Positions 1 to 64,000 of a stretch of 64,000 bases of DNA are shown here, in pieces. The notes under the pieces were generated by a model that had not been told where the DNA came from, ran no database searches, and saw nothing but the letters and a program-made list of their open reading frames with translations. A program made the position numbers and the translations under genes. This stretch comes from Aneurinibacillus sp. Ricciae_BoGa-3. Its GTDB lineage: Bacteria; Bacillota; Bacilli; Aneurinibacillales; Aneurinibacillaceae. Every line of letters starts with the position of its first letter. Within the stretch, counting starts at the first letter, position 1. The stretch lies in NCBI RefSeq assembly GCF_028421645.1, contig NZ_CP116887.1, positions 2,482,001 through 2,546,000 of the forward strand, in the 5' to 3' direction.

Positions 1-339
1 CAAAACGTTGAGTACTTCCGGCATGATTTCGACCCCCATATGATTGGGGCAGGAGATTCGTAATATCTTCTTCTGAATAGGCATTTCCCTAAGTTCACCG
101 TAAGCCTTTTCAATAAGTTTGAAGGCTTCTTGGAAATATGGTAATATTTTTTCTCCAGCTTGCGTCAACTGTACCTTTCTACCGTTGATCCGTTCAAACA
201 ATGGAGAATTCAGTTGCTGTTCGAGCTGTTGGATACGAACGCTTATGGTCGGTTGACTAATATATAAAGCCTCTGCAGCTGCAGAAAAACTTCCCTTCTC
301 CACAATTTTTAAAAAAGCTTCAATGTTCTTTAATTGCAT
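1..339 (-). CDS. LysR-family transcriptional regulator, N-terminal part (cut by window edge)
   Basis: The 113 visible codons begin MQLKNIEAFLKIVEKGSFSA and continue with the winged helix-turn-helix of LysR regulators, including the recognition-helix pattern SQPTISVRIQQLE, the usual LFER motif and an LTQAGE turn. The start at 339 is preceded on the minus strand by an AAGGAAG ribosome binding site. The gene runs off the left edge, so the effector-binding domain is not visible. It is divergent from the MFS gene at 640. LysR regulators normally act on the divergent neighbour, and a box repeated at 374-420 and 2374-2420 suggests that this protein controls both that MFS gene and the Rieske operon at 2476. 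The effector is unknown, and an aromatic acid is an inference from context. Confidence 0.93.
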   Translation of the reverse strand, partial: MQLKNIEAFLKIVEKGSFSAAAEALYISQPTISVRIQQLEQQLNSPLFERINGRKVQLTQAGEKILPYFQEAFKLIEKAYGELREMPIQKKILRISCPNHMGVEIMPEVLNVL

Positions 340-373
340 AAGGGCGTTCTTCCTTCTTTTTGATGTTTTATAC

Positions 374-420
374 TTTATTAATTATATTAATAGGTTTTAT
401 AAAAACAATCAATTTGTAAA
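374..420 (+). promoter_or_regulatory. Candidate LysR-type box, copy 1
   Basis: This AT-rich element lies between the lysR-like gene and the MFS gene. It contains TTTATTAATT, then ATAGGT, then ATAAAAAC-N-ATCAATTTG. The same blocks with identical spacing occur at 2374-2420, and I count about 37 of 47 matching bases. An ATAG...(C/A)AT partial dyad is typical of LysR-family sites. Assignment to the divergent LysR protein is inference. Confidence 0.55.
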
Positions 421-577
421 ATTTCGTAATTTTAACTAATCTAAATATAAATAATAAACACAAACTTCTAAAGTGTTATTAAGGGTGGTGATTCAATTTA
501 GAAACAAAAGCTTCATGTGAACATGGAAGACAAATGCTAAAATGGCTTCACAATGTAATGAATTGTTTAAAGACAAA

Positions 578-591
578 TGTAAGCGCTACAA
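578..591 (+). promoter_or_regulatory. Candidate cre site (CcpA operator) before the MFS gene
   Basis: TGTAAGCGCTACAA is nearly palindromic and fits the Bacillus catabolite-responsive element consensus (TGWAANCGNTNWCA) closely. It lies about 50 bp before the MFS start at 640. Repression by CcpA in the presence of preferred sugars is the expected role. Confidence 0.6.
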
Positions 592-639
592 AAAGTGACA
601 GACAACTGTCAACTATTTACCATCAGGAGGTTTTTATTT

Positions 640-1884
640 ATGAAGACGGGGCTCAGGCCAGCTTTTTTAGCTTTATTTTTTGCATGGTTGGTATATTTAT
701 TGTCTTATGTAAGTAGAATGTCGTGGCCCCCGATTATACCTTTAGCTTCACATGACCTTGGAATAAATGCTACTCAGGCTGGAAGTTTCATGACCGCGTT
801 CTATATTGGATATGTCCTGACTCAAATTCCAGGTGGATTTTTAACAGATCGTTATGGTTATCGAAAAGTATTACTAGGTTCATTGTTTATCATTGGCATA
901 TCCACTTTACTTACCTCGTTCACGGCTACTTTTACTTTAGGATTTCTAACTAGAGTTTTAGCCGGTGTGGGATCAGGGGCCATTTTCTCTGCTGGATTGC
1001 TAGCCATCACAGATTGGTTTCCTCAAAATAGACGTGGGCTAGCCAACGGTTTATTCATGACATCGACCTCTTTAGGTGTGTCTCTTGTAAATTTATATGT
1101 TCCAACTCTATCAAAAGGGTATGGCTGGCGTACTTCGTTTTTGGTGTCCGGACTGCTTCCTTTGTTAGGTTTCATCCTGGCATTTTTTCTACTAAAAGAA
1201 CGTACACCTGTGACGCAACAGAGCACAGAGGCAAAAGATAATAAAAGTTATTGGCAGGATGTTATCTTATTATTTAAAAATAGAAACCTATTATTAACAG
1301 GGATTGCTGGGTTTGGTGGACAATGGGCTACACTGGGAATTGCAACATGGGCGAATGCGTATTTAAATAAATCGTTGCATCTTTCTCTTGTACAAGCAGG
1401 TTTATTCATGTCTTTCTTTGGGACAGCAGCTTTATTGTGCAAGCCAATCACAGGGATTTTATCTGACATTGTTAATCGTAAAACGCTGTCATTTTGGATT
1501 TTGTTATTGCTTGGCCCGATTTTACTTTGGTTTGGTGTGAACCAAAACATTTCCTATTTATATTTTTTACTTCCAATTATAGGTATTCTGGGCTATGCAT
1601 TTTACCCTCCATTAAATACATTGATATGTGATTCAGTGGATAAAAAATTTGTAGGAACCGCTTCTGGTTTAGTTAATGCCATGTGGCAATTGGGTGCTCT
1701 CATAGCACCATTAGCTGTAGGCGCTGTCATTGACATGACACATAATTACTTTTTCGTTTTTGCAACTTTAGGTGCGGGTCCGGTATTAGGAGCTTTTGCT
1801 ATCTTATTTGTTAAAGGTGGAAAGAGTCCCGTAGTACAAGACAAGGAGAAACAGGTCGCTTTTGTAGAGGCTACACAAACATAG
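640..1884 (+). CDS. MFS transporter (organic-anion or aromatic-acid type)
   Basis: This is a 414-residue polytopic protein with about 12 hydrophobic segments. It carries the MFS loop signature GGFLTDRYGYRK after the second segment and a charged central loop (KERTPVTQQSTEAKDNK). The start at 640 is chosen because the AGGAGG at 625-630 is correctly spaced, whereas the upstream in-frame ATG at 595 has no good ribosome binding site. The gene lies alone between a cre-like site and a strong terminator, divergent from a LysR regulator. Uptake of an aromatic or related carboxylate is inferred from the surrounding catabolic genes. The substrate cannot be read from the sequence. Confidence 0.88.
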   Translation: MKTGLRPAFLALFFAWLVYLLSYVSRMSWPPIIPLASHDLGINATQAGSFMTAFYIGYVLTQIPGGFLTDRYGYRKVLLGSLFIIGISTLLTSFTATFTLGFLTRVLAGVGSGAIFSAGLLAITDWFPQNRRGLANGLFMTSTSLGVSLVNLYVPTLSKGYGWRTSFLVSGLLPLLGFILAFFLLKERTPVTQQSTEAKDNKSYWQDVILLFKNRNLLLTGIAGFGGQWATLGIATWANAYLNKSLHLSLVQAGLFMSFFGTAALLCKPITGILSDIVNRKTLSFWILLLLGPILLWFGVNQNISYLYFLLPIIGILGYAFYPPLNTLICDSVDKKFVGTASGLVNAMWQLGALIAPLAVGAVIDMTHNYFFVFATLGAGPVLGAFAILFVKGGKSPVVQDKEKQVAFVEATQT

Positions 1885-1893
1885 AAACATTAT

Positions 1894-1924
1894 TAAAAAA
1901 GTCACCGTCAGGTGGCTTTTTTCT
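1894..1924 (+). terminator. Rho-independent terminator of the MFS gene
   Basis: GTCACC, a GTCA loop and GGTGGC form a 6-bp stem (one G-U pair), preceded by an A-run and followed by TTTTTT. It starts about 10 bases after the MFS stop codon. Confidence 0.8.
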
Positions 1925-1935
1925 TATTTGTACGA

Positions 1936-1976
1936 AAAAACGGTAACCAAAGCTTTGTGCTATGGTTACCGTTTTT
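1936..1976. terminator. Bidirectional terminator between convergent genes
   Basis: AAAAACGGTAACCA and TGGTTACCGTTTTT form a long perfect stem with A/T tails on both sides. It sits between the MFS gene (plus) and the minus-strand small gene ending at 1993, so it can stop transcripts from both directions. Confidence 0.85.
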
Positions 1977-1992
1977 AATATCAAGTAGTCTT

Positions 1993-2235
1993 TTACCACA
2001 CTTGAGCGACTTGCGCTTGTTCTGCAGCCTCCCAAACGGTTAATACCTTAAATCCGTCTCTTTGTGCTTGTTCCCAGCATTCATCGCCAGGTCGCATGCC
2101 AATCATGACATCAATGCCATGATTTTTTAAAAATCTTGCCCGTTGTCGCGCTTCAACATCTTGATAACCAATTATGGCAACGCTTTTTCCCGTGTAGCAT
2201 CTTAAAATCAATTCTTCGAAATCTCTATCGTTCAT
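1993..2235 (-). CDS. Stand-alone half-Rossmann protein related to the ketol-acid reductoisomerase N-terminus
   Basis: The 80-residue protein matches only the first half of the IlvC nucleotide-binding domain: a beta strand and glycine turn (SVAIIGYQDVEARQRAR), IDVMIGMRPGDECWEQAQ, DGFKVLTVWEAAEQA, ending in AQVW. Full ketol-acid reductoisomerases are about 330 residues, and the catalytic knotted domain is absent. The start at 2235 follows GAGGGG at good spacing, while the longer in-frame extension has no such site. It is divergent from the Rieske oxygenase at 2476. A second copy at 8822-9046 lies directly behind another Rieske gene and also ends in QVW. The function is unknown. The second-strand lysine and the full dinucleotide fold are missing, so catalysis alone is unlikely and a partner or regulatory role is conceivable. 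Confidence 0.7.
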   Translation of the reverse strand: MNDRDFEELILRCYTGKSVAIIGYQDVEARQRARFLKNHGIDVMIGMRPGDECWEQAQRDGFKVLTVWEAAEQAQVAQVW

Positions 2236-2373
2236 TCGGTTTTCCCCTCTTTCATCAAAATGAACCAGTACAGCCACTGTATACATCTTTGTTTGATTAT
2301 ATAGTGAAAATTGGCAGTATTTCAAATTAATGATTTTAATTTATCCTATATAAAATATAAATACGGTGAACAG

Positions 2374-2420
2374 TTTATTAATTTTTTGTATAGGTAGGAT
2401 AAAAACTATCAATTTGAAAG
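2374..2420 (+). promoter_or_regulatory. Candidate LysR-type box, copy 2
   Basis: This element is the counterpart of the one at 374-420: TTTATTAATT, ATAGGT, ATAAAAACTATCAATTTG, with the same spacing. Here the ATAG-N12-CTAT dyad is perfect. It lies between the half-Rossmann gene and the Rieske gene at 2476. A shared LysR regulator is the simplest explanation. Confidence 0.55.
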
Positions 2421-2428
2421 CGTTCTAT
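2415..2428 (+). promoter_or_regulatory. Candidate cre site before the first Rieske gene
   Basis: TGAAAGCGTTCTAT fits the cre core TGNAANCGNT and overlaps the right end of the LysR-type box. It lies 47 bp before the Rieske start, so activation by LysR and repression by CcpA could compete here. Confidence 0.5.
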
Positions 2429-2475
2429 TTTTAAGTAACAATGTGAATATAATCATCAACAGGAGGGATTTGAAC

Positions 2476-3756
2476 ATGTTATCTTTTCAAGACAACCAAA
2501 CTCTAACAAGGACAGATGCAGGCACGCCGATGGGAAAGACACTAAGACGCTATTGGATTCCGGCTCTCATGATTAGCGAACTTCCTTCACCGGATTGTCC
2601 ACCTGTACGAGTCAAACTCTTAGGGGAGGAATTAATCGCCTTCCGTGATACGGATGGAAAAATTGGTTTAGTTGATGAATATTGCCCGCATCGAAAGGTA
2701 TCTTTATTTTTTGGACGGAATGAACAGTGTGGTCTACGCTGTGCCTATCATGGATGGAAATTTGATGTGAATGGAAACTGTGTCGATTTGCCATCTGAAC
2801 CACCGGAAAGTAATTTTAAACATAACATTCAAATTAAATCGTACCCTTGCGAAGAACGAGGTGGTGTGATTTGGACCTATATGGGGGAACCCGAGCAAAA
2901 ACCTGAACTACCTGAGCAAGAGTGGATGTTAGTGTCCGATAGCCAACGGTATATTTCGAAAAAAATTCAAGAATGCAATTACTATCAAGCGCTGGAAGGA
3001 GGAATTGATTCCAGTCATGTATCGATCCTTCATTCAGGTTCAGTTGGCGGTATAGGAGTCTCTAAGAAAAGCAACAGTACGTCACTATTGGCTCAAGACG
3101 CTGCACCACGCTTTGAAGTAGTAGACACGGATTATGGACTATTAATTGGGGCCAGACGAAACGCTGACGAAGAAAATTTTTATTGGAGGATTACCCAGTT
3201 TATCATGCCATGGTATACCATGATCCCTCCTTTCGGTGGAGCTCCTCGTGGAGGCCATGCTTGGGTACCGATTGATGATGAGCATTGTTGGGTATGGAGC
3301 TGGAGTTGGACTCCGGGTCGTGATTTAACAAAAGAGGAAATTGAACAAATGGATTCTGGCGCAGGCATTCACTCACAAATAATTCCTGGCACTTTCCGAA
3401 CAAAAGCGAACAAGGAGAATGATTTCCTCATTGATCGAGAAATGCAAAAAAGAGGGGACTCTTTTGCAGGGATTTATGGTCTCGGAATGGAGGATCATGC
3501 TGTTCAAGTGAGTGCGGGACCGATTGTGGATCGTTCACAAGAGAAATTAGGAACCAGCGACACTGCGATTATAAAGTCTCGCCGCTGCCTGCTAAACGCA
3601 GTAAAAACGTTAGAAAATGGCGAACTGTTACCTGGATTGGATCCAGAGAGCCATAAGGTTCGTGCTGCATCTGTCTTGCTTCCCAAGGGTGTACCTTTCC
3701 ATGAAGGGGCAAAGGAAGCACTTAAACTAGCGGAAAAAGATTTTGAGGCTGTTTAA
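2476..3756 (+). CDS. Rieske non-heme iron oxygenase, alpha subunit (phthalate 4,5-dioxygenase-like), copy 1
   Basis: This 426-residue protein has a Rieske [2Fe-2S] domain near residues 50-110 with the ligand pattern CPHR-(x)n-CAYHGW. It is followed by a catalytic domain with the iron-ligand region CNYYQALEGGIDSSHVSILH. This layout is that of single-component-type alpha subunits of the phthalate dioxygenase group. The enzyme would use electrons from a separate reductase to add oxygen to an aromatic carboxylate. The start at 2476 follows CAGGAGGG. It is probably cotranscribed with the dehydrogenase at 3833 (76-bp gap). No reductase gene is seen nearby. Dioxygenation of phthalate is inferred from family and context; O-demethylation or another hydroxylation is possible. 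Confidence 0.9.
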   Translation: MLSFQDNQTLTRTDAGTPMGKTLRRYWIPALMISELPSPDCPPVRVKLLGEELIAFRDTDGKIGLVDEYCPHRKVSLFFGRNEQCGLRCAYHGWKFDVNGNCVDLPSEPPESNFKHNIQIKSYPCEERGGVIWTYMGEPEQKPELPEQEWMLVSDSQRYISKKIQECNYYQALEGGIDSSHVSILHSGSVGGIGVSKKSNSTSLLAQDAAPRFEVVDTDYGLLIGARRNADEENFYWRITQFIMPWYTMIPPFGGAPRGGHAWVPIDDEHCWVWSWSWTPGRDLTKEEIEQMDSGAGIHSQIIPGTFRTKANKENDFLIDREMQKRGDSFAGIYGLGMEDHAVQVSAGPIVDRSQEKLGTSDTAIIKSRRCLLNAVKTLENGELLPGLDPESHKVRAASVLLPKGVPFHEGAKEALKLAEKDFEAV

Positions 3757-3832
3757 TATTAATCTACTAAAATGAGGTCCGCCAAATTAGGGATAGGCGA
3801 TTGTGATGGTACTTTATTGGAGGTTGACGGAT

Positions 3833-4927
3833 ATGCGTGAAAAAACATGGACTGCGGTTGCGACCAATGTCAAACTTACAGAAATTCAAGAGTTAAACTT
3901 GCCTCATGTGGAACCCGATGCAGGCATTCTAAAGGTAGAAATTGTCGGCGTTTGCGGTACAGATGTATCCTATTACCGGAGCTTAAAAGAGCCTATGATT
4001 TTAGGGCATCATGTAGTAGGACATATCTATAAAATCGGTGAACAGGCTTCAAAACGGTGGGGAGTCAAAGAGGGAGAACGTGTGGTCATGGAGGAATATA
4101 TTCCTTGCGGTCAATGCGAATCATGCCGGTCCGGTTTTTATCGTTTGTGCCCTGACACCAATCCAAAGTTAGGCGGGATTCGGTATGGTGCTACACCGAT
4201 GAGTGTAGATCCAGCACTCTTTGGTGGATTTAGTCAACATATGTATCTGCATCCGAATGCGGTGATCCACAAACTTCCCGAACATGTAGAAGCTGTTGAA
4301 GCGGCCTTGACTTTACCTTTATCGAACGGATTTGAATGGATGAGAATCATCGGTAATGTTGGACCTGGCGATGTAGTGGTGATCCAAGGGCCCGGTCAAC
4401 AAGGACTTGCTTGTGCCTTAGCAGCTAAGGCAGCCGGAGCTGAAACCGTGATTGTTACTGGAAGAAGCAGCAGTCAAAAACGCTTAGAACTCGCTAGCAA
4501 ATTAGGCGCTGATTATACCATTAATGTCAGTAAAGAAGATTTGGTCAAAAGGGTAGTTGAAATCACCAGTGGAAAAATGGCTGATTTGGTGATCGACGTA
4601 ACGAGCGGGGGAACGGACCCTGTGATTTCATCTTTACAAGTGGCCAAAACGCGGGGGACGGTTTTATTGGGAGCGTTGAAACATCAGCTTTTCAATGACT
4701 TCGATCTCGATATCATTTACAATAAATCGTTGATCATCAAAGGGGTTCGTGGACATAGCTATGAATCCGTACAAATGGCGGTAGAGTTTGTCGCTTCCGG
4801 AAAGTTCCCACTTGCTATCATGAATTCCCATAATTATAAACTATCCGATACGGATTTAGCTCTCAGGACAGCTGGAGGAGAGGGAGAACCATCTCCGTTG
4901 TTGGTTACTGTTTCTCCGTGGTTGTAA
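3833..4927 (+). CDS. Zinc-dependent medium-chain alcohol dehydrogenase
   Basis: The 364-residue protein has the catalytic-zinc motif GVCGTD, the GHHVVGHI block, a four-cysteine structural-zinc loop (CGQCESC-x6-C) and a dinucleotide-binding turn near the middle (GPGQQGLACALAAKAAGA). It should oxidise a secondary alcohol or diol with NAD(P). The start at 3833 is used because TGGAGG precedes it by 9 bases; the ORF is open further upstream but lacks a ribosome binding site. Its place behind a Rieske oxygenase suggests that it acts on a hydroxylated ring product, such as a cis-diol. That is inference, since most cis-dihydrodiol dehydrogenases belong to other families. Confidence 0.85.
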   Translation: MREKTWTAVATNVKLTEIQELNLPHVEPDAGILKVEIVGVCGTDVSYYRSLKEPMILGHHVVGHIYKIGEQASKRWGVKEGERVVMEEYIPCGQCESCRSGFYRLCPDTNPKLGGIRYGATPMSVDPALFGGFSQHMYLHPNAVIHKLPEHVEAVEAALTLPLSNGFEWMRIIGNVGPGDVVVIQGPGQQGLACALAAKAAGAETVIVTGRSSSQKRLELASKLGADYTINVSKEDLVKRVVEITSGKMADLVIDVTSGGTDPVISSLQVAKTRGTVLLGALKHQLFNDFDLDIIYNKSLIIKGVRGHSYESVQMAVEFVASGKFPLAIMNSHNYKLSDTDLALRTAGGEGEPSPLLVTVSPWL

Positions 4928-4974
4928 GTTTATGGGGTTAGCGAGGATAGGATACGCCTCGGATAATGAAGATT

Positions 4975-5006
4975 AGCTTCTTTGCTTTCTGCCAAAGAGG
5001 CTTTTC
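4975..5006 (+). terminator. Probable terminator after the dehydrogenase
   Basis: AGCTTCTTTG and CAAAGAGGCT form a 10-bp stem with one G-U pair, followed by TTTTCTAATTCTT. The U-tract is imperfect, so partial read-through into the permease gene is possible. This structure also argues against starting the permease at 4982. Confidence 0.6.
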
Positions 5007-5059
5007 TAATTCTTGTTTGGTTAGTCACAGGAAAACCTGCAGGAAAGGAAAATAGCAGA

Positions 5060-6460
5060 ATGAAAACAAAACACTTCTTCTTCCTGTACTCGAAATCTAT
5101 TGTTTTTACTCTTGCGGTCATGCTATTTATGGTTGATCAGGTAATTAAATGTAATTATTTGGACATTTCCCTTGCGCTGATTTCGATGCTCGCTATCGTG
5201 ATTTCTCTTTCGTCATGTCATTTTTTTAGTCGAGTGATCTCGATTGTATTTCTAGGTTTAGGGACTTGGATGGTTTGGAAGAAAGGAATTGATTTTCTTT
5301 CTTATGTGAAGCTTAACGGGGACATGCTCTACTTGCTTTCTCTGTTTGCTGTTGTTCCTTTATTATCGATACCGATCCAGGTCGGAGGATACCGAGAGGC
5401 ATTTGAACGGTTATTTGATGGAAGGGTTAAATCCGTTTCTCAATTGTACCGGGTAGTCACAGCCTTGTCTTATTTTCTTGGTACTTTTTTGAACATGGCT
5501 ACCATTCCACTCGTTCACTCAAGTGTCAAATCAGTTGTGAAAGCATGGCCCATTAGAAATCACAAACGTTTTTTAGCCAGTGGCATCATTCAAGGGTATT
5601 CGTTGCCTATTATTTGGACTCCTTTTTCCGGTATTGTCGGGGTTGTTCTTCATGTAACCCATGTACGATGGGTACACATTTTCCCTATTCTTCTAGCCAT
5701 TAGTTTAGCCACAATGGTCTTTAATTGGATCATTTTCAGTGTGATAGAAGGTAACAAACAACTGAAGATTACCCATAACGAAACAGCCGCTGCTAGTTCA
5801 CCTGCATCGGTTGAAGAAGACTCATCCATTCGTTCCATGTTGCTTCAAATTATTGCTGCGATTGTCTTGCTCCTCGTTTTGGTGGTAAGTATCGATAGCG
5901 TTTCAACCTTGGGCTTAGTCGTCATTGTTACCCTATTTACCGTTCCCTTTTCTTGGATTTGGTGTTTGCTCCTCAAAAAAAGCCCAGCTTTCTGGGCCGA
6001 GGTTAAGAACCATTTTAAGCATAAAATGCCTGAGATGAGTGAGTCGTTTGCTGTTTTTTTAACTGCAGGTTTCTTTGTGGAGGCCCTTCGCTATTCAGGA
6101 AATGACCATTTGGTTAATCAACTATTTATTGAATTGCATGATATAGTCGGGATTCACATTTTTGTTTTTCTTCTTCCATTTATTGTTTTATTTTTATCTT
6201 TTGTTGGCCTACATCCGATTGTTGTTGTGAATTTGTTAGCCCAATCTCTGACAACTGATGTTGTAGGCATTTCGACGGACCAAATGGCGGTTGCTTTCCT
6301 AGGTGGTGCCGTTATGACGTTTTTCATGGGGCCTTTTAGCGGTACGCTGGGGTTGATGTCATCGATGATTCAGGTAGCCCCCTTGCGAATTGCTAGTTGG
6401 AGTGTAGTCTATGTGATCGCCTTTTCTCTGATTTTGACAGCTGCCATCTTATTGCTTTAG
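5060..6460 (+). CDS. Polytopic membrane protein, probable permease of unknown family
   Basis: This 466-residue protein has about 11-12 hydrophobic segments with a hydrophilic central loop (EGNKQLKITHNETAAASSPASVEEDSS). Two half-length hydrophobic blocks and a glycine-rich segment near the end (FLGGAVMTFFMGPFSG) recall the organisation of ion-transporter-superfamily carriers (ArsB/NhaD, dicarboxylate uptake), but I cannot place it in a named family. The start at 5060 follows AGGAAAGGA; an upstream in-frame start lies inside a terminator hairpin. It lies between the dehydrogenase and an IclR regulator, so transport of a substrate or intermediate of this pathway is plausible. Confidence 0.7.
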   Translation: MKTKHFFFLYSKSIVFTLAVMLFMVDQVIKCNYLDISLALISMLAIVISLSSCHFFSRVISIVFLGLGTWMVWKKGIDFLSYVKLNGDMLYLLSLFAVVPLLSIPIQVGGYREAFERLFDGRVKSVSQLYRVVTALSYFLGTFLNMATIPLVHSSVKSVVKAWPIRNHKRFLASGIIQGYSLPIIWTPFSGIVGVVLHVTHVRWVHIFPILLAISLATMVFNWIIFSVIEGNKQLKITHNETAAASSPASVEEDSSIRSMLLQIIAAIVLLLVLVVSIDSVSTLGLVVIVTLFTVPFSWIWCLLLKKSPAFWAEVKNHFKHKMPEMSESFAVFLTAGFFVEALRYSGNDHLVNQLFIELHDIVGIHIFVFLLPFIVLFLSFVGLHPIVVVNLLAQSLTTDVVGISTDQMAVAFLGGAVMTFFMGPFSGTLGLMSSMIQVAPLRIASWSVVYVIAFSLILTAAILLL

Positions 6461-6514
6461 AATCTCAGGTCAAATAACTAGCTAAAAATCAACCTTAATA
6501 AGAGGGTGAAGAAT

Positions 6515-7279
6515 ATGGCAAGGCAGCAGGAAGTTTTGTCGTCCGTATACAATGCCATCCGAATATTGAAAACGTTTTCCTCAACTGAAACGGAACTCGG
6601 GATTAGCGAGTTGAGTGTACGATTAGGCTTAGCCAAAAGTACCGTGTATCGTCTAATGAAAACGTTAACTGAAACCCGTTTGGTTAGACAAAATGAGGAT
6701 ACTCAGAAATATCAGCTAGGGATTGGTGCCTTTGAATTGGGGTTCACGGCCTATCACTCAATGCAACTACACCGGATTTCTATACCCTATTTAGAAAAAT
6801 TAATGGAATCGGTGAGAAAAGTAGTCCGATTAGGTGTTTATGACAATGGGGGAATTGTGTATTTAAGTAAACATACTCCTGATTCTGATCAGGCCACGAT
6901 TTCAAAGATCGGCGACCGGACACCAAGTTATTGCTCAGCGGTTGGCAAACTTCTATTAGCTTATCAGGATGATAGTGAAATCGACAATGTCATTGGGGAA
7001 GGACTCTATCCTTATACAGCTAAAACAATTACGAATGAGGAGCATTTTAAACAGCAGATTGATGAAATTCGCAGGGTTGGTTATGCCGTAACGATGGAAG
7101 AACTGAGGATTGGAATTTGTTCCGTCGCGATACCGGTATACAATGATATGGGAAAAGTGATGGCCGCGATCAGTGTTACGGGTCAGAAGGCTCATTTTTA
7201 CCCTAATCAAATTCAACAGTATGTAAAAGAAATGAAAATGTACAGCCGGTTGATAACCGAAAGGCTCAATATGGATTAA
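6515..7279 (+). CDS. IclR-family transcriptional regulator 1
   Basis: The 254-residue protein has an N-terminal winged helix (SSVYNAIRILKTF, ISELSVRLGLAKSTVYRLMKTL) and a C-terminal IclR effector domain (VRLGVYDNGGIVYLSK, CSAVGKLLLAYQ, GYAVTMEELRIGICSVAIPVYN). The start at 6515 is placed 6 bases after AGAGGGTGA; a GTG 9 bases earlier overlaps that site. It is the last gene of a group with the permease (54-bp gap). Palindromic IclR-type operators lie before the next two units (7408 and 9130), so it is one of three regulators in this half of the window that could own them. Confidence 0.92.
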   Translation: MARQQEVLSSVYNAIRILKTFSSTETELGISELSVRLGLAKSTVYRLMKTLTETRLVRQNEDTQKYQLGIGAFELGFTAYHSMQLHRISIPYLEKLMESVRKVVRLGVYDNGGIVYLSKHTPDSDQATISKIGDRTPSYCSAVGKLLLAYQDDSEIDNVIGEGLYPYTAKTITNEEHFKQQIDEIRRVGYAVTMEELRIGICSVAIPVYNDMGKVMAAISVTGQKAHFYPNQIQQYVKEMKMYSRLITERLNMD

Positions 7280-7407
7280 GGTTCTCCTGAACAAAACCAG
7301 ATGAATACAAGATGGCACCTGAAACATTCAAATGTAAAATGTAATCATTTGAACCCTTCTTCGAGACGGCAGGGTAGCGAATGCAAAAAAGAAAAGTACT
7401 GCTAGCT

Positions 7408-7424
7408 GTGCCGTATAGAGGAAC
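7408..7424 (+). promoter_or_regulatory. IclR-type operator A, with -10-like hexamer 7454-7459
   Basis: GTGCCGTATAGAGGAAC has inverted arms GTGCC/GGAAC around a 7-bp AT-rich core. TATAAT starts 38 bp after its centre and TTGAAA is at 7433-7438. The site therefore lies just upstream of a -35 region, a position typical of activators. It differs from the site at 9130 by one base. Confidence 0.65.
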
Positions 7425-7508
7425 CCTGTTGTTTGAAAGTAATTAGCAGAAATTATAATGAGATTACAAAGGGTCAACACTCGAATGAAATAGAAGGGGC
7501 GATGTTTC

Positions 7509-8783
7509 ATGTTAAAACAAAAAGATAATCAACGCTTATGTCTAACGGGTCAAGGTACCCCAATGGGAAAAGTATTTCGAAGATTTTGGATACCGGCTTT
7601 GCTTGCAGAGGAGCTGCCAGAAGTCAACTGCCCTCCGGTAAAAGTAAAACTATTGGGGGAAGACTTAGTTGCCTTTCGGGATTCAGAAGGAAAAGTAGGT
7701 TTAGTGGATGCTTACTGTCCTCATCGACGTGCACATCTTTTTTGGGGACGCAATGAGGAATGTGGATTAAGGTGTGTTTATCACGGATGGAAGTTTGACC
7801 ATGAAGGAAACTGCATGGATATGCCGAACGAGCCAGAAGACAGCCATTTCAAAGATAAAGTGAAAATTCAGTCTTACCCGACGTGGGAAAAGGCAGGCAT
7901 TGTGTGGACCTATATGGGACCAAAGGATGAGCAGCCAAGCTTTCCAGATTACGAATGGCTAAGAGCGCCAGATACTCATCTTCAAGTTTCCAAAACCTTC
8001 GAGGCATGTAATTGGCTGCAAGCGTTAGAGGGTGGAATCGATACTTCCCACTCATCATTTGCACACAACAACAATATCCAGGATAAGAAATCCCTCAGGT
8101 CTCGCTCTACGAATCCAAAGCTAGAAGTGGATAAAACAGATTACGGATTTAGATACGTGGGAATCCGTGATTTGAAGGAAGATGGAAATTATATCAGGGC
8201 CTATCAATTCATCATGCCAAACCAGCAAATGCGTGGGCAAATGATAAAATGGCATGATGGAAGCAGGGAGAATTATCCAACAATCAGAGGGCATATTTGG
8301 GTGCCAATTGATGATGCGAGCGTATGGGTTTGGAATTTTAAATATACGACGGAACGCGACATTCCGCTAGATCCTGATTTTGCCCTGCAGGAAGAGATCA
8401 ACTTTGGAAGGGGTCCTGAGGATATGTTACCGGGATACCGCTTAAAGAGAAATGCATCGAACGATTATTTGATCGATCGTGAGCTGCAGAGAACCAAAAC
8501 ATTTACTGGTATTACCGGCATTAACACCCAGGACTATGCGCTTCAAGAAACCATGGAGAAACCTTTCGTTGATCGAACCAAAGAAAAGCTAGGAACTGCA
8601 GATCTGGCGATTATCGCTGCGAGACAACTTTTGCTAGAAGCGACTAGGGACGTCGAAGAAGGAAGAGCTCCTCGTGGAGTAAATCCAGAAACGTATCGTG
8701 ACGTGCGGGCATGTGACCGCTTCCTGCCCAAAGAAGTGGATTGGCGGGAAGGATTAAAAGGAGATATGAAGGCTGTTTTTTAG
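7509..8783 (+). CDS. Rieske non-heme iron oxygenase, alpha subunit (phthalate dioxygenase-like), copy 2
   Basis: The 424-residue protein is clearly paralogous to the one at 2476. It has the same opening (GQGTPMGKVFRRFWIPAL), Rieske ligands CPHR and CVYHGW, and the catalytic-domain block CNWLQALEGGIDTSHSSFAH. Some loops differ, for example MRGQMIKWHDGSRENYPTIRG, so the substrate pocket may differ. The start follows AAGGGG at normal spacing. It is transcribed with the half-Rossmann gene at 8822 (38-bp gap) under operator A. As a class it should add oxygen to an aromatic acid with electrons from an unlinked reductase. The exact substrate is not visible. Confidence 0.9.
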   Translation: MLKQKDNQRLCLTGQGTPMGKVFRRFWIPALLAEELPEVNCPPVKVKLLGEDLVAFRDSEGKVGLVDAYCPHRRAHLFWGRNEECGLRCVYHGWKFDHEGNCMDMPNEPEDSHFKDKVKIQSYPTWEKAGIVWTYMGPKDEQPSFPDYEWLRAPDTHLQVSKTFEACNWLQALEGGIDTSHSSFAHNNNIQDKKSLRSRSTNPKLEVDKTDYGFRYVGIRDLKEDGNYIRAYQFIMPNQQMRGQMIKWHDGSRENYPTIRGHIWVPIDDASVWVWNFKYTTERDIPLDPDFALQEEINFGRGPEDMLPGYRLKRNASNDYLIDRELQRTKTFTGITGINTQDYALQETMEKPFVDRTKEKLGTADLAIIAARQLLLEATRDVEEGRAPRGVNPETYRDVRACDRFLPKEVDWREGLKGDMKAVF

Positions 8784-8821
8784 AGTTAAGAGTGTAGGTG
8801 ATAGAAGGGAGCTTCTCTTTT

Positions 8822-9046
8822 ATGGATGTTCAAATTCCCCAGTATTTGAGAGATAAAAAGATAGCGATTTTGGGATACAATGCGAATGGCGAAACCTTTG
8901 CTCGATTGCTCAGAGACAATGATATCGAAGTTGTCATAGGGCTGCGTAAGGTTGATGAAGTATGGTCGAGGGCCGAGCACGATGGCTTTCGCGTGTTAAC
9001 ATTATGGGATGCGGTCCAAGCAGCCGACATTATACAAGTCTGGTAA
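8822..9046 (+). CDS. Stand-alone half-Rossmann protein related to the ketol-acid reductoisomerase N-terminus, copy 2
   Basis: The 74-residue protein reads KIAILGYNANGETFARLL, IEVVIGLRKVDEVWSRAE, DGFRVLTLWDAVQAADII and ends QVW. It therefore covers the first strand, glycine turn, second strand and VLT-x-W-x-A helix of the IlvC Rossmann domain and nothing more. It aligns along its whole length with the minus-strand protein at 1993-2235. ATG at 8822 follows AAGGGAG; a GTG at 8798 is a less likely start. It sits 38 bp behind a Rieske oxygenase gene and is presumably cotranslated with it. No reductoisomerase C-terminal sequence follows its stop, so it does not look like a broken ilvC. The function is unknown. 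Confidence 0.7.
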   Translation: MDVQIPQYLRDKKIAILGYNANGETFARLLRDNDIEVVIGLRKVDEVWSRAEHDGFRVLTLWDAVQAADIIQVW

Positions 9047-9129
9047 GATGAAATTTTGCCGGCTTCCGATGAAGGCGCTCGTTGGGTGACTAGATTTCAA
9101 AGAAAGCTTTCTTAAGTGTTTACTTTCGT

Positions 9130-9146
9130 GTGCCGTATAAAGGAAC
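9130..9146 (+). promoter_or_regulatory. IclR-type operator B, with -10-like hexamer 9174-9179
   Basis: GTGCCGTATAAAGGAAC has the same arms as operator A. TATAAA begins 36 bp after its centre. It controls the tct transporter unit that starts at 9245. Confidence 0.65.
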
Positions 9147-9244
9147 CGTGTATTTTTCTGGAACCAAATTATGTATAAAATGAAGGTACTTTCACACTAT
9201 CACTTCTGTAAGCGGATTCTTTTTTAGAATGAGGGAGGAAACCT

Positions 9245-10261
9245 ATGAAAAACATACGAAGAAAACAAGGTTTACTAAAAATTGTTTGCGCTGCGCTTGG
9301 CATTACCACAATCCTTTCAGGCTGCAGCGCAGCAAAGACTTCGAATTCGGCCAAAGGATCATCTGACCAATATCCTAAGCAGACCATCACATTTGTCGTT
9401 CCGTATTCGCCAGGCGGTGATTTTGATACAACGGCAAGAATCTTAGTTCCCTTTCTATCCGAATACTTACCGAATAAACCCTCCGTTATCGTAAAAAATG
9501 TACCTGGCGGAAATAGTGTGGTAGGAACAGAGAATATCCTTCATGCAAAACCTGATGGATATACTATCGGTTACTTTACTTTACCAGGTATTGCGCTTGG
9601 TCCACTAATCGGAAATGGAGATTATGACTTAACCAAAGTAGAATGGATCGGGCAAGTCTTTAACCTTCCTTATGTTGCGGCCGCTTCAAAAACGGCTAAC
9701 ATCAAAGATATTAAAAGTTTGAAGGCATTACCAAAATTGCGTGTGGGTACAACAGGTATAACCACGTCAGCGGGTCTGGGTTCCTTCATTGCGAGTAAAG
9801 AATTAAACATTCATCCAACCTTTGTTCCAAGTGGTGGTAGTTCCGAAAGCGTCATGGCCGCATCCCAAGGGTCCGTTGATTTTGTTCAATTCCCTTATCC
9901 TGCTATGCGTCAACAAATTGAGGCAGGATTAATCAAACCCGTATGGACTTATTCTAAAGAAAGATTAAAGAACCTTCCGAATGTCCCAACGATCGGCGAA
10001 TTGGGATATCCGCAGTTGTCTGGTCTGGTTAACTTGGTGGGGGCTGTTGGCACAACCCCGGGTGTCTCCAAAGAACATTTACAAATCCTTCGCGATGCCT
10101 TAAAAAAGGCGATGGAGGATCCAAAGTTTTTAGACAAAATGAATAAACAGTACCATTCTCCTCAATATCTTAACGCAGACGATACGTTGAAGGAAGTTAA
10201 GGACGATATCGAATCTTTGAAAAAATATGCAGATCCGATTAAGAATAGCATCAAAAATTAA
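9245..10261 (+). CDS. tctC: Tripartite tricarboxylate transporter substrate-binding lipoprotein (TctC/Bug family)
   Basis: The 338-residue protein has a lipoprotein signal peptide: basic start, hydrophobic core, lipobox LSGC with the acylated cysteine near residue 27. The mature part shows the TctC features ITFVVPYSPGGDFDTTAR and NVPGGNSVVGTENILHAKPDGYTIG. It captures a carboxylate outside the membrane for the TctA/TctB permease. Homologues serve citrate, and in aromatic degraders terephthalate (TphC). Context favours an aromatic dicarboxylate here. GAGGGAGG precedes the start. A hairpin after it (10283) probably lowers the downstream permease mRNA relative to the binding protein. Confidence 0.93.
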   Translation: MKNIRRKQGLLKIVCAALGITTILSGCSAAKTSNSAKGSSDQYPKQTITFVVPYSPGGDFDTTARILVPFLSEYLPNKPSVIVKNVPGGNSVVGTENILHAKPDGYTIGYFTLPGIALGPLIGNGDYDLTKVEWIGQVFNLPYVAAASKTANIKDIKSLKALPKLRVGTTGITTSAGLGSFIASKELNIHPTFVPSGGSSESVMAASQGSVDFVQFPYPAMRQQIEAGLIKPVWTYSKERLKNLPNVPTIGELGYPQLSGLVNLVGAVGTTPGVSKEHLQILRDALKKAMEDPKFLDKMNKQYHSPQYLNADDTLKEVKDDIESLKKYADPIKNSIKN

Positions 10262-10282
10262 ATGTCTACAAGGTATAAACAA

Positions 10283-10330
10283 AATAACAGACTGTCATGA
10301 TTGAATAACCACAGTCTGTTATTCTTTTTA
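10283..10330 (+). terminator. Intra-operon terminator or attenuating hairpin between tctC and tctA
   Basis: AATAACAGACTGT and ACAGTCTGTTATT form a 13-bp perfect stem followed by CTTTTTA. Its position between binding-protein and permease genes fits the need for more binding protein than permease. Partial read-through is inferred because tctA has no obvious separate promoter. Confidence 0.75.
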
Positions 10331-10397
10331 AAATATTTTTATCATTGAAACGATGTTAATGATACCAAACTTATTCAAGGGAGGGATATAAGAGGTT

Positions 10398-11909
10398 ATG
10401 GGACATCTCGTTTTGCCTGCTCTTCAATCGTTTTTCACTTGGCCAGCCCCTTTGTTTTTGCTAGTTGGGGTCCTGGTCGGCATTTTGTTTGGCATCCTGC
10501 CAGGCCTTGGCGGTCCTCAAGTCTTAGCTTTATTAACACCTTTAACCTATAAAATGGACCCCGCTTCAGCGATTGTGATGTTAATAGGGGCGATGAGTGC
10601 GATTCCTTTGTCAGGATCTCTAGCAGCTATTTTACTTAACCTACCTGGCCATGCTCCAAGTGTAGCGTCTACGTTTGATGGATATCCTCTGACCCTCAAG
10701 GGAAAAGGTGGGTATGCCGTAGGTGCTTCCGCTTGTAGTGCCTTATTGTCAGCTATTTTTGGTGCGATTGTTTTGACGTTGATTTTGCCCTTTGGAGAAA
10801 AGGTCGTCTTGGCTTTTTCCTATCCTGAGTTTTTTATGATGGCCCTTGCTGGTTTGAGCATGATTACCGTCATTTCTAGACGTGGATCCATTTTAAAGGG
10901 ATTGATCGCCGCCGTCATGGGGCTAATGATTTCGTTTTTTGGATATGATCCCATTACGGGGATGACACGATTTACGTTTGGAAGTATGTATTTATACAAT
11001 GGAATTGAGATTGTTCCGACATTAATTGGCCTCTTTGCCGTTAGCGAAGGCATAGAAATGATGCATAAGAAGGGCAGTGTGGCTGATCAGTCCCATGTAT
11101 CTTCGCGATTAACCGGTGTAGTCGATGGGATGAAGTCTGTGTTTCAAAACTTTGGCGTGTTTATTCGCAGTAGTGCCATTGGAACATTCATGGGCATGAT
11201 TCCGGGTGTAGGTGGAGCGATTACAACGATTGTTGCTTATGGGCAGGCCGTCCAGACAAGTAAACACCCTGAGCGATATGGAAAAGGCGAAATTGCCGGC
11301 GTTATTGCTCCGGAAGCGGCGAATAATTCAAAGGACGCCAGCGGATTTATCCCCTCGCTCATTTTTGGTATCCCGAGTCATGTGGAAATGGCTGTATTAC
11401 TAGGTTCTTTAACGATATTAGGGATCGAACCAGGACCAAAGCTAATTGAAACAGATCCTGGAAAGATATTAATGGTTATCTATGCTTTAGTTGCAGGTAA
11501 TTTAATTACAGCGATTGTCGCCTTATTGATTGGCGGGTATCTTACAAAATTAGCACTAGTTTCTAAACAAGTATTAGCTCCTATTATATTGGCCATTTCC
11601 ATTATTGGCGCCTATGCGTTAAAAGGGGAGATGGGGGATGTCTATGTAGCATTAGCCTTTGGTATCCTTGGCTATTTGTTGAATCGTTTCGGCTTTCCGA
11701 AGATTAATATTGTCATCCCTTTAATGGTTGGCAAATTGATGGAAACATCCTTCCATCAAACCCTACTAGCGATGGGGTGGAAGGGTTTCGTAACGCGACC
11801 CATCTCGATAGTCATATTAGTCATTGTAATCGCCGTCATCTTTATCACATTACGTAAAAACAGGACGGTTAAAATGGGAATGGTGGGTGATGTAAGTGAA
11901 AGCACCTAG
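10398..11909 (+). CDS. tctA: Tripartite tricarboxylate transporter, large membrane subunit
   Basis: At 503 residues it has the normal TctA length, with about 12 membrane segments. Both TctA signature repeats are visible: GILPGLGGPQVLALLTPLTY near the start and GMIPGVGGAITTIVAYGQA in the middle, plus the EAANNSKDASGFIPSLIFGIP block. It forms the translocation path for carboxylates delivered by the TctC lipoprotein. The start at 10398 has GGGAGGG 12 bases upstream. The end overlaps tctB by 14 bases, showing coupled translation. Confidence 0.95.
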   Translation: MGHLVLPALQSFFTWPAPLFLLVGVLVGILFGILPGLGGPQVLALLTPLTYKMDPASAIVMLIGAMSAIPLSGSLAAILLNLPGHAPSVASTFDGYPLTLKGKGGYAVGASACSALLSAIFGAIVLTLILPFGEKVVLAFSYPEFFMMALAGLSMITVISRRGSILKGLIAAVMGLMISFFGYDPITGMTRFTFGSMYLYNGIEIVPTLIGLFAVSEGIEMMHKKGSVADQSHVSSRLTGVVDGMKSVFQNFGVFIRSSAIGTFMGMIPGVGGAITTIVAYGQAVQTSKHPERYGKGEIAGVIAPEAANNSKDASGFIPSLIFGIPSHVEMAVLLGSLTILGIEPGPKLIETDPGKILMVIYALVAGNLITAIVALLIGGYLTKLALVSKQVLAPIILAISIIGAYALKGEMGDVYVALAFGILGYLLNRFGFPKINIVIPLMVGKLMETSFHQTLLAMGWKGFVTRPISIVILVIVIAVIFITLRKNRTVKMGMVGDVSEST

Positions 11910-12390
11910 GTCGATTGATCGTATCCTATTTGATGGATTTTTGTTCCTTATCTTTCTGACACTCACTATACTTGCAATTCAGTTTCAACCCTTGGCACGT
12001 GAATTGCCCCTTCCCATCGCCCTGATTGGAGTTGTATTTACGTTCAGTCTTTTATTATTGGATGTCTTTCCAAACCTTCAATCAAAAGTGAACAAAGGGG
12101 TAAAACAGCAAGAGCAGGGACCGGAGCAAGAGAGTATGATACAGGACCAAGTGACACACCAAAAGACGGCAGAAACAGAATGGAAAAATATCCTTCGCAT
12201 TGTATTATGGCTGATTGTATTTGTTGTAGCTGTTGAATGGACCAATTACAAAATTGCAACTGCATTGTTTGTGTTTCTCGTGTCTTGGATTGAAGGTCGC
12301 ACAGCCATCCGAAAATCAATCGTCCTTTCTATTGGTACAACGGTATTTTTCTACCTTTTATTTGATCTTTGTCTTGCTGTTACATTCTAG
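11896..12390 (+). CDS. tctB: Tripartite tricarboxylate transporter, small membrane subunit
   Basis: The 164-residue protein has four hydrophobic segments, two in each half, separated by a glutamine-rich charged loop (KQQEQGPEQESMIQDQ). This is the typical size and layout of TctB. A GTG start overlaps the end of tctA and is preceded by GGTGGGTGA. It is the accessory permease subunit of the transporter. Confidence 0.9.
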   Translation: MKAPRSIDRILFDGFLFLIFLTLTILAIQFQPLARELPLPIALIGVVFTFSLLLLDVFPNLQSKVNKGVKQQEQGPEQESMIQDQVTHQKTAETEWKNILRIVLWLIVFVVAVEWTNYKIATALFVFLVSWIEGRTAIRKSIVLSIGTTVFFYLLFDLCLAVTF

Positions 12391-12405
12391 TTACTCTATG
12401 AAAAT

Positions 12406-12469
12406 AAAAATCGTCTGTGTAGGTGGTATGTTTATGGCAAGCATCTATCTCCAAGTAGGCGATTTTTTC
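12406..12469 (+). terminator. Possible terminator of the tct operon
   Basis: AAAAATCGTC and GGCGATTTTTT are complementary arms separated by about 40 bases, and the second arm ends in a T-run. The long loop makes this a weak call. Confidence 0.35.
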
Positions 12470-12489
12470 TTGCACAGATTAGCCCATAC

Positions 12490-12529
12490 CAAACAAAACA
12501 GAGGGGGGCTCTGCTAGGGGCCACCCTCT
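12490..12529 (-). terminator. Terminator of the decarboxylase gene (minus strand)
   Basis: Read on the minus strand, AGAGGGTGGC and GCCCCCCTCT form a 10-bp stem with one mismatch, followed by GTTTTGTTTGG. It lies just past the stop of the minus-strand gene ending at 12541. Confidence 0.65.
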
Positions 12530-12540
12530 ACTCACAATGT

Positions 12541-13533
12541 TTATACCGTATATTCCTCAAGCGTCGATTTCACAAATAACTCTTCGATATCCAGCTTTCT
12601 TTTTATCATTCCCTGTTCATAAGAATAACTAACCGCTGCTTCCAATGTAGTACGGTTCTTATCTAAACCATAAGGCCAAAAATCTTCCCCCATGAGTTCC
12701 TTTGTATTTTGCCATTCAGAGATTAACCATGGTAGGGTGACTTTTAATGCAGCAGTTTGCTTGAATCCATCATACACCTTCTGTTTAGCCGCGACAAAAG
12801 CCTGATATAAATTGGCGGCTACCCATGGATGTTTCTCTAAGATTTCGTCCTTAATGGCGACCACGTGCATGATCGGGAATATACCGGTTCGAGTGTAATA
12901 GTCCTTTTCTACCGAAACAAAATCCGGGAACAATCGTTGAACATTGGGTGATCCATTTAAAAAGCAGGATGGTGCACGTGGCGCAATGATCGCATCAATC
13001 ATGCCATCCTCCAGCATTTGATTTAAGGTTTGGTCGTCATTGATGGATCGAATCTGAATATCCGATGGTAAATCTAGTTTCACCTTCTCTATTCTTCCTG
13101 GTGTTTCTTCTCCCCCCATAAACCATTCGATATCCGTTGGGCTTACTCCGTAATCGTGATGAAGAATACCGCGAATCCATAAACAGGCTGTCAGTTGATA
13201 TTCAGGGATACCCACACGCTTTCCGCGTAAATCTTGTGGTTCTTTAATTCCTGAATGTCTATTAATATAGATACCGGAGTGGCGGAAGGCGCGAGACATA
13301 AAAACAGGGATGGCTGTCAATTTCGGATAACCACGATCTTTTGCAATTAAATAAGATGACAAGGATAATTCAGATACATCAAATTCCTGATGACGCATCA
13401 TACGCCAAAAAGTTTCTTCTACAGGCAAGTTGAGCCAATTTAGATCAATTCCCTTTGGCTCTGTGGTTCCATCGGTAAGAGCACGAATTCGATCGTAATC
13501 CCAACAGGCAAATGATAACGGTAATTTTGACAA
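12541..13533 (-). CDS. pht5: 4,5-dihydroxyphthalate decarboxylase-like protein (Pht5 type)
   Basis: The 330-residue protein opens with LPLSFACWDYDRIRALTDG and contains NLPVEETFWRMMRHQEFDVSELSLSSY and GKRVGIPEYQLTACLWIRGIL. I recognise these as the pattern of 4,5-dihydroxyphthalate decarboxylases, which have the fold of periplasmic binding proteins. The absence of a signal peptide supports a cytoplasmic enzyme rather than a transporter subunit. It would convert 4,5-dihydroxyphthalate to protocatechuate, the substrate of the pra genes next door. The start is TTG at 13533 after GAAGG. It is transcribed alone, with an IclR-type operator at 13619 and its own terminator. An alternative substrate among dihydroxylated benzene dicarboxylates cannot be excluded. 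Confidence 0.82.
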   Translation of the reverse strand: MSKLPLSFACWDYDRIRALTDGTTEPKGIDLNWLNLPVEETFWRMMRHQEFDVSELSLSSYLIAKDRGYPKLTAIPVFMSRAFRHSGIYINRHSGIKEPQDLRGKRVGIPEYQLTACLWIRGILHHDYGVSPTDIEWFMGGEETPGRIEKVKLDLPSDIQIRSINDDQTLNQMLEDGMIDAIIAPRAPSCFLNGSPNVQRLFPDFVSVEKDYYTRTGIFPIMHVVAIKDEILEKHPWVAANLYQAFVAAKQKVYDGFKQTAALKVTLPWLISEWQNTKELMGEDFWPYGLDKNRTTLEAAVSYSYEQGMIKRKLDIEELFVKSTLEEYTV

Positions 13534-13618
13534 GAGAACGCCTTCTTTCTATATTTAATATACTTGATTGATCTGATAATAGAATTATGACATTGAGAAA
13601 TAGAAGGGTGGTAACCAC

Positions 13619-13635
13619 GTTCCTGTATACGGAAT
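13619..13635 (-). promoter_or_regulatory. IclR-type operator C, with -10-like hexamer at 13589-13584 (minus)
   Basis: GTTCCTGTATACGGAAT is the same inverted-repeat motif. On the minus strand CATAAT starts 38 bp from its centre, towards the decarboxylase gene at 13533. The geometry matches the other sites. Confidence 0.6.
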
Positions 13636-13686
13636 GATAGGACTTGATTTTTTCCGGAAAATGATGATAGGCATAGATGGTGTACA

Positions 13687-13720
13687 AAAAGCCGGCATTT
13701 CTACTGAAATGCCGGCTTTT
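13687..13720. terminator. Strong terminator downstream of praH
   Basis: AAAAGCCGGCATTTC, a TACT loop and GAAATGCCGGCTTTT form a 15-bp perfect stem. T-runs on both strands make it bidirectional. It ends the minus-strand praR-praH transcript. Confidence 0.9.
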
Positions 13721-13730
13721 GCATGCTGTT

Positions 13731-14672
13731 TTATTTTGCTAATAGAGATTGTACGCCAAGAACACTTAAAGCAACGGGAGGGAATGCGCATAAATCAAAC
13801 GGGTAATCCGAACCTGGAACCACACGATCTTCACCGACCAAGGTGGTTAAATATTGTAACGTATCAGGATTCCACAACACAGTATCAAACCAGAATCGAC
13901 GGAGATATTCGATCGGAGGAGCCTGCAATGCTCCGGATACGGATTGCCATTTCTCATAGCCTTTGTCCAAACGTCCGATCTGATAGGGAAGGAAACCACC
14001 GCCGTGAGCAAGTAAAATTTTCACATACGGATATCGATCCAATAGCCCGCTGAGCAAAAGATCGGTGGCACAGACTGTTGTTTCCCATGGTACGCCGATT
14101 AAGTTTGGCATCATACGTTGCTTCAATCGTGGGTCTTCAGATAAAAGTGGGTGAATGAACACGATGGCACGCTGCGTATTGGCTTCTTCCCAAAAAGGAA
14201 TAAAACATTCGTTCGTTAACAACTTTCCTGATAAGCCAGGTCCGATGATGGCCCCTTTTAATCCATCATTCATCGCGGAACGTAAATCTTCAGCAGCTTG
14301 AACAGGATCTTGCAGGCAAACGGTGGCCAATGCTGATATGTGTTCGGGATGTTGGCGGCTCCAATCGGCTAAAGACTGATTATACACATGAACCATTTCA
14401 CTCGTGATGCCAGAAGAAAACTCATACATAAACAATTGCGGGATCGGTGAAATGAGTGAATGTTCTACACCTGCTTGGGCTTGTTCTTTTAAATATTTGA
14501 TAGGGTTTACAAAAGACTCCTTCAATTCAAAACCCCATTTGCCATTAATCGTTAAAAATTCGTTCTGTTTGGGTGATTTTCGCTCCCACGTGGCATCAAT
14601 GGTTTTTTGATGATCTCGAATCCAAGTTAAAAGTTCTGGGGGGATAAAATGGGTGTGCATATCGTACATCAT
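13731..14672 (-). CDS. praH: Amidohydrolase-family decarboxylase, candidate 5-carboxy-2-hydroxymuconate-6-semialdehyde decarboxylase
   Basis: The ~313-residue protein belongs to amidohydrolase-related family 2, which includes ACMS decarboxylase and resorcylate decarboxylase. It shows the metal-binding DMHTHF near the start, a FIHP block, a LLAHGGGFLPYQIGR block and a late GSDYPFD aspartate. In the protocatechuate 2,3-cleavage pathway of Paenibacillus the corresponding PraH removes the carboxyl group from the ring-cleavage product. Three in-frame ATG codons lie at 14678, 14672 and 14669; 14672 has the best spacing from AGGAAAGG, and 14678 would give a 4-base overlap with the regulator gene. 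It is cotranscribed with the IclR gene. Confidence 0.8.
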   Translation of the reverse strand: MMYDMHTHFIPPELLTWIRDHQKTIDATWERKSPKQNEFLTINGKWGFELKESFVNPIKYLKEQAQAGVEHSLISPIPQLFMYEFSSGITSEMVHVYNQSLADWSRQHPEHISALATVCLQDPVQAAEDLRSAMNDGLKGAIIGPGLSGKLLTNECFIPFWEEANTQRAIVFIHPLLSEDPRLKQRMMPNLIGVPWETTVCATDLLLSGLLDRYPYVKILLAHGGGFLPYQIGRLDKGYEKWQSVSGALQAPPIEYLRRFWFDTVLWNPDTLQYLTTLVGEDRVVPGSDYPFDLCAFPPVALSVLGVQSLLAK

Positions 14673-14674
14673 AA

Positions 14675-15439
14675 TCATCCTTTCCTATAACCTAATAGTG
14701 AAGATATTTCTTTGGCCGCCGTTTTTAGTTTAGCAATAATCCTCGCGTCTTGTGGATCCATCCGATGAACAGGACCGACCACAGTTACCGCATAAACCAC
14801 TTTTCCAGTGTGATCGCGTATCGGCGCTGAGACTGACGCCACACTATCCCGAAGCTCTTCAGTGGTCACGGCGTATTCTTGCTCTTTGATCTCGTGGAGT
14901 GTTCGCCGAAACTCATCAGAATGAATAATCGTATTTACTGTAAATTTATCTAACACATTCTCTATATAACGATTAATGACCTCTTCCTCTTGGAGTGCTA
15001 GGATTACTTTGCCGGAGCTAGTGGAGTGAAGGGGATTCCTTCTACCTATGTAAGAAAGAATCTGTACGGGGTGATTACATCCGACTTTATTGATATAGAC
15101 TACATCTGTTCCTTCCATCACTCCCAGGTGGGAGCTTTCCCCGATTTCATCAACTAGCTTTTGCAATGTGGACTGTGATGTTCTCGTTATTTGTAGATTG
15201 GAAATAATCACGGAATTTAAGCCTAAAATAGATAAACTAAGACGATATTTTTGGGTTTCTGGATCTTTGGTCACGAATCCTTCACTCGCCATCGTAGCTA
15301 ACATCCGGCTTACGCTGCTATGTCCCATTCCCAACATCTGGGCTAACTCGGTCACTTTGCGTTCAGGTTCTTCCATAGTAAAGCTTTGTAATAGACGAAG
15401 TGAATTTTTTACTGATGAAAGCGTGTAGTCCCTTGTCAT
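14675..15439 (-). CDS. praR: IclR-family regulator 2, probable PraR
   Basis: The 254-residue protein has an N-terminal helix-turn-helix (VTELAQMLGMGHSSVSRMLATM) and a C-terminal IclR effector-binding domain (SSHLGVMEGTDVVYINK, HSTSSGKVILALQ, YAVTTEELRDSVASVSAPIRD). Its start has AAAGGAG upstream. It faces the pra operon and is followed directly by praH. The pra operon of Paenibacillus strain JJ-1b is controlled by an IclR-type PraR reported to be a repressor, so this is the natural counterpart. The operator positions in this window look more like those of an activator. The ligand is probably protocatechuate or a precursor. Confidence 0.87.
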   Translation of the reverse strand: MTRDYTLSSVKNSLRLLQSFTMEEPERKVTELAQMLGMGHSSVSRMLATMASEGFVTKDPETQKYRLSLSILGLNSVIISNLQITRTSQSTLQKLVDEIGESSHLGVMEGTDVVYINKVGCNHPVQILSYIGRRNPLHSTSSGKVILALQEEEVINRYIENVLDKFTVNTIIHSDEFRRTLHEIKEQEYAVTTEELRDSVASVSAPIRDHTGKVVYAVTVVGPVHRMDPQDARIIAKLKTAAKEISSLLGYRKG

Positions 15440-15498
15440 TGAAATTCTCCTTTCTTTATCATTTGGGTTGGAATAATTTTTTCTAAACCACTAAGTTT

Positions 15499-15515
15499 GT
15501 TGCGCATGAAAGAAC
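15499..15515. promoter_or_regulatory. Weak IclR-type site in the praR upstream region
   Basis: GTTGCGCATGAAAGAAC keeps the outer arms GTTGC/AGAAC but has a poorer match than the other sites. It lies 60 bp before the praR start and could serve autoregulation. Confidence 0.35.
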
Positions 15516-15605
15516 GTAATTCCGCTATTTTACTACGCAAAAGTTTAACATAGATAAGAAACGAAATGAAGACATAATAGTTATATAATTATAAAAAAAT
15601 AAATT

Positions 15606-15622
15606 GTTGCATATAAAAGAAC
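15606..15622 (+). promoter_or_regulatory. IclR-type operator with -10-like hexamer 15653-15658
   Basis: GTTGCATATAAAAGAAC has the GT-x-C arms and the TATA core. TATGAT begins 39 bp after its centre, the same geometry as operators A-F. It would have driven the transporter gene that is now a pseudogene. Confidence 0.45.
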
Positions 15623-15775
15623 TGTGATATTGTGTCTGAATTATCTTTAATTTATGATAGTTTTAGTTATTTCTGTTACACATGTTTAAATCGTTCCACT
15701 CCACAAATGTGGTTATCGGTTTAAAGCAATGAACAATGCCATGGAGTGGGGAGATGATGACTTTTTTTATAAAGA

Positions 15776-16389
15776 TTGAGAGTAATAAATGTAAGCGTTA
15801 ATAAATTTAAAAGGGGGATAATCCGTAAAACCTTAAAGTACTGGTTAGTAGTGGTCGGCTTCGGTATCAATATTCTTGGTGTGTATGGCCTCGCTACATG
15901 GTTCCCAAGTTATTTGGCCAATGCAAAGCATTTCAGTCCGAAAACGACAAGCTTTTATATGTTATTCGCTTATGAATCGCACTCATTCTTACGATTTGGA
16001 TCGGTTCACATACAGATAAGACACATAAAAAGGCCGTCTGGACCTTCAGAGGTTACGTAGGAGCTGCTATCTTTCTATTTTTAAGTTCTCAAATTTCTTC
16101 TCCTGTTATTGACGCGATCTTGGTCGGAGGAGCGTTAACCCTTCTTCAAGCTTTTACGACACCTATGATCCATGGACTTATGCACAGTATGTCAACGACG
16201 GAAGAAATCGGAAAGAATACAGGAATCATGTCTGGAGTCGCCAACTTCATTGCGGCGTTCGTGCCAACCGCGATGGGTGCGTTGATCACCTTTGGTCATG
16301 GAAGTTATGCTTATGCTTTTGCTTTATTAATCGTGGCATTCCTGATTGCTGCTTTCTGCGGATTGATGCTGACCAGAAAAGGTTATTAA
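15776..16389 (+). pseudogene. MFS transporter pseudogene (C-terminal half, frameshifted)
   Basis: After a preserved promoter region and ribosome binding site, the reading frame begins in the middle of an MFS protein (LKYWLVVVGFGINILGVYGLATWFPSYLA). It matches the second half of the MFS protein at 26213-27490 (FTATIYGVFGLGTWFPTYLA). Near 15970 the frame breaks. The continuation is found in another frame (SHTDKTHKKAVWTFRGYVGAA) and runs to GHGSYAYAFALLIVAF and the same terminal KGY at 16389. The first ~240 residues are therefore deleted and a frameshift follows. No working transporter can be made. Confidence 0.85.
15790..15803 (+). promoter_or_regulatory. Candidate cre site before the transporter pseudogene
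   Basis: TGTAAGCGTTAATA fits the cre core. It lies just before the AAGGGGG ribosome binding site of the truncated MFS gene, the same place as the cre-like site before the intact paralogue at 26213. Confidence 0.5.
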
Positions 16390-16536
16390 CGATGCTAGAC
16401 TAATAAATTATATTTTTTCCTTTTTAGTTGTTGCGTATAGAACAAATGTATTGCACAAGTTTTCTCTATTTATAAGAATAGTTCTAAAAATAGTAAAAGA
16501 ACAGGCAAAAAAAATAATTTAAAAATTTTTAATTTT

Positions 16537-16553
16537 GTTCCATATAGAGGAAC
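16537..16553 (+). promoter_or_regulatory. IclR-type operator D, with -10-like hexamer 16584-16589
   Basis: GTTCCATATAGAGGAAC is a near-perfect inverted repeat. TATGAT begins 39 bp after its centre. It lies 87 bp before praB and is the obvious control site of the pra operon. Confidence 0.7.
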
Positions 16554-16639
16554 TTAGTCATTGTATGAGCAACAATCTCGCGATATGATGAACTCAAGGA
16601 AATATTGAATACCCTTTCAAATTTAAGGAGGATCTAACG

Positions 16640-18076
16640 ATGAACTGTAAACACTTTATTAATGGCGAGTTTATGAATTCTCTAAATGAGAAGACATTTG
16701 AAAATGTAAATCCAGCTAACCAACAACGTCTTGGTTGGGTTGCTGAAGGTGGAAAAGAGGAAATTGACTTAGCTGTTGCCGCGGCTAAAAAAGCGTTAAA
16801 AGGTCCATGGTCGAAAATAACGACAAATGACCGAATTGCTGTGATCCGTCGAATCGGAGATATCATTCTGGAAAGACAAGATGAACTTGCACGATTAGAG
16901 ACATTGGATACCGGTAAACCTCTTTCTTTGTCTAGCCATTTGGATATCCCTCGTGCCGCTTACAATTTCCACTTCTTTGCAGATTACTTAAGAGGAATTG
17001 GTACAGAGGCTTATCAAACAGATGATCAAGCAATCAACTACGCGATTCGCCGCCCGGTAGGAGTAGTGGGCTTGATTAACCCATGGAACTTACCCCTTCT
17101 TCTTTTAACCTGGAAGTTGGCTCCTTGTCTCGCAGCTGGAAATACCTGTGTGATCAAACCAGCGGAATTGACACCGATGACAGCAACGGTACTAGGTGAG
17201 ATCTGTCAGCAAGCAGGGGTTCCTGACGGTGTAGTGAATATCGTCCATGGATTTGGTCCAGATTCAGCTGGAGCTGTTTTAACCGAGCATCCGGATGTCA
17301 ACGCGATTTCCTTCACAGGGGAAACAACCACAGGAAAAATTATCATGCAAGCTGCGTCAAAGACATTAAAGCGTTTATCGTACGAATTAGGAGGAAAAAA
17401 CCCGAATCTCATCTTCGCAGATTCCAATTTAGATGAAGTGATTGAAACCACGATGAGATCTAGTTTCGTAAACCAAGGGGAAGTTTGCATGTGTGGATCT
17501 CGTATCTACGTTGAGCGTTCTGCTTATGAAGAGTTCTTAGAAAAATTCGTGGCAAAAACAAAACAAATGGTGGTTGGCGATCCGTTTGATCCAAAGACCA
17601 ATGTAGGTGCTTTGATTTCTGAAGAACATTTTGAGCGCGTCACTAGTTATATCAAATTAGCGGTTGAAGAAGGTGGTACAATTCTTACCGGTGGTCAGCG
17701 CCCAGAAGGGTTAGAGCACGGATACTTCCTAGAGCCTACCATCATCGTTGGATTAGATCGTAATTGCCGTGTGGTTCAAGAAGAAATCTTCGGTCCTGTT
17801 GTAACTGTTATTCCTTTCGATAGTGAAGAGGAAGTTATTGAGCAAGTAAATGATACGCATTATGGATTGAGTGCTTCCCTTTGGACGAATGATTTGCGTC
17901 GTGCTCATCGCGTAGCTGGCCAAATTGAGGCTGGAATCATTTGGGTCAATACATGGTTCTTACGTGACCTTCGCACACCATTTGGTGGTATGAAGCAAAG
18001 CGGTATTGGTCGTGAAGGTGGAATCCACAGCTTTGAATTTTTCAGTGAATTGTCAAATATCTGTATTAAGCTATAA
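16640..18076 (+). CDS. praB: 2-hydroxymuconate-6-semialdehyde dehydrogenase
   Basis: The 478-residue NAD-dependent aldehyde dehydrogenase has all family marks: NPWNLPLLLLTWKLAPCLAAGNTCVIKPAE, the ISFTGETTTGK nucleotide turn, catalytic glutamate in YELGGKNPN, catalytic cysteine in GEVCMCGSR, and late EEIFGPVV and GGMKQSGIGREGG. Its place at the head of a meta-cleavage operon identifies it as the enzyme oxidising 2-hydroxymuconate semialdehyde to 4-oxalocrotonate (XylG/DmpC/PraB type). The start follows AAGGAGG. Operator D precedes it. Confidence 0.93.
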   Translation: MNCKHFINGEFMNSLNEKTFENVNPANQQRLGWVAEGGKEEIDLAVAAAKKALKGPWSKITTNDRIAVIRRIGDIILERQDELARLETLDTGKPLSLSSHLDIPRAAYNFHFFADYLRGIGTEAYQTDDQAINYAIRRPVGVVGLINPWNLPLLLLTWKLAPCLAAGNTCVIKPAELTPMTATVLGEICQQAGVPDGVVNIVHGFGPDSAGAVLTEHPDVNAISFTGETTTGKIIMQAASKTLKRLSYELGGKNPNLIFADSNLDEVIETTMRSSFVNQGEVCMCGSRIYVERSAYEEFLEKFVAKTKQMVVGDPFDPKTNVGALISEEHFERVTSYIKLAVEEGGTILTGGQRPEGLEHGYFLEPTIIVGLDRNCRVVQEEIFGPVVTVIPFDSEEEVIEQVNDTHYGLSASLWTNDLRRAHRVAGQIEAGIIWVNTWFLRDLRTPFGGMKQSGIGREGGIHSFEFFSELSNICIKL

Positions 18077-18091
18077 GAGGAGAACATGGAC

Positions 18092-18871
18092 ATGGATAAA
18101 ACAGTTAGATTTGCTCAACATTTAGCCGAGGCAGAGAGAGCAGGTAGAGGGGTTTCCCCTCTTACCGAACTGGATGCCAATCTGACCATCGAAGAGGCCT
18201 ATCAAGTCCAGCTTCATACGATTCAAAACAAGGTGGAGTCAGGTCAAAAAATTGTAGGAAAAAAGATCGGACTCACATCTCGTGCGATGCAAACCCTGCT
18301 TGGCGTTGATCAACCGGATTATGGACATCTCCTAGATGATATGGTTGTTGAAAATGGAGAAGAAATTGCTTTTAGCCGCGTGCTACAGCCGCGTGTTGAA
18401 GCGGAAATCGCATTTGTGTTGAAGAAAAATTTGGTAGGACCTAAGGTAACCACATCGGATGTTCTTTTGGCCACGGATTATGTTTTACCTGCCCTCGAGA
18501 TTGTAGACAGTCGCGTTGCCAATTGGAAGATTAAATTACAGGATACCGTAGCGGACAATGCGTCTTCCGGATTGTATGTCCTAGGCGGTAAACCGTTGCG
18601 TGTAAATCAATTGGATATGTCCTTAACCGGCGTAGTGTTTTATAAAAATGGCGAAATCATGAACACAGGGGTAGGGGCTGCTGCTTTAGGACATCCAGCT
18701 ACTTGTGTGGCTTGGTTAGCTAATAAACTATCAGAATTTGGGATTCATTTACAAGCAGGTGAAGTCATTCTATCAGGTGCCCTGTCTGCTGCCGTTAATG
18801 CAGAGCCGGGAGACCATTTCCATGCGCGTTTTGCCCATCTTGGCGAAGTAAGCGTTCGTTTTTCGAAATAA
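18092..18871 (+). CDS. praE: 2-oxopent-4-enoate (2-hydroxypenta-2,4-dienoate) hydratase
   Basis: The 259-residue protein is a member of the hydratase/decarboxylase family of meta pathways. KIVGKKIGLTSRAMQTLLGVDQPDYG matches the hydratase branch (DmpE/MhpD), and EAEIAFVL plus ALEIVDSR supply metal-binding acids. It adds water to 2-hydroxypenta-2,4-dienoate to give 4-hydroxy-2-oxovalerate. ATG at 18092 is preferred because AGAGGAGA lies 8 bases upstream; ATG at 18086 is too close. The paralogue at 20803 is the decarboxylase branch. Confidence 0.9.
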   Translation: MDKTVRFAQHLAEAERAGRGVSPLTELDANLTIEEAYQVQLHTIQNKVESGQKIVGKKIGLTSRAMQTLLGVDQPDYGHLLDDMVVENGEEIAFSRVLQPRVEAEIAFVLKKNLVGPKVTTSDVLLATDYVLPALEIVDSRVANWKIKLQDTVADNASSGLYVLGGKPLRVNQLDMSLTGVVFYKNGEIMNTGVGAAALGHPATCVAWLANKLSEFGIHLQAGEVILSGALSAAVNAEPGDHFHARFAHLGEVSVRFSK

Positions 18872-18889
18872 AGCGAGGAGTGAAATCTA

Positions 18890-19774
18890 ATGTCTAAAGT
18901 TAAAGTTGCCATTCTAGGTTCGGGGAACATTGGAACCGACTTGATGATGAAACTGGAACGTTCCGAAGTATTAGAATTTACCACAATGATTGGGGTAGAT
19001 CCCGAGTCCGAGGGGTTAAGAAGAGCAAAAGAACGTGGATATTTTGCTATTGATAATGGAATCCAAGGGTTTTTAGAGCGTCCTGAATTAGCCGACTTTG
19101 TGTTTGATGCAACGTCTGCCAAAGCGCATTTACACCATTCGGTACTTTTAAAAGAAGCCGGTAAATTTGCTTTGGATTTAACGCCTGCAGCGGTAGGGGG
19201 ATTTATTGTTCCTCCGGTGAATTTATCCCAATTAGTTGGAGAAGCAGATAACGTGAACTTAGTGACTTGCGGTGGACAGGCGACGATTCCCATCGTTCAT
19301 GCCATCAATTGTGTGGCATCAGTAGACTATGCGGAAATCGTAGCTACAATCTCTAGTAAGAGTGCCGGGCCTGGTACACGAGCAAACATTGATGAATTTA
19401 CAGAAACCACTTCACATGCGATCGAAGCGATCGGTGGAGCGAAGAAAGGTAAAGCCATCATTATTCTCAATCCAGCAGAACCACCGATTTTAATGAGAGA
19501 TACGGTTCATGCGATCGTCGAAGAAGGAAAAATGGATGAAGCGGCGATTTCTGCTTCCATCCATGACATGGTGAAATCGGTTCAATCCTATGTACCTGGG
19601 TATCGTTTACGAAATGAACCGATCTTCGATGGAAATCGTGTAACGGTATTTTTAGAGGTTGAAGGGGCGGGAGATTATCTACCTACCTATTCTGGAAATC
19701 TCGATATCATGACTGCAGCCGCTGTAAAAGTAGCTGAAGAATTCGCCAAACATCGATTGGCTCTGGAGGTATAG
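18890..19774 (+). CDS. praG: Acetaldehyde dehydrogenase (acylating)
   Basis: The 294-residue protein has an N-terminal NAD-binding Rossmann turn ([18 protein letters not shown]) and the catalytic-cysteine block [15 protein letters not shown]. It ends at the normal length for the DmpF/MhpF/BphJ family. It converts acetaldehyde released by the aldolase into acetyl-CoA, and the two enzymes form a channelling complex in known systems. The start follows GCGAGGAG. It is separated from the aldolase gene by 3 bases. Confidence 0.95.
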
Positions 19775-19777
19775 GCG

Positions 19778-20806
19778 ATGTCAAAACAACGTCAAATCAC
19801 AATCACTGAAGTTGCACTGCGTGACGGTAGTCATGCAGTGGCACACCAATACACTGTTGAGCAAGTTTTAAACGTGACAAAAGCATTAAATGACGCGGGT
19901 GTCCCTTATATAGAAGTATCTCATGGTGACGGTCTTGCTGGTTCTTCCTTGCAATATGGATTATCCCGCACTAATGAGTTTGAGTTAATTGAAGCAGCTG
20001 TCTCGGTTTGTGATCGGTCGAAAGTGGCGGTCCTTCTTCTACCGGGAATCGGAACGATCAAAGAATTGAAACATGCGGCCGATCTTGGAGCTAAATTAGC
20101 GCGTATCGCTACACATGTGACGGAAGCAGACGTATCTGCTCAACATATCGCCTATGCGAAGGAAATCGGAATGGAAACAGTAGGATTTCTGATGATGGCG
20201 CATATGGCACCGGTTGAAAAATTAGTAGAACAAGCTAAACTGATGGAAAGCTATGGTGCGGATACGGTATACGTGGTCGATTCCGCAGGGGCGTTACTGC
20301 CTCATCAGGTAACCGAGCGAATCAAAGCTCTTCGCGAATCGCTCAGCGTCAACATTGGGTTTCATGGACACAACAACCTTTCCTTGGCGATGGCCAATAC
20401 GCTATGTGCGATCGAGGCAGGAGCAACACGGGTCGACGGTAGTGTTCGATGCTTGGGTGCTGGAGCAGGGAATACCCAAACGGAAGTCTTGATTGCAGTT
20501 CTCGATCGGTTAGGCATTTCTACCGGAATCGATTTGTATAAAATGATGGACTTAGCGGAAGACATAGTAGCTCCAATCCTTACGGTTCCCCAAGAAATTA
20601 CAAGAAACAGTTTAGTGTTAGGTTACGCAGGAGTTTACTCCAGCTTTGCGTTACATGCTCAGCGAGCTGCACAACGGTTTAATATCGATGCGCGCGACAT
20701 CTTAGTCGAGTTAGGTAAACGTAAAGTAGTTGGCGGACAAGAAGATATGATCGTAGACGTTGCGGCACAGCTTGCGGCAACCAGAAATCAGGAGGTAACG
20801 ACATGA
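19778..20806 (+). CDS. praF: 4-hydroxy-2-oxovalerate aldolase
   Basis: The 342-residue class II pyruvate aldolase of the DmpG/MhpE family has the opening [16 protein letters not shown] (arginine and aspartate of the active site). Metal-binding histidines lie in [10 protein letters not shown], followed by [16 protein letters not shown]. It cleaves 4-hydroxy-2-oxovalerate to pyruvate and acetaldehyde. Its end overlaps the next gene by 4 bases (ATGA), so translation is coupled. Confidence 0.95.
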
Positions 20807-21582
20807 GTGTGGATCATAACTCAATTGCAAATTTATTACACCTAGCCGAAGTAGAAAAGCGTGAAGTGGTTCGTGTGACGGAACAAACACCTTTTGACAT
20901 TGAGGCTGCTTATAAAATTCAACAGGAATTAGTGAACATTAAACTCGGTCAAGGTCATCGCATTGTCGGGCCGAAAATGGGATTAACTAGCCAAGCAAAA
21001 ATGAAACAAATGAACGTCAATGAGCCGATTTACGGGTATGTTTTTGATTATATGGTCATCCCGGAAGGCGGAGAGCTAAAAATCAGTGACCTCATCCATC
21101 CGAAAGTAGAAGCAGAAATTGCCTTTATTCTAGGAAAAGATATCGAAGGTTCTGGCATCACAGGGGCACAAGTTTTAGCAGCCACCGAATATGTGTTGCC
21201 TGCACTTGAAATTATTGACAGCCGTTACGAAAACTTTAAATTTACATTGCCAGATGTCATCGCAGATAATACTTCTGCTTCACGCGTGGTATTCGGAAAT
21301 AAACTCACTCATCCAGATGGATTAGATTTAGACCTGGTAGGGATGACTCTATCTATTAATGGAGAAATCAAAGAATTAGGTGCGGGAGCAGCCGTTGTTG
21401 GACACCCTGCCAATTCGGTTGCCATGCTTGCCAATATGCTAGCTAGAAAGGGGGAAAAACTGAAAGCAGGTCAAATAATCTTGACTGGTGGCATTACCGG
21501 GGCTGTCATGCTATCTGTCGGGGACTCGGTTGCAGGAAAGGCCGATGGTTTGGGAGAAGTTACATTCAAGGTTGTCGAATAG
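20803..21582 (+). CDS. praD: 4-oxalocrotonate decarboxylase
   Basis: The 259-residue paralogue of the hydratase at 18092 has the decarboxylase-type block [20 protein letters not shown], with [10 protein letters not shown] and [12 protein letters not shown] for metal binding. It removes CO2 from the keto form of 4-oxalocrotonate to give 2-hydroxypenta-2,4-dienoate. In characterised meta pathways it forms a complex with the hydratase. The order next to the tautomerase gene fits. Confidence 0.92.
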
Positions 21583-21597
21583 AAGGGAGCGGGGAAT

Positions 21598-21792
21598 ATG
21601 CCATTAATCCAAATTCAATTGATACAAGGTAGACCTGAGGATAAAATCAAAGAAGTCATCGAAAATGTAACGAATACTGTTCATGAAACGTTGGGTGCAC
21701 CAAAAGAAAGCATTCGCGTGATCGTCACAGAAATCCCGAAAACGCATTGGGGCATCGGTGGTATGCCAGTTTCAAACATCCCTAATAGATAG
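21598..21792 (+). CDS. praC: 4-oxalocrotonate tautomerase
   Basis: The 64-residue protein starts Met-Pro, so after methionine removal Pro1 is the catalytic base of the tautomerase superfamily. Arg residues near positions 11 and 39 and the hairpin WGIGGMPVSN are as expected. It converts the enol to the keto form of 4-oxalocrotonate. GAAGGGAGCGG precedes it. Members usually assemble as hexamers. Confidence 0.95.
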   Translation: MPLIQIQLIQGRPEDKIKEVIENVTNTVHETLGAPKESIRVIVTEIPKTHWGIGGMPVSNIPNR

Positions 21793-21805
21793 GAGTTGAA
21801 ATAGA

Positions 21806-22618
21806 ATGAGTCTTGAACTTGCTATGTTAGTTCCTCACACACCACGGATGTGTCATGAAGAATTTGCTCCCGAGTTCCAAAGAGAATTGGTTCAGGGAAT
21901 GCATCAAGTGGCAGGCATCATTGAAAGCTCTCAACCCGATGTGTTACTGCTTGTATCCTGTCATTGGATGTCAAGCTTCGATCATTTAATTGATGCGACG
22001 GCGGACCATAAAGGGGTCCTCACTGCATTTGAATGTCCAGATTTAATTTCCGACATTCCTTATCACCATGCTGGCGATAAGGAACTTGCCTTAAAGATTG
22101 CGCAAGCGGGAAAAGACGCAGGCATCCCGGTTAAAGCTGTGGATGATCCAACCTATGTTTGGGATTATGGAACGGTCGTCCCCCTTCGATATTTGTTACC
22201 GAGAGTGAATGTACCTGTCATTGATTTATCCGTTTGCTGGGCTGCTACTCTCGAAGAAACCTATCGTTGGGGACAGGAAATTGGCAAAGTGCTAAATGAA
22301 AGCGGTAAACGTGCCATGTTTGCCAGCAGTGGGGCATTATCACATAATCTTCATCGAGGTGCACACCTCATGCCATCAATTTCCGAGCAGGCCATGGATA
22401 AGCAGTTCCTATCGTATCTTAATTCCTCTGATTTCGATTCAGCATGGAAGATGCTTCCACAATATGCGAAGATCTCTGCCGTTGAATCGGGGGGACGACA
22501 TATAGCCCTGATGCTCGGCGTCATGAATGCGAATCATGAATATCAAAGTGAATATTTTGGATATGGTCAATCATCTGGCAGTGCGAATGTTGTGATTACG
22601 TTCAAACCAAAAGCATAG
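21806..22618 (+). CDS. praA: Class III extradiol ring-cleavage dioxygenase, candidate protocatechuate 2,3-dioxygenase
   Basis: The 270-residue LigB-type protein has candidate iron ligands and catalytic histidines in VPHTPRM near the start and VSCHWM near residue 53. A histidine-rich SSGALSHNLHRGAH block and the late SAVESGGRHIALMLG block supply the acid region. It opens an aromatic diol next to its hydroxyls. All other genes of the protocatechuate 2,3-cleavage pathway surround it, including a PraH-type decarboxylase, so protocatechuate is the most likely substrate. Catechol or homoprotocatechuate are alternatives. It is the last gene of the operon. Confidence 0.87.
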   Translation: MSLELAMLVPHTPRMCHEEFAPEFQRELVQGMHQVAGIIESSQPDVLLLVSCHWMSSFDHLIDATADHKGVLTAFECPDLISDIPYHHAGDKELALKIAQAGKDAGIPVKAVDDPTYVWDYGTVVPLRYLLPRVNVPVIDLSVCWAATLEETYRWGQEIGKVLNESGKRAMFASSGALSHNLHRGAHLMPSISEQAMDKQFLSYLNSSDFDSAWKMLPQYAKISAVESGGRHIALMLGVMNANHEYQSEYFGYGQSSGSANVVITFKPKA

Positions 22619-22637
22619 GCCATGTCTTTAAGGAAAA

Positions 22638-22668
22638 ACGAGCCGCTAGCATATTCTCTAGGGCTCGT
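22638..22668 (+). terminator. Hairpin after the pra operon
   Basis: ACGAGCC and GGCTCGT form a GC-rich stem shortly after the praA stop. There is no clear T-run after it, so termination efficiency is uncertain. From here to 22860 I see no gene or other clear feature. Confidence 0.4.
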
Positions 22669-22860
22669 TATCTCGTTGGTCAGAAGACCACCTAGGCGGG
22701 ATTTTTGTACCGTAAGCAGACAAGTGACTTCTTTGCAGACCAGAGGATTCATACAGCGGTATGTAGATCAAAGAGACGGATGTGTGAGTGTGCTTTCACC
22801 CAAACCCTTTATGATATTCAAACGTCGTATAACAAATAAATTCTTATCTGAGGCAACAAG

Positions 22861-24234
22861 ATGGTAAATTTGAAGAAAAGTCGTTCCTTATTTTTAACCG
22901 CTGTGGCAACGGGCACGATGTTAAATCCGCTGAATTCATCTATGATTTCCCTTGCCCTCCATAGCATCCAGCGCGATTTCCATCTTTCTTTTATAACGGT
23001 ATCCTGGCTGATTTCATCCTTTTATTTAGCTAGTGCGGTAGCACAACCGGTAACAGGCAAACTAGGAGATTTAGTGGGGCGGAGGAAGATTTTTTTATTT
23101 GGCTTATTGCTAGTAGCAATTTCAGCATTGGGAGCACCTTTTGCCCCTACTTTTCTCGTTTTACTATTGATGAGGTTAATACAAGCCGTTGGAAGTAGTG
23201 CCATTTACCCAGCTGGCATCGGACTCGTAAGAAGCCACATTCATGAGCGTCAAGCTGCAGCTTTGGCCGTTCTTTCCATATTTGCATCCGCCATGACTGC
23301 TTTAGGGCCTACAGTGGGAGGTTTCTTGATTGTATGGAGTGGATGGCCATCCATTTTTACAGTGAACTTTCCTTTCATTGTCATTAGTTTTTTACTTGGA
23401 CTGTTCCTGTTTCCAAAGGATTCGAAAAGAGAAGGAACAAATTTCAAGGATGTCCTGTATCATCTTGATCTGGCAGGAATTTTCTTGTTTGCGGCAGGAA
23501 TGATCTTTTTATTATGGTTTTTATTATCATTTAAATCGTCCACTCATTATGGATCCGGTATAGCAGGGGTTGGATTTCTACTTTTGTTTATATGGAGAGA
23601 ACTAAAAGCAAAGGATCCCTTTATTAATGTTCGTCTATTTAAGTCCCATCTTGATCTTTCATGGGTTTATTTACAATTCATTCTGTTAAATATTTTTAAC
23701 TATTGCTTGTTTTTCGGTTTACCAAGCTATTTTCAAGACCAAATGCACTTTAGTGTTCAAACAAGCGGCCTACTCATGCTCTTTATGTCGGGAGTTAGTA
23801 TAGTCGTGTCACCTCTCACCGGCAAGTGGGTCGATAAAGCAGGAACAATACAGCCTATTATAGTAGGTACCCTATTAATGGCACTGGGAGCCATACTATT
23901 GACGATCTTTTTTATCCCTGCACCTATTATCATCAAGGGCCTGATTCTTTCCTTATTAGGGATTAGCTATGGCCTTGGAAATGTAGCGTTGCAAGTCGCT
24001 ATGTTAGAGGCTAGCCCACCTGACATGGTTGGAACGACCTCAGGCCTCTTTCAAACATGCCGATATTTAGGATCTATCCTTTCTTCTGTCGTTCTTGGAT
24101 TGGTGTTTGGGAAAGCAATATCGGCTGGACACTTTGAAATTTTAGGCATTGTTCTTATTGCGGTCAGTGTTCTAAGTATCATTATGAGTTTGCGTTATGC
24201 GAAAACCATTCCCCAGGACCAAAAGGCTGCTTAA
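22861..24234 (+). CDS. MFS drug/proton antiporter of the DHA2 (14-segment) family
   Basis: The 457-residue protein has about 14 hydrophobic segments. The antiporter-type motifs are VSWLISSFYLASAVAQPVTGKLGDLVGRRK (motif A) and an early LNSSMISLALHSIQ resembling the DHA2 motif D region. The family exports lipophilic toxicants, or occasionally pathway metabolites. Being placed directly after the pra operon it may export toxic ring-cleavage products, but it lacks an IclR-type operator and may be unrelated. TGAGG precedes the start at 22861. Confidence 0.88.
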   Translation: MVNLKKSRSLFLTAVATGTMLNPLNSSMISLALHSIQRDFHLSFITVSWLISSFYLASAVAQPVTGKLGDLVGRRKIFLFGLLLVAISALGAPFAPTFLVLLLMRLIQAVGSSAIYPAGIGLVRSHIHERQAAALAVLSIFASAMTALGPTVGGFLIVWSGWPSIFTVNFPFIVISFLLGLFLFPKDSKREGTNFKDVLYHLDLAGIFLFAAGMIFLLWFLLSFKSSTHYGSGIAGVGFLLLFIWRELKAKDPFINVRLFKSHLDLSWVYLQFILLNIFNYCLFFGLPSYFQDQMHFSVQTSGLLMLFMSGVSIVVSPLTGKWVDKAGTIQPIIVGTLLMALGAILLTIFFIPAPIIIKGLILSLLGISYGLGNVALQVAMLEASPPDMVGTTSGLFQTCRYLGSILSSVVLGLVFGKAISAGHFEILGIVLIAVSVLSIIMSLRYAKTIPQDQKAA

Positions 24235-24289
24235 GGATCATTGTAGCAACAAGGATCCTTATAGGATTCGCCTAGAAAGCACAGAAAAC

Positions 24290-24327
24290 AAGCGGATACG
24301 TTCGTACAAGCAAAGTATCCGCTTTTT
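24290..24327 (+). terminator. Terminator after the DHA2 transporter
   Basis: AAGCGGATAC and GTATCCGCTT form a 10-bp perfect stem followed by TTTTTGA. Confidence 0.85.
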
Positions 24328-24461
24328 GATTAACAAAAGGTTCGTGTTGAAACTCTATTATTTGATGTATCCAAAACAAAATATTGAAGCTTTCTTATTA
24401 GTATCTTTTATGATTGCGTTGTAAAATCCAATCGAATGATATCGCTGTCAAAAATAATCTG

Positions 24462-25157
24462 TCACAAATTGGTTCTAGCTTGCCAGTAATCCCACGCCCT
24501 TTTTAGGGCAAAATCGCTGTACATTACTTCGGTTGCAGCTCTCGCTTCTTCATAAGAAAGATATTTTGGAGTCCCTAATTGCATGGACTGGAACTGTACC
24601 TCCGCATTGATCGATAAATATATAGAGCCCATAACCACTTCCTCTATGGACCCGCCTACTACAATAACTCCATGTCCTCGTAGGAGAAGGGCTCTTTTAT
24701 CAGCTAATGATCTTGCAATTCTTAAACCCTCATTCGCGTTTTTAATAAGCATTCCATCGGAAACATCGTAATCATCGTAAAGGGGTATGCCATCATAAAA
24801 CATACAGCCAATGTGAATGACAGGTTTAATTTCTGTTCCTGTTGTTGTGAAGGGAAGGAGAGAAACAGCATGATTATGACAGATAGCCTGAACATCAGGA
24901 CGAGATTTATATATTTGGCCATGAAGTATACGTTCAGCGTAAGGTTTGTAAGTTTTATCCAAAACATCTCCATCGAAATTATGACGCATAATATCATCTT
25001 CTGAAACGAGTAAAGGTGCACGGGAACAAGAAAGAAGAAATTCATCTTGGTTTTCTGGATTACGCATGCTTACATGTCCGAATGCTTCGAGTATTCCTTC
25101 TTGGCTCAAAATCTTATTAGCAAGAACCAGTTTTGAAATGGCATCAATTGTTTTCAT
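24462..25157 (-). CDS. Class II aldolase/adducin-family protein, possible aromatic decarboxylase
   Basis: The 231-residue protein has the zinc-binding histidines of the family in ICHNHAVSLLPF and in LLRGHGVIVVG, and HVSMRNP near the start, as in fuculose-phosphate aldolase relatives. In phthalate-degrading actinobacteria, proteins of this family decarboxylate dihydroxyphthalate (PhtC), so a decarboxylase is plausible here. A sugar-phosphate or 3-oxo-acid aldolase is the alternative. It follows the IclR gene by 20 bp on the same strand and is preceded by a GGGGGGG run in place of a typical ribosome binding site. Confidence 0.82.
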   Translation of the reverse strand: MKTIDAISKLVLANKILSQEGILEAFGHVSMRNPENQDEFLLSCSRAPLLVSEDDIMRHNFDGDVLDKTYKPYAERILHGQIYKSRPDVQAICHNHAVSLLPFTTTGTEIKPVIHIGCMFYDGIPLYDDYDVSDGMLIKNANEGLRIARSLADKRALLLRGHGVIVVGGSIEEVVMGSIYLSINAEVQFQSMQLGTPKYLSYEEARAATEVMYSDFALKRAWDYWQARTNL

Positions 25158-25177
25158 ATAGACCCCCCCGTATAATT

Positions 25178-25951
25178 TTAATAGCCTAAATTTTCAGATA
25201 TATAATTCGCTACCTGTATAACCTCTTTTGAATAATAGGGAATATCCTTTCGTTTAATCCGTTGTGCAGGCCCAACAACATTTAATGCTGCGATGACTTG
25301 CCTAGTATAATCTCGAATCGGTGCTGCGATCGATACAATGCCATCGAATAACTCTTCCATGCCAATGGCGTACCCTTGTTTTCTAATTACATCTAGATGA
25401 TTTCTAAGATCATCTGGGTTTGTAATTGTTTGTTGGGTGATGGATTGGAGTCCTTTTTCAATTACTTTGTTGATGACCTCTTCATTTTGAAAAGCAAGAA
25501 TTGCTTTTCCACAACCAGAGGAATGTGCTGGACTTCGCTTTCCTATATGGGTGAATATTCGTACCGCATGGGTACATTCCACTTTGTGAAGGTATACGAC
25601 ATCTGTTCCCTCTAATATACCCAAGTGGGCCGTTTCTCCAATTCTGTCAACCAGCTTTTTAATAAAGGGGACAGCTTCTGTATAAAGTTCTAAATTAGAA
25701 GTGGCAATGGTTGCGAGGGAGAGAACGGATGCACCCAAACGATACTGCTGAGTTTCAGGATTTTTCTTCAGGAACCCTTCACAAGCAAGCGTAGCCATCA
25801 ATCGACTGACTGAACTTTTTCCTAATCCAAGGGATTTTGCTAATTCTCGAACACCCTTCTCCGGTTCATCCATTGAAAAGGAACGTAAGATTCGAAGTGC
25901 ATTCCTTACTGATGAGAGTACATTTTCTGACTCATTTGTTTCTTGTTTCAT
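25178..25951 (-). CDS. IclR-family transcriptional regulator 3
   Basis: The 257-residue protein has a DNA-binding domain (VRELAKSLGLGKSSVSRLMATL) almost the same as that of the regulator at 14675 (HSSVSRMLATM). This suggests that both recognise the same operator type. The effector domain shows AHLGILEGTDVVYLHK and HSSGCGKAILAFQ. ATG at 25951 follows GGAGGGG; a GTG 15 bases earlier overlaps that site. It is divergent from the MFS gene at 26213, and operator E lies between them. It is cotranscribed with the class II aldolase gene. Confidence 0.92.
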   Translation of the reverse strand: MKQETNESENVLSSVRNALRILRSFSMDEPEKGVRELAKSLGLGKSSVSRLMATLACEGFLKKNPETQQYRLGASVLSLATIATSNLELYTEAVPFIKKLVDRIGETAHLGILEGTDVVYLHKVECTHAVRIFTHIGKRSPAHSSGCGKAILAFQNEEVINKVIEKGLQSITQQTITNPDDLRNHLDVIRKQGYAIGMEELFDGIVSIAAPIRDYTRQVIAALNVVGPAQRIKRKDIPYYSKEVIQVANYISENLGY

Positions 25952-26041
25952 AGGTATCCCCTCCACTAATAACTTCTCCTTTATACTTTTTGGAGTGGTT
26001 ATCCCTATTATAACAATTATTAAATTATTTTTTAGTTGTGT

Positions 26042-26058
26042 GTCCCTTATATCGGGAC
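26042..26058 (+). promoter_or_regulatory. IclR-type operator E, with -10-like hexamer 26089-26094
   Basis: GTCCCTTATATCGGGAC is a perfect inverted repeat with 5-bp arms. TAAAAT begins 39 bp after its centre in the direction of the MFS gene. Its arms (GTCCC) match operator F exactly and differ slightly from A-D, so E and F may belong to this IclR protein. Confidence 0.65.
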
Positions 26059-26177
26059 GACGATATTTAAGAAAGTAGTTTTTCTTCCTAAAATATAAGT
26101 AAGAACCTTTTGAAAATACAATTAATTAGTGTGAGGTGCGGGGAGAGGGTGATTAAGTCAATTAAATCAAGCAAAAT

Positions 26178-26191
26178 TGAAAGCGTTTTAT
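26178..26191 (+). promoter_or_regulatory. Candidate cre site before the MFS gene
   Basis: TGAAAGCGTTTTAT fits the cre consensus and lies just upstream of the GAGGAGGGG ribosome binding site. Confidence 0.55.
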
Positions 26192-26212
26192 TTTTGAGGA
26201 GGGGAACAGTTA

Positions 26213-27490
26213 ATGAACCAAAACTTGGCTAACGCCGAAACCTATGTTGGACCTAAGCCGAAAACATCTATCCGCTGGACCAGTGTAGCTCCAACTCTTC
26301 TGGTTATTTGGATAATAGGTATGATCGATAAGATTGGAGTAGCGGTAGTTGCAACCAATCGCAACTTCCTTTCGGAAATGCATTTAATGGGGAATAACGC
26401 TTTAATCGGTAGTTTAGTTTCCGCATTGTTATTTTCTTATGGTATCGGTTTTTTTGTGTGGGGCTGGCTGGTAGACAAATTTGGTCCGAAAAGGTGTGCA
26501 ATTTGGGGTTTATCATTGTGGGCTTTAAGTACGCTGCTGGCGGCTGTGACGCCAAACTTCCAACTCTTATTTATCTCCCGTATTGTTCTTGGTTTTTCTG
26601 AAGCATTCTTATGGCCAGTCTCAAATTCTCTTACCGCTCGATGGTTTCCGACTCATGAACGTGGTCGAGCAAAGTCAATATGGGTTAACGGAACAAATAT
26701 CGGACCTGCCATATCTGGTTTTGTTGTAACTTTGTTGATCCATCAGTTTCAATGGAGAGGCGTATTTTGGTTTTTAACAGTCTTTGCTGCCCTTGTTTGT
26801 ATCCCCATGATTGTATTTCTTATTAAGGATAATCCACGTGATGATAAACGAGTCTCATCAGTAGAACTGGAACATATTCAGCAGTTGCATGAAGCAATTG
26901 TAAATCACTCTTTGGAACCTCGCCGAAATGCATGGAGTTTTCCCCTCGTGATTATCAGTTTCACCGCTACAATCTACGGTGTGTTTGGCTTAGGCACCTG
27001 GTTTCCTACTTATTTGGCAGTAGCTAAACATATAAGTCCAGCAGCAGCAAGTGGATACATCTTGTTGGCCTGGGCACTCGGCATTCCTACTATGTTTATT
27101 GCAGGTAGAATGACGGATAAAACCCACAAAAAAGCGATTTGGAATGTTTGGGCGTTTATCGCATGCGGTATACTTTTGTTCCTTGCGGGAGGAATGTCTT
27201 CCCCAATTATAAGTGTTCTACTGGTGGCCTTGGCCATCTGCCTAGTGAACGGGGTAACTACTTTTATTGCGCACAGCCTGCTTCATAGCATGTCAACAGT
27301 GGATAGAATGGGCAAAGATGCTGGGATTATGACTGGGGTTTCTAACATATTAGGAGCGTTCGGACCAGCAGTCATGGGTGCACTAATCTCCTTGGGAAAA
27401 GGGCAATACAGTTATGCTTTTGCGTTTCTCATTGTTTCTTTCTTCGTAGGAGCAGTTTGCAGCTTTGTCCTAAAGCGTCAAGGTTATTAA
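26213..27490 (+). CDS. MFS transporter, anion:cation symporter type
   Basis: The 425-residue protein has about 12 membrane segments, the motif FVWGWLVDKFGPKR after segment 2 and SEAFLWPVSNSLTARWFPTHERGRAK, typical of the ACS/phthalate permease-like branch. It is the intact paralogue of the pseudogene at 15776-16389. Its operator, cre site and position before a Rieske oxygenase gene suggest uptake of the aromatic acid attacked by that oxygenase. GAGGAGGGG precedes the start. Confidence 0.9.
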   Translation: MNQNLANAETYVGPKPKTSIRWTSVAPTLLVIWIIGMIDKIGVAVVATNRNFLSEMHLMGNNALIGSLVSALLFSYGIGFFVWGWLVDKFGPKRCAIWGLSLWALSTLLAAVTPNFQLLFISRIVLGFSEAFLWPVSNSLTARWFPTHERGRAKSIWVNGTNIGPAISGFVVTLLIHQFQWRGVFWFLTVFAALVCIPMIVFLIKDNPRDDKRVSSVELEHIQQLHEAIVNHSLEPRRNAWSFPLVIISFTATIYGVFGLGTWFPTYLAVAKHISPAAASGYILLAWALGIPTMFIAGRMTDKTHKKAIWNVWAFIACGILLFLAGGMSSPIISVLLVALAICLVNGVTTFIAHSLLHSMSTVDRMGKDAGIMTGVSNILGAFGPAVMGALISLGKGQYSYAFAFLIVSFFVGAVCSFVLKRQGY

Positions 27491-27516
27491 CGGAATTTAA
27501 AACTGTGTGGCATGCT

Positions 27517-27533
27517 GTCCCTTATACAGGGAC
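27517..27533 (+). promoter_or_regulatory. IclR-type operator F, with -10-like hexamer 27562-27567
   Basis: GTCCCTTATACAGGGAC is a perfect inverted repeat sharing both arms with operator E. TATAAG begins 37 bp after its centre. It drives the Rieske operon at 27598. Confidence 0.68.
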
Positions 27534-27597
27534 AGTTGCCTTCAACTTTTCGTGCATTGCTTATAAGATGTAACTAAAAATAAGGAGGGATGCTTAG

Positions 27598-28857
27598 ATG
27601 CTAAGCGCAGAACAAAATCAAACGTTAACACAAGTAGGTCCAGGAACTCCTATGGGAAATTTACTTCGGAGCTATTGGCATCCTATCGCAGCGATGAGTG
27701 AACTTCAAGAAAAGCCCACCAAAAAAATAAAACTATTGGGAGAAGACCTCGTGCTTTATCAGGATAAATCAGGCAATTTAGGACTCATTCAGCAACGTTG
27801 CCCTCATCGCGGTGTTTCAATGGTATATGGTGTACCAGAATGTAATGGCCTGCGCTGTCATTATCATGGTTGGCTGTTCGATCATGATGGCTCATGTCTT
27901 GAACAACCAAATGAGCCAAAAGACAGTACTTTTAAAGATCGGATTAAAATAAAAGCCTATCCGGTAGAGGAACTAGGGGGGCTAATTTTCGCCTATTTAG
28001 GTCCTAATCCAGCTCCTTTACTACCACGGTATGATCTTTTTGTTCGAAAAGATGTCATAAAAACAATAGGATTTGCTGTTATCCCTTGTAATTGGTTGCA
28101 AATCATGGAGAACTCTATGGATCCTGTCCATTTAGAGTGGTTACATGGACGATATTTTGAACATGTGTTTGAGCAAAGAGGGAAACCTGTGGAGACATGG
28201 CCAATCAGTAAGCATCATATAAAAATAGGATTTGATGTATTTGAATATGGAATCCTTAAACGCAGAGTGCTAGAAGGACAAACTGAAGATTGTGAGGACT
28301 GGCGTGTAGGACACCCTGTAATCTTTCCGAATATGCTTAGGGTTGGCGATCATGGTGCACATTCTTTCCAAATAAGAGTTCCGATGGACGACACACGCAC
28401 GTTGCATTTTTGGTATACGTGTTTTGTTCCCGGCCCGTCCACAGAAATTCCCGAAGATTACCCCATTACGTTCTATGAATGCCCGCTTTACGATGAAAAG
28501 GGAGAATTTATCACTGACTATATAGATGGGCAGGATATGATGGCATGGGTCACGCAGGGGGAAACTGCCAATCGGACAATAGAAAAATTAGGGACATCAG
28601 ACAAAGGAATTATCTTGTTGCGAAAACTGCTTATGAGTGAAATGAATAAGGTGAAAGACGGAATTGACCCTATGTGCGTGATTCGTGATCCTAAGATAAA
28701 CGAATACATTAACCTGCCGCAGGAGGAAGACAAATTTAGTGAAGGTGCTTTACTATCCAATGTAGCACGTGAATGGAACACACGCTATGCACCAAACATT
28801 GATGAAATAGTAGAAATGTTAGCCAAGAAAAAAGCAGCGACCACAAAAAATACCTGA
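27598..28857 (+). CDS. Rieske non-heme iron oxygenase, alpha subunit, copy 3
   Basis: The 419-residue protein has Rieske ligands in CPHRG and CHYHGW and a catalytic domain with CNWLQIMENSMDPVHLEWLHG, in which the histidine spacing (DPVHLEWLH) differs from the SSHVSILH pattern of copies 1 and 2. It belongs to the same broad phthalate/carboxylate dioxygenase group but is a distinct subtype. AAGGAGGG precedes the start. It heads an operon with a zinc-ribbon protein, a class II aldolase, a Gfo/Idh oxidoreductase and a DMT permease. A sequence of dioxygenation, diol dehydrogenation and decarboxylation is the likely plan. No reductase is encoded nearby. Confidence 0.9.
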   Translation: MLSAEQNQTLTQVGPGTPMGNLLRSYWHPIAAMSELQEKPTKKIKLLGEDLVLYQDKSGNLGLIQQRCPHRGVSMVYGVPECNGLRCHYHGWLFDHDGSCLEQPNEPKDSTFKDRIKIKAYPVEELGGLIFAYLGPNPAPLLPRYDLFVRKDVIKTIGFAVIPCNWLQIMENSMDPVHLEWLHGRYFEHVFEQRGKPVETWPISKHHIKIGFDVFEYGILKRRVLEGQTEDCEDWRVGHPVIFPNMLRVGDHGAHSFQIRVPMDDTRTLHFWYTCFVPGPSTEIPEDYPITFYECPLYDEKGEFITDYIDGQDMMAWVTQGETANRTIEKLGTSDKGIILLRKLLMSEMNKVKDGIDPMCVIRDPKINEYINLPQEEDKFSEGALLSNVAREWNTRYAPNIDEIVEMLAKKKAATTKNT

Positions 28858-28873
28858 AGAAAGGAATTGGCGA

Positions 28874-29065
28874 GTGAAAGGAAAAGATGCGACTCCCGTC
28901 ATTAAATTTTGTCCACACTGTAGCAATTGTTTACAGGATCCGATGAGCATTTCAAATGAATATTGGAATGGTAGTGATACGGTATATTTTTGCTGGTGCA
29001 GTGGTTGTAACTGGACAGGAGAAATCGTGCTTGTGAGCAAAATAACGGCTCCTGAACTGATTTGA
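28874..29065 (+). CDS. Small zinc-ribbon protein
   Basis: The 63-residue protein has a GTG start after AAGAAAGGA. CPHCSNC near residue 13 and CWCSGC near residue 40 give two cysteine knuckles, enough for a zinc ribbon or a small iron-sulfur or rubredoxin-like site. It lies 16 bp after the Rieske gene and its end is close to the aldolase start. It could bind zinc and assist folding, or carry electrons to the oxygenase, since no reductase or ferredoxin is seen. Neither role is shown by the sequence. I do not recognise a named family. Confidence 0.7.
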   Translation: MKGKDATPVIKFCPHCSNCLQDPMSISNEYWNGSDTVYFCWCSGCNWTGEIVLVSKITAPELI

Positions 29066-29082
29066 ACAAAGGAGTGATAGAA

Positions 29083-29838
29083 TTGACAGAAGGATCTGAA
29101 CATGAATTAAAACACAAAATTGCTCTCTCCTGCCGCATTTTAGCAATGGAAGGACTAGTGGAAGGCTTGCTTGGACATGTAAGCGCTCGCGTTCCTAAAA
29201 GTGAAGAGATGTTTATCCGATGTAGGGGTGAAGATGACTTCGGTCTTCCCTTTACAACGGAGTCAGACATAAGACGAGTTAACTTTGACGGCAAGGGGAT
29301 CGATTTTACGGATCAGTATGAGATTCCAAAAGAATATCCTATTCACGGTGAAATGTATAAGAACCATCCATCTGTAGGTTGTGTGATACATGCTCATCCC
29401 CCTATGGCGTTACTGTGCGGAATCTCTGAACTTGAATTTCAGCCGATTTTTGGTGCATATAACATTCCTGCAATGCGTATGGCTTTGGAAGGAATTCCTG
29501 TTTTTCCGCGCTCTGTCTTAATCAACCGTTCTGAATTGGCACAGCAATTGATTGACTTTATGGGGGATAAATCAGTCTGTTTGATGAAAGGACATGGAAT
29601 TACTGTTACTGGGAGAACAGTCGAAGAAGCTACAGTGAAAGCGATAAATTTCAACACACTAGCCAAAATTACATGGGAAGTAACACAAAAGGGAAAAGAA
29701 GTGCCGCGTATTTCCCAGGAAGATATCGATGGCCTCCCTGATTTAGGAAATAAATTCAATAACCGATGGGTTTGGAGGTATTACGTCAAAATTCTAGATC
29801 GAAAGGGGTGGGGAATAGCAAATGAAGAATACTTATAA
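29083..29838 (+). CDS. Class II aldolase/adducin-family protein, candidate dihydroxyphthalate-type decarboxylase
   Basis: The 251-residue protein has the family's metal histidines in CVIHAHPPMALL and LMKGHGITVTG, and GHVSARVP near the start. TTG at 29083 is chosen because AAAGGAGTGA lies just upstream; another TTG at 29062 has no such site. It lies between a Rieske oxygenase and a Gfo/Idh dehydrogenase, an arrangement that parallels actinobacterial phthalate operons in which a member of this family (PhtC) decarboxylates dihydroxyphthalate. That function is inferred. Its end overlaps the next gene by 17 bases. Confidence 0.83.
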   Translation: MTEGSEHELKHKIALSCRILAMEGLVEGLLGHVSARVPKSEEMFIRCRGEDDFGLPFTTESDIRRVNFDGKGIDFTDQYEIPKEYPIHGEMYKNHPSVGCVIHAHPPMALLCGISELEFQPIFGAYNIPAMRMALEGIPVFPRSVLINRSELAQQLIDFMGDKSVCLMKGHGITVTGRTVEEATVKAINFNTLAKITWEVTQKGKEVPRISQEDIDGLPDLGNKFNNRWVWRYYVKILDRKGWGIANEEYL

Positions 29839-31024
29839 GGACAGTAATCTGAGAGTAGGAATAGCTGGTTTGGGAATGGCAGGCAGTTCCCTTCTCCCAG
29901 CTATTCAGAAGCATCCCCACATTAGTGTTACTGCAGCATGTGATCCAGATCTATTAGTGAGAACAAAATTTGCTCAAGACTACGGAGTAGATGTGTTTAG
30001 CACAGTGGAACAGCTATCCGATAGTTCAAAAGTTGATGTAATCTATATTGCTACACCATCAAGATTTCACACGGAACATGTAATCACAGCGGCGGAATCT
30101 AAAAAGCATATTATTGTTGAAAAACCCATCGCCATTACAATTGAGGACGCAATTCGAGCAGTGGAAGTAGCAGAACGTAATGGGGTAAAATTGATTGTTG
30201 GACATTCGCATAGTTTCGAACCAGCAATAATGACGATGAGAGAAATTGTTGAGAGTGGTAAGATCGGGTCCCTAAGGATGATCCATAACTGGTACTATAA
30301 TGACTGGATGTATCGACCTCGTATTCCAGAAGAGCTTAATACACAGCAAGGTGGGGGAGTCACATTTAGACAGGGCTCTCATCAATTTGATATTATCCGG
30401 CTAATAGGCGGAGGAAAACTAAGAAGCGTTCGCGCTATGACCGGGGTCTGGGATCCTGCGAGGCCAACCGAAGGGGCACATGTTGCCTTTCTAGAGTTTG
30501 AAGAAGGAGTGGCAGCAACTGCTGTGTACAACGGTTACGACCACTTTCATTCTACTGAGCTTACTTTTAATATAGGTGAAGGAGGACCCCTTCGTACCCT
30601 ACCAGAGTATGGAAGCTCACGCCTAAGAATTCAAAACATTTCAAACCCTCAACTGGAAATCGCACTAAAAAGGGAGACGAGGTATGGTGGAGCAAATGTT
30701 ATAAAAGGCAGTGACGCAGATATCCAGCCGGCTTTTTTCGGTCTGACTCTTGTTAGTTGTGAAAAAGGAGATATCCGGCAATCGCCTGATGGATTGTGGG
30801 TTTATGGTGAAAATCGAAAATATGAGATTTCCCTACCTAAGCGAACTGGACGTGATAATTTAATCAATGAACTATATTCAGCAGTAGTGGAGGATAGCGT
30901 CCCTCTACACGATGGAAAATGGGGATTAGCCAATTTGGAAGTATGTATGGCTGTTCTCGAATCAGCGAAAACAAGAAGTGAAATTCTCCTTCAGCACCAG
31001 GTTTCAATAGGTCACAGGGACTGA
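29822..31024 (+). CDS. Gfo/Idh/MocA oxidoreductase, candidate phthalate cis-dihydrodiol dehydrogenase
   Basis: The 400-residue protein has an N-terminal dinucleotide fold (RVGIAGLGMAGSSLLPAI) and the family motif VEKPIAITIEDAIRAVE. The block KLIVGHSHSFEPAIMTMRE followed by YRPRIPEELNTQQGGGVTFRQGSHQFDIIRLIGGG closely resembles phthalate 4,5-cis-dihydrodiol dehydrogenase (Pht4), which belongs to this family. It would oxidise the cis-diol made by the upstream Rieske oxygenase to a dihydroxylated acid. GGGGTGGGG precedes the start. The assignment rests on remembered family patterns and operon context. Confidence 0.83.
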   Translation: MKNTYKDSNLRVGIAGLGMAGSSLLPAIQKHPHISVTAACDPDLLVRTKFAQDYGVDVFSTVEQLSDSSKVDVIYIATPSRFHTEHVITAAESKKHIIVEKPIAITIEDAIRAVEVAERNGVKLIVGHSHSFEPAIMTMREIVESGKIGSLRMIHNWYYNDWMYRPRIPEELNTQQGGGVTFRQGSHQFDIIRLIGGGKLRSVRAMTGVWDPARPTEGAHVAFLEFEEGVAATAVYNGYDHFHSTELTFNIGEGGPLRTLPEYGSSRLRIQNISNPQLEIALKRETRYGGANVIKGSDADIQPAFFGLTLVSCEKGDIRQSPDGLWVYGENRKYEISLPKRTGRDNLINELYSAVVEDSVPLHDGKWGLANLEVCMAVLESAKTRSEILLQHQVSIGHRD

Positions 31025-31039
31025 AGAAAGAAGGTTTAT

Positions 31040-31999
31040 ATGGGGGAATTATTTGCAGTCCTAGCACTCATTTTTTTTTCAATTAATGTTGTTGTTACAA
31101 AAATAGCCTCTGAATATATGCCCATTGATCATGGTTTTGTACTATCCGTATCTGTAAATATTGTTTTCTCTATATTGGTTTTTGCGTGTGAGCGATTATT
31201 TAGCCATGTGCCATTTACTTTTGAAATGACTAGCTTTTTTCTATTCCTTGCCTCGGGCTTGTTCAGTACATACCTAGGTCGTTGGTCATATTTTGACGCT
31301 ATCATAAAACTCGGACCTGCAAAGGCAAGTGCCTTCCAAGTTAGCAATCCCTTGTTTACTGTATTGCTGGCCTGCATTTTCTTTCAAGAAAAATTGTCTA
31401 AATTAGATATGCTAGCCATAATACTTACACTTTTAGGCTTATTCTTTGTTAGCTATACACCTCGTCGTGCACCAGCATACGAAAGCAACGCTTCAAATGC
31501 AAATTCATTTGTCGCAGTTAGTTCTGAGGACGAGCAAGTTGCGAAGTTTCGGCCCATACGGTTAAATATTCACTCAGGCGTTATGCTAGCCTTACTTAGC
31601 GCTACTTCTTATGCTGTAGGAAACATAGTGAGGGGACTAGCAATCAAGGGATGGAATGAGCCTGTTTTAGGAGCTCTTTTAGGAGCTTCACTGGGAGGCT
31701 CCCTATACTTTTTAACAAACATACAGAAATTAAAGAGCTTTTCCTTCCGTAAAAGCAACAAGGTTGGGTTGGTTTTATTTTTGATAAGCGGCATCTTAAC
31801 AATATCGGCACAGATTCTTGTAATTGCTTCAATGCGTACCATCCCCGTGTCAATCGCAAACTTAATTTCAATGTCTCAACCTCTATTGGTGCTCCCGATT
31901 AGTTATTTTTTCTTGAAAAACCAAGAAGGGATCACACGCTATACAATAGTGGGAAGTGCTCTTGTACTTGTTGGAATTTCCATTATTTTATTACCCTGA
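31040..31999 (+). CDS. DMT-superfamily (EamA) permease
   Basis: The 319-residue protein has about ten membrane segments in two repeated EamA halves, each ending in a PLFTVLL or PLLVLPISYFFL stretch, with a hydrophilic loop between them. It is the last gene of the Rieske-3 operon (15-bp gap). DMT permeases move small metabolites, often outward; the cargo is unknown. Confidence 0.85.
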   Translation: MGELFAVLALIFFSINVVVTKIASEYMPIDHGFVLSVSVNIVFSILVFACERLFSHVPFTFEMTSFFLFLASGLFSTYLGRWSYFDAIIKLGPAKASAFQVSNPLFTVLLACIFFQEKLSKLDMLAIILTLLGLFFVSYTPRRAPAYESNASNANSFVAVSSEDEQVAKFRPIRLNIHSGVMLALLSATSYAVGNIVRGLAIKGWNEPVLGALLGASLGGSLYFLTNIQKLKSFSFRKSNKVGLVLFLISGILTISAQILVIASMRTIPVSIANLISMSQPLLVLPISYFFLKNQEGITRYTIVGSALVLVGISIILLP

Positions 32000-32059
32000 A
32001 GAGTCGTCACTAATTTATACTACCCATCAAAAAATACAAACAACAAGGGTTACAGCTGT

Positions 32060-32593
32060 TCAAGCAATCTTATGTTTTTGCATTTTAAGCTCGCCATAAT
32101 AGACGGTGAGTGTATCGTTCGCCTTTTTCGCCATTAAACTCGCTGCCAAACGATGATTAACATCAGTGTTTGTTTCGTGAATTAAGATGATAGGGTAGGA
32201 AAGCGATCCGTCTCGTAATTGGTCACGGATGCTTTCCAATTCCCGCCTATGCTCCTGACCACTTTGCGGCTCCTCTTTCACATTGGCGCCAGTCTCATCC
32301 ATTTTAGACCATACTTTCCGATAATTGTTGATAAAACCGAAGAACGTAAGGTTGTTTTTTGCGCATACTGGACAGGGATAAGCTATCTTTCCGCAAGTGC
32401 AAGAAAATCGCTTAAGCCAAGGCGAGCCTGGATTCATGTAAAGCTTCATTACCTCGTCAACCCGCATTTCTGCCTTTTTCCAACGATGGCCCCTGATCAC
32501 CATCTGTTTAAAATTTCCTAATCGTTTCTGTCTGGTTTTCTTATCCCAATGTGCGATCTTCTCTCGATCGACAGTGAGGTAGTATTTGTACAC
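32060..32593 (-). pseudogene. Hypothetical cysteine-containing protein with an in-frame stop near its 5' end
   Basis: The open frame encodes up to 177 residues, basic at the start, with CTCGKIAYPCPVC, a likely zinc knuckle, near residues 66-78. I do not recognise the family. A perfect ribosome binding site (AGGAGGGA) and ATG lie at 32644, in frame, but codon 9 is TAA (32620-32618) and the frame continues to the GTG at 32593. Either the gene was inactivated by this nonsense change or translation restarts at the GTG, which has no good ribosome binding site. It is unrelated in content to its neighbours. Confidence 0.55.
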
Positions 32594-32750
32594 GTCTCGC
32601 GGATCGACATTTTCGGTTTACCCACCAAAATTAACGCGCTGCATAGTTATGTCCCTCCTGTGCAATCAGTTCAACTTATGCGTTATTACCCTTAAGCCAG
32701 AATGAGTCAAACAAACAACCTTATCTATCTTCAAACCGTGGCCCAGATTT

Positions 32751-32796
32751 ATAATAAAAACAAGGCTATCCCGCAAGCAAACAGGACAGCCTCGTT
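32751..32796 (-). terminator. Terminator of the sugar-porter gene
   Basis: Read on the minus strand, GAGGCTGTCC and GGGATAGCCTTG form a stem followed by TTTTTATT. Confidence 0.7.
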
Positions 32797-32833
32797 ATTG
32801 TTAGCCATACATTCACACGAGCAACACCCGTGT

Positions 32834-34204
32834 TTAACTTCGGCTCCACATATGTTCAATTTCCTCAAGCGATTTCCCTTTTGTTTCAGGGACTGCTTTT
32901 AGCGTAAAGAAAAACGCAAAAGCTGACAGGATCCCAAAAATCCAAAATGTCAGCGCAACCCCAACTGAGTTCAACAGAACAGGAAAGGTTTGTGACACCA
33001 CATAGTCTGCCAGCCATAGAGCAACAGAAGCAATAGAGGATGCAGTTCCTCTAACCCTATTCGGGAATATTTCAGCGATAACAAGCCAAACAATAGGCCC
33101 CATTGAAACGGCAAAGGATGCAACATAGAGCAAAATAAAAATAAGTACCCATGAACCCGCTGTTCCGGCATGGAATGCGTAGCCGATAACCAAAAGGCTA
33201 ATCGTCATCATCGCCGTTCCCGCTAACAGCAAAAATTTGCGTCCCAGTTTATCAATGAGCCAGAGAGAAACAATCGTAAAGATCAAATTAATTATTCCCA
33301 CCCAAACCGTTTCGACTAAAGACGAGTTCTGGCCCGCACCGGTATGTTTAAAGATTTCAGGGGCGTAGTACATAATCGCATTGATACCGGTGACTTGCTG
33401 TAAAACAGCTAAGACAACACCTATCAAAAGCGCATGGCGTAGACCTGGTTTAAAAAGCTGCTTAAGCAATCCGTATCCATTGTTAGAGGAAGGCTTGATT
33501 GTTTTCAATTCTATTTGAGCCTGACTCTCACCATGAATCCTTTTTAAAATGTTGAATGCTTCCTGTTCCCTTCCTTTTAGCTGAAGCCATCTTGGGCTTT
33601 CGGGAACAAGTAACAGTAGAATGAAGAACAAAACACCTGGTAACACACCAAATCCCAACATCCATCTCCAACCGGTAGAAACATTCCACACAAGGTTCCC
33701 GCGGCTTGCAATCCCTAAATCAAGGAAGTATACAGCAAAAATCCCTGTTACAACCGCCAATTGATTTAAAGACACCAATCGCCCCCGAATCTTTGCAGGT
33801 GCAATTTCCGCAATATAAAGAGGAGACTGAACAGATGAAATCCCAATCCCCAACCCTCCGATTATGCGTGCAATAACAAACCATGTAAAATTAGTTGCCA
33901 GTCCTGAAAAAACGGATCCCAGCGTGAATAGAATGGCCGCTAAAATAAGTGCCTTTTTTCTACCATATAAATCACTTATTTTTCCTGCGAAGCCTGTCCC
34001 AATGGTGGCACCGATAATGAGGCACGCCACTGCCCAACCAACCATAAAATTACCTAACGTAAACTTCAATTGTATAAACCGGATCGCACCGGAAATTACA
34101 GCTGTATCATAACCGAACAAAAGTCCGCCGACTGCTGCAACAGTGGCAATAAGACTGACGAAGCCTATACTTCCCCTTTCTTCATACTCTGTTCCTTTTA
34201 CCAT
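32834..34204 (-). CDS. MFS sugar/polyol:proton symporter (sugar porter family)
   Basis: The 456-residue protein has 12 membrane segments and the sugar-porter signatures: GGLLFGYDTAVISGA in segment 1, DLYGRKK, the PRWLQLKGRE motif at the end of segment 6, GINAIMYYAPEIF in segment 7, DKLGRK, and PETKGKSLEEIEHMW at the C-terminus. It belongs with Bacillus YwtG/CsbC/AraE-type carriers. AAAGGAG precedes the start. The substrate (a hexose, pentose or inositol) cannot be determined. Confidence 0.95.
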   Translation of the reverse strand: MVKGTEYEERGSIGFVSLIATVAAVGGLLFGYDTAVISGAIRFIQLKFTLGNFMVGWAVACLIIGATIGTGFAGKISDLYGRKKALILAAILFTLGSVFSGLATNFTWFVIARIIGGLGIGISSVQSPLYIAEIAPAKIRGRLVSLNQLAVVTGIFAVYFLDLGIASRGNLVWNVSTGWRWMLGFGVLPGVLFFILLLLVPESPRWLQLKGREQEAFNILKRIHGESQAQIELKTIKPSSNNGYGLLKQLFKPGLRHALLIGVVLAVLQQVTGINAIMYYAPEIFKHTGAGQNSSLVETVWVGIINLIFTIVSLWLIDKLGRKFLLLAGTAMMTISLLVIGYAFHAGTAGSWVLIFILLYVASFAVSMGPIVWLVIAEIFPNRVRGTASSIASVALWLADYVVSQTFPVLLNSVGVALTFWIFGILSAFAFFFTLKAVPETKGKSLEEIEHMWSRS

Positions 34205-34432
34205 TTAAACATCTCCTTTTAAACCCCTCTCGCCAATTTTTAAACCAATCGTTATTTTACGGCATGCGGCGAGTATAGTATGTTTTAAGCAATTTACTTT
34301 ATGACTCAACCATCATTTTTATATAATAACTTACTTAAAGTATAAAACAAACATTACTAAAGTTTTTGGAGAAAACTGGTTCGTCTCATTTTCTCCAAAG
34401 ACGCACATGTAAAACTACCCTTTATAAGTAAC

Positions 34433-34459
34433 TTGACAAAATTAACGTTTTAGTATTAT
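34433..34459 (+). promoter_or_regulatory. Probable sigma-A promoter of the hydrolase gene
   Basis: TTGACA at 34433 and TATTAT at 34454 are separated by 15 bp, slightly short. They lie 24 bp before the ATG at 34483. Confidence 0.5.
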
Positions 34460-34482
34460 GAATAATGAATGGAGGCCAAAGC

Positions 34483-35133
34483 ATGAAAAGTCCATTACCA
34501 TATAAAATCCTTCTTCCTGCCAAAATAGAAGAGGAAAAAAAGTATCCTGTCATTTTTGTCATGCATGGAATAGGTAGCAATGAAGAGAATGTACTGAGTC
34601 TTGTTCAAGAACTAAGAGATGACTTTATTCTTATTGGGATTCGTGGTCCGCTTAATCAAGGAAATGGGTTCGCCTATTTTACCATACAGGGATATGGTAA
34701 CCCTCATAGAGACATATTCGATGAAAGCATAGCGAAGTTAGAAAAATTCATTGATTATGCCGCTCAGACTTATCCAATTGACGAAAACCATCAATATCTT
34801 TTGGGCTTTAGTCAAGGGGCTATTTTATCCATGACGCTTGCTCTTACTATGGGGAACAAAATCAAAGGAATTGTAGCATTAAATGGTTACGTTCCACAAT
34901 TCGTAAAAGAGGAGTATCGAATCAAACGGATTGATGATGTATCCATCTACATTTCACACGGGGAATTTGACCCGATTTTCCCTTTGCAAATCGGAAAAGA
35001 AAATAAGGATTTCTTCACGGAACGAAGTCAAAATGTTCGTTTTACTACATATCCTGTTGGACATGAAGTTTCACATGAAAACCAAAAAGACTTTGTTAAA
35101 TGGGTATATCAGGATTTGAATTCGAGTAAATAA
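34483..35133 (+). CDS. Alpha/beta hydrolase (phospholipase/carboxylesterase type)
   Basis: The 216-residue protein has the oxyanion region VMHGIGSNEENVLSL, the nucleophile elbow GFSQG, an acid in HGEFDPIFP and the catalytic histidine in GHEVSHEN. The length and motifs match the carboxylesterase/phospholipase family that includes Bacillus YtaP/YvaK-like esterases. ATG at 34483 follows GGAGG; the ATG at 34465 lies upstream of that site. It is a single-gene unit with its own promoter and terminator. An ester of the aromatic acids is a possible but unproven substrate. Confidence 0.88.
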   Translation: MKSPLPYKILLPAKIEEEKKYPVIFVMHGIGSNEENVLSLVQELRDDFILIGIRGPLNQGNGFAYFTIQGYGNPHRDIFDESIAKLEKFIDYAAQTYPIDENHQYLLGFSQGAILSMTLALTMGNKIKGIVALNGYVPQFVKEEYRIKRIDDVSIYISHGEFDPIFPLQIGKENKDFFTERSQNVRFTTYPVGHEVSHENQKDFVKWVYQDLNSSK

Positions 35134-35138
35134 GTTGC

Positions 35139-35170
35139 AGATGGCTACTCCAAAGACAGCCATCTTTTTA
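35139..35170 (+). terminator. Terminator of the hydrolase gene
   Basis: AGATGGCT and AGCCATCT form an 8-bp perfect stem followed by TTTTA, six bases after the stop codon. Confidence 0.85.
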
Positions 35171-35309
35171 CACAAGAGATGAAGGGTGGACTTTCATACA
35201 GATGTTTGCATGTGGATGAAGAGCCATATGCAAACATTCTTAGGTTTTATATTAACTTTAATGGCACTGGTACTTTTTGATATATTCGAGAATAGCGAAA
35301 TATCAATGT

Positions 35310-36293
35310 TTACTTCTCCAGGCTTGAATCATAGATACATTTTTTTATAGGAGTCGGCTGAAACTGCCGTTTGAACGTTAAATACCGCTCCATTTCGTGC
35401 AACAGATAAAACAAATTGGCTCGTGTTTCAAACTCTTCTCTTGTCTCTGGAAGCTTTGATTCCTCAAACTCACGTTTCATTTGATTGATTTGATCCAAGT
35501 ACAAGTAAGCTGTATTACCAGGATGAATATTTTCACTTAACTGGTCCAGAAAAGATGCAATAATCTCACTTTGCGGAAGTGAAACCGATAATGAAGAAAC
35601 CAGCGGAACCATACGCTTGATGAGATCGAATTGTTCTTCTCTCATCGAAAAATACCGATAATAGAGATCTTCATTGCGAAGCAGATGGTTCTCAACATTC
35701 CGGATCGCTAAACTTTTTGCTTGGTTAAGCAAAACTTCTGTTTCAATTAGTTCCTTGCCGCTCCATAAACTCTCGTGGTTTCGCAAATACACCGCCATCT
35801 CTTTTAGAATGATAGAAAAATGGTCTTCTATTTTCTGCTGATAGATTCGAAGTTCGCGATCCATATTCGGCATATAGCTGTTTAACAAGAGAGCTGTCCC
35901 GATTCCGATCCCCATAATCGAGAGTTCATTGTAAAGAAAATGAAGTGTAAAGTGTTGTACCGTATACAAATGAAACAAAATGACCGAAGATGTCACAAAA
36001 CCTTGTTGGATCCTTAAACGCACCAACAAAGGAATAAAGAAAAGAAACAACACAAAAAAACCAATGGGATGATATCCAAAAAGATTAAATACAACAAATC
36101 CAAATACAAGCCCAAGCAAACAGGCAAAAAAACGGGAATAAGCATGCTTCAAAGATCGTTTTTTTGTCACTTGAATGCATAAAATAGTGAGAATTCCTGC
36201 CGAGGACGCGAATTGAAGTGCGAAGGCCTGCGCTACGGCAATCGAGACAAAGGTTCCTAATGCTGTTTTTAAAGTCCGGTATCCGATTTTCAT
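35310..36293 (-). CDS. FUSC/aromatic acid exporter-family membrane protein (YqjA-like)
   Basis: The 327-residue protein has an N-terminal half with five or six membrane segments (from MKIGYRTLKTALGTFVSIAVAQ) and a soluble C-terminal half rich in charged helices. This two-part layout is that of the ArAE_1 family and its C-terminal domain. AAAGGAGAAG fits the ATG at 36293. Relatives of FusC and AaeB export aromatic acids, which suits a cell that handles them, but the Firmicute members are uncharacterised. Confidence 0.85.
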   Translation of the reverse strand: MKIGYRTLKTALGTFVSIAVAQAFALQFASSAGILTILCIQVTKKRSLKHAYSRFFACLLGLVFGFVVFNLFGYHPIGFFVLFLFFIPLLVRLRIQQGFVTSSVILFHLYTVQHFTLHFLYNELSIMGIGIGTALLLNSYMPNMDRELRIYQQKIEDHFSIILKEMAVYLRNHESLWSGKELIETEVLLNQAKSLAIRNVENHLLRNEDLYYRYFSMREEQFDLIKRMVPLVSSLSVSLPQSEIIASFLDQLSENIHPGNTAYLYLDQINQMKREFEESKLPETREEFETRANLFYLLHEMERYLTFKRQFQPTPIKKCIYDSSLEK

Positions 36294-36531
36294 ACACTTC
36301 TCCTTTTCGATCAAGTCATATCATTATAAAACAAATGCCTAAAGGTTTTTCGCGAAACGCAAAAAAATTGTGTCTAGTAAATAAAAATCACCCCAACAAA
36401 AGAGGCTGTATTCCTGAACAAAATACCCTTCTAAAATAAGATGTAATATTTACAAGAAAATATAAAGGGAGGATTTCGATAGCCAGATACAGAAAATTGT
36501 AAATTTAGGGGATGGAAAATAAGTAAATTTA

Positions 36532-36572
36532 GAAAAAAAGGCATCTGCTGAGTAATTGGCAGGTGCTATTTG
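36532..36572 (-). terminator. Orphan terminator (minus strand)
   Basis: On the minus strand GCACCTGC and GCAGATGC form a stem followed by CTTTTTTTC. No gene to its right on the minus strand uses it now, so it may be a relic from before the IS insertion. Otherwise 36315-36670 holds only an orphan GGGAGG with no start codon after it. Confidence 0.5.
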
Positions 36573-36670
36573 TTATGAGAAAATATTCATTGGGGATTAA
36601 ACGGGATTTAATTTTAAAATTAGAATTGGAGCATTCCTGTTAAGGGAAAATTTGAGGTTCGATAAAAAAA

Positions 36671-36733
36671 GTACCTCCTGTTAACATACGAGGTGTCAGC
36701 CTGCAGGCGACCTTTAAATAACAGAGGAGGTAC
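36671..36733 (+). promoter_or_regulatory. Hairpin sequestering the IS110 transposase ribosome binding site
   Basis: GTACCTCCTGTTA at 36671 is complementary to TAACA(GA)GGAGGTAC at 36719-36733, which is the transposase ribosome binding site. An inner AGGT/ACCT and GCC/GGC stem extends the fold. When transcription reads in from outside, the mRNA would hide the Shine-Dalgarno sequence, a known way for mobile elements to avoid impulsive activation. The same region could be part of a guide RNA. Confidence 0.6.
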
Positions 36734-36738
36734 ACACC

Positions 36739-38022
36739 ATGAATTATAAGCAAAATCAGCGTATCGAGCAAATGAATGAGTTTACATTAGTGGTAGGGGT
36801 TGACATCGCCAAGCACAAACATGTTGCGAGGGCGCAGGATTATCGAGGCATCGAAATTGGGAAACCTTGTACGTTTGACAACTCACGGTCTGGATTTACT
36901 CATTTGTGGAAATGGACACGTTCGCTTATGGAAGCCCATTGTAAAACTCACGTTTTATTTGGAATGGAACCGACGGGGCACTACTGGATGCCTCTAGCTC
37001 AGTTTTTACGTCACGAAGGCGTTCCCGTTGTTCTGGTTAATCCGCTGCACGTTAAGCGTAGTAAAGAACTTGATGATAACTCACCAACCAAAAATGATGT
37101 GAAAGATGCCCGTGTCATTGCACAACTTATGAAAGATGGTCGTTACTCTGAACCCCAGATTCCGCAAGGAATCTATGCCGAACTTCGTGTCGGAATGAAC
37201 ATACGAGAACAGCTATCTAAAGACTTATTGCAAGTTAAAGGGCGAATTCACAACTGGCTAGATCGCTATTTCCCTGAGTTTTTAACAGTCTTTAAAGATT
37301 GGGAGGGAAAAGCAGCGCAATCTACACTTCGTCATTTTCCTTTACCAGAGGATATTGTACAGCGAGATGCAGAAGGTATTGTCCAAGTGTGGAGAGTTGA
37401 GGTTAAACGTGCTGTTGGGATAAAAAAAGCCTCTCAGCTTATTGAAGTGGCTCAGAAGTCTATCGGGCTTCAGTCTGGAGTAAGAATGGCCCGACAAGGA
37501 CTCCAAGCTCTGTTGAGCCAACACAAGTTGCTTTGTGAACAGCTTGAAGCGTGTATGGAACAAATCAAGTGTCTGATTCAAGAGATTCCTGGATCCGCTC
37601 AGATGATGACGATCCCTGGTATAGGACTGGTTACAGTGGCAGGCTTCCTTGCGGAAGTCGGGGATCTTATGGGTTACTCTCACCCTCGTCAGATTCAAAA
37701 ATTAGCTGGCTTTAATTTAAAAGAAAACAGTTCAGGCAAGCATAAAGGCAGAACCCGTATTACGAAAAGAGGTCGTCCGAAACTGCGTGCCCTCCTGTTT
37801 AAATGTGTGATGCCACTTGTCGCTAAAAACCAGCAGTTTAAAGCCCTACACCATGAGTTTACTACCCGAGCTGTGAACCCGCTTCGTAAGAAGCAGTCGC
37901 TTATTGCTTTATGTTGTAAATTGATTCGTATTTTCTTTGCATTAGGGCGCAAACAACAGCCATATGACGCTACGCTTGTGAGTAATCCATCTCAACATGC
38001 ACTTAAAATAAACGTTGCGTAA
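36739..38022 (+). mobile_element. IS110-family transposase (DEDD recombinase), intact
   Basis: The 427-residue transposase has an N-terminal RuvC-like DEDD domain (VVGVDIAKHKH, FGMEPTGHYW, KNDVKDARVIAQLMKDGRY). Its C-terminal Tnp domain carries IPGIGLVTVAGFLAEVGD and FNLKENSSGKHKGRTRITKRGR, including the conserved serine. These are the two domains of IS110 enzymes, which make no long terminal inverted repeats and use a bridge or seek RNA. The frame is uninterrupted and ends at 38022. I cannot define the exact element ends; they probably lie between 36600-36670 and 38230-38260. Confidence 0.93.
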
Positions 38023-38260
38023 TCTATTTTTTCTTGAACATACTTAGTTTTTCTCATTCATCATTGTAAAAAAGTAAGCACGGAGAAGCTGAGCGTTATT
38101 TTTTACCATTCGGGCATTTGACCCTGCAAAGGAGCTTTTTCAGCCTCCACCCCACGGATAGGTAGAACGAAGGAATGTAAGGGCCGTAAGGACCCCGTGA
38201 GACATGGGAGGGTACACCACCTGGGCTATTGTGGAGATCCATTGTGCTACCATAATTTTT
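38023..38260 (+). ncRNA. Candidate IS110 bridge/seek RNA region downstream of the transposase
   Basis: This ~240-base noncoding stretch follows the transposase and is rich in short hairpins: GGG-catttga-CCC near 38115, GGAG-N10-CTCC near 38131, GGG-N9-CCC near 38180-38195, and CCAC-N10-GTGG near 38216. It is GC-richer than the flanks. IS110 and IS1111 elements carry a guide RNA in one noncoding end. The position right of the gene would match the IS1111-type arrangement. The call rests on position and foldability only. Confidence 0.45.
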
Positions 38261-38428
38261 ATTTTTTATAAGAAAATTCGGTCACCCCGTTTTTGCCCTT
38301 TTCTTCTATCCATATAAAACCACTTCTTATTATTTTTGGTTTTATAACGTTTGCTGACTTGCAAGAAATACTGAGAAAATAAGAGTATTCAAGAGAAAAA
38401 CTTATTTTATAGAGGGAGGTTAGGAATA

Positions 38429-38824
38429 ATGCTTACAATCCAATGCACAAAAAAGCCTTCGGATGAGTTGAAAGCAGAAGTATCAAAAGTTAAACCTATA
38501 GATACTGATCCGCTTTATTCTTGGCACGCCCATTTATTTTTATATAATCGTCGAAAATGTGTATTATTTATGAATAACAAGACGAGGTATAATTTTATTT
38601 TGGTTGCCCTTAAGAAGGATGATTTTAAAGAGTTTAACAATCTTATTGTAAAGAGCATAGTTGAAAACTTGTCGATGGATGGAGTTGACAAAGTTGTTAT
38701 TGAAAAGTACATACAGAACTGTACTGCGGTTTCATATACCGTTACAAGCGAAAGGGGCATTATAAGTCAAATCAACGAGATGATAATGGCTTCTAAGAAC
38801 AAGATGAGACAAGAGATGACCTAA
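38429..38824 (+). CDS. DUF6933-like hypothetical protein
   Basis: The 131-residue protein begins MLTIQCTKKPSDEL and contains DPLYSWHAHLF, NRRKCVLFMNNKTRY and VVIEKYIQNC, the pattern of a widespread small family of unknown function (DUF6933). GGGAGG precedes the start. A relic of an IS110 transposase begins right after its stop, so the C-terminus may have been changed by that insertion. The function is unknown. The 170 bases before it contain only a weak AT-rich hairpin. Confidence 0.65.
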   Translation: MLTIQCTKKPSDELKAEVSKVKPIDTDPLYSWHAHLFLYNRRKCVLFMNNKTRYNFILVALKKDDFKEFNNLIVKSIVENLSMDGVDKVVIEKYIQNCTAVSYTVTSERGIISQINEMIMASKNKMRQEMT

Positions 38825-38845
38825 GAGAGATGAGATTGCAACGTT

Positions 38846-39436
38846 TTGGACAAAAACGAACATGTAATCAATTTACGGATGCTTATTACCTTGCTCCTTC
38901 AGTACCAAGAACATTTATCTACTTTTGAACAACAGATACACGCCTTGGCAAAAGAGATCAAAGAGTTTAATCTCCTCCTCTCAATACCCGGCATTGGAAA
39001 TAAAATTGTGGCAACCATTTTGTCCGAGATCGAGGAGATTGAACGGTTTGATCATCCGAAGAAGTTGCTTGCTTTTGTAAGCGTTGATCCTAGTGTATAT
39101 ACCTCCGGCAAATTTGTGGCAACATTGAATCAAATTATAAACGTGGCTCCCAACAACTGTGCCGTGCTTGTTATCGGCAAGGCGAACAACAGCTCAGTGA
39201 GCGAAGCAATGGGGGGAGTTTTCCAAAAAAAGTTGAAGGCGTTTGCAAGCGCCCTTATGCCGGAAACCCCAATTGAGGCCGTTAGATTAGCAGAAGAATA
39301 CGCCAAGCAAGGATATAGAGCAGTAAGTTTGGTTTGGGACCAATTGGCAAAGATCCTAAATTTGATGAGGATATCATTCAATGATGCTTTCCCCAGAGGG
39401 TCAGGCTGTGTTTCACAATTTTGGTTACGATACTAA
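38846..39436 (+). pseudogene. Chimeric relic: IS110 transposase C-terminal fragment joined to an enolase-superfamily fragment
   Basis: The single 196-residue frame has two unrelated parts. The first ~95 residues (LLSIPGIGNKIVATILSEIEEIERF, KKLLAFVSVDPSVYTSGKFVAT) are the C-terminal domain of an IS110-type transposase different from the intact one at 36739. From about residue 100 the sequence (GKANNSSVSEAMGGVFQKKLKAF, ALMPETPIEAVRLAEEYAKQGYRAVSL) resembles the middle of mandelate racemase/muconate-lactonizing-type enzymes. Neither part is complete and there is no convincing start signal. It is read as insertion debris. The region 39437-39683 holds no other feature except the moaA ribosome binding site. 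Confidence 0.7.
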
Positions 39437-39683
39437 GTAAGTAATTAAAAAGGTACATACAAATCTGACTGAATCTGCGTCCTTTCATAATGCCAAGTAT
39501 AGTCATCAATTTAAAATATACATGATAAAACATGGCGCTCACAGAAAACGAGGCCTGTAAGCTAAAGAGAATCTTTACGCAGCAGATGGGTCTTCCCTTA
39601 ATTTATTTCGAAGGGTTGATTAAATAAATAAGAGTAAGTATAATCAAGACATTTCTAGATCAATCTGGAGGTGACTTAAAAAT

Positions 39684-40706
39684 ATGAACAACGGAACTAA
39701 TAGGGTACGTGATGTTTTAAAAAGGCCTCTTAGAGATTTAAGAATTTCGGTAACTGATAAGTGCAATTTTCGGTGTTCGTACTGTATGCCTGTTGAAATA
39801 TTTGGTCCTGACTTTGCATTTCTTCCAAAGGAACAATTATTAAGTTTTGAAGAAATGAATCGATTGACAGTTATATTCGCAAAACTTGGAGTTGAAAAGA
39901 TCAGAATCACCGGTGGAGAGCCTTTGATACGTAAAAATCTCAATCAGTTTATACAAAAGATCAGCCATGTTCAGGGAATTAAAGATATCGCAATGACTAC
40001 AAATGGCTCACTTCTAGCAGAACACTCCCATGCTTTGAAACAAGCAGGACTTAAAAGAGTGACGGTGAGTTTGGATAGTTTGGATAGTGGAAGATTTGGG
40101 ATTATTAACGGTCGAGGTTACAGTGTAGACGATATTTTGGAAGGAATTGATTGGGCTGCTGATATCGGATTGCAAGTGAAAGTTAATATGGTTGTTCAAA
40201 AAGGGTTAAACGATGAGGATATTTTACCAATGGCCCGTTATTTTTTTGAAAAGGGGCATACTTTAAGGTTTATAGAATTTATGGATGTAGGAAATAGCAA
40301 CGGGTGGAAATTAGATAAAGTAGTTCCGAGCAAAGAGATACTTGCAATGATACAAAGAGAAATGCAGTTGGAGGCAATCCCACCTGCATATTTTGGAGAA
40401 GTGGCTTCGCGGTACAGATATAAAGGTACTGATAAAGAGATTGGATTTGTTTCCTCCGTTACCCAGGCTTTTTGTTCAACATGTACAAGAGCAAGGCTTA
40501 CTGCTGATGGTCGATTATACCTTTGTTTGTTTGCATCGGAAGGTTTAGATTTACGTGAACCCCTACGTAGCAATATAAGTGACTATGAAATAGCTAATTT
40601 AATTACTCAGCAATGGGAAACTCGTCAAGATCATTATTCCGAAGTCCGACTGAATAATACGGATATATTAAGGACAAAAGTTGAGATGTCTAGGATGGGT
40701 GGTTAA
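39684..40706 (+). CDS. moaA: GTP 3',8-cyclase, molybdenum cofactor biosynthesis
   Basis: The 340-residue radical-SAM enzyme has the N-terminal cluster motif [10 protein letters not shown], a second cluster site in [19 protein letters not shown], and the C-terminal double glycine needed for activity. It starts molybdopterin synthesis from GTP with MoaC. It stands directly before the molybdenum hydroxylase operon, where cofactor demand would be high; other moa, moe and mog genes are not in the window. CTGGAGGTGA precedes the start. Confidence 0.95.
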
Positions 40707-40765
40707 TGATTTGAATATTCTATATAATTTTAATAATGGTATTGTTTGAATAAAGGTGTTGTGTT

Positions 40766-40780
40766 AAACTTTGTTTCAGG
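40766..40780 (+). promoter_or_regulatory. Candidate half-operator of IclR regulator 4
   Basis: AAACTTTGTTTCAGG shares ACTTTGTTTC with the complement of the palindrome at 41673-41686. It lies 46 bp before the regulator start, so it could be an autoregulatory site. Confidence 0.3.
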
Positions 40781-40825
40781 AAGTAATTTTGTTGTTTTTA
40801 AAACTTTAACGTGAGGATACTATAA

Positions 40826-41644
40826 ATGGATTCGTACAGTTCTTTAGCTGCAGTTGAAAGGACCCTCCAGGTCATTGAGATTCTAATTGGAAAAGTAGAT
40901 GGGGTGAGTGTGACAGAGATTGTGAATGAATCAGGACTCTCCAAGAGTATGGTTTCTAGGATATTGACTACTTTAAAGGGAACTGGATATGTGGAGCAAG
41001 ATGCTAGAACCCGTTTTTATAAACTGTCATTGGGATATATCAGTACTGTTTACAGACATATTAATGCATTGGAAATTGAGGATATATTTTATCCGCTACT
41101 TGAAAGGCTTGCTGAAAGAACAGGGGAATTGATTCAGCTAACACTGGTTAAAGAAGACGGGATTTACTTTGTAGCAAAAGTTGAGGGAAGTAACCCACTT
41201 AAAATCGCAACTATGCTGGGGCGTAAAGCTCCATTACACGCTACGGCAGCAGGTAAGATTTGGCTAGCTAGTTTGAGTGATGAAGAAGTTATGAATGTGA
41301 TATGGCGAACTGGGTTAAAGGCCTTCACTGAAAAAACGATCACCACTCCAAACGCATTACTGGAGGAAATAGCTAAAATCAGGCAAAAGGGATATTCTAT
41401 CGCTAATGAGGAGATAAATGAAGATATTATTGCTATAGCGGTGCCCATTTATGATCATCGTATGAGATCAAAGGTGATAGCTTCCATTGTAGTTGCTGCA
41501 CCGAAATTTAAAATGAATTCTGCCAGGATTGAAGAACTTTTTGAAATATGTAAAGAAGAAACAGCCAGTTTCGACAGTTCTCCCTTAGCGAGTTTTGGAC
41601 TAGGTTACCAGTCGCAAAGGTTAATAACCTCGTTGAACAAGTAA
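40826..41644 (+). CDS. IclR-family transcriptional regulator 4
   Basis: The 272-residue protein has the winged helix (VSVTEIVNESGLSKSMVSRILTTL) and the effector domain (LIQLTLVKEDGIYFVAKVEG, HATAAGKIWLAS, GYSIANEEINEDIIAIAVPIYD). GTGAGGA precedes the start. It diverges from the three other IclR proteins in the recognition helix (SKSMVSRIL), in line with a different operator. It precedes the molybdenum hydroxylase operon on the same strand and most likely controls it. Confidence 0.92.
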   Translation: MDSYSSLAAVERTLQVIEILIGKVDGVSVTEIVNESGLSKSMVSRILTTLKGTGYVEQDARTRFYKLSLGYISTVYRHINALEIEDIFYPLLERLAERTGELIQLTLVKEDGIYFVAKVEGSNPLKIATMLGRKAPLHATAAGKIWLASLSDEEVMNVIWRTGLKAFTEKTITTPNALLEEIAKIRQKGYSIANEEINEDIIAIAVPIYDHRMRSKVIASIVVAAPKFKMNSARIEELFEICKEETASFDSSPLASFGLGYQSQRLITSLNK

Positions 41645-41672
41645 GCATGGTTCTTGTTTTATTTTCAATTAC

Positions 41673-41686
41673 GGAAACAAAGTTTC
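41673..41686 (+). promoter_or_regulatory. Candidate operator of the molybdenum hydroxylase operon
   Basis: GGAAACAAAGTTTC contains the inverted arms GAAAC/GTTTC. It lies between the IclR gene and the first catabolic gene, and half of it recurs before the IclR gene itself. Confidence 0.4.
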
Positions 41687-41733
41687 TTAAATAAACTTTT
41701 TTTAGCTTATATTTTCTGATTATTATTTAAGGA

Positions 41734-42444
41734 GTGAATATTATAAATATTATTGATCTTTCTCAAGAAATTTTTAAGGGGCAGCCCGTATACCCGGGTC
41801 ACCAACCGACCGTTATATTTCCTATGACAAAGTTAATGGCAAAAGATGATGGGAAATGGACATTTGCCGTAAACACCATTCTGATGTCTGAACATGCCGG
41901 AACTCATACGGATTCCTTTACACACATGGACCCGAGCCCTGACGCAAAATCAATCGAGCACCTACCTTTAAGCAGATTTTTAGGTCCTGCGGTGTGTATT
42001 GATGTGAGCCATGTTGCTGATTCAGAGTTTATTACCCGAAAAGACTTGGAAAAAGCCTGTGAAGAGGCAGACCTTACCATTCCTAAAGGGGGGACGGCAC
42101 TTCTTTATACAGGAACTTATCAGCGACACTTTCCTACGCCTGTCTATAATCAAAAGAATCCCGGTCTCGATCGAGAAGCTGCTGAATGGCTGGCAGATAA
42201 CGGAGTAATTAATATCGGAATCGACGCGGTGAGTATTGATGTAAGTCCACATAAAGGAGAAGAGTGGAAACCAGCCCATACCGTTTGCCGAGAACGAGGG
42301 ATATTGAACACAGAGAACTTAGGGGATCTTCAACCTGTAGCAGGAAAAAGCTTCTTTTACATTGGATTGCCGTTGAAAGTTCGCGGGGGTACAGCAGGGC
42401 CGACAAGAGCTGTGGCGTTAATGGATGTACAAATTAACGATTAG
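41734..42444 (+). CDS. Cyclase-family metal-dependent hydrolase (kynurenine formamidase/isatin hydrolase-like)
   Basis: The 236-residue protein has the family's metal-binding signature HAGTHTDSFTHMD near residue 60, the opening IDLSQEIFKGQPVYPGHQP and a late HTVCRERGI. Members hydrolyse amide or lactam bonds, for example N-formylkynurenine or isatin, so ring opening after hydroxylation by the neighbouring molybdenum enzyme is a reasonable role. The only usual start codon, GTG at 41734, sits inside the AAGGAGTGA Shine-Dalgarno sequence, leaving no spacing; an ATT or ATA at 41740-41745 would be at the normal distance. The true start is therefore uncertain. Confidence 0.82.
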   Translation: MNIINIIDLSQEIFKGQPVYPGHQPTVIFPMTKLMAKDDGKWTFAVNTILMSEHAGTHTDSFTHMDPSPDAKSIEHLPLSRFLGPAVCIDVSHVADSEFITRKDLEKACEEADLTIPKGGTALLYTGTYQRHFPTPVYNQKNPGLDREAAEWLADNGVINIGIDAVSIDVSPHKGEEWKPAHTVCRERGILNTENLGDLQPVAGKSFFYIGLPLKVRGGTAGPTRAVALMDVQIND

Positions 42445-42456
42445 GAGGAATTCATA

Positions 42457-42924
42457 GTGGTTATTGAAAGTGAATTCGAAGTGAAAGCATGTCGGGAAGA
42501 GGTTTGGAACTTTTTAATGGATACGGAATCATTAGCTCGGTGCTTGCCCGGGTGTGAAGAGGTTAAAGACATCGGCAACGGTATTTATCAAGCAGTTGCT
42601 GCTGTAAAGATTGCTTTTATGAAACTCAAATTTAACTTGAATGTTAGGATTACTGACATGAATGCTCCAGAGGAGTTATCTTCAGAAGTAGATGGAAAGC
42701 CAATGTCACTAGTAGGACAGCTTAAGATGAAAGCCAAGATGAATTTAACTACAGTCACCGACGGAGTAACCCAGGTGCAGTATCACATGGATATGAGTCT
42801 CTCTGGGAAGCTAGGTTCGTTAGGACAATCTGCTTTTCGTTCGAAGGCTACCGAAATGGGAGGGGAATTTGCCCAAAATATCCGTAAGCAGCTAGAAAAA
42901 AGTGAAAATGCAGAGACCGCTTAG
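42457..42924 (+). CDS. CoxG-like SRPBCC-fold protein
   Basis: The 155-residue protein matches the carbon monoxide dehydrogenase subunit G family: FEVKACREEVWNFLMDTESLARCLPGCEEV, then VKIAFMKLKFNLNVRITD, with a hydrophobic ligand-binding fold. CoxG proteins accompany molybdenum hydroxylases, may anchor the enzyme to the membrane and bind quinone or small molecules. A GTG start follows TAGGAGG. Confidence 0.88.
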   Translation: MVIESEFEVKACREEVWNFLMDTESLARCLPGCEEVKDIGNGIYQAVAAVKIAFMKLKFNLNVRITDMNAPEELSSEVDGKPMSLVGQLKMKAKMNLTTVTDGVTQVQYHMDMSLSGKLGSLGQSAFRSKATEMGGEFAQNIRKQLEKSENAETA

Positions 42925-42966
42925 TAGACTTTCTTAATTTAATACAAACGGAAGGAGTTGCAATCC

Positions 42967-43833
42967 ATGCCATTGGATTTTGAATGGGTTGAGCCGGAAA
43001 CACTTGATGAAGTAAAAGAGGCAATAGGTTCAGGTGATGAAGGAACAAGAATAGTCAGTGGGGGTACAGCCCTCTCTCTGATCATGAAGCAGGGAATTTA
43101 TGCACCTGAACGACTGGTGTGCTTAAAGCGTGTGAAGAACAACTTAAGCTACATCAAAACCGATGAACAAGGAAATCTACATATTGGTTCTATGACAACC
43201 TTGCGGGAAATTGAAGTCTCACCCATGGTGAAGGTATTTGCGCCTGTGATTACACAGGCACTTCAGCACGTAGCAAATCCCAGAATTCGTTATGTAGCAA
43301 GTATCGGAGGTAACTTGTCACATGGGGATGCTCATCTAGATTTACCCCCTATTCTTTTAGCTTTAGAGGCAAAGGTTAAGGCGGAAAGTACAGCAGGTGA
43401 ACGCTGGATTGAACTGAAAGATTTCTTTCAGGGGTACTATGTAACCTCGCTTAGGTCAGACGAAATATTAACAGAAGTTTTCATCCCAAAACCAGATCAC
43501 AGATTGATTGGTACTTATTATAAGTACACGACTTTATCAAATGATGACTGGCCCACATTAGGCGTTGCAGCATTTGTAAAGAGGGATGACGATAAAATCG
43601 CGGATATACGCCTTGTTATAAGCGCTGTAACAGATGTGCCAAATCGTTTGGTAGAAATCGAAGATATGTTAATAGGACAAGAAGCGACAGAGGCCCTACT
43701 TGATGAAGCTGGACAAAGTGCATGTGAGCTCATAGAACCGTTGGAGGATCTTAGAGGATCTGTTTGGTATAAAAAGGAAATGGCTAAGGTCCATATTCGC
43801 CGAGTGCTTAAAGAATTAATCTTGAGAGCTTAA
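42967..43833 (+). CDS. Molybdenum hydroxylase, FAD-binding medium subunit (CoxM/XdhB type)
   Basis: The 288-residue protein has the FAD-binding signature of the family: RIVSGGTALSLIMKQG near the start, and ANPRIRYVASIGGNLSHGDAHLD with the pyrophosphate-binding glycines. It passes electrons from the 2Fe-2S subunit to an acceptor. ATG at 42967 is correctly spaced from GAAGGAG; an upstream TTG is in frame but badly spaced. Confidence 0.92.
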   Translation: MPLDFEWVEPETLDEVKEAIGSGDEGTRIVSGGTALSLIMKQGIYAPERLVCLKRVKNNLSYIKTDEQGNLHIGSMTTLREIEVSPMVKVFAPVITQALQHVANPRIRYVASIGGNLSHGDAHLDLPPILLALEAKVKAESTAGERWIELKDFFQGYYVTSLRSDEILTEVFIPKPDHRLIGTYYKYTTLSNDDWPTLGVAAFVKRDDDKIADIRLVISAVTDVPNRLVEIEDMLIGQEATEALLDEAGQSACELIEPLEDLRGSVWYKKEMAKVHIRRVLKELILRA

Positions 43834-43846
43834 GGGAGGGCGCAGT

Positions 43847-46213
43847 GTGTCTGTTTTAGGAAAATCCCCTAAAAGGGTGGAATCAAAGGCTAAGGTAACA
43901 GGGCGGACTGAGTATGTGATGAATATGGAGATGCCGGGAATGCTCCATATCAAAGTATTACGCAGTACAATTCCCCATGGATTGGTTAAGCGAATCGATG
44001 TAAGCGCTGCTGAACAGATTGAAGGAGTAGTGAAGGTAGTCACCGGGGAAGATTTAAAATCAATGAATATTAATCCTTATTTTGGGCCCGCCTTCCGCGA
44101 CCAACCTGTGCTCGCTATTGATAAGGTTAGATATGTTGGTGATCCTGTTGCCGCTGTTATTGCTCAGGATCCAAAAATTGCTGCAGATGCTTTAAATTAT
44201 ATTGATGTTGAGTATGAAGAACTTGAACCGGTATTTGATGTTCTGGAAGCAGCCAAAGAAGGCGCTCCTATTATTCATGAAGTTATTCGTCCCGCTGGGA
44301 GCTTTGCCGATTTAAAGAATTTGCTGCCTAAAGAAAATAGTAATGTGAGCATTCACTTTAAACTTCGCCATGGAGACACACAAAAGGGATTTGAAGAGGC
44401 GGATCATATCTTTGAAGACACCTTTACTACTCCGCCAGCCGTTCATTTGCCAATGGAGCAGCATGTAGCATTAGCTTATGTCGAACCAGACGGCAGAATG
44501 AATTTATGGACGGCAAACCAAAGTCCTTCCTTTGTTAGAAGTGAGGTTGCGCATGTTCTGAACATACCAGAGAGTCGTTTGCGAGTAAGAGTTCCTTATC
44601 TTGGTGGTGGATTCGGAACAAAGCTCTATGTGAAGATTGAGGCCCTCGTGGCTGTTTGTGCTTTAATTGTTAGAAAGCCAGTTAAATTAGCGTTAACGAT
44701 GGAAGAAGTTTTTATAACATTAACAAAACATGGAACCGTTTTCAAAATGAAAACAGGGGTTACCAATGATGGTAGAATCGTGGCGCGTCACTGTGCAGTA
44801 TATTGGGATGGCGGCGCTTATGCGGATATTGGCCCCCGGGTAACTCAGAAATCTGGCTTTACAGCAGCAGGCCCTTATGACATTCCAAATGTAGATATTG
44901 ATTCTTATCAGGTGTATACGAACAAAGCTCCGGCGGGTGCATTCCGAGGCTTTGGCATTCCGCAGCTTGTTTGGGCCTATGAGTCCCAAATGGATATCAT
45001 TGCAGAAAAAATGGGATGGGATCCTTTAGATTTCCGGCGCAAGCAAGTATTAGTGGAAGGCAGTACACATGCCACAGGGCAAAAGATGACCTCAGTTGGA
45101 TTGGATAAAATTATTGAACAATTAAACACAAGCATTGGTTGGGAAGAGTATTTTGCAAAAAGGGAGCAAGGACTCATTAAAAAAAATGGTAGTAAAATCC
45201 GAGCAAAAGGAGTTGCGATCGGGCTTAAAGCCGTATTAACACCATCCATTTCGGGGGCTATCGTAAACTTGTTTGCCGATGGAAGTGCATCGGTTTACTG
45301 CAGTACAGTGGATATGGGGCAAGGATCGGATACAATGATGGGCCAAATTGCTGCTGAGGTCCTCGGACTTCCAAGAGAAAAGGTTCATGTGACACATCCG
45401 GATACCGATTTTACCCCTTACGATACCATTACCGCCGCCAGCCGCTCTACTTTTTATATGGGAAATGCAATCTATAAGGCTGCAGAGGAAGTAAAAAAAC
45501 AAATTCTTGACTTTGCTGCAAATCATTTTAGTGTTCAGCCAGACCAGTTAATTCTAAAGGATGAAAAAGTGATCATGGCTGATCAGCCTGAATTAAATAT
45601 GACGCTCAAGGATGCCATCAAAGGAATATTCCATATGCCAGCTGGAGCTGTTATTGGTCGCTATGTGTTTGAAAGCCATTATAAAAGCCCGGATCCGGAA
45701 ACAGGGCAGTCAGACGATGTTGCCATCTTTTGGTTCCCTGGTGGAACGGCAGTTGAGATTGAAGTGGATACCGAAACAGGAAAAATTGATGTATTGCAAC
45801 TAATCTCCGCCGGAGATGTAGGAAAAGCGATCAATCCATTCCTTGTCCATCAGCAGCTATATGGCGCGGCGATTATGCAGTTAGGGCAAGCACTGTTTGA
45901 GGAATGCCAATTTGACTATGGCCAAATGATTAACGCTAATATGGCGGATTATAAAGTCCCAACCTTTAAGGATCTACCTCAGCATAACGAAACGATTATC
46001 GTAGAGGTTCCTCATCCGGAAGGTCCGTTTGGTGCAAAGGGTGTAGGTGAAACTGCAACGTTTGGTGTTATGCCAGCCATTGCGAGCGCACTTTATCATG
46101 CAACAGGTGCACGGGTTAAAGACATTCCACTAACTCCTGAACGTGTTCTCCGAGCTATCAAAGAAGCCGAAAATTCGGCAAGTAGCAGTGAGAAACAAAC
46201 AATTAAAGGGTGA
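43847..46213 (+). CDS. Molybdenum hydroxylase, molybdopterin-binding large subunit (XdhA/CoxL family)
   Basis: The 788-residue protein has the normal large-subunit length. GGGFGTK and GAFRGFGIPQ are cofactor-binding loops, GQGSDTMMGQIAAEVLG is the later loop, and GAKGVGETATFGVMPAI contains the catalytic glutamate of the family. The CO-dehydrogenase motif with cysteine (AYRCAFR) is absent, so CO oxidation is excluded and hydroxylation of an aromatic ring or aldehyde carbon with water-derived oxygen is expected. A GTG start follows GGGAGGG. The substrate is unknown; context suggests a nitrogen heterocycle or an aromatic acid. Confidence 0.93.
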   Translation: MSVLGKSPKRVESKAKVTGRTEYVMNMEMPGMLHIKVLRSTIPHGLVKRIDVSAAEQIEGVVKVVTGEDLKSMNINPYFGPAFRDQPVLAIDKVRYVGDPVAAVIAQDPKIAADALNYIDVEYEELEPVFDVLEAAKEGAPIIHEVIRPAGSFADLKNLLPKENSNVSIHFKLRHGDTQKGFEEADHIFEDTFTTPPAVHLPMEQHVALAYVEPDGRMNLWTANQSPSFVRSEVAHVLNIPESRLRVRVPYLGGGFGTKLYVKIEALVAVCALIVRKPVKLALTMEEVFITLTKHGTVFKMKTGVTNDGRIVARHCAVYWDGGAYADIGPRVTQKSGFTAAGPYDIPNVDIDSYQVYTNKAPAGAFRGFGIPQLVWAYESQMDIIAEKMGWDPLDFRRKQVLVEGSTHATGQKMTSVGLDKIIEQLNTSIGWEEYFAKREQGLIKKNGSKIRAKGVAIGLKAVLTPSISGAIVNLFADGSASVYCSTVDMGQGSDTMMGQIAAEVLGLPREKVHVTHPDTDFTPYDTITAASRSTFYMGNAIYKAAEEVKKQILDFAANHFSVQPDQLILKDEKVIMADQPELNMTLKDAIKGIFHMPAGAVIGRYVFESHYKSPDPETGQSDDVAIFWFPGGTAVEIEVDTETGKIDVLQLISAGDVGKAINPFLVHQQLYGAAIMQLGQALFEECQFDYGQMINANMADYKVPTFKDLPQHNETIIVEVPHPEGPFGAKGVGETATFGVMPAIASALYHATGARVKDIPLTPERVLRAIKEAENSASSSEKQTIKG

Positions 46214-46220
46214 TCTATAG

Positions 46221-46721
46221 ATGAAAAAACAAGTGAATTTCACACTGAACGGGAAAAAGGTGACTGCACTGGTATCACCTAGCGACACGCTGTTGGAAGT
46301 TTTGAGAGATCAATTTCAGATGTATGGAGCAAGGGAAACCTGTGCTTTAGGTCTTTGCGGGGTTTGTACGGTGCAGGTCTCTGGTAACCCGGTAAGCAGT
46401 TGCTTATATTTGGCACCATTTGTGGATGGTGAAGAAGTTTTAACTGTCGAAGGTTTAGAGTCTACGACCGGAGAACTTCACCCAGTCCAAGAAGCCTTCT
46501 ACCAAAAAACCGGATTCCAGTGCGGCTATTGCACCTCCGGTATGATTCTAATGGCGAAGAAGCTGCTTGAGGAAAATCCTCATCCTACAGACGATGAAAT
46601 CAAGGAATATATGGTTGGTAACATTTGCCGTTGTGCTAGTTATAAGCAAATAATGGAAGCAATACACGAAGCAGGCAGGTTATTAGAAGGGGATAAACAA
46701 GCAAAACTTTTAAATGTTTAA
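46221..46721 (+). CDS. Molybdenum hydroxylase, [2Fe-2S] small subunit (CoxS/XdhC-type ferredoxin)
   Basis: The 166-residue protein binds two [2Fe-2S] clusters. The plant-ferredoxin-type ligands are in CALGLCGVC plus a later cysteine in SSCLYLAPF; the second cluster uses CGYCTSGM and CRCASY. It carries electrons between the molybdenum and FAD subunits. The short gap to the large-subunit gene indicates one transcript. Confidence 0.95.
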   Translation: MKKQVNFTLNGKKVTALVSPSDTLLEVLRDQFQMYGARETCALGLCGVCTVQVSGNPVSSCLYLAPFVDGEEVLTVEGLESTTGELHPVQEAFYQKTGFQCGYCTSGMILMAKKLLEENPHPTDDEIKEYMVGNICRCASYKQIMEAIHEAGRLLEGDKQAKLLNV

Positions 46722-46765
46722 AAAGTAAAAAGGTAGTGCAACGAAATAAAAATGGAGGTTATTCT

Positions 46766-48076
46766 GTGAAAGACTCGGATGGTGCAAAACTAAGGAGTAA
46801 TTGGACACCTTACCAGTGGAGTATTGTACTGCTTCTGCTTCTGGGCTTGATTCTATCGGCTGTTGATCGAGTGAATATATCGGTTACCATTTCCTATTGG
46901 ATAAAAAATAAAACGATGACAGCTGCGGAGGCTGGACTGATTCAATCCATTTTTGGTTGGTCCATTATATTCTTTTTATTGTTTGCCGGGCCTATTGTTG
47001 ACAAATTTCATCCGAGAAAAGTACTTCCTTTAGGGGTTGTTCTTTGGTCTATCGCTACATTTATTTCCGGTTTCACTACCAAGTTTTCAGTGCTTGCGGG
47101 TTCCCGAGCCCTGCTGGGTCTCGGTGAATCCACTCTTCTGCCGTCGGCACCTAAACTAATTGTAGAAAATATCCAGGATAAAGATAGGAGTAAGGCTATA
47201 AGTCTCTATTATTCTGGAAATAAAATTGGCCCTACAGTTGGTATTCCGTTGGCCTCATTTCTCTTGGTTGCTTACGGTTGGCAGATGGTATTTTATATTA
47301 CGGGTGTTATTGGGTTAGTTTGGGTAGGTTTATGGTTTGCGATTTACCGCAAGAATAAAGGAATTGAAGTATCCGAGACACCATCTGCAAATCCATCAGG
47401 TAAAGTCAAATGGTCAAAATTATTTGCTTACAGAAATACATGGGCTTTAATCCTGGGCCAATTTGGATATTTATATGTTTTTTATGTATTTGTTACGTGG
47501 CTGCCAGGGTATCTTGTTCTGCAGCATCATATTAGCATTGGCAACAGCGGTTCTTTGGGATCCTTGCCATTCATTATTGCTATCGTTACCACTCTTCTGG
47601 GTGGTTGGGTGGCCGATAAATGGATTATGAAAACCCAAAATAAAACTTTGGTGCGAAAAACGATCATTGGCGGTGGAATGGCGCTTAGTACGATTTTTAT
47701 TATTATTGCCGCTTATGCACAAGCCATAGTGCCTGCGATCATCTTCCTTTCATTGACTATGGCTGCAATGGGCCTGGTTACAGGTAGTGTTAATGCTTTG
47801 CCTATGGATTTAGCGCCTAGGGAAATTGTCTCTTCCCTTAGTTCCCTGCAGAATTTTGGTGGGAATCTAGGTGCTGCTGTAGCCCCATTGGTAACAGGCA
47901 TTCTATACAATGTGACGAAAAGTTTTGAAATACCTTTAATTATCACAGGATTAATCGCTTTAATTTTTGGCGTAGGTTCTTATCTTTTAATTCTCACAAA
48001 GGTAGAGAAATCCTATGGTTCGATAAAAACAGATGATGTAGATGGCTATACGATTAAAACAGAAGTGACAGGTTAA
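46766..48076 (+). CDS. MFS transporter (anion:cation symporter type)
   Basis: The 436-residue protein has about 12 segments, an early LILSAVDRVNISVTISYW typical of the ACS family (charged DRVN in segment 1), and LFAGPIVDKFHPRKV after segment 2. GTG at 46766 is used because ATGGAGG is at good spacing; an upstream in-frame start has none. Its place inside the operon argues for uptake of the operon's substrate. Confidence 0.9.
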   Translation: MKDSDGAKLRSNWTPYQWSIVLLLLLGLILSAVDRVNISVTISYWIKNKTMTAAEAGLIQSIFGWSIIFFLLFAGPIVDKFHPRKVLPLGVVLWSIATFISGFTTKFSVLAGSRALLGLGESTLLPSAPKLIVENIQDKDRSKAISLYYSGNKIGPTVGIPLASFLLVAYGWQMVFYITGVIGLVWVGLWFAIYRKNKGIEVSETPSANPSGKVKWSKLFAYRNTWALILGQFGYLYVFYVFVTWLPGYLVLQHHISIGNSGSLGSLPFIIAIVTTLLGGWVADKWIMKTQNKTLVRKTIIGGGMALSTIFIIIAAYAQAIVPAIIFLSLTMAAMGLVTGSVNALPMDLAPREIVSSLSSLQNFGGNLGAAVAPLVTGILYNVTKSFEIPLIITGLIALIFGVGSYLLILTKVEKSYGSIKTDDVDGYTIKTEVTG

Positions 48077-48099
48077 TCGCCGGAACAGGAGGATTCGTT

Positions 48100-49554
48100 T
48101 TGAAAGATTCTGCTGAAGCAAATCCACTAGATTTGCGTGTTTGGTTAGATCAAGTACGGGAATTTGGAGAATTAAAGGATGTGTATGGAGCCGACTGGAA
48201 GTTAGAGTTGGGAGCGATCAGTGAGCTTAATGTAAAAAGGGAAAATAACCCTGCTTTATTATTCGATCAAATTCCGGGCTATCCTGATGGATTTCGCGTC
48301 TTAACTTGCAGTACTAGCAGTCCTGCGAGACTTTCGTCCATTCTCCGGCTGGATATTGAGAAGACGCATGATGGTTTGGTTCAGCAACTGCGCGGCAAGC
48401 CAAAGCAATGGGTTGCTGAAGCCCCTAAGTTTGATCCTGTTTACACAGAAAAGGGACCGATATTTGAAAACATTCAACGAGATGAGTCGGTTAATGTGCT
48501 CTCATTTCCTTCTCCTCTATGGCATGAAAAAGATGGCGGTCGCTATATCGGGACAGGATGTTCGGTTGTCACCAAAGATTATGATTCCGATTGGGTAAAC
48601 GTAGGAACGTATCGTGTGATGATTCATGATGATAAACATGTTGGCCTTGATATGGTTCCAGGCAAACATGGCCATATCCAATATCAAAAATTCATGCAAG
48701 CAAACGAACCTTTCCCAGTGGCTATATGTATTGGTGCAGATCCACTTCATTACTTAATTTCAGGTATTGAGGTTCCATTTGGAATGTGCGAATACAATTA
48801 CATCGGTGCGATCTTAAATAAACCGGTACAAGTGGTCAAAGGAGAACTTACCGGATTACCAATTCCCGCTTCAGCGGAGATTGTTCTTGAAGGTTGGGTT
48901 TACCCGGGTGCAGAAAAGATAGAAGGTCCGTTCGGAGAGTTTCATGGATACTATCCAGGCAAGCTAACTACGGCTCCTGTTGTAAAAATTGATCGCGTTT
49001 ACTACCGGAATCAACCGATCATCGTAGGGAGTCCCCCTGCCAAGCCACCGAATGATTATTCTTACTCTAAAGCAGTAATGAGATCCGCCTTGCTGTTTGA
49101 GGCACTAATCGCCGGTGGAGTTCCTGATGTCAAAGGTGTGTGGGCTCACGAAATTGGCGGAGCGCGGATGTTTACCGTCGTATCCATTAAACAGCGATAT
49201 GCAGGTCATGCGAAACAGGCAGGTCATATATTAAGCCAGTGTGGAGTAGGTGCATATTTAGGGCGCTATTCTATTGTGGTTGATGAAGATATTGATCCGG
49301 CGAACCTACAGGAAGTAATGTGGGCTGTTGCAACAAGAACAGATCCTGACCTCGACATTGATATTATCAAAAGATCAGTGGGGTCGAAAAATGATCCGAT
49401 GTTCGTTACGTATCAATCTAAAACGGCGTTTAGTTCAAGGGCAATTATTGATGCCTGTCGTCCGTTCGATTATTTAAATGAGTTTCCGGAAGTAGCAGAA
49501 GCGAGCAAAGAATTACAAGAACAAATCAAATCTAAATGGAAAGAACTTTTCTAA
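48100..49554 (+). CDS. UbiD-family prenylated-FMN-dependent decarboxylase
   Basis: The 484-residue protein has the UbiD pattern: ALLFDQIPGYPDGFRVLTC near the start, WVNVGTYRVMIHDDKHVGLDMVPGKHGHIQYQKF (cofactor and metal region), IGADPLHYLISG, EGPFGEFHGYY and a C-terminal VSIKQRYAGHAKQAG block. It would remove or add CO2 on an aromatic or heteroaromatic acid. A TTG start follows CAGGAGG. No ubiX homologue (prenyl-FMN synthesis) is visible in the window, so the cofactor must be made elsewhere. Its presence supports an aromatic carboxylate in this pathway. Confidence 0.93.
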   Translation: MKDSAEANPLDLRVWLDQVREFGELKDVYGADWKLELGAISELNVKRENNPALLFDQIPGYPDGFRVLTCSTSSPARLSSILRLDIEKTHDGLVQQLRGKPKQWVAEAPKFDPVYTEKGPIFENIQRDESVNVLSFPSPLWHEKDGGRYIGTGCSVVTKDYDSDWVNVGTYRVMIHDDKHVGLDMVPGKHGHIQYQKFMQANEPFPVAICIGADPLHYLISGIEVPFGMCEYNYIGAILNKPVQVVKGELTGLPIPASAEIVLEGWVYPGAEKIEGPFGEFHGYYPGKLTTAPVVKIDRVYYRNQPIIVGSPPAKPPNDYSYSKAVMRSALLFEALIAGGVPDVKGVWAHEIGGARMFTVVSIKQRYAGHAKQAGHILSQCGVGAYLGRYSIVVDEDIDPANLQEVMWAVATRTDPDLDIDIIKRSVGSKNDPMFVTYQSKTAFSSRAIIDACRPFDYLNEFPEVAEASKELQEQIKSKWKELF

Positions 49555-49566
49555 AGGAGCGGTACA

Positions 49567-50271
49567 ATGGTAGGTCAGTTGGGATTCGGTTTCATTGAAA
49601 AAATTGAACGAGTTGATGGAGATTTAATCACGAAATTAGCACATACGGATGCAGCTAATATCACAGATGCTCAACATCGAACCGGATCTATGGATCCAGG
49701 GATAAAGCCAATTGCAGCAGGAAAAAAAATTATAGGTTCAGCCATTACAGTTGAACTTCCAATGGGGGATAATCTAATGCTTTATAAAGCATTAGATTTG
49801 GCACAGCTCGGTGATATTTTAGTTGTAAATACAAATGGAAACGATTCCAAGGCAATATGGGGAGAGTTGATGACAAAATCGGCCATGACGTTACAGTTAG
49901 GCGGACTTGTGGTCGATGGGCTAATTCGTGATGGTCATGCTAATCGTTTGCTAGACTTTCCAATTTTTTGCCGGGGAACCTCCCCGGTCAGTGTAGAGAA
50001 AAACGGTCCCGGATTCGTAAATGGTGAAATTACGTGCGGAGGAGTAGTCGTTCGACCCGGTGATGTTATTGTTGGTGACGATGATGGTGTTGTCGTTGTT
50101 AACAGGTGTCATATCCATTCTGTGATTGAAAATTTGCAAAAGATTGAGGAGCGCGAGTTGCTCCGTACCAAAGAAATTGCGGGGGGTCAAGTACTTCCGA
50201 AATGGTTTGCTGCGACGATGCAGGATAAAGGATTAGTACCTGGTATGAAAAAAGAGAAAATACTCGAGTAG
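49567..50271 (+). CDS. RraA-like/4-hydroxy-4-methyl-2-oxoglutarate aldolase-family protein
   Basis: The 234-residue protein has the RraA fold marks GSAITVELPMGDNLMLYKALDLAQLGDILVVN, WGELMTKSAMTLQLGGLVVDGLIRD (glycine-rich and catalytic RD), and VRPGDVIVGDDDGVVVV. Family members cleave 4-carboxy-4-hydroxy-2-oxoadipate-type products, perform 2-oxo-acid chemistry, or bind RNase E. In this operon a retro-aldol or decarboxylation step on a ring-opening product is more likely. It lies 12 bp behind the UbiD gene. Confidence 0.88.
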   Translation: MVGQLGFGFIEKIERVDGDLITKLAHTDAANITDAQHRTGSMDPGIKPIAAGKKIIGSAITVELPMGDNLMLYKALDLAQLGDILVVNTNGNDSKAIWGELMTKSAMTLQLGGLVVDGLIRDGHANRLLDFPIFCRGTSPVSVEKNGPGFVNGEITCGGVVVRPGDVIVGDDDGVVVVNRCHIHSVIENLQKIEERELLRTKEIAGGQVLPKWFAATMQDKGLVPGMKKEKILE

Positions 50272-50289
50272 TTCTGGGAGTGAATTTTC

Positions 50290-51429
50290 GTGAAAGAACT
50301 TAAAATGATATGCAGCGCTGTGGAAAAAATGGGAATAGAGGGGAAAAAGGTGGCTATGGCTACCGTTGTAGCTGTTAAAGGTTCAGCTTATCGCAGGCCT
50401 GGTGCAAGGATGGTTGTGTCTGAAGATGGGGAATCATTTGGAATGATTGGTGGAGGCTGTTTTGATGCGGATATAAAGGAAACAGCATTAGAAGTGATAG
50501 AAACAGGAATTCCCAAGCTTCGTCTTTACGATATGGCTGATGACCATGTATGGGGGCTTGGACTTGGCTGTAATGGTAGTGTCTATGTTCTTGTTGAATC
50601 TTTAACTGTGGAACTAGGTGAGGAATTGCTGGATAAGCTCGGCCAATGCATTGCCAATCGAACCGGATTAACTATTGAACACCTATTCTCGAGGCCTCTC
50701 GATTTTAAGTTTGATGAAGAACATAATCAAATCTCTATACAGCGAGTCTACCAGGAAATTAACTCAGGAACTGACCTGATAAGTCAGTTGGGCGATCATC
50801 ATCTCTTTGTTGAAAGTATTGAATCTGCACCACGATTGCTTATATTCGGAGCTGGTCATGATGTTGTTCCTGTTGTTGAGCTTGCTTCTAGGGCAGGTTT
50901 TGATGTTACGGTGGTCGATCAACGTTCAGTTTTTCTGAACAATGATCGGTTTCCGCGTGCTGAAAATTTTATACATGCCCATCCAGAAGAATACGATACG
51001 AAAATAAATTTGTTTACAAACGACTATGCTTTATTCATGTCGCATCGTATCGATATAGATGCGCAGGCTTTTCAATATTGTTCTCAGTATCCTCTAAAAT
51101 ACTTTGGCTTTCTCGGTCCAAAACGAAGAGCTCAAAAAATTATAAAAGAAATGATTCAGATTGATGAGGTAACCTTGAACTCCATTCAAAATCGTATTTT
51201 TGCCCCAATAGGTCTTGACCTGGGTGCAGAAACAGCAGAGGAAGTGGCACATAGTATTGTGTCTGAGCTGTTGGCTATAAAAAACGGTAGAAATCCCATA
51301 TTTCTTCGCGAAAAGGAAGGAAATATACATGATGAGTCACGTGAAGACTCTCATACGATTACTCAAATAAGCAATGACAACCAACACCAAAAGAGAAGGG
51401 CTACAGATAGTTTCGTCTGTATGTTATAG
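50290..51429 (+). CDS. xdhC: XdhC/CoxI-family molybdenum hydroxylase maturation factor
   Basis: The 379-residue protein has an N-terminal XdhC/CoxI domain (VAMATVVAVKGSAYRRPGARM, FGMIGGGCFDADI) and a C-terminal Rossmann-type domain (RLLIFGAGHDVVPVVELASRAGFDVTVVDQR, KYFGFLGPKRRAQKI). Such proteins bind the molybdenum cofactor, promote its sulfuration and insert it into the hydroxylase. A GTG start. Together with moaA and the MobA-like gene it completes the cofactor support for the enzyme at 42967-46721. Confidence 0.92.
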   Translation: MKELKMICSAVEKMGIEGKKVAMATVVAVKGSAYRRPGARMVVSEDGESFGMIGGGCFDADIKETALEVIETGIPKLRLYDMADDHVWGLGLGCNGSVYVLVESLTVELGEELLDKLGQCIANRTGLTIEHLFSRPLDFKFDEEHNQISIQRVYQEINSGTDLISQLGDHHLFVESIESAPRLLIFGAGHDVVPVVELASRAGFDVTVVDQRSVFLNNDRFPRAENFIHAHPEEYDTKINLFTNDYALFMSHRIDIDAQAFQYCSQYPLKYFGFLGPKRRAQKIIKEMIQIDEVTLNSIQNRIFAPIGLDLGAETAEEVAHSIVSELLAIKNGRNPIFLREKEGNIHDESREDSHTITQISNDNQHQKRRATDSFVCML

Positions 51430-51442
51430 TGGTGAGTTAATT

Positions 51443-52057
51443 ATGGGGAACATCCGAATATCAGCAGTGGTTCTTGCCTCAGGCATGTCAAAACGAATGG
51501 GTACAGTTAAACAACTATTACCTTACAACGGATCTTCTATTTTGGAATGTGTAATACGCAAACTCCTTCCTTTTCCGTTTGAAAGCATTCATGCTGTGAT
51601 TGGAAATCACCATGAGGAAATCTTGGGCCAGATTCGAATAGAAGATTCGCGGTTTAACTGGGTAATTAATGAAAAGTTTATGGAGGGACAGAGTGCTGCT
51701 TTAAAAAAAGCAGTGAAAAGTCTTTCAGATGTTGATGGAATGATGGTTTTTCTAGCAGATCAGCCATTGATTCTTCCGGAAACAATAGCACTGGTATTTA
51801 ATAAAGCGAAAGAACAGCTTTTACAACAAGAAAAGAAGATTGCAATACAACCATGTTTTTCAGGGAGAAAAGGACATCCCGTTTTTTTTTCAAACAATTT
51901 ATTTCCATTGTTTGAAATGCTAGAAGGAGACGAAGGTGGGAAACGTATAATCAAACAATCGTTTAATTACCAGAAAGTTGTGGCAAATGATCCTGGGATT
52001 TTGATTGATATTGATACTCAGGAAGACTACCATAAATTAGTAAAAGGAATAATTTAA
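51443..52057 (+). CDS. MobA-like molybdenum cofactor cytidylyltransferase (MocA/PucB type)
   Basis: The 204-residue nucleotidyltransferase has the N-terminal signature AVVLASGMSKRMGTVKQLLPYNG, the metal-binding DGMMVFLADQPLI and the late GRKGHPVFFSNNLF. These match MocA-type enzymes that convert molybdopterin to its cytosine dinucleotide form, the cofactor used by XDH-family hydroxylases of bacteria. ATG at 51443 gives a normal MocA length and a 13-bp gap to xdhC; the open frame extends further upstream without a ribosome binding site. Confidence 0.88.
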   Translation: MGNIRISAVVLASGMSKRMGTVKQLLPYNGSSILECVIRKLLPFPFESIHAVIGNHHEEILGQIRIEDSRFNWVINEKFMEGQSAALKKAVKSLSDVDGMMVFLADQPLILPETIALVFNKAKEQLLQQEKKIAIQPCFSGRKGHPVFFSNNLFPLFEMLEGDEGGKRIIKQSFNYQKVVANDPGILIDIDTQEDYHKLVKGII

Positions 52058-52156
52058 GTTTAGTTGTGTCTCATATCCTTGCCAGCAATACCCCTTGTAG
52101 AAGTGGTGGACATAACATGAAGATCTATTATCTTTAAATTAATGGGAGGGATATTT

Positions 52157-53515
52157 ATGTCTGAGGTGTCTCCAGTGTCTGAAGTTGTAACGAAAGAGAC
52201 CGTAAGCGTTCCTTGGTATCAGGCTTTAGGCCGTAAACAATGGTACACACTCATTGCCGCAAATTTAGGATGGATGTTTGATGGGTATGAGACGTATGCA
52301 TTGATTTTGACTGTAGGGTTAGCAGTGAAACAGTTATTAACAACGGCTCATTTGGCTGAAATTCCATTTTATGCGGGCCTGATTATTGCCATAACTTTGT
52401 TAGGGTGGGGCATTGGTGGGATACTCGGTGGAATTTTGGCTGATTACATAGGAAGAAGAAAAGCTATGATGATCTCCATCCTAGCTTATTCGATCACTAC
52501 GGGGCTAAGTGCATTTTCCTGGTCTTTGGCATCGTTAGTAATTTTCCGCTTTATAGTAGGGTTATGTATTGGCTCTGAATGGGGTACTGGAACAGCTATC
52601 ATGGCAGAAGTTTGGCCGGATAATGCACGAGCAAAAGGCGCTGGCCTCATGCAGAGTGGTCTGGGGATTGGTTTTTTTATAGCATCTGCTGTTTGGTATT
52701 TTATGAGTGGTATGGGCCCGAATGCATGGAGAATTATGTTTTTAATTGGCGTACTTCCAGCTTTGGCTACTCTTTGGGTACGGAAGAGTGTGGATGAGTC
52801 CAAGCTGTGGGATAATGCAAATAAAATTCGAAAAGAGGCCTCAGCTAAAAGCAAGAGGGGAGAAACATTAAACGAAGAAGAGCAGCACTATACCAAATTT
52901 ACACTATCTGAACTCTTTTCAGACAGAAAATTAAGAAGATTAACGATTTTGGGTTCGTTAATGTCTCTTACAACAACAGTGGGTTGGTGGGGAATCTCCA
53001 CCTGGGTACCAAGTTATGTGGCATCAATCGCGGCACAACACCAATTTTCGGCAGCACAGTGGGCTAGTTTGGCAGGCATGATTTATAATGTGGGGGCCAT
53101 TGGTGGGTACATTTTACTCGGATTTCTCGCTGATTCAATTGGCCGCAAGACGACGACCATCTTATACTTTTTTTTATCACTCGTTCTGACGCCCATACTA
53201 TTTTTATTTACGCACAACTTATACACCATTCTAATTTTTACACTTATTAATGGGATCTTCACCCTTGGTCAATACACATGGATGCCAGTTTGGCTTCCTG
53301 AATGCTTCCCCACAAGAATAAGAGGAACAGCTGTAGCCTTTGTTTTTAATGCTGCTAGGTTTGTAGCATTTCTTGGTCCATTGTGTTCAGGACTGATTAT
53401 TTCGAAGCTTGGGGGATACGGAATAGCGGCAACTGTAGTTGGATTAATTTATCTTCTTGGTTTTGTGGTCGCATTTTTTTATCCAGAAACCAAAGGGCAA
53501 CAATTGCCAGAGTGA
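52157..53515 (+). CDS. MFS metabolite:proton symporter (aromatic-acid or MHS-like)
   Basis: The 452-residue protein has about 12 segments, the opening GWMFDGYETYALILTVGLAV in segment 1, GGILADYIGRRKAMM (motif A) and LPECFPTRIRGTAVAFVFN plus FFYPETKGQQL at the C-terminus. This pattern is shared by aromatic-acid:proton and metabolite:proton symporters. ATG at 52157 follows GGGAGGG. It is the last gene of the molybdenum hydroxylase region and ends in a strong terminator. Confidence 0.9.
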   Translation: MSEVSPVSEVVTKETVSVPWYQALGRKQWYTLIAANLGWMFDGYETYALILTVGLAVKQLLTTAHLAEIPFYAGLIIAITLLGWGIGGILGGILADYIGRRKAMMISILAYSITTGLSAFSWSLASLVIFRFIVGLCIGSEWGTGTAIMAEVWPDNARAKGAGLMQSGLGIGFFIASAVWYFMSGMGPNAWRIMFLIGVLPALATLWVRKSVDESKLWDNANKIRKEASAKSKRGETLNEEEQHYTKFTLSELFSDRKLRRLTILGSLMSLTTTVGWWGISTWVPSYVASIAAQHQFSAAQWASLAGMIYNVGAIGGYILLGFLADSIGRKTTTILYFFLSLVLTPILFLFTHNLYTILIFTLINGIFTLGQYTWMPVWLPECFPTRIRGTAVAFVFNAARFVAFLGPLCSGLIISKLGGYGIAATVVGLIYLLGFVVAFFYPETKGQQLPE

Positions 53516-53542
53516 TACAGCACCTTCCCCTATATAAAGGTG

Positions 53543-53579
53543 AAAAAGGATAACCAGTGGACATGGTTATCCTTTTTTT
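53543..53579 (+). terminator. Strong terminator after the MFS gene
   Basis: GGATAACCA and TGGTTATCC form a 9-bp perfect stem with AAAAA before and TTTTTTT after. It closes the molybdenum hydroxylase gene group. From 53580 to 54079 I see no supportable gene. Confidence 0.9.
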
Positions 53580-54079
53580 GTATAGTTTGCCGTTGGTCCT
53601 CGGGCTATATATAATCCTAATCTAATGTTTTTAATGCATCCAATCCTATCTTGGCGAGTAATTCCCGACAAGTATTCACTCGTCATATATCAGATGTCCA
53701 GTGACACAAACCCTCTTACATTTACCACTGAGAGAAATTTTTATTTGCCGGAGTGATGACGGTGATTTTTACGTTGAAATAAAAGGATTTATAAAAGATT
53801 ATAATAGTCACGAACCATCACCACTAGATGTTATGTTGATCAAAATAGTTGATTTAATAAGTGTGTTCTTTTTTGATACCAGTCAAAAGGTTATACATAC
53901 TTGAATGAGCTACCTGATGCCTACAATTAAATAGAGTACACGATTTTGAATCAGAAATCGTAAGATATCAAACTGATGGGGAAGTTCAGACTGGTTATAT
54001 ACAATATATCACGAGTGTTGATTAACCAAAAATAGTAAATAAAAAACGAAAAAGAGGCACCTTTTTCGGGAAAAAGAGT

Positions 54080-54296
54080 TTGTACACGACTACAAACTTT
54101 TACGAAAAGAGGCGACTTCCTTGGGCTCCGTATCATGGAAAACGTTCAGGTATTAAACTTCACGTTGGGCTTCTAGAAGCATCGCAAATGCCGTATAAGG
54201 TCATCGAGACCTCTGGGCTCCGCCATGACAGTCCCATGATGGAAGAATTCCTTGATCAACGATTTATTCTAGTGGCGGATCGCGCTTAACATTCAA
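54080..54296 (+). pseudogene. IS4-like transposase fragment
   Basis: About 65 codons (RRLPWAPYHGKRSGIKLHVGLL, YKVIETSGLRHDSPMMEEFLDQRFILVADRA) match the catalytic core of IS4-type DDE transposases around the second aspartate (ADRA). The frame stops right after that motif, and neither the N- nor the C-terminal parts are nearby. It is a dead remnant in a decayed stretch. Confidence 0.7.
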
Positions 54297-54551
54297 CAGA
54301 TTTTGCATATAACAATAGGAGGACGTTGAAGATATTTTTTGGTATGACTGCTTCTCCCTCTTCTATAAGCTAATTCTAAATAAGTTATCAATAGCGATCT
54401 TTAGGGTAGTAAATAAATAATTCTATAAAGACCTTACTCGATTCATACGAGCAGGGTTTTTATTATGGAAATTAGCTTTTGATGTAACTCTAATTAGTAA
54501 GGGGCACACATTCAAGACATTAAATTACATTATATTATATTTAAAGTATTT

Positions 54552-54626
54552 ATTATTTTTAGAATATATTGATGTTTTTGTTACCATCACTTATACTTGT
54601 ATTAACAATGAAGTCTATACTTCTTA
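54552..54626 (+). repeat. Relic copy of the promoter/operator region found at 61313
   Basis: TTATTTTTAGAATAT, CTTATACTT, AACAATGAAGT and TATACT recur with the same order and nearly the same spacing at 61313-61388. The right-hand inverted repeat GAAGTCTATACTTC (54610-54623) is perfect here, while the left one is degraded. No intact gene follows. Confidence 0.65.
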
Positions 54627-55149
54627 AACGATGTTTTTAAGAAGTTTAATATTCGTAAATTGAAGCGATTCTGCTTGTTTTGCTCGGCAAATGTAAAAGG
54701 AATATAAAAACGTTGAAATAAACTCATTTCATCCTTCAAGGAATGGCTGTTTCGCCAGGATTTATTTATACGCATGTACACTAGGACCTTCTTTGCACGG
54801 TTCACAAACTGTAAAATTTAAGATTTGGTAAAACGGAATTATTATGTAAAGGTGTAATTTCTATTGCACTGTATCTGATCTAGAGCAAAAAACAAGTGAT
54901 TAAATGGTGATATTAGGAATTGGCCCTGGAATAACAATGAAGAATACCTATCTTTTTTGCAATTCCCAAATAATATGAAAGGTCGCTTATGTCGTGCCAC
55001 ATGGTTTGGTTCATATCTTTATTGTGTTTGAAGGAAGAACGACTACAGAGTTTGAAATTAAGAAAATGAGATAATAGGTATAATGATGGCATAAGTCAAG
55101 GTGCCGTTGGCTTCTAAATTAGTGTTACCACTTCTGTTTTATCAAAAAA

Positions 55150-55345
55150 CAGAAGTGGATTGAAATCTGCAAGGGAGCGGCGAGATACGACGGTTGTTTT
55201 GTAGTTCATACTAGAAATGAAAGCACTCATTCTTCAGAAGCCTTAGATAAAGTAATTGACGTTGCAAGGGTGTGCAGGCTAAGACTTCACATTTTCCATT
55301 TTAAAATGGCTGGGGAACGGAGTCGAGATATAAAGTGCCTTGGAA
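55150..55345 (+). pseudogene. Relic of an N-acyl-D-amino-acid deacylase gene
   Basis: The frame reads IEICKGAARYDGCFVVHTRNES, SSEALDKVIDVARVCRLRLHIFHFKMAG. It matches the region ELCQVVRNYDGIYTTHMRNESDL...VQISHHKAAG of the intact deacylase at 61506, including the metal-site H-x-R-N-E and the H-x-K-x-A-G blocks. Nothing else of the gene is readable, and there is no start or stop context. The relic lies about 550 bp after the promoter relic at 54552. Apart from these items 54300-55490 shows no supportable gene. Confidence 0.65.
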
Positions 55346-55490
55346 AAAGTGGATACGGAAAGAGAAGAGGGAATTCAAAGTCTGGATTAAGCACCGCGAA
55401 AATATCAATGTTTCATTATAATCGGATAAACACACCAACATTAGATCGTGTATCTGACTTTTGATTACAGACTGTAAGGGAGAGAAGAAT

Positions 55491-55868
55491 ATGAAACAAC
55501 AAATTCATACAAATAAAGCACCGAAGCCCCTGGGTCCTTATTCGCAAGGGTTGCGGATCGGTAACAGAATCTACCTGGCGGGTCAGGGTCCGATTGACTC
55601 GGCTACGGGTCAAATCGTAGGGAATACCATTGAAGACCAGACAAAAACCACACTAGAAAATATCCAGGCCATCTTGGCCGATGCAGGAGCGACACTTAGG
55701 GATGTAGTAAAGACAACGGTTCATCTCGCTGATTTAAAAGACTTTGCTGCGTTTAACCAGGTCTACATAGAGTATTTTCAAGAACCATACCCTGTTCGAA
55801 CTACCATTGGAAGCCAGTTACTAGCTACCATGTTGGTTGAAGTCGAAGTGATAGCAGAAAATCAATAA
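55491..55868 (+). CDS. ridA: RidA-family reactive intermediate deaminase
   Basis: The 125-residue protein has the RidA marks KPLGPYSQGLRIGNRIYLAGQGPID, the arginine-containing PVRTTIGSQLLA and the terminal MLVEVEVIAEN. It hydrolyses reactive enamines or imines formed by amino-acid-processing enzymes, protecting the cell. GGGAGAG precedes the ATG at 55491; an upstream in-frame start lacks such a site. It lies in front of an amidase and an RpiR regulator, in line with amino-acid or amide catabolism. Confidence 0.93.
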   Translation: MKQQIHTNKAPKPLGPYSQGLRIGNRIYLAGQGPIDSATGQIVGNTIEDQTKTTLENIQAILADAGATLRDVVKTTVHLADLKDFAAFNQVYIEYFQEPYPVRTTIGSQLLATMLVEVEVIAENQ

Positions 55869-55927
55869 GGAAGGAGCACAAACAGTAATTTCTCGTTTCC
55901 CCTAGCAAAAATTGAGGAGGTACAAAA

Positions 55928-57421
55928 TTGATCTCTCCTAACGAAGTGGCCTATATGTCCGCTAGTCAATTGGCAAGCAAAATAAAAACACGCGAATTAT
56001 CCCCTGTAGAAGTCACTGAGGCTTTCATAACGCGCATTGAAGAAAGGAACAAGAGCTTAAATTCCTTTGTTTACTTTGGCTATGACGATGCGATGGAAAA
56101 AGCGAAGGAAGCAGAGCGAGCCATATTGGCTGGTGAAGACGTGGGATTGCTTCATGGGGTGCCAACCGCCTTAAAAGATCTGTTTGGTGCTAAGCGAGGG
56201 TGGGTTTCAACGTTTGGCGGTATAAGGGCATTGAAGGATAATGTGGTTAATTACGACAATCCTTACTGCGAACGTTTAGAAAAGGAAGGCGCTATTTTTG
56301 TAGGAAAAACCAATAGTCCGATTTTGGGTTTTCGCGCGGTAACAGATAACTATTTTTTCGGGCCTACGCGAAATCCGTTTGATTTAAGCAGAAATCCCGG
56401 AGGTTCATCAGGTGGAGGCGCAGCAGCTGTAGCGGATGGACTTCTTCCGATAGCGGAGGGCTCCGATAGCGGAGGGTCCACACGGATTCCAGCAGCTTGG
56501 TGTGGTATCTTCGGCTTTAAACCCGCCGGAGGACGTGTTCCGTACTTCTCGCGACCAGACGGGTTTAGAACTCACATTTTCTCTACCGAGGGAACGCTGA
56601 CACGTACCGTAGAGGACGCTGCCTTAGGTCTTAGCGCTTTAGTTGGGTATGATGATCGCGATCCATATAGCGTAAATGAAAAATTGGATTTTTTGTCAGC
56701 ATTACGCGGTTCTATCAAAGGCTGGCGTATTGCATACAGTCCGAACTTTGGTGTTTATCCTGTCGACAAGCGTGTAGCAGACGTTGTGGCTAAGGCTGTA
56801 AATATATTTAAACAGGCGGGGGCAATCGTGGAAGAGGTGGATCTAGTCATCCCCTATCCACAACGTGAGTTAAGTGATTTGTTCTGTCGCATTGCGATGA
56901 GGGGATGCATTTCTTTCTTCGAAGGCTATAAAACAAAGGGAATTGATTTACTAAAAGATTATCGCCAAGATTTGACTCCACAATGCCTTCAATGGATGGA
57001 TAAAGTTTATCAAATGAACTTACTGGATATTAATCGAGATCAAATCATGCGAACGACGATTTATGATTCGATCCAAAATGTCTTTAAAAACTATGATTTA
57101 TTAATAACACCGACTGTAGCTTGCCTTCCCGCTGAAAACGCAGCGGATGGCAATACAATGGGACCAACACATATTAACGGTGAAGAAGTGGATCCACTGA
57201 TCGGGTATTGTTTGACATACTTAACAAATTTCACTGGTCATCCATGTGCATCAATTCCGGCTGGACTTGTGGATCAGCGTCTCCCTGTTGGTATGCAAAT
57301 TATAGGTAAACGATATGGAGATGTGGACGTCTTAACGGCGAGTGCCGTCTTTGAACAACTCAAGCCTTGGTATCATACCTATGATATTTGTAAAAATCGC
57401 CCCTTGGACATAGTTGAATAA
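55928..57421 (+). CDS. Amidase-signature hydrolase
   Basis: The 497-residue protein has the amidase-signature triad: lysine in GVPTALKDLFG, the cis-serine in NPGGSSGGGAAAVADGL and the nucleophile serine in GSDSGGSTRIPAAWCG. It releases ammonia or an amine from a carboxamide. GatA function is unlikely because no gatB or gatC is beside it. A TTG start follows GAGGAGG. Cotranscription with ridA (59-bp gap) suggests degradation of an amino-acid amide or similar. Confidence 0.92.
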   Translation: MISPNEVAYMSASQLASKIKTRELSPVEVTEAFITRIEERNKSLNSFVYFGYDDAMEKAKEAERAILAGEDVGLLHGVPTALKDLFGAKRGWVSTFGGIRALKDNVVNYDNPYCERLEKEGAIFVGKTNSPILGFRAVTDNYFFGPTRNPFDLSRNPGGSSGGGAAAVADGLLPIAEGSDSGGSTRIPAAWCGIFGFKPAGGRVPYFSRPDGFRTHIFSTEGTLTRTVEDAALGLSALVGYDDRDPYSVNEKLDFLSALRGSIKGWRIAYSPNFGVYPVDKRVADVVAKAVNIFKQAGAIVEEVDLVIPYPQRELSDLFCRIAMRGCISFFEGYKTKGIDLLKDYRQDLTPQCLQWMDKVYQMNLLDINRDQIMRTTIYDSIQNVFKNYDLLITPTVACLPAENAADGNTMGPTHINGEEVDPLIGYCLTYLTNFTGHPCASIPAGLVDQRLPVGMQIIGKRYGDVDVLTASAVFEQLKPWYHTYDICKNRPLDIVE

Positions 57422-57447
57422 ATCAATCACTAAATTTTTTCCGAAAA

Positions 57448-57461
57448 TGAAAGCGTTTATA
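57448..57461 (+). promoter_or_regulatory. Candidate cre site before the RpiR gene
   Basis: TGAAAGCGTTTATA fits the cre core and lies 28 bp before the RpiR start, so CcpA may repress this operon. Confidence 0.5.
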
Positions 57462-57488
57462 TTTTATTGTTTATAGGAAAGGTGTCTT

Positions 57489-58379
57489 ATGAATATTAAA
57501 TCTCCCGGTTTTAAAGAACGAATTCAAAAACATTATGACTCATTGACTGAAGGACAAAAACGAGTTGCGGAATTTTTACTGAGACATGCTCATGAATCCG
57601 CTGTCTCATCCGCTGCGGAAATTGGAAAGAAAGCGGGGATTAGCGAAACAACCGTCATTCGGTTTTGTTATGCCCTGGGTTATGAAGGATTTACGGAAAT
57701 ACAAAAAGAGTTGCAGCGCCATTTGTTGATATCCAAGAGTAGTTTGGAGACGTTCGTAGAGAGTAAACGGAAATTTGCCAATGGTCAGCATTTTTACGCC
57801 GAAGTCATGGGTAAAGATTGTGAGAATATCACGACTCTGATGGAAAAATTGGATGAACAACAATTGGATGAAGTCATCCATTGCTTAAATGAAGCATCAA
57901 ATGTTCTGGTTGCCGGATTACAAACTTCTTATCCCGCGGCCCTTTGGTTCGGCTTTGCTCTAAACTTACTGAGGGGGAAAACCCGAATTTATCGACCGGA
58001 TACAGACAATGTTTTTTTACTGTCGACTGAACTGGATCCAAGTTGGGCTGTCTTGGTGTTATCCTTTCACCGATATGCGAAGAATAGTTTAGAGATCGCC
58101 AAACTCGCAAAACAAAATGGGTCAAAGGTAATTGCGATTACGGATTCCTTAGTCGCGCCGGTTGCTAAGTATGCCGATATTGTGGTACCGCTTGAAATCG
58201 AGCATACTTCAACTCTAGATATAACCACAGCATTAATTTCAGTGTTAAATAGTTTGCTAGCCGGTTACTCCTTATCAAACATCGATCAGGTTGAACAAAG
58301 AATGAAGGCTTATGATATGACAGGCGATACTATTTCTTTCTATAGACAAAACGGCGATTCCGGGGAGAACGTAAAATGA
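57489..58379 (+). CDS. RpiR-family transcriptional regulator (HTH plus SIS domain)
   Basis: The 296-residue protein has an N-terminal HTH_6 domain (LTEGQKRVAEFLL, SAAEIGKKAGISETTVIRFCYALGYEGF) and a C-terminal SIS domain (VLVAGLQTSYPAALWFGFALN, GSKVIAITDS, ADIVVPLEIE). Such regulators sense a phosphorylated or other small ligand. The gene is the first of the unit that continues with the M20, GNAT and racemase genes; its stop overlaps the M20 start by 4 bases (ATGA). It probably regulates this amino-acid salvage cluster. Confidence 0.93.
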   Translation: MNIKSPGFKERIQKHYDSLTEGQKRVAEFLLRHAHESAVSSAAEIGKKAGISETTVIRFCYALGYEGFTEIQKELQRHLLISKSSLETFVESKRKFANGQHFYAEVMGKDCENITTLMEKLDEQQLDEVIHCLNEASNVLVAGLQTSYPAALWFGFALNLLRGKTRIYRPDTDNVFLLSTELDPSWAVLVLSFHRYAKNSLEIAKLAKQNGSKVIAITDSLVAPVAKYADIVVPLEIEHTSTLDITTALISVLNSLLAGYSLSNIDQVEQRMKAYDMTGDTISFYRQNGDSGENVK

Positions 58380-59335
58380 AACAGATCATTAAGGAATTGC
58401 AGGCTGAAATTTACGAAATATTTGACTATCTGCATCAAAATCCGGAGCTTAGCTGGGAGGAATACTCCACTACCAAATTTATAAGTAACAATTAGAGTGC
58501 GAGGGATATCAAATTCAAACCTTTACCGATTGTCCTGGAGTGATGGGGGAATTAGGTAACGGCAGCATAAGGGTTGCATTACGCGCTGATATGGACGCCT
58601 TATGGCAAGAGATAAACGGAAAATGGCAGGCGATTCATTCCTGCGGCCATGATGCACACATGACCCTCGTGCTTGGCGTAATAAAGGTGCTAAATAAGCT
58701 AGCGTATCAACCGGCAGGAAAATTAAAAGTTATTTTTCAACCGGCAGAGGAAAAAGGTACGGGCGCGCTAAAAATGATGGACAAAGGCATACTCGATGAT
58801 GTGGATTACTTATATGGCGTTCATCTTAGGCCGATTCAAGAGTTGGCAGGAGGATTTGCGAGCCCTGCTATCCTACACGGTGCAGCACAGTTAATAAGAG
58901 GAGAAATTCGCGGAACTTCTGCCCACGCCGCAAGGCCTCATCTTGGCATCAATGCAATCGACGTAGGTGGGGCACTAATTCAGGAATTAAGTAAAATTCA
59001 TACAGATCCGCTTGTACCTTCTTCGATCAAAATGACCCGCTTTGTGGCTGGGGAAAAAAGCGAAAACATTATTCCAGATTATGCGGAGTTTACCCTTGAT
59101 GTAAGAGCGCAGACAAATGAGATTATGAATCAGTTACTCAAATGTTCAAAGAATCACACATGGTCTCGGTTTGATCTATTGTGCAGAAATTCATATTAAA
59201 GAAGGTGTCCGTGTGGCTGCCGCGGTTGTTAATGAAGAAGCTCGCGAGGGCATCGAGATTTTGGTGACAGCAATTATGAATACATTTGAATACTGCCAAG
59301 AGAGGGATTGTCATGGAGGTTTTGTTCAAAAAGCT
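58376..59335 (+). pseudogene. M20-family amidohydrolase, inactivated by frameshifts
   Basis: The ATG overlaps the RpiR stop and gives IIKELQAEIYEIFDYLHQNPEL, then stops at 58493. The correct continuation (LECEGYQIQTF, ALRADMDALWQE, SCGHDAHMTLVLG, FQPAEEKGTGALKMMD, GTSAHAARPHLGINAIDVGG) is in another frame until about 59150. A second shift leads to CAEIHIKEGVRVAAAVVNEEAREGIEILV. Metal ligands of the family (CGHDAH, PAEE) are present, and the C-terminal part is shortened. It was probably the N-succinyl- or N-acyl-L-amino acid hydrolase of this operon. Confidence 0.87.
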
Positions 59336-60167
59336 TGAAACCATTAAGGAACTAGAAGCAATGGCCAGTCTAGAAACGAGAGTATGGGCGATGAAACCAA
59401 TTCCCTTGCACCAAACCTTTACGGCAGCTAAGAATGGCGGCATTGTTATTGGGGCATATGAAGGACAGCAAATGATAGGATTTATTTATAGTTTTCCAGG
59501 TTTTGCACAGGGTGAACCTTATCTTTGCTCGCATATGATGGGAATTGATTCAGATTATCAAAACCGAGGAATAGGCTATCTGTTAAAAATGAAACAAGCA
59601 GAAGAAGCAAGAAAATTGGGATATGACAAAATTAAATGGACCTATGACCCACTGGAAAGCAGGAATGCTTATTTAAATATCGTTAAACTAGGGGCCATCT
59701 GTTCGGAGTATATCGAGAATTGCTACGGTGAAATGACAGATGGTTTAAATCGGGGGATTGCATCGGATAGGTTTAACGTGGAATGGCACATTAACAGTCC
59801 TTACCTGCATAAAAGGATACTTTTTGCTAATCTGTCGATCCAACCGGATGCAATGGTACTGGGTTGGCAGCTAAGAAAAGATGGGTATCCCCAAGCGCTG
59901 ATAAAGGATCTGGCCGTTATGTCGCAATCTAACCTCCCCTTTCTTTTTGTTTCAATACCAAGTGAATTCCAAAAAATCAAGCAAGTCGATCTTGAGCTCG
60001 CGGTTGAATGGCGTTTGCAAACAAGGAGAGTATTCAGGGAGGCATTTGCTGGAGGATGGATGGTTTGCCACGCCATCCGCTGCACAAATTGCCCTATTCA
60101 ATATTCTGTTTTGATTAAAAAAGAGAAATTGTCATTCAACAACTCAAAAGAAAACGGAGGTATCTAA
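59313..60167 (+). CDS. GNAT-family acyltransferase, candidate D-amino acid N-succinyltransferase
   Basis: The 284-residue protein has the acetyl-CoA-binding region of GNAT enzymes (MMGIDSDYQNRGIGYLLKMKQAEEARKLG), then KIKWTYDPLESRNAYLNIVKLGAICSEYIENCYG, and a longer C-terminal half than simple GNATs (COG3375-like). In Geobacillus kaustophilus a GNAT of this operon type succinylates D-amino acids ahead of N-succinylamino-acid racemase. The next gene here is such a racemase, so the same role is inferred. AGAGGGAT precedes ATG 59313. Confidence 0.8.
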   Translation: MEVLFKKLETIKELEAMASLETRVWAMKPIPLHQTFTAAKNGGIVIGAYEGQQMIGFIYSFPGFAQGEPYLCSHMMGIDSDYQNRGIGYLLKMKQAEEARKLGYDKIKWTYDPLESRNAYLNIVKLGAICSEYIENCYGEMTDGLNRGIASDRFNVEWHINSPYLHKRILFANLSIQPDAMVLGWQLRKDGYPQALIKDLAVMSQSNLPFLFVSIPSEFQKIKQVDLELAVEWRLQTRRVFREAFAGGWMVCHAIRCTNCPIQYSVLIKKEKLSFNNSKENGGI

Positions 60168-61277
60168 ATGAAAATTGAGCGTGTAACCTTGCGCCATGTT
60201 CAAATGGAATTAAAGGCCCCATTTACTACAAGTTTTGGCACATTTCGAACAAAGGACTTTCTATTGATTGAAGCCGTTGACTCGGCCGGGGTAGTTGGGT
60301 GGGGCGAGTCGGTCGCCTTCCATTCTCCTTGGTATAACGAAGAAACGTTGAAAACCAATTGGCATATGCTAGAGGATTTTTTAATTCCTCTCGTTTTAAG
60401 CAAACCCATTGAGCATCCTGATGAATTAGGTCAACGGTTCGCATTTATTCGTAAAAACAAAATGGCGAAGTCGGCCATAGAAGGGGCCATATGGGATCTC
60501 TATGCTAAGAAAATCGGGGTTCCTCTAAGCAAGGCGCTTGGAGGGCAAAAGAAAACCGTTGAGGTTGGCGTCAGTATCGGAATTCAGCAAACGACAAGTG
60601 ATTTACTTAAGATCATTGAAAATTTTGTTTCGCAGGAATATCGCCGTATTAAGGTAAAAATAAAGCCAGGTTGGGATGTAGACGTCATCCGAGAGATTCG
60701 TAGACACTTTCCTAGTTTGCCTCTAATGGCGGACGCAAACTCAGCTTATTCTCTAGAAGATATTGACACGCTTAAGGCTCTGGACGAATTTGATTTAATG
60801 ATGATCGAACAGCCGCTTTCTCCGGATGACATTGTCGATCATGCCAAGCTTCAGGCATTACTCAAAACACCAATATGTCTGGATGAAAGCATTCACTCCC
60901 TCGATGATGCTAGAAAAGCCATCGAGCTTGGGAGTTGTAAAATTATTAATATCAAAATTGGGCGCGTAGGTGGACTGAGTGAATCGATCAAAATCCACGA
61001 TTTCTGCAAGATGAAAAATATTCCAATATGGTGTGGAGGTATGTTAGAGTCCGGCGTCGGTAGGGCGCATAATATTGCCATTACTACATTGGACAACTTC
61101 TTGATGCCAGGTGATACTGCCGCTTCGTCACGCTACTGGCATCGCGACATAATACAACCGGAAGTAACCGTACAAAATGGATTAATCACGGTTCCGGATC
61201 ATCCAGGGATCGGCTATGAAGTGGATCGCCGTCAATTAGAAGCCTATTCTACTAAATCAAGTACGTTACGTATGTAA
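60168..61277 (+). CDS. N-succinylamino-acid racemase/o-succinylbenzoate synthase-family enolase
   Basis: The 369-residue enolase-superfamily protein has the muconate-lactonizing-type barrel ends: catalytic lysine in RIKVKIKPG, metal acids in ADANSAY, MIEQPLS and CLDESIHS, the second lysine in [10 protein letters not shown], and the [15 protein letters not shown] block. This is the Bacillus-type NSAR/OSBS (MenC) pattern. Without menB, menE or menF nearby, and next to a GNAT and an M20 gene, racemisation of N-succinylamino acids is more likely than menaquinone synthesis. It begins one base after the GNAT stop, with CGGAGG upstream. Confidence 0.9.
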
Positions 61278-61312
61278 ATTATTCTGATAAATAAAAGTAA
61301 TTAATGTATTAA

Positions 61313-61388
61313 TTATTTTCAGAATATAACTTGAAGTTTTTACTTCTTGCGCTTATACTTTTACCAACAATGAAGTTTATACTGCTTA
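61313..61388 (+). promoter_or_regulatory. Promoter/operator region of the deacylase gene, with two inverted repeats
   Basis: GAAGTTTTTACTTC at 61333-61346 and GAAGTTTATACTGC at 61372-61385 are GAAGT-N4-ACTTC-type palindromes with centres 39 bp apart, flanking a TTATACT -10-like sequence. Two operators around a promoter suggest cooperative or looping repression, perhaps by the RpiR protein. A relic of the same region lies at 54552-54626. Confidence 0.5.
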
Positions 61389-61505
61389 TTATAGTTTAAA
61401 AGGAAGTATTAATTTCACTAACAGTACAATGACATTTGGCACTATTTTTCGGTGAATATATTTCTGAATACTTAAAAATTAATTTTTCATGATGAGGTGT
61501 GGAAA

Positions 61506-63092
61506 ATGAATATTATTTTACGTAATTGCAGGGTTTATGATGGGACCGGAAATACCTGGTACGCTGCCGATATAGCCGTTAGCGGTGACCGGATCGCGCG
61601 AGTTGGTAATGTTAGTGGATTTTCTGCCAATGAAGAAATTGATGTTCAGGGACTAGCTGTTGCACCAGGTTTTATTGATATCCACACGCATTCAGATAAT
61701 GCATCATTCCTTCCGAAATTATCGAAGGGCAAAATCATGCAGGGAGTGACCACGGAAGTAATAGGTAATTGTGGAATGAGTGCTTTTCCGGTTCGTGCGG
61801 AAAATGCGCCCCTGTTAAAGAAATATGTCAGCAGCATTTTTGGTGACATAGAATGGAATTGGTCGAATCTCGCAGAGTTCGCCGAGGTGACTACTTCCAG
61901 AGGCATTGTCACAAATATGATACCCTTGGTCGGTCACGGTTCTCTTCGTATTGCAGCCATGGGATTTGAAAAGCGTCCGGCAGCAGATCACGAAATGGAA
62001 TTCATGAAAAAGCTTTTGGCCGAAACAATGGAACAAGGTGCATTTGGACTTTCGAGCGGATTGATCTATCCGCCAGGTGTATACAGCACAACGGAGGAAT
62101 TGATTGAACTGTGTCAGGTTGTTCGAAACTATGACGGAATCTATACGACACACATGCGCAATGAATCAGACCTTGTGGAAGAATCGGTGAAGGAAGCGAT
62201 CACTATTGGACGCAATTCAAATATTTCCGTTCAAATCTCTCACCATAAAGCAGCAGGCAAGCAAAATTGGGGCAAGCCTAAACGTATTACGATTCCACAG
62301 ATCAAGAAAGCAAGAGAAGATGGTGTTGATGTCGATATGGATTTATATCCTTATACGGCTGGAAGCACCCTTCTATCCGTCCTCTTACCCCCTTGGTGTC
62401 ATGAGGGTGGGGTATCGCAAATGTTACAGCGTCTTCACGTTCGGGAATGTAGGGAAAGAATCCGCTACGATATGGAGCACGGAATTCCAGGATGGGATAA
62501 CTTCGTAAAAAGCTCTGGCTGGGATCAAGTGTTTGTCGCTTCAGCTAAAAATAACAAAGAAATCGAAGGAAAGAGTATAGAAGAAATTTCTAAAGACCGT
62601 AGTCAAGATCCACTAACCGCCCTAATGGATACATTGATTGAAGAAGATGGTATTGCCACGATGGTTGTATTCATGATGAGTGAAGAAGATGTTCGATATA
62701 TCATGCAGCAGCCTGAGACCATGATTGGTTCAGATGGCATTCCTGACCCAGGGAAAACTCATCCTCGCTACTTTGGAACCTTCGCAAGGGTGTTAGGCCA
62801 TTATACAAGAGATGAGAAAGTTCTTCATTTGGAAGATGCCATTCGTAAGATGACTTCATTCCCAGCAAAAAAATTAGGTTTGAAGGATCGCGGGATTATC
62901 CGTGAAGGAGCATATGCCGATCTGGTAGTTTTTGATCCAAAAACAGTAGCTGACGTTGCATCCTATGAAAATCCTTCAGAAATTGCCATTGGGTTTACGT
63001 ACGTGTTTGTTAATGGATATCCGGTTGTTCGTAATGGAGAATTTAATTTGGTAAAAAATGGAATATTTATTAAAAAACACAATCAAACTTAA
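61506..63092 (+). CDS. N-acyl-D-amino-acid deacylase (D-aminoacylase, amidohydrolase superfamily)
   Basis: The 528-residue protein has the metal-site FIDIHTHSD near residue 58, GVTTEVIGNCGMSAFP, the SSGLIYPPGVYS block, IYTTHMRNE, VQISHHKAAGKQNWG and the late MIGSDGIPDPGKTHPRYFGTFARVLG, all typical of D-aminoacylases of this superfamily. It frees D-amino acids from N-acyl forms, which fits a cluster that then converts D- to L-amino acids. ATG at 61506 is correctly spaced from GAGGTG; an upstream GTG is not. It has its own promoter with operators. Confidence 0.93.
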   Translation: MNIILRNCRVYDGTGNTWYAADIAVSGDRIARVGNVSGFSANEEIDVQGLAVAPGFIDIHTHSDNASFLPKLSKGKIMQGVTTEVIGNCGMSAFPVRAENAPLLKKYVSSIFGDIEWNWSNLAEFAEVTTSRGIVTNMIPLVGHGSLRIAAMGFEKRPAADHEMEFMKKLLAETMEQGAFGLSSGLIYPPGVYSTTEELIELCQVVRNYDGIYTTHMRNESDLVEESVKEAITIGRNSNISVQISHHKAAGKQNWGKPKRITIPQIKKAREDGVDVDMDLYPYTAGSTLLSVLLPPWCHEGGVSQMLQRLHVRECRERIRYDMEHGIPGWDNFVKSSGWDQVFVASAKNNKEIEGKSIEEISKDRSQDPLTALMDTLIEEDGIATMVVFMMSEEDVRYIMQQPETMIGSDGIPDPGKTHPRYFGTFARVLGHYTRDEKVLHLEDAIRKMTSFPAKKLGLKDRGIIREGAYADLVVFDPKTVADVASYENPSEIAIGFTYVFVNGYPVVRNGEFNLVKNGIFIKKHNQT

Positions 63093-63113
63093 TTTAAACT
63101 TAGGGGTGAGACT

Positions 63114-64000
63114 ATGAGTCGAGTAGCAGCGTTGGCAAGGAATAAATATTTTATTCTCGTTTTATTGTTTGCAGGCTGGATTATATCTTACTTGGATCGT
63201 ATGGTTTTAAGTGTTGCGCTTACAGGCATTGGAAAAGACTTGCATTTGTCTGCAGCTTCCTTAGGAGTGGTTTTAAGTAGTTTTTTTGCTGGCTATGCTT
63301 TATTTCAAATCCCCGGTGGTTGGTTATCAGATAAATATGGCTCCAAGAAACTTATGATAATTGGATTTGTCACATGGTCTCTCTTTACCATATTTACAGG
63401 CTTTGCCTGGTCTTTAACGTCTTTGTTATTAATTCGCTTTTTTTTCGGAGTAGGGGAAAGTGGATTTCCTGCTGCAAGTTCAAAAGCTATTGCTGAATAC
63501 TTTCCAAAAGAGGAGAGAGCAAAAGCACAGTCAGGTATGCTATCGTCCAATGCTTTTGGTGCAGGTCTTGCTCCCTTAGTTGCTGCCCCAATGATCCTTT
63601 GGCTAGGCTGGAGAAATATGTTTTTTGTGATTGGGTGTATTGGATTTATTTTCGTTGCGCTATATTGGATATTCATCAGAAAGCCATCACAGCAAGAAGT
63701 GCAAGTACAACAAGAAACAATGAAAAAACTATCTACGAAGGATCTGCTTCGATTGCCTACGATGTGGAAACTCGTAATCGCCTGGTTTGGACTTGATATC
63801 GTTCTATGGGGGTTTGCATCCTGGTTGCCTTCCTATTTACTCAAAGTTCGTCATTTGGATCTACTGCATGCTGGGTTTGTCGCATCACTTCCTTTCCTTG
63901 CTGGCGGTATTGCTATGGTAGCTGGTGGATGGGTGGTAGATAGATATTTTGTTGGGAAGGAAAAATATTATGTGATTGTTGTAGACGTGTTAGGTGCGCT
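63114..64000 (+). CDS. MFS transporter, N-terminal part (cut by window edge)
   Basis: The 295 visible codons begin MSRVAALARNKYFILVLLF and have the ACS-type marks SYLDRMVLSVALTGIG in segment 1, QIPGGWLSDKYGSKK, GVGESGFPAASSKAIAEYFPKEERAKAQ and the start of the second half (WFGLDIVLWGFASWLPSYLLK). The start follows TAGGGGTGAG, 21 bases after the deacylase stop, so the two are cotranscribed. Uptake of the deacylase substrate or of a product is the natural inference. Confidence 0.88.
   Translation, partial: MSRVAALARNKYFILVLLFAGWIISYLDRMVLSVALTGIGKDLHLSAASLGVVLSSFFAGYALFQIPGGWLSDKYGSKKLMIIGFVTWSLFTIFTGFAWSLTSLLLIRFFFGVGESGFPAASSKAIAEYFPKEERAKAQSGMLSSNAFGAGLAPLVAAPMILWLGWRNMFFVIGCIGFIFVALYWIFIRKPSQQEVQVQQETMKKLSTKDLLRLPTMWKLVIAWFGLDIVLWGFASWLPSYLLKVRHLDLLHAGFVASLPFLAGGIAMVAGGWVVDRYFVGKEKYYVIVVDVLGA

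What the first reader, a model, noticed from the sequence alone, without database searches (positions are those of the whole stretch)
36671..38260. IS110 element with a hidden ribosome binding site and a foldable 3' region that may be its guide RNA
The transposase Shine-Dalgarno sequence is paired with an upstream complement in a long hairpin (36671-36733), and a ~240-base hairpin-rich noncoding end follows the gene. IS110-type enzymes use a bridge/seek RNA encoded in a noncoding end to choose target and donor. The 427-residue transposase is longer than many described members, so its RNA may differ too.
Basis: partly seen in the sequence, partly recalled or inferred. Interest (0 to 1): 0.52.

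Follow-up and report, generated by a model that had tools for sequence, protein, structure and literature searches.

The report
Jumping gene RNA-guided to ribosome sites
This mobile DNA element appears to carry, after its enzyme gene, a guide RNA whose address is the ribosome-binding sequence in front of bacterial genes, and a hairpin before its own gene that would keep it silent when transcription runs in from outside; the parts are known kinds, the combination and its fixed address look new.

Summary
The finding is real, with corrected ends. The element is IS110-family, 36632-38418, with further full and partial copies in the same genome. It sits inside the Shine-Dalgarno (SD) sequence of a DUF6933 gene; two related genomes show the uninterrupted site. 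The 396-nt 3' noncoding end encodes a bridge/seek-type RNA (about 38076-38254). Its structure covaries over 63 relatives, and two guide segments match insertion targets across 102 sites (left guide 466 matches against 290 +/- 13 shuffled; right guide z 9.4). Donor guides changed together with the left tip in two lineages. The left guide reads AAAGGAG, so the RNA address is the SD itself; this is the majority state in its Bacillota family (44 of 69 transposases). The left-end hairpin is also real: it is predicted to hide the transposase SD in read-in transcripts of 76 distinct relatives (median unpaired probability 0.005; shuffled leaders 0.38), while a transcript from the element's own promoter-like site would lack the blocking arm. 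Bridge RNAs, IS900's SD target and RBS-burying leaders (ISPpu9) are known. New here: an SD-programmed guide, its conservation, a 3' RNA with IS1111 guide order but no long subterminal repeats, and the promoter-embedded lock. No expression or transposition was tested.

The parts
36632..38418 (+). IS110-family element, 1787 bp, counting one copy of the AG core at its right end
   Evidence: ends from alignment of own-genome copies with unrelated flanks; uninterrupted sites
36628..36631 (+). GGAG: left half of the SD target with the AG core (36630-36631)
36658..36687 (+). promoter-like site of tnp: -35-like TTCGAT/TCGATA, extended -10 TGTTAACAT (36679-36687); weak in this copy, clear in relatives
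   Evidence: strict scan of the window found none
36671..36683 (+). 5' arm of the hairpin, complementary to the tnp SD region; overlaps the -10
36719..36733 (+). 3' arm of the hairpin with the tnp SD GAGGAGG (36724-36730)
36739..38022 (+). transposase gene, 427 aa, DEDD and Transposase_20 domains
38076..38254 (+). conserved bridge/seek-type RNA (approximate limits)
38096..38107 (+). right target guide (RTG), complementary to the top strand right of the insertion point
38112..38124 (+). small hairpin inside the target loop
38126..38134 (+). left target guide (LTG) GCAAAGGAG, an SD sequence
38172..38177 (+). right donor guide GGAATG, complementary to left tip CATTCC
   Evidence: covariation in L097 and L160/L162/L165
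38181..38195 (+). small hairpin inside the donor loop
38204..38210 (+). left donor guide ATGGGAG, like the right tip GGGAG
   Evidence: hardly varies, so not tested by covariation
38408..38418 (+). right tip TATAGAGGGAG, ends in an SD-like GGGAG
38429..38824 (+). DUF6933 gene whose SD holds the insertion (PF22016)

Best explanation
An IS110-family RNA-guided element. A structured RNA from the 3' noncoding end is proposed to bind the transposase. Its first internal loop reads the target: right guide first (complementary to the top strand), then left guide AAAGGAG, around an AG core. Its second loop reads the two element tips. Because the left guide is an SD sequence, the element enters SD sequences, and its own right tip GGGAG leaves an SD in front of the interrupted gene. 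Insertion is directional, so at a genuine SD the transposase gene points the same way as the host gene and read-in transcription is to be expected. In such a transcript the arm at 36671-36683 pairs with the transposase SD and should block translation; a transcript from the element's own promoter-like site, whose -10 overlaps that arm, starts beyond it and has a freer SD. Shown by sequence: ends, uninterrupted sites, RNA conservation and covariation, guide-target matching, conserved hairpin. Inferred: RNA binding, RNA-guided strand exchange, promoter activity, translational silencing, continued expression of the interrupted gene.
For: Ends and uninterrupted sites. RNA downstream of tnp in 114 of 121 loci, covariation. 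Left guide 466 matches against 289.7 +/- 12.6 shuffled, right guide 338 against 227.3 +/- 11.8; both also hold inside the SD group, 318 against 283.5 +/- 4.5 and 227 against 175.0 +/- 8.5, 0 of 2000 shuffles each. Donor guides follow the left tip in two lineages. DEDD and SG residues align with IS621, fold match to IS621. SD-type sites precede an ORF in 32 of 56, other targets 3 of 30. Hairpin z -4.15; 76 left ends: SD unpaired median 0.005 read-in, 0.376 shuffled leaders, 0.44 native; blocking arm upstream of the inferred start in 76 of 76.
Against: Window RNA alone folds no better than shuffles. The window site mismatches its left guide at two of the five positions next to the core. The right-guide register was picked as best of four, and the GGGCAG group splits between two. 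The excess of gene starts over all WWAGGAG motifs is small, 32 of 56 against 108 of 273, p 0.018. A strict promoter scan of the window found none, and its native transcript SD is only 0.27 unpaired. Shuffles do not remove relatedness. No RNA or protein data.
Confidence: 0.82

Rival explanations
1. The transposase protein itself recognises AGGAG, and the 3' RNA is a regulatory or structural RNA; the guide matches reflect shared SD-like composition.
For: SD-type sites are alike, so part of the match is expected from composition (shuffled mean within the SD group is already 283.5 of 318).
Against: Matches exceed shuffles within the SD group and within the GGGCAG group; odd guides match odd sites (L091, L098, L116); donor guides follow the tips; the family is RNA-guided in IS621 and ISEc11 (PMC11208160, PMC11187229).
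Confidence: 0.06
2. The left-end hairpin is always present in tnp mRNA, because transcription starts upstream (for example at a circle-junction promoter), and it lowers transposase translation constitutively or is opened by an antisense RNA, as proposed for ISPpu9.
For: Junction promoters are reported for the family (PMC11208160, PMC11187229, passages); ISPpu9 has an RBS-burying leader (PMC8450116, passages); the window promoter-like site is weak.
Against: A -35/-10 pair inside the left end scores above shuffles in 54 of 76 left ends, and its start would lie beyond the blocking arm in 76 of 76.
Confidence: 0.25
3. SD targeting is a by-product: AGGAG is a frequent motif between genes, and SD restoration by the right tip has no selected role.
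For: Relatives with other targets have the same GGGAG tip and the same lock; gene starts are only mildly over the motif background.
Against: The SD-type guide is kept in 44 of 69 transposases over deep divergence with few changes.
Confidence: 0.45

Closest known systems
IS621 / ISCro4 bridge-RNA elements (IS110 group; PMC11208160, PDB 8wt6, 9t56)
   Same: DEDD plus Transposase_20 recombinase with matching fold; RNA with a target loop and a donor loop; CT/AG core dinucleotide (CT for IS621 is from the paper, AG here)
   Different: RNA lies 3' of tnp, not in the left end; right guide precedes left guide; address is the SD; complete promoter-like site inside the left end instead of across the circle junction
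IS1111-group seekRNA elements (ISEc11, ISKpn4, ISPa11; PMC11187229)
   Same: RNA from a 3' noncoding region; top-strand guide first
   Different: no long subterminal inverted repeats found
IS900 (IS110 family; PMC8141618 passages, Doran 1997 title only in its reference list)
   Same: target motif CATGNNNNNNTCTCCTT is an SD with a start codon on the other strand
   Different: the insertion orientation relative to the target gene differs by that motif; whether an RNA guide matches it was not tested here; mycobacterial, relation to this family not tested
ISPpu9 (IS110 family, Pseudomonas putida; PMC8450116 passages)
   Same: leader of tnp mRNA folds so as to bury the ribosome-binding site
   Different: there the structure is in the native transcript and an antisense RNA is proposed to open it; here the blocking arm should be absent from the native transcript
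IS10 / IS50 protection from read-in transcription (recalled, no paper read for this point)
   Same: read-in transcripts fold so that the transposase start is blocked, native transcripts do not
   Different: unrelated transposases and no RNA-guided targeting

Membership tests
IS110 family (broad) | DEDD RuvC-like domain plus Transposase_20 domain | tested here: met
   residues aligned with IS621
IS110 family (broad) | guide RNA with target and donor loops in a noncoding end | tested here: met
   by comparative sequence only:
IS110 family (broad) | site-specific, one orientation, no target duplication beyond the core | tested here: met
IS110 family (broad) | circular intermediate and RNA-guided recombination | not testable with these tools
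   needs experiment
IS110 group (narrow) | long left end with the RNA upstream of tnp | tested here: not met
   left end 107 nt, right end 396 nt, RNA 3' of tnp; exceptions are noted in PMC11187229
IS1111 group | RNA in the right end, top-strand guide first | tested here: met
   criterion from PMC11187229
IS1111 group | long subterminal inverted repeats (7-17 bp) | tested here: not met
   13 elements tested, no repeat of that length at a constant place; a short imperfect TTATAG/CTGTAA pair by eye only
IS1111 group | transposase phylogeny | not tested
   no set of named IS110 and IS1111 references was at hand

The most novel reading that the evidence does not exclude
A whole RNA-guided transposon family is held by selection to a functional address, the SD, as a low-cost niche: the right tip restores an SD for the host gene, host transcription then also makes the 3' guide RNA, and the promoter-embedded hairpin keeps the transposase off in those same transcripts, so a settled copy would supply guide RNA but not enzyme.
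Probability: 0.3. Interest if true: 0.75.

Novelty: new variant of a known kind. Interest (0 to 1): 0.55.

Why it matters
Bridge-RNA elements are described as having varied targets, each element or close group its own (PMC11187229). Here one address, the SD, is kept over transposases down to about 41% identity to the window's, from Bacilli to Halanaerobium and Clostridia, with visible natural re-addressing in side branches. That gives a natural series for working out guide rules, an RNA explanation to test for SD targeting as reported for IS900, and a testable idea of how an element that lands downstream of active promoters keeps its transposase silent. A 3' RNA with IS1111 order but without long subterminal repeats also blurs the IS110/IS1111 boundary.

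Tried and rejected
Single-sequence folding of the 3' RNA gave no signal. Rfam had nothing beyond a sub-threshold chrB-b hit inside tnp (18 bits against gathering 36.5). PADLOC gave no match. I first read CAGCCTCC (38141-38148) as the right guide; the alignment showed it to be a stem arm (pairs of helix 1), and the right guide lies 5' of the left guide. A first right-guide register fitted the GGGCAG group but less well the SD group; the shuffle test prefers the next one. Long sTIRs were sought and not found. A strict promoter scan of the window found none. Phage records held no relative by blastn; plasmids held only distant ones. One uninterrupted-site test gave a complication: the flanks of copy L005 are orthologous to two separate places in the sister genome G001, so that copy marks a rearrangement. 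The L003 site had no useful orthologue. A tree against named IS110 and IS1111 references was not made, for want of reference sequences.

Rows dropped before counts: one search missed 7 of 121 loci. One search excluded 11 of the 114 by hand as truncated, N-holding or divergent and collapsed near-copies, leaving 72; of these 63 were aligned, the 9 most divergent being left out. could not parse guides in 11 of 114; one search used 109 rows (103 plus 6 own-genome sites) collapsed to 102, and positions without a known flank are not counted. One search dropped sites with under 200 nt of right flank; two of its 56 SD-type sites hold N. One search used 76 distinct left ends; 4 others were skipped for length or a missing start. 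The genome-contig scan kept the best 80 of 552 relatives.

Full report
What is there. The window holds an IS110-family element at 36632-38418, with GGAG at 36628-36631 as the left half of its target. The genome (G000) has a set of near-identical full and partial copies. Aligning them fixes the ends: copies start ...GGAG|CATTCCTG and end ...TATAGAGGGAG|R, with unrelated flanks outside. The transposase (36739-38022, 427 aa) has both Pfam domains of the family and passes NF033542. It aligns with IS621 across the DEDD positions and the SG motif (the roles of these residues are recalled), and its model matches IS621 best (8wt9_A, E 8.7e-16, TM 0.68 by target; mean pLDDT 80.8, pTM 0.66).

Where it sits. 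Joining the window flanks gives AATTGGAG|GTTAGGAATAATG, the SD and start of the DUF6933 gene at 38429. The uninterrupted gene is present in G003 (84% over 400 nt) and G006 (72% over 405 nt), and the alignments run straight across the junction; G003 reads CTGGAGATTAAGAATAATG. For copy L002 a similar uninterrupted region of the same genome reads AAAAGGAGGGTAACTCTTGGGG. In all nine own-genome copies whose left flank was printed, the junction reads GGAG.

Family sampling. Relatives came from whole-genome searches, 80 loci of named genomes (the best 80 of 552) and 29 virus-collection contigs. I parsed 121 loci.

The 3' RNA. A profile started from the window segment finds a relative downstream of tnp in 114 of 121 loci. 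In 63 aligned RNAs the consensus has two stems, each with an internal loop around a small hairpin. With 21 pairs, 96.8% of cells are standard pairs (shuffled 84.7 +/- 0.5), with 182 cells changed on both sides (52.0 +/- 9.2) and covariation score 0.446 (0.221 +/- 0.009; slid versions at most 0.124). These controls do not remove relatedness. Single-sequence folding of the window RNA shows nothing unusual (z +0.99).

Guides and targets. In the first loop, the segment 3' of the small hairpin (left guide, GCAAAGGAG in the window) matches the left flank ending in the AG core. The segment 5' of it (right guide) is complementary to the right flank. Over 102 distinct sites the left guide scores 466 matches at six positions; shuffled guide-site pairs give 289.7 +/- 12.6 (0 of 2000). 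Within the 68 SD-type sites it is 318 against 283.5 +/- 4.5, and within the 28 GGGCAG-type sites 119 against 106.1 +/- 2.4. The right guide scores 338 against 227.3 +/- 11.8 overall and 227 against 175.0 +/- 8.5 within the SD type, in a register chosen as best of four; in the GGGCAG type two registers share the signal. Telling single cases: L091 guide GGGCCAG, site CGGCCAG; L116 guide CAAGAAAG, site ATAAGAAAG; L098 guide AGGAAAG, site AGGAAAG; the four G004 copies guide AATAGGAG, sites ATAGGAG. Misses exist: the window site differs from its left guide at two of the five positions next to the core, though its right flank pairs at 8 of 11 positions plus two G-U (read by hand); L112 and L159 also differ from their guides.

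Donor guides. The second loop carries GGAATG opposite the left tip CATTCC. Where the tip is CTTCC (L160, L162, L165) the guide reads GGAAG, and where the tip with core is AGCAGTCC (L097) the guide reads GGACTGCT. Against this, some elements with tip CATTCC have GGAAAG or GGAAGG (L043, L111, L126). The left donor guide (TGGGAG) resembles the right tip but hardly varies.

The address is the SD. Of 56 SD-type sites with enough flank, 32 precede an ORF of at least 50 aa starting 3-13 nt after the junction (25 with ATG). For other targets it is 3 of 30 (0 ATG), for random positions 916 of 9420, and for all WWAGGAG motifs in the flanks 108 of 273. Against the motif background the excess is small (Fisher p 0.018), so gene starts are hit mainly because the encoded motif is the SD. 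On a tree of 69 transposases 44 carry an SD-type guide, from Bacillaceae and Paenibacillaceae to Halanaerobium, Caloramator and Desulfitobacterium; the three target states need 4 changes, shuffled mean 21.6 (quick tree without bootstrap). The GGGCAG type sits in one part of the tree. The right tip leaves GGGAG+R before the target gene, so an SD is restored; but relatives with other targets have the same tip.

The hidden ribosome-binding site. The left-end hairpin of the window is strongly predicted (z -4.15, 0 of 200). In 76 distinct left ends the SD is almost fully paired in a transcript entering from outside (median unpaired 0.005, mean 0.087), against a median of 0.376 for shuffled leaders; in a transcript starting after the -10 it is 0.44. 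A -35/-10 pair scores above shuffles (10.0 against 7.9; 54 of 76 at or above the 95th percentile), and in 76 of 76 the blocking arm lies wholly upstream of the inferred start. So the -10 region and the anti-SD arm overlap, and the native transcript should escape a lock that a read-in transcript cannot. The window copy is a weak example (strict scan empty; native 0.27). The lock also occurs in relatives with other targets.

What is known. Bridge and seek RNAs are established for this family (PMC11208160, passages; PMC11187229, first part and passages). The seekRNA paper gives top-strand-first order and a 3' noncoding region for IS1111, sTIR as its mark, and notes 3' regions in some elements without sTIR. 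This element meets the first two and not the third. IS900's target motif CATGNNNNNNTCTCCTT is an SD with start codon on the other strand (PMC8141618, passages). ISPpu9 buries its transposase RBS (PMC8450116, passages). Searches pairing IS110, IS900 or bridge RNA with Shine-Dalgarno, ribosome binding or translation initiation listed no paper that I could see linking a bridge or seek RNA guide to the SD; that library lacks most subscription journals, and I read only the papers named here and PMC3196728 and PMC12892987 (passages).

Verdict. A known family in an unusual variant: an RNA guide with the SD as its address, kept across a broad Bacillota family, with a promoter-embedded translational lock. 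Mechanism steps beyond sequence remain untested.

Noticed in passing
window 38846-39436: Remnant of a different IS110-family transposase (Transposase_20 only) just downstream of the DUF6933 gene.
   Followed up: no
L005 (G000:C1:2266039-2267828): The left and right flanks of this copy are orthologous to two separate places in sister genome G001, so the copy marks a rearrangement, probably by recombination between two copies.
   Followed up: partly
L084-L094, L106-L114, L128-L146: A subgroup targets AACTAAAGGGGCAG|TTTAGTTGAA-like sites, which look palindromic; what this repeated sequence is remains open.
   Followed up: no
L098/L099 and L126/L127, between tnp and the guide RNA: Two lineages share an extra segment (GTGGCTTGACA.GGAGCCTCT.GGGCATG ... 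CATGCCC.CC.CTCCA) that looks like a second conserved hairpin RNA.
   Followed up: no
L006 (G000:C1:2079837-2082921): Copy with its right end interrupted by about 1.37 kb of other DNA.
   Followed up: no
L009/L010 and L011 (G000:C1:3246237-3247565 and 3235081-3235171): A copy with an internal deletion but both ends, and a solo 91-base left end.
   Followed up: no
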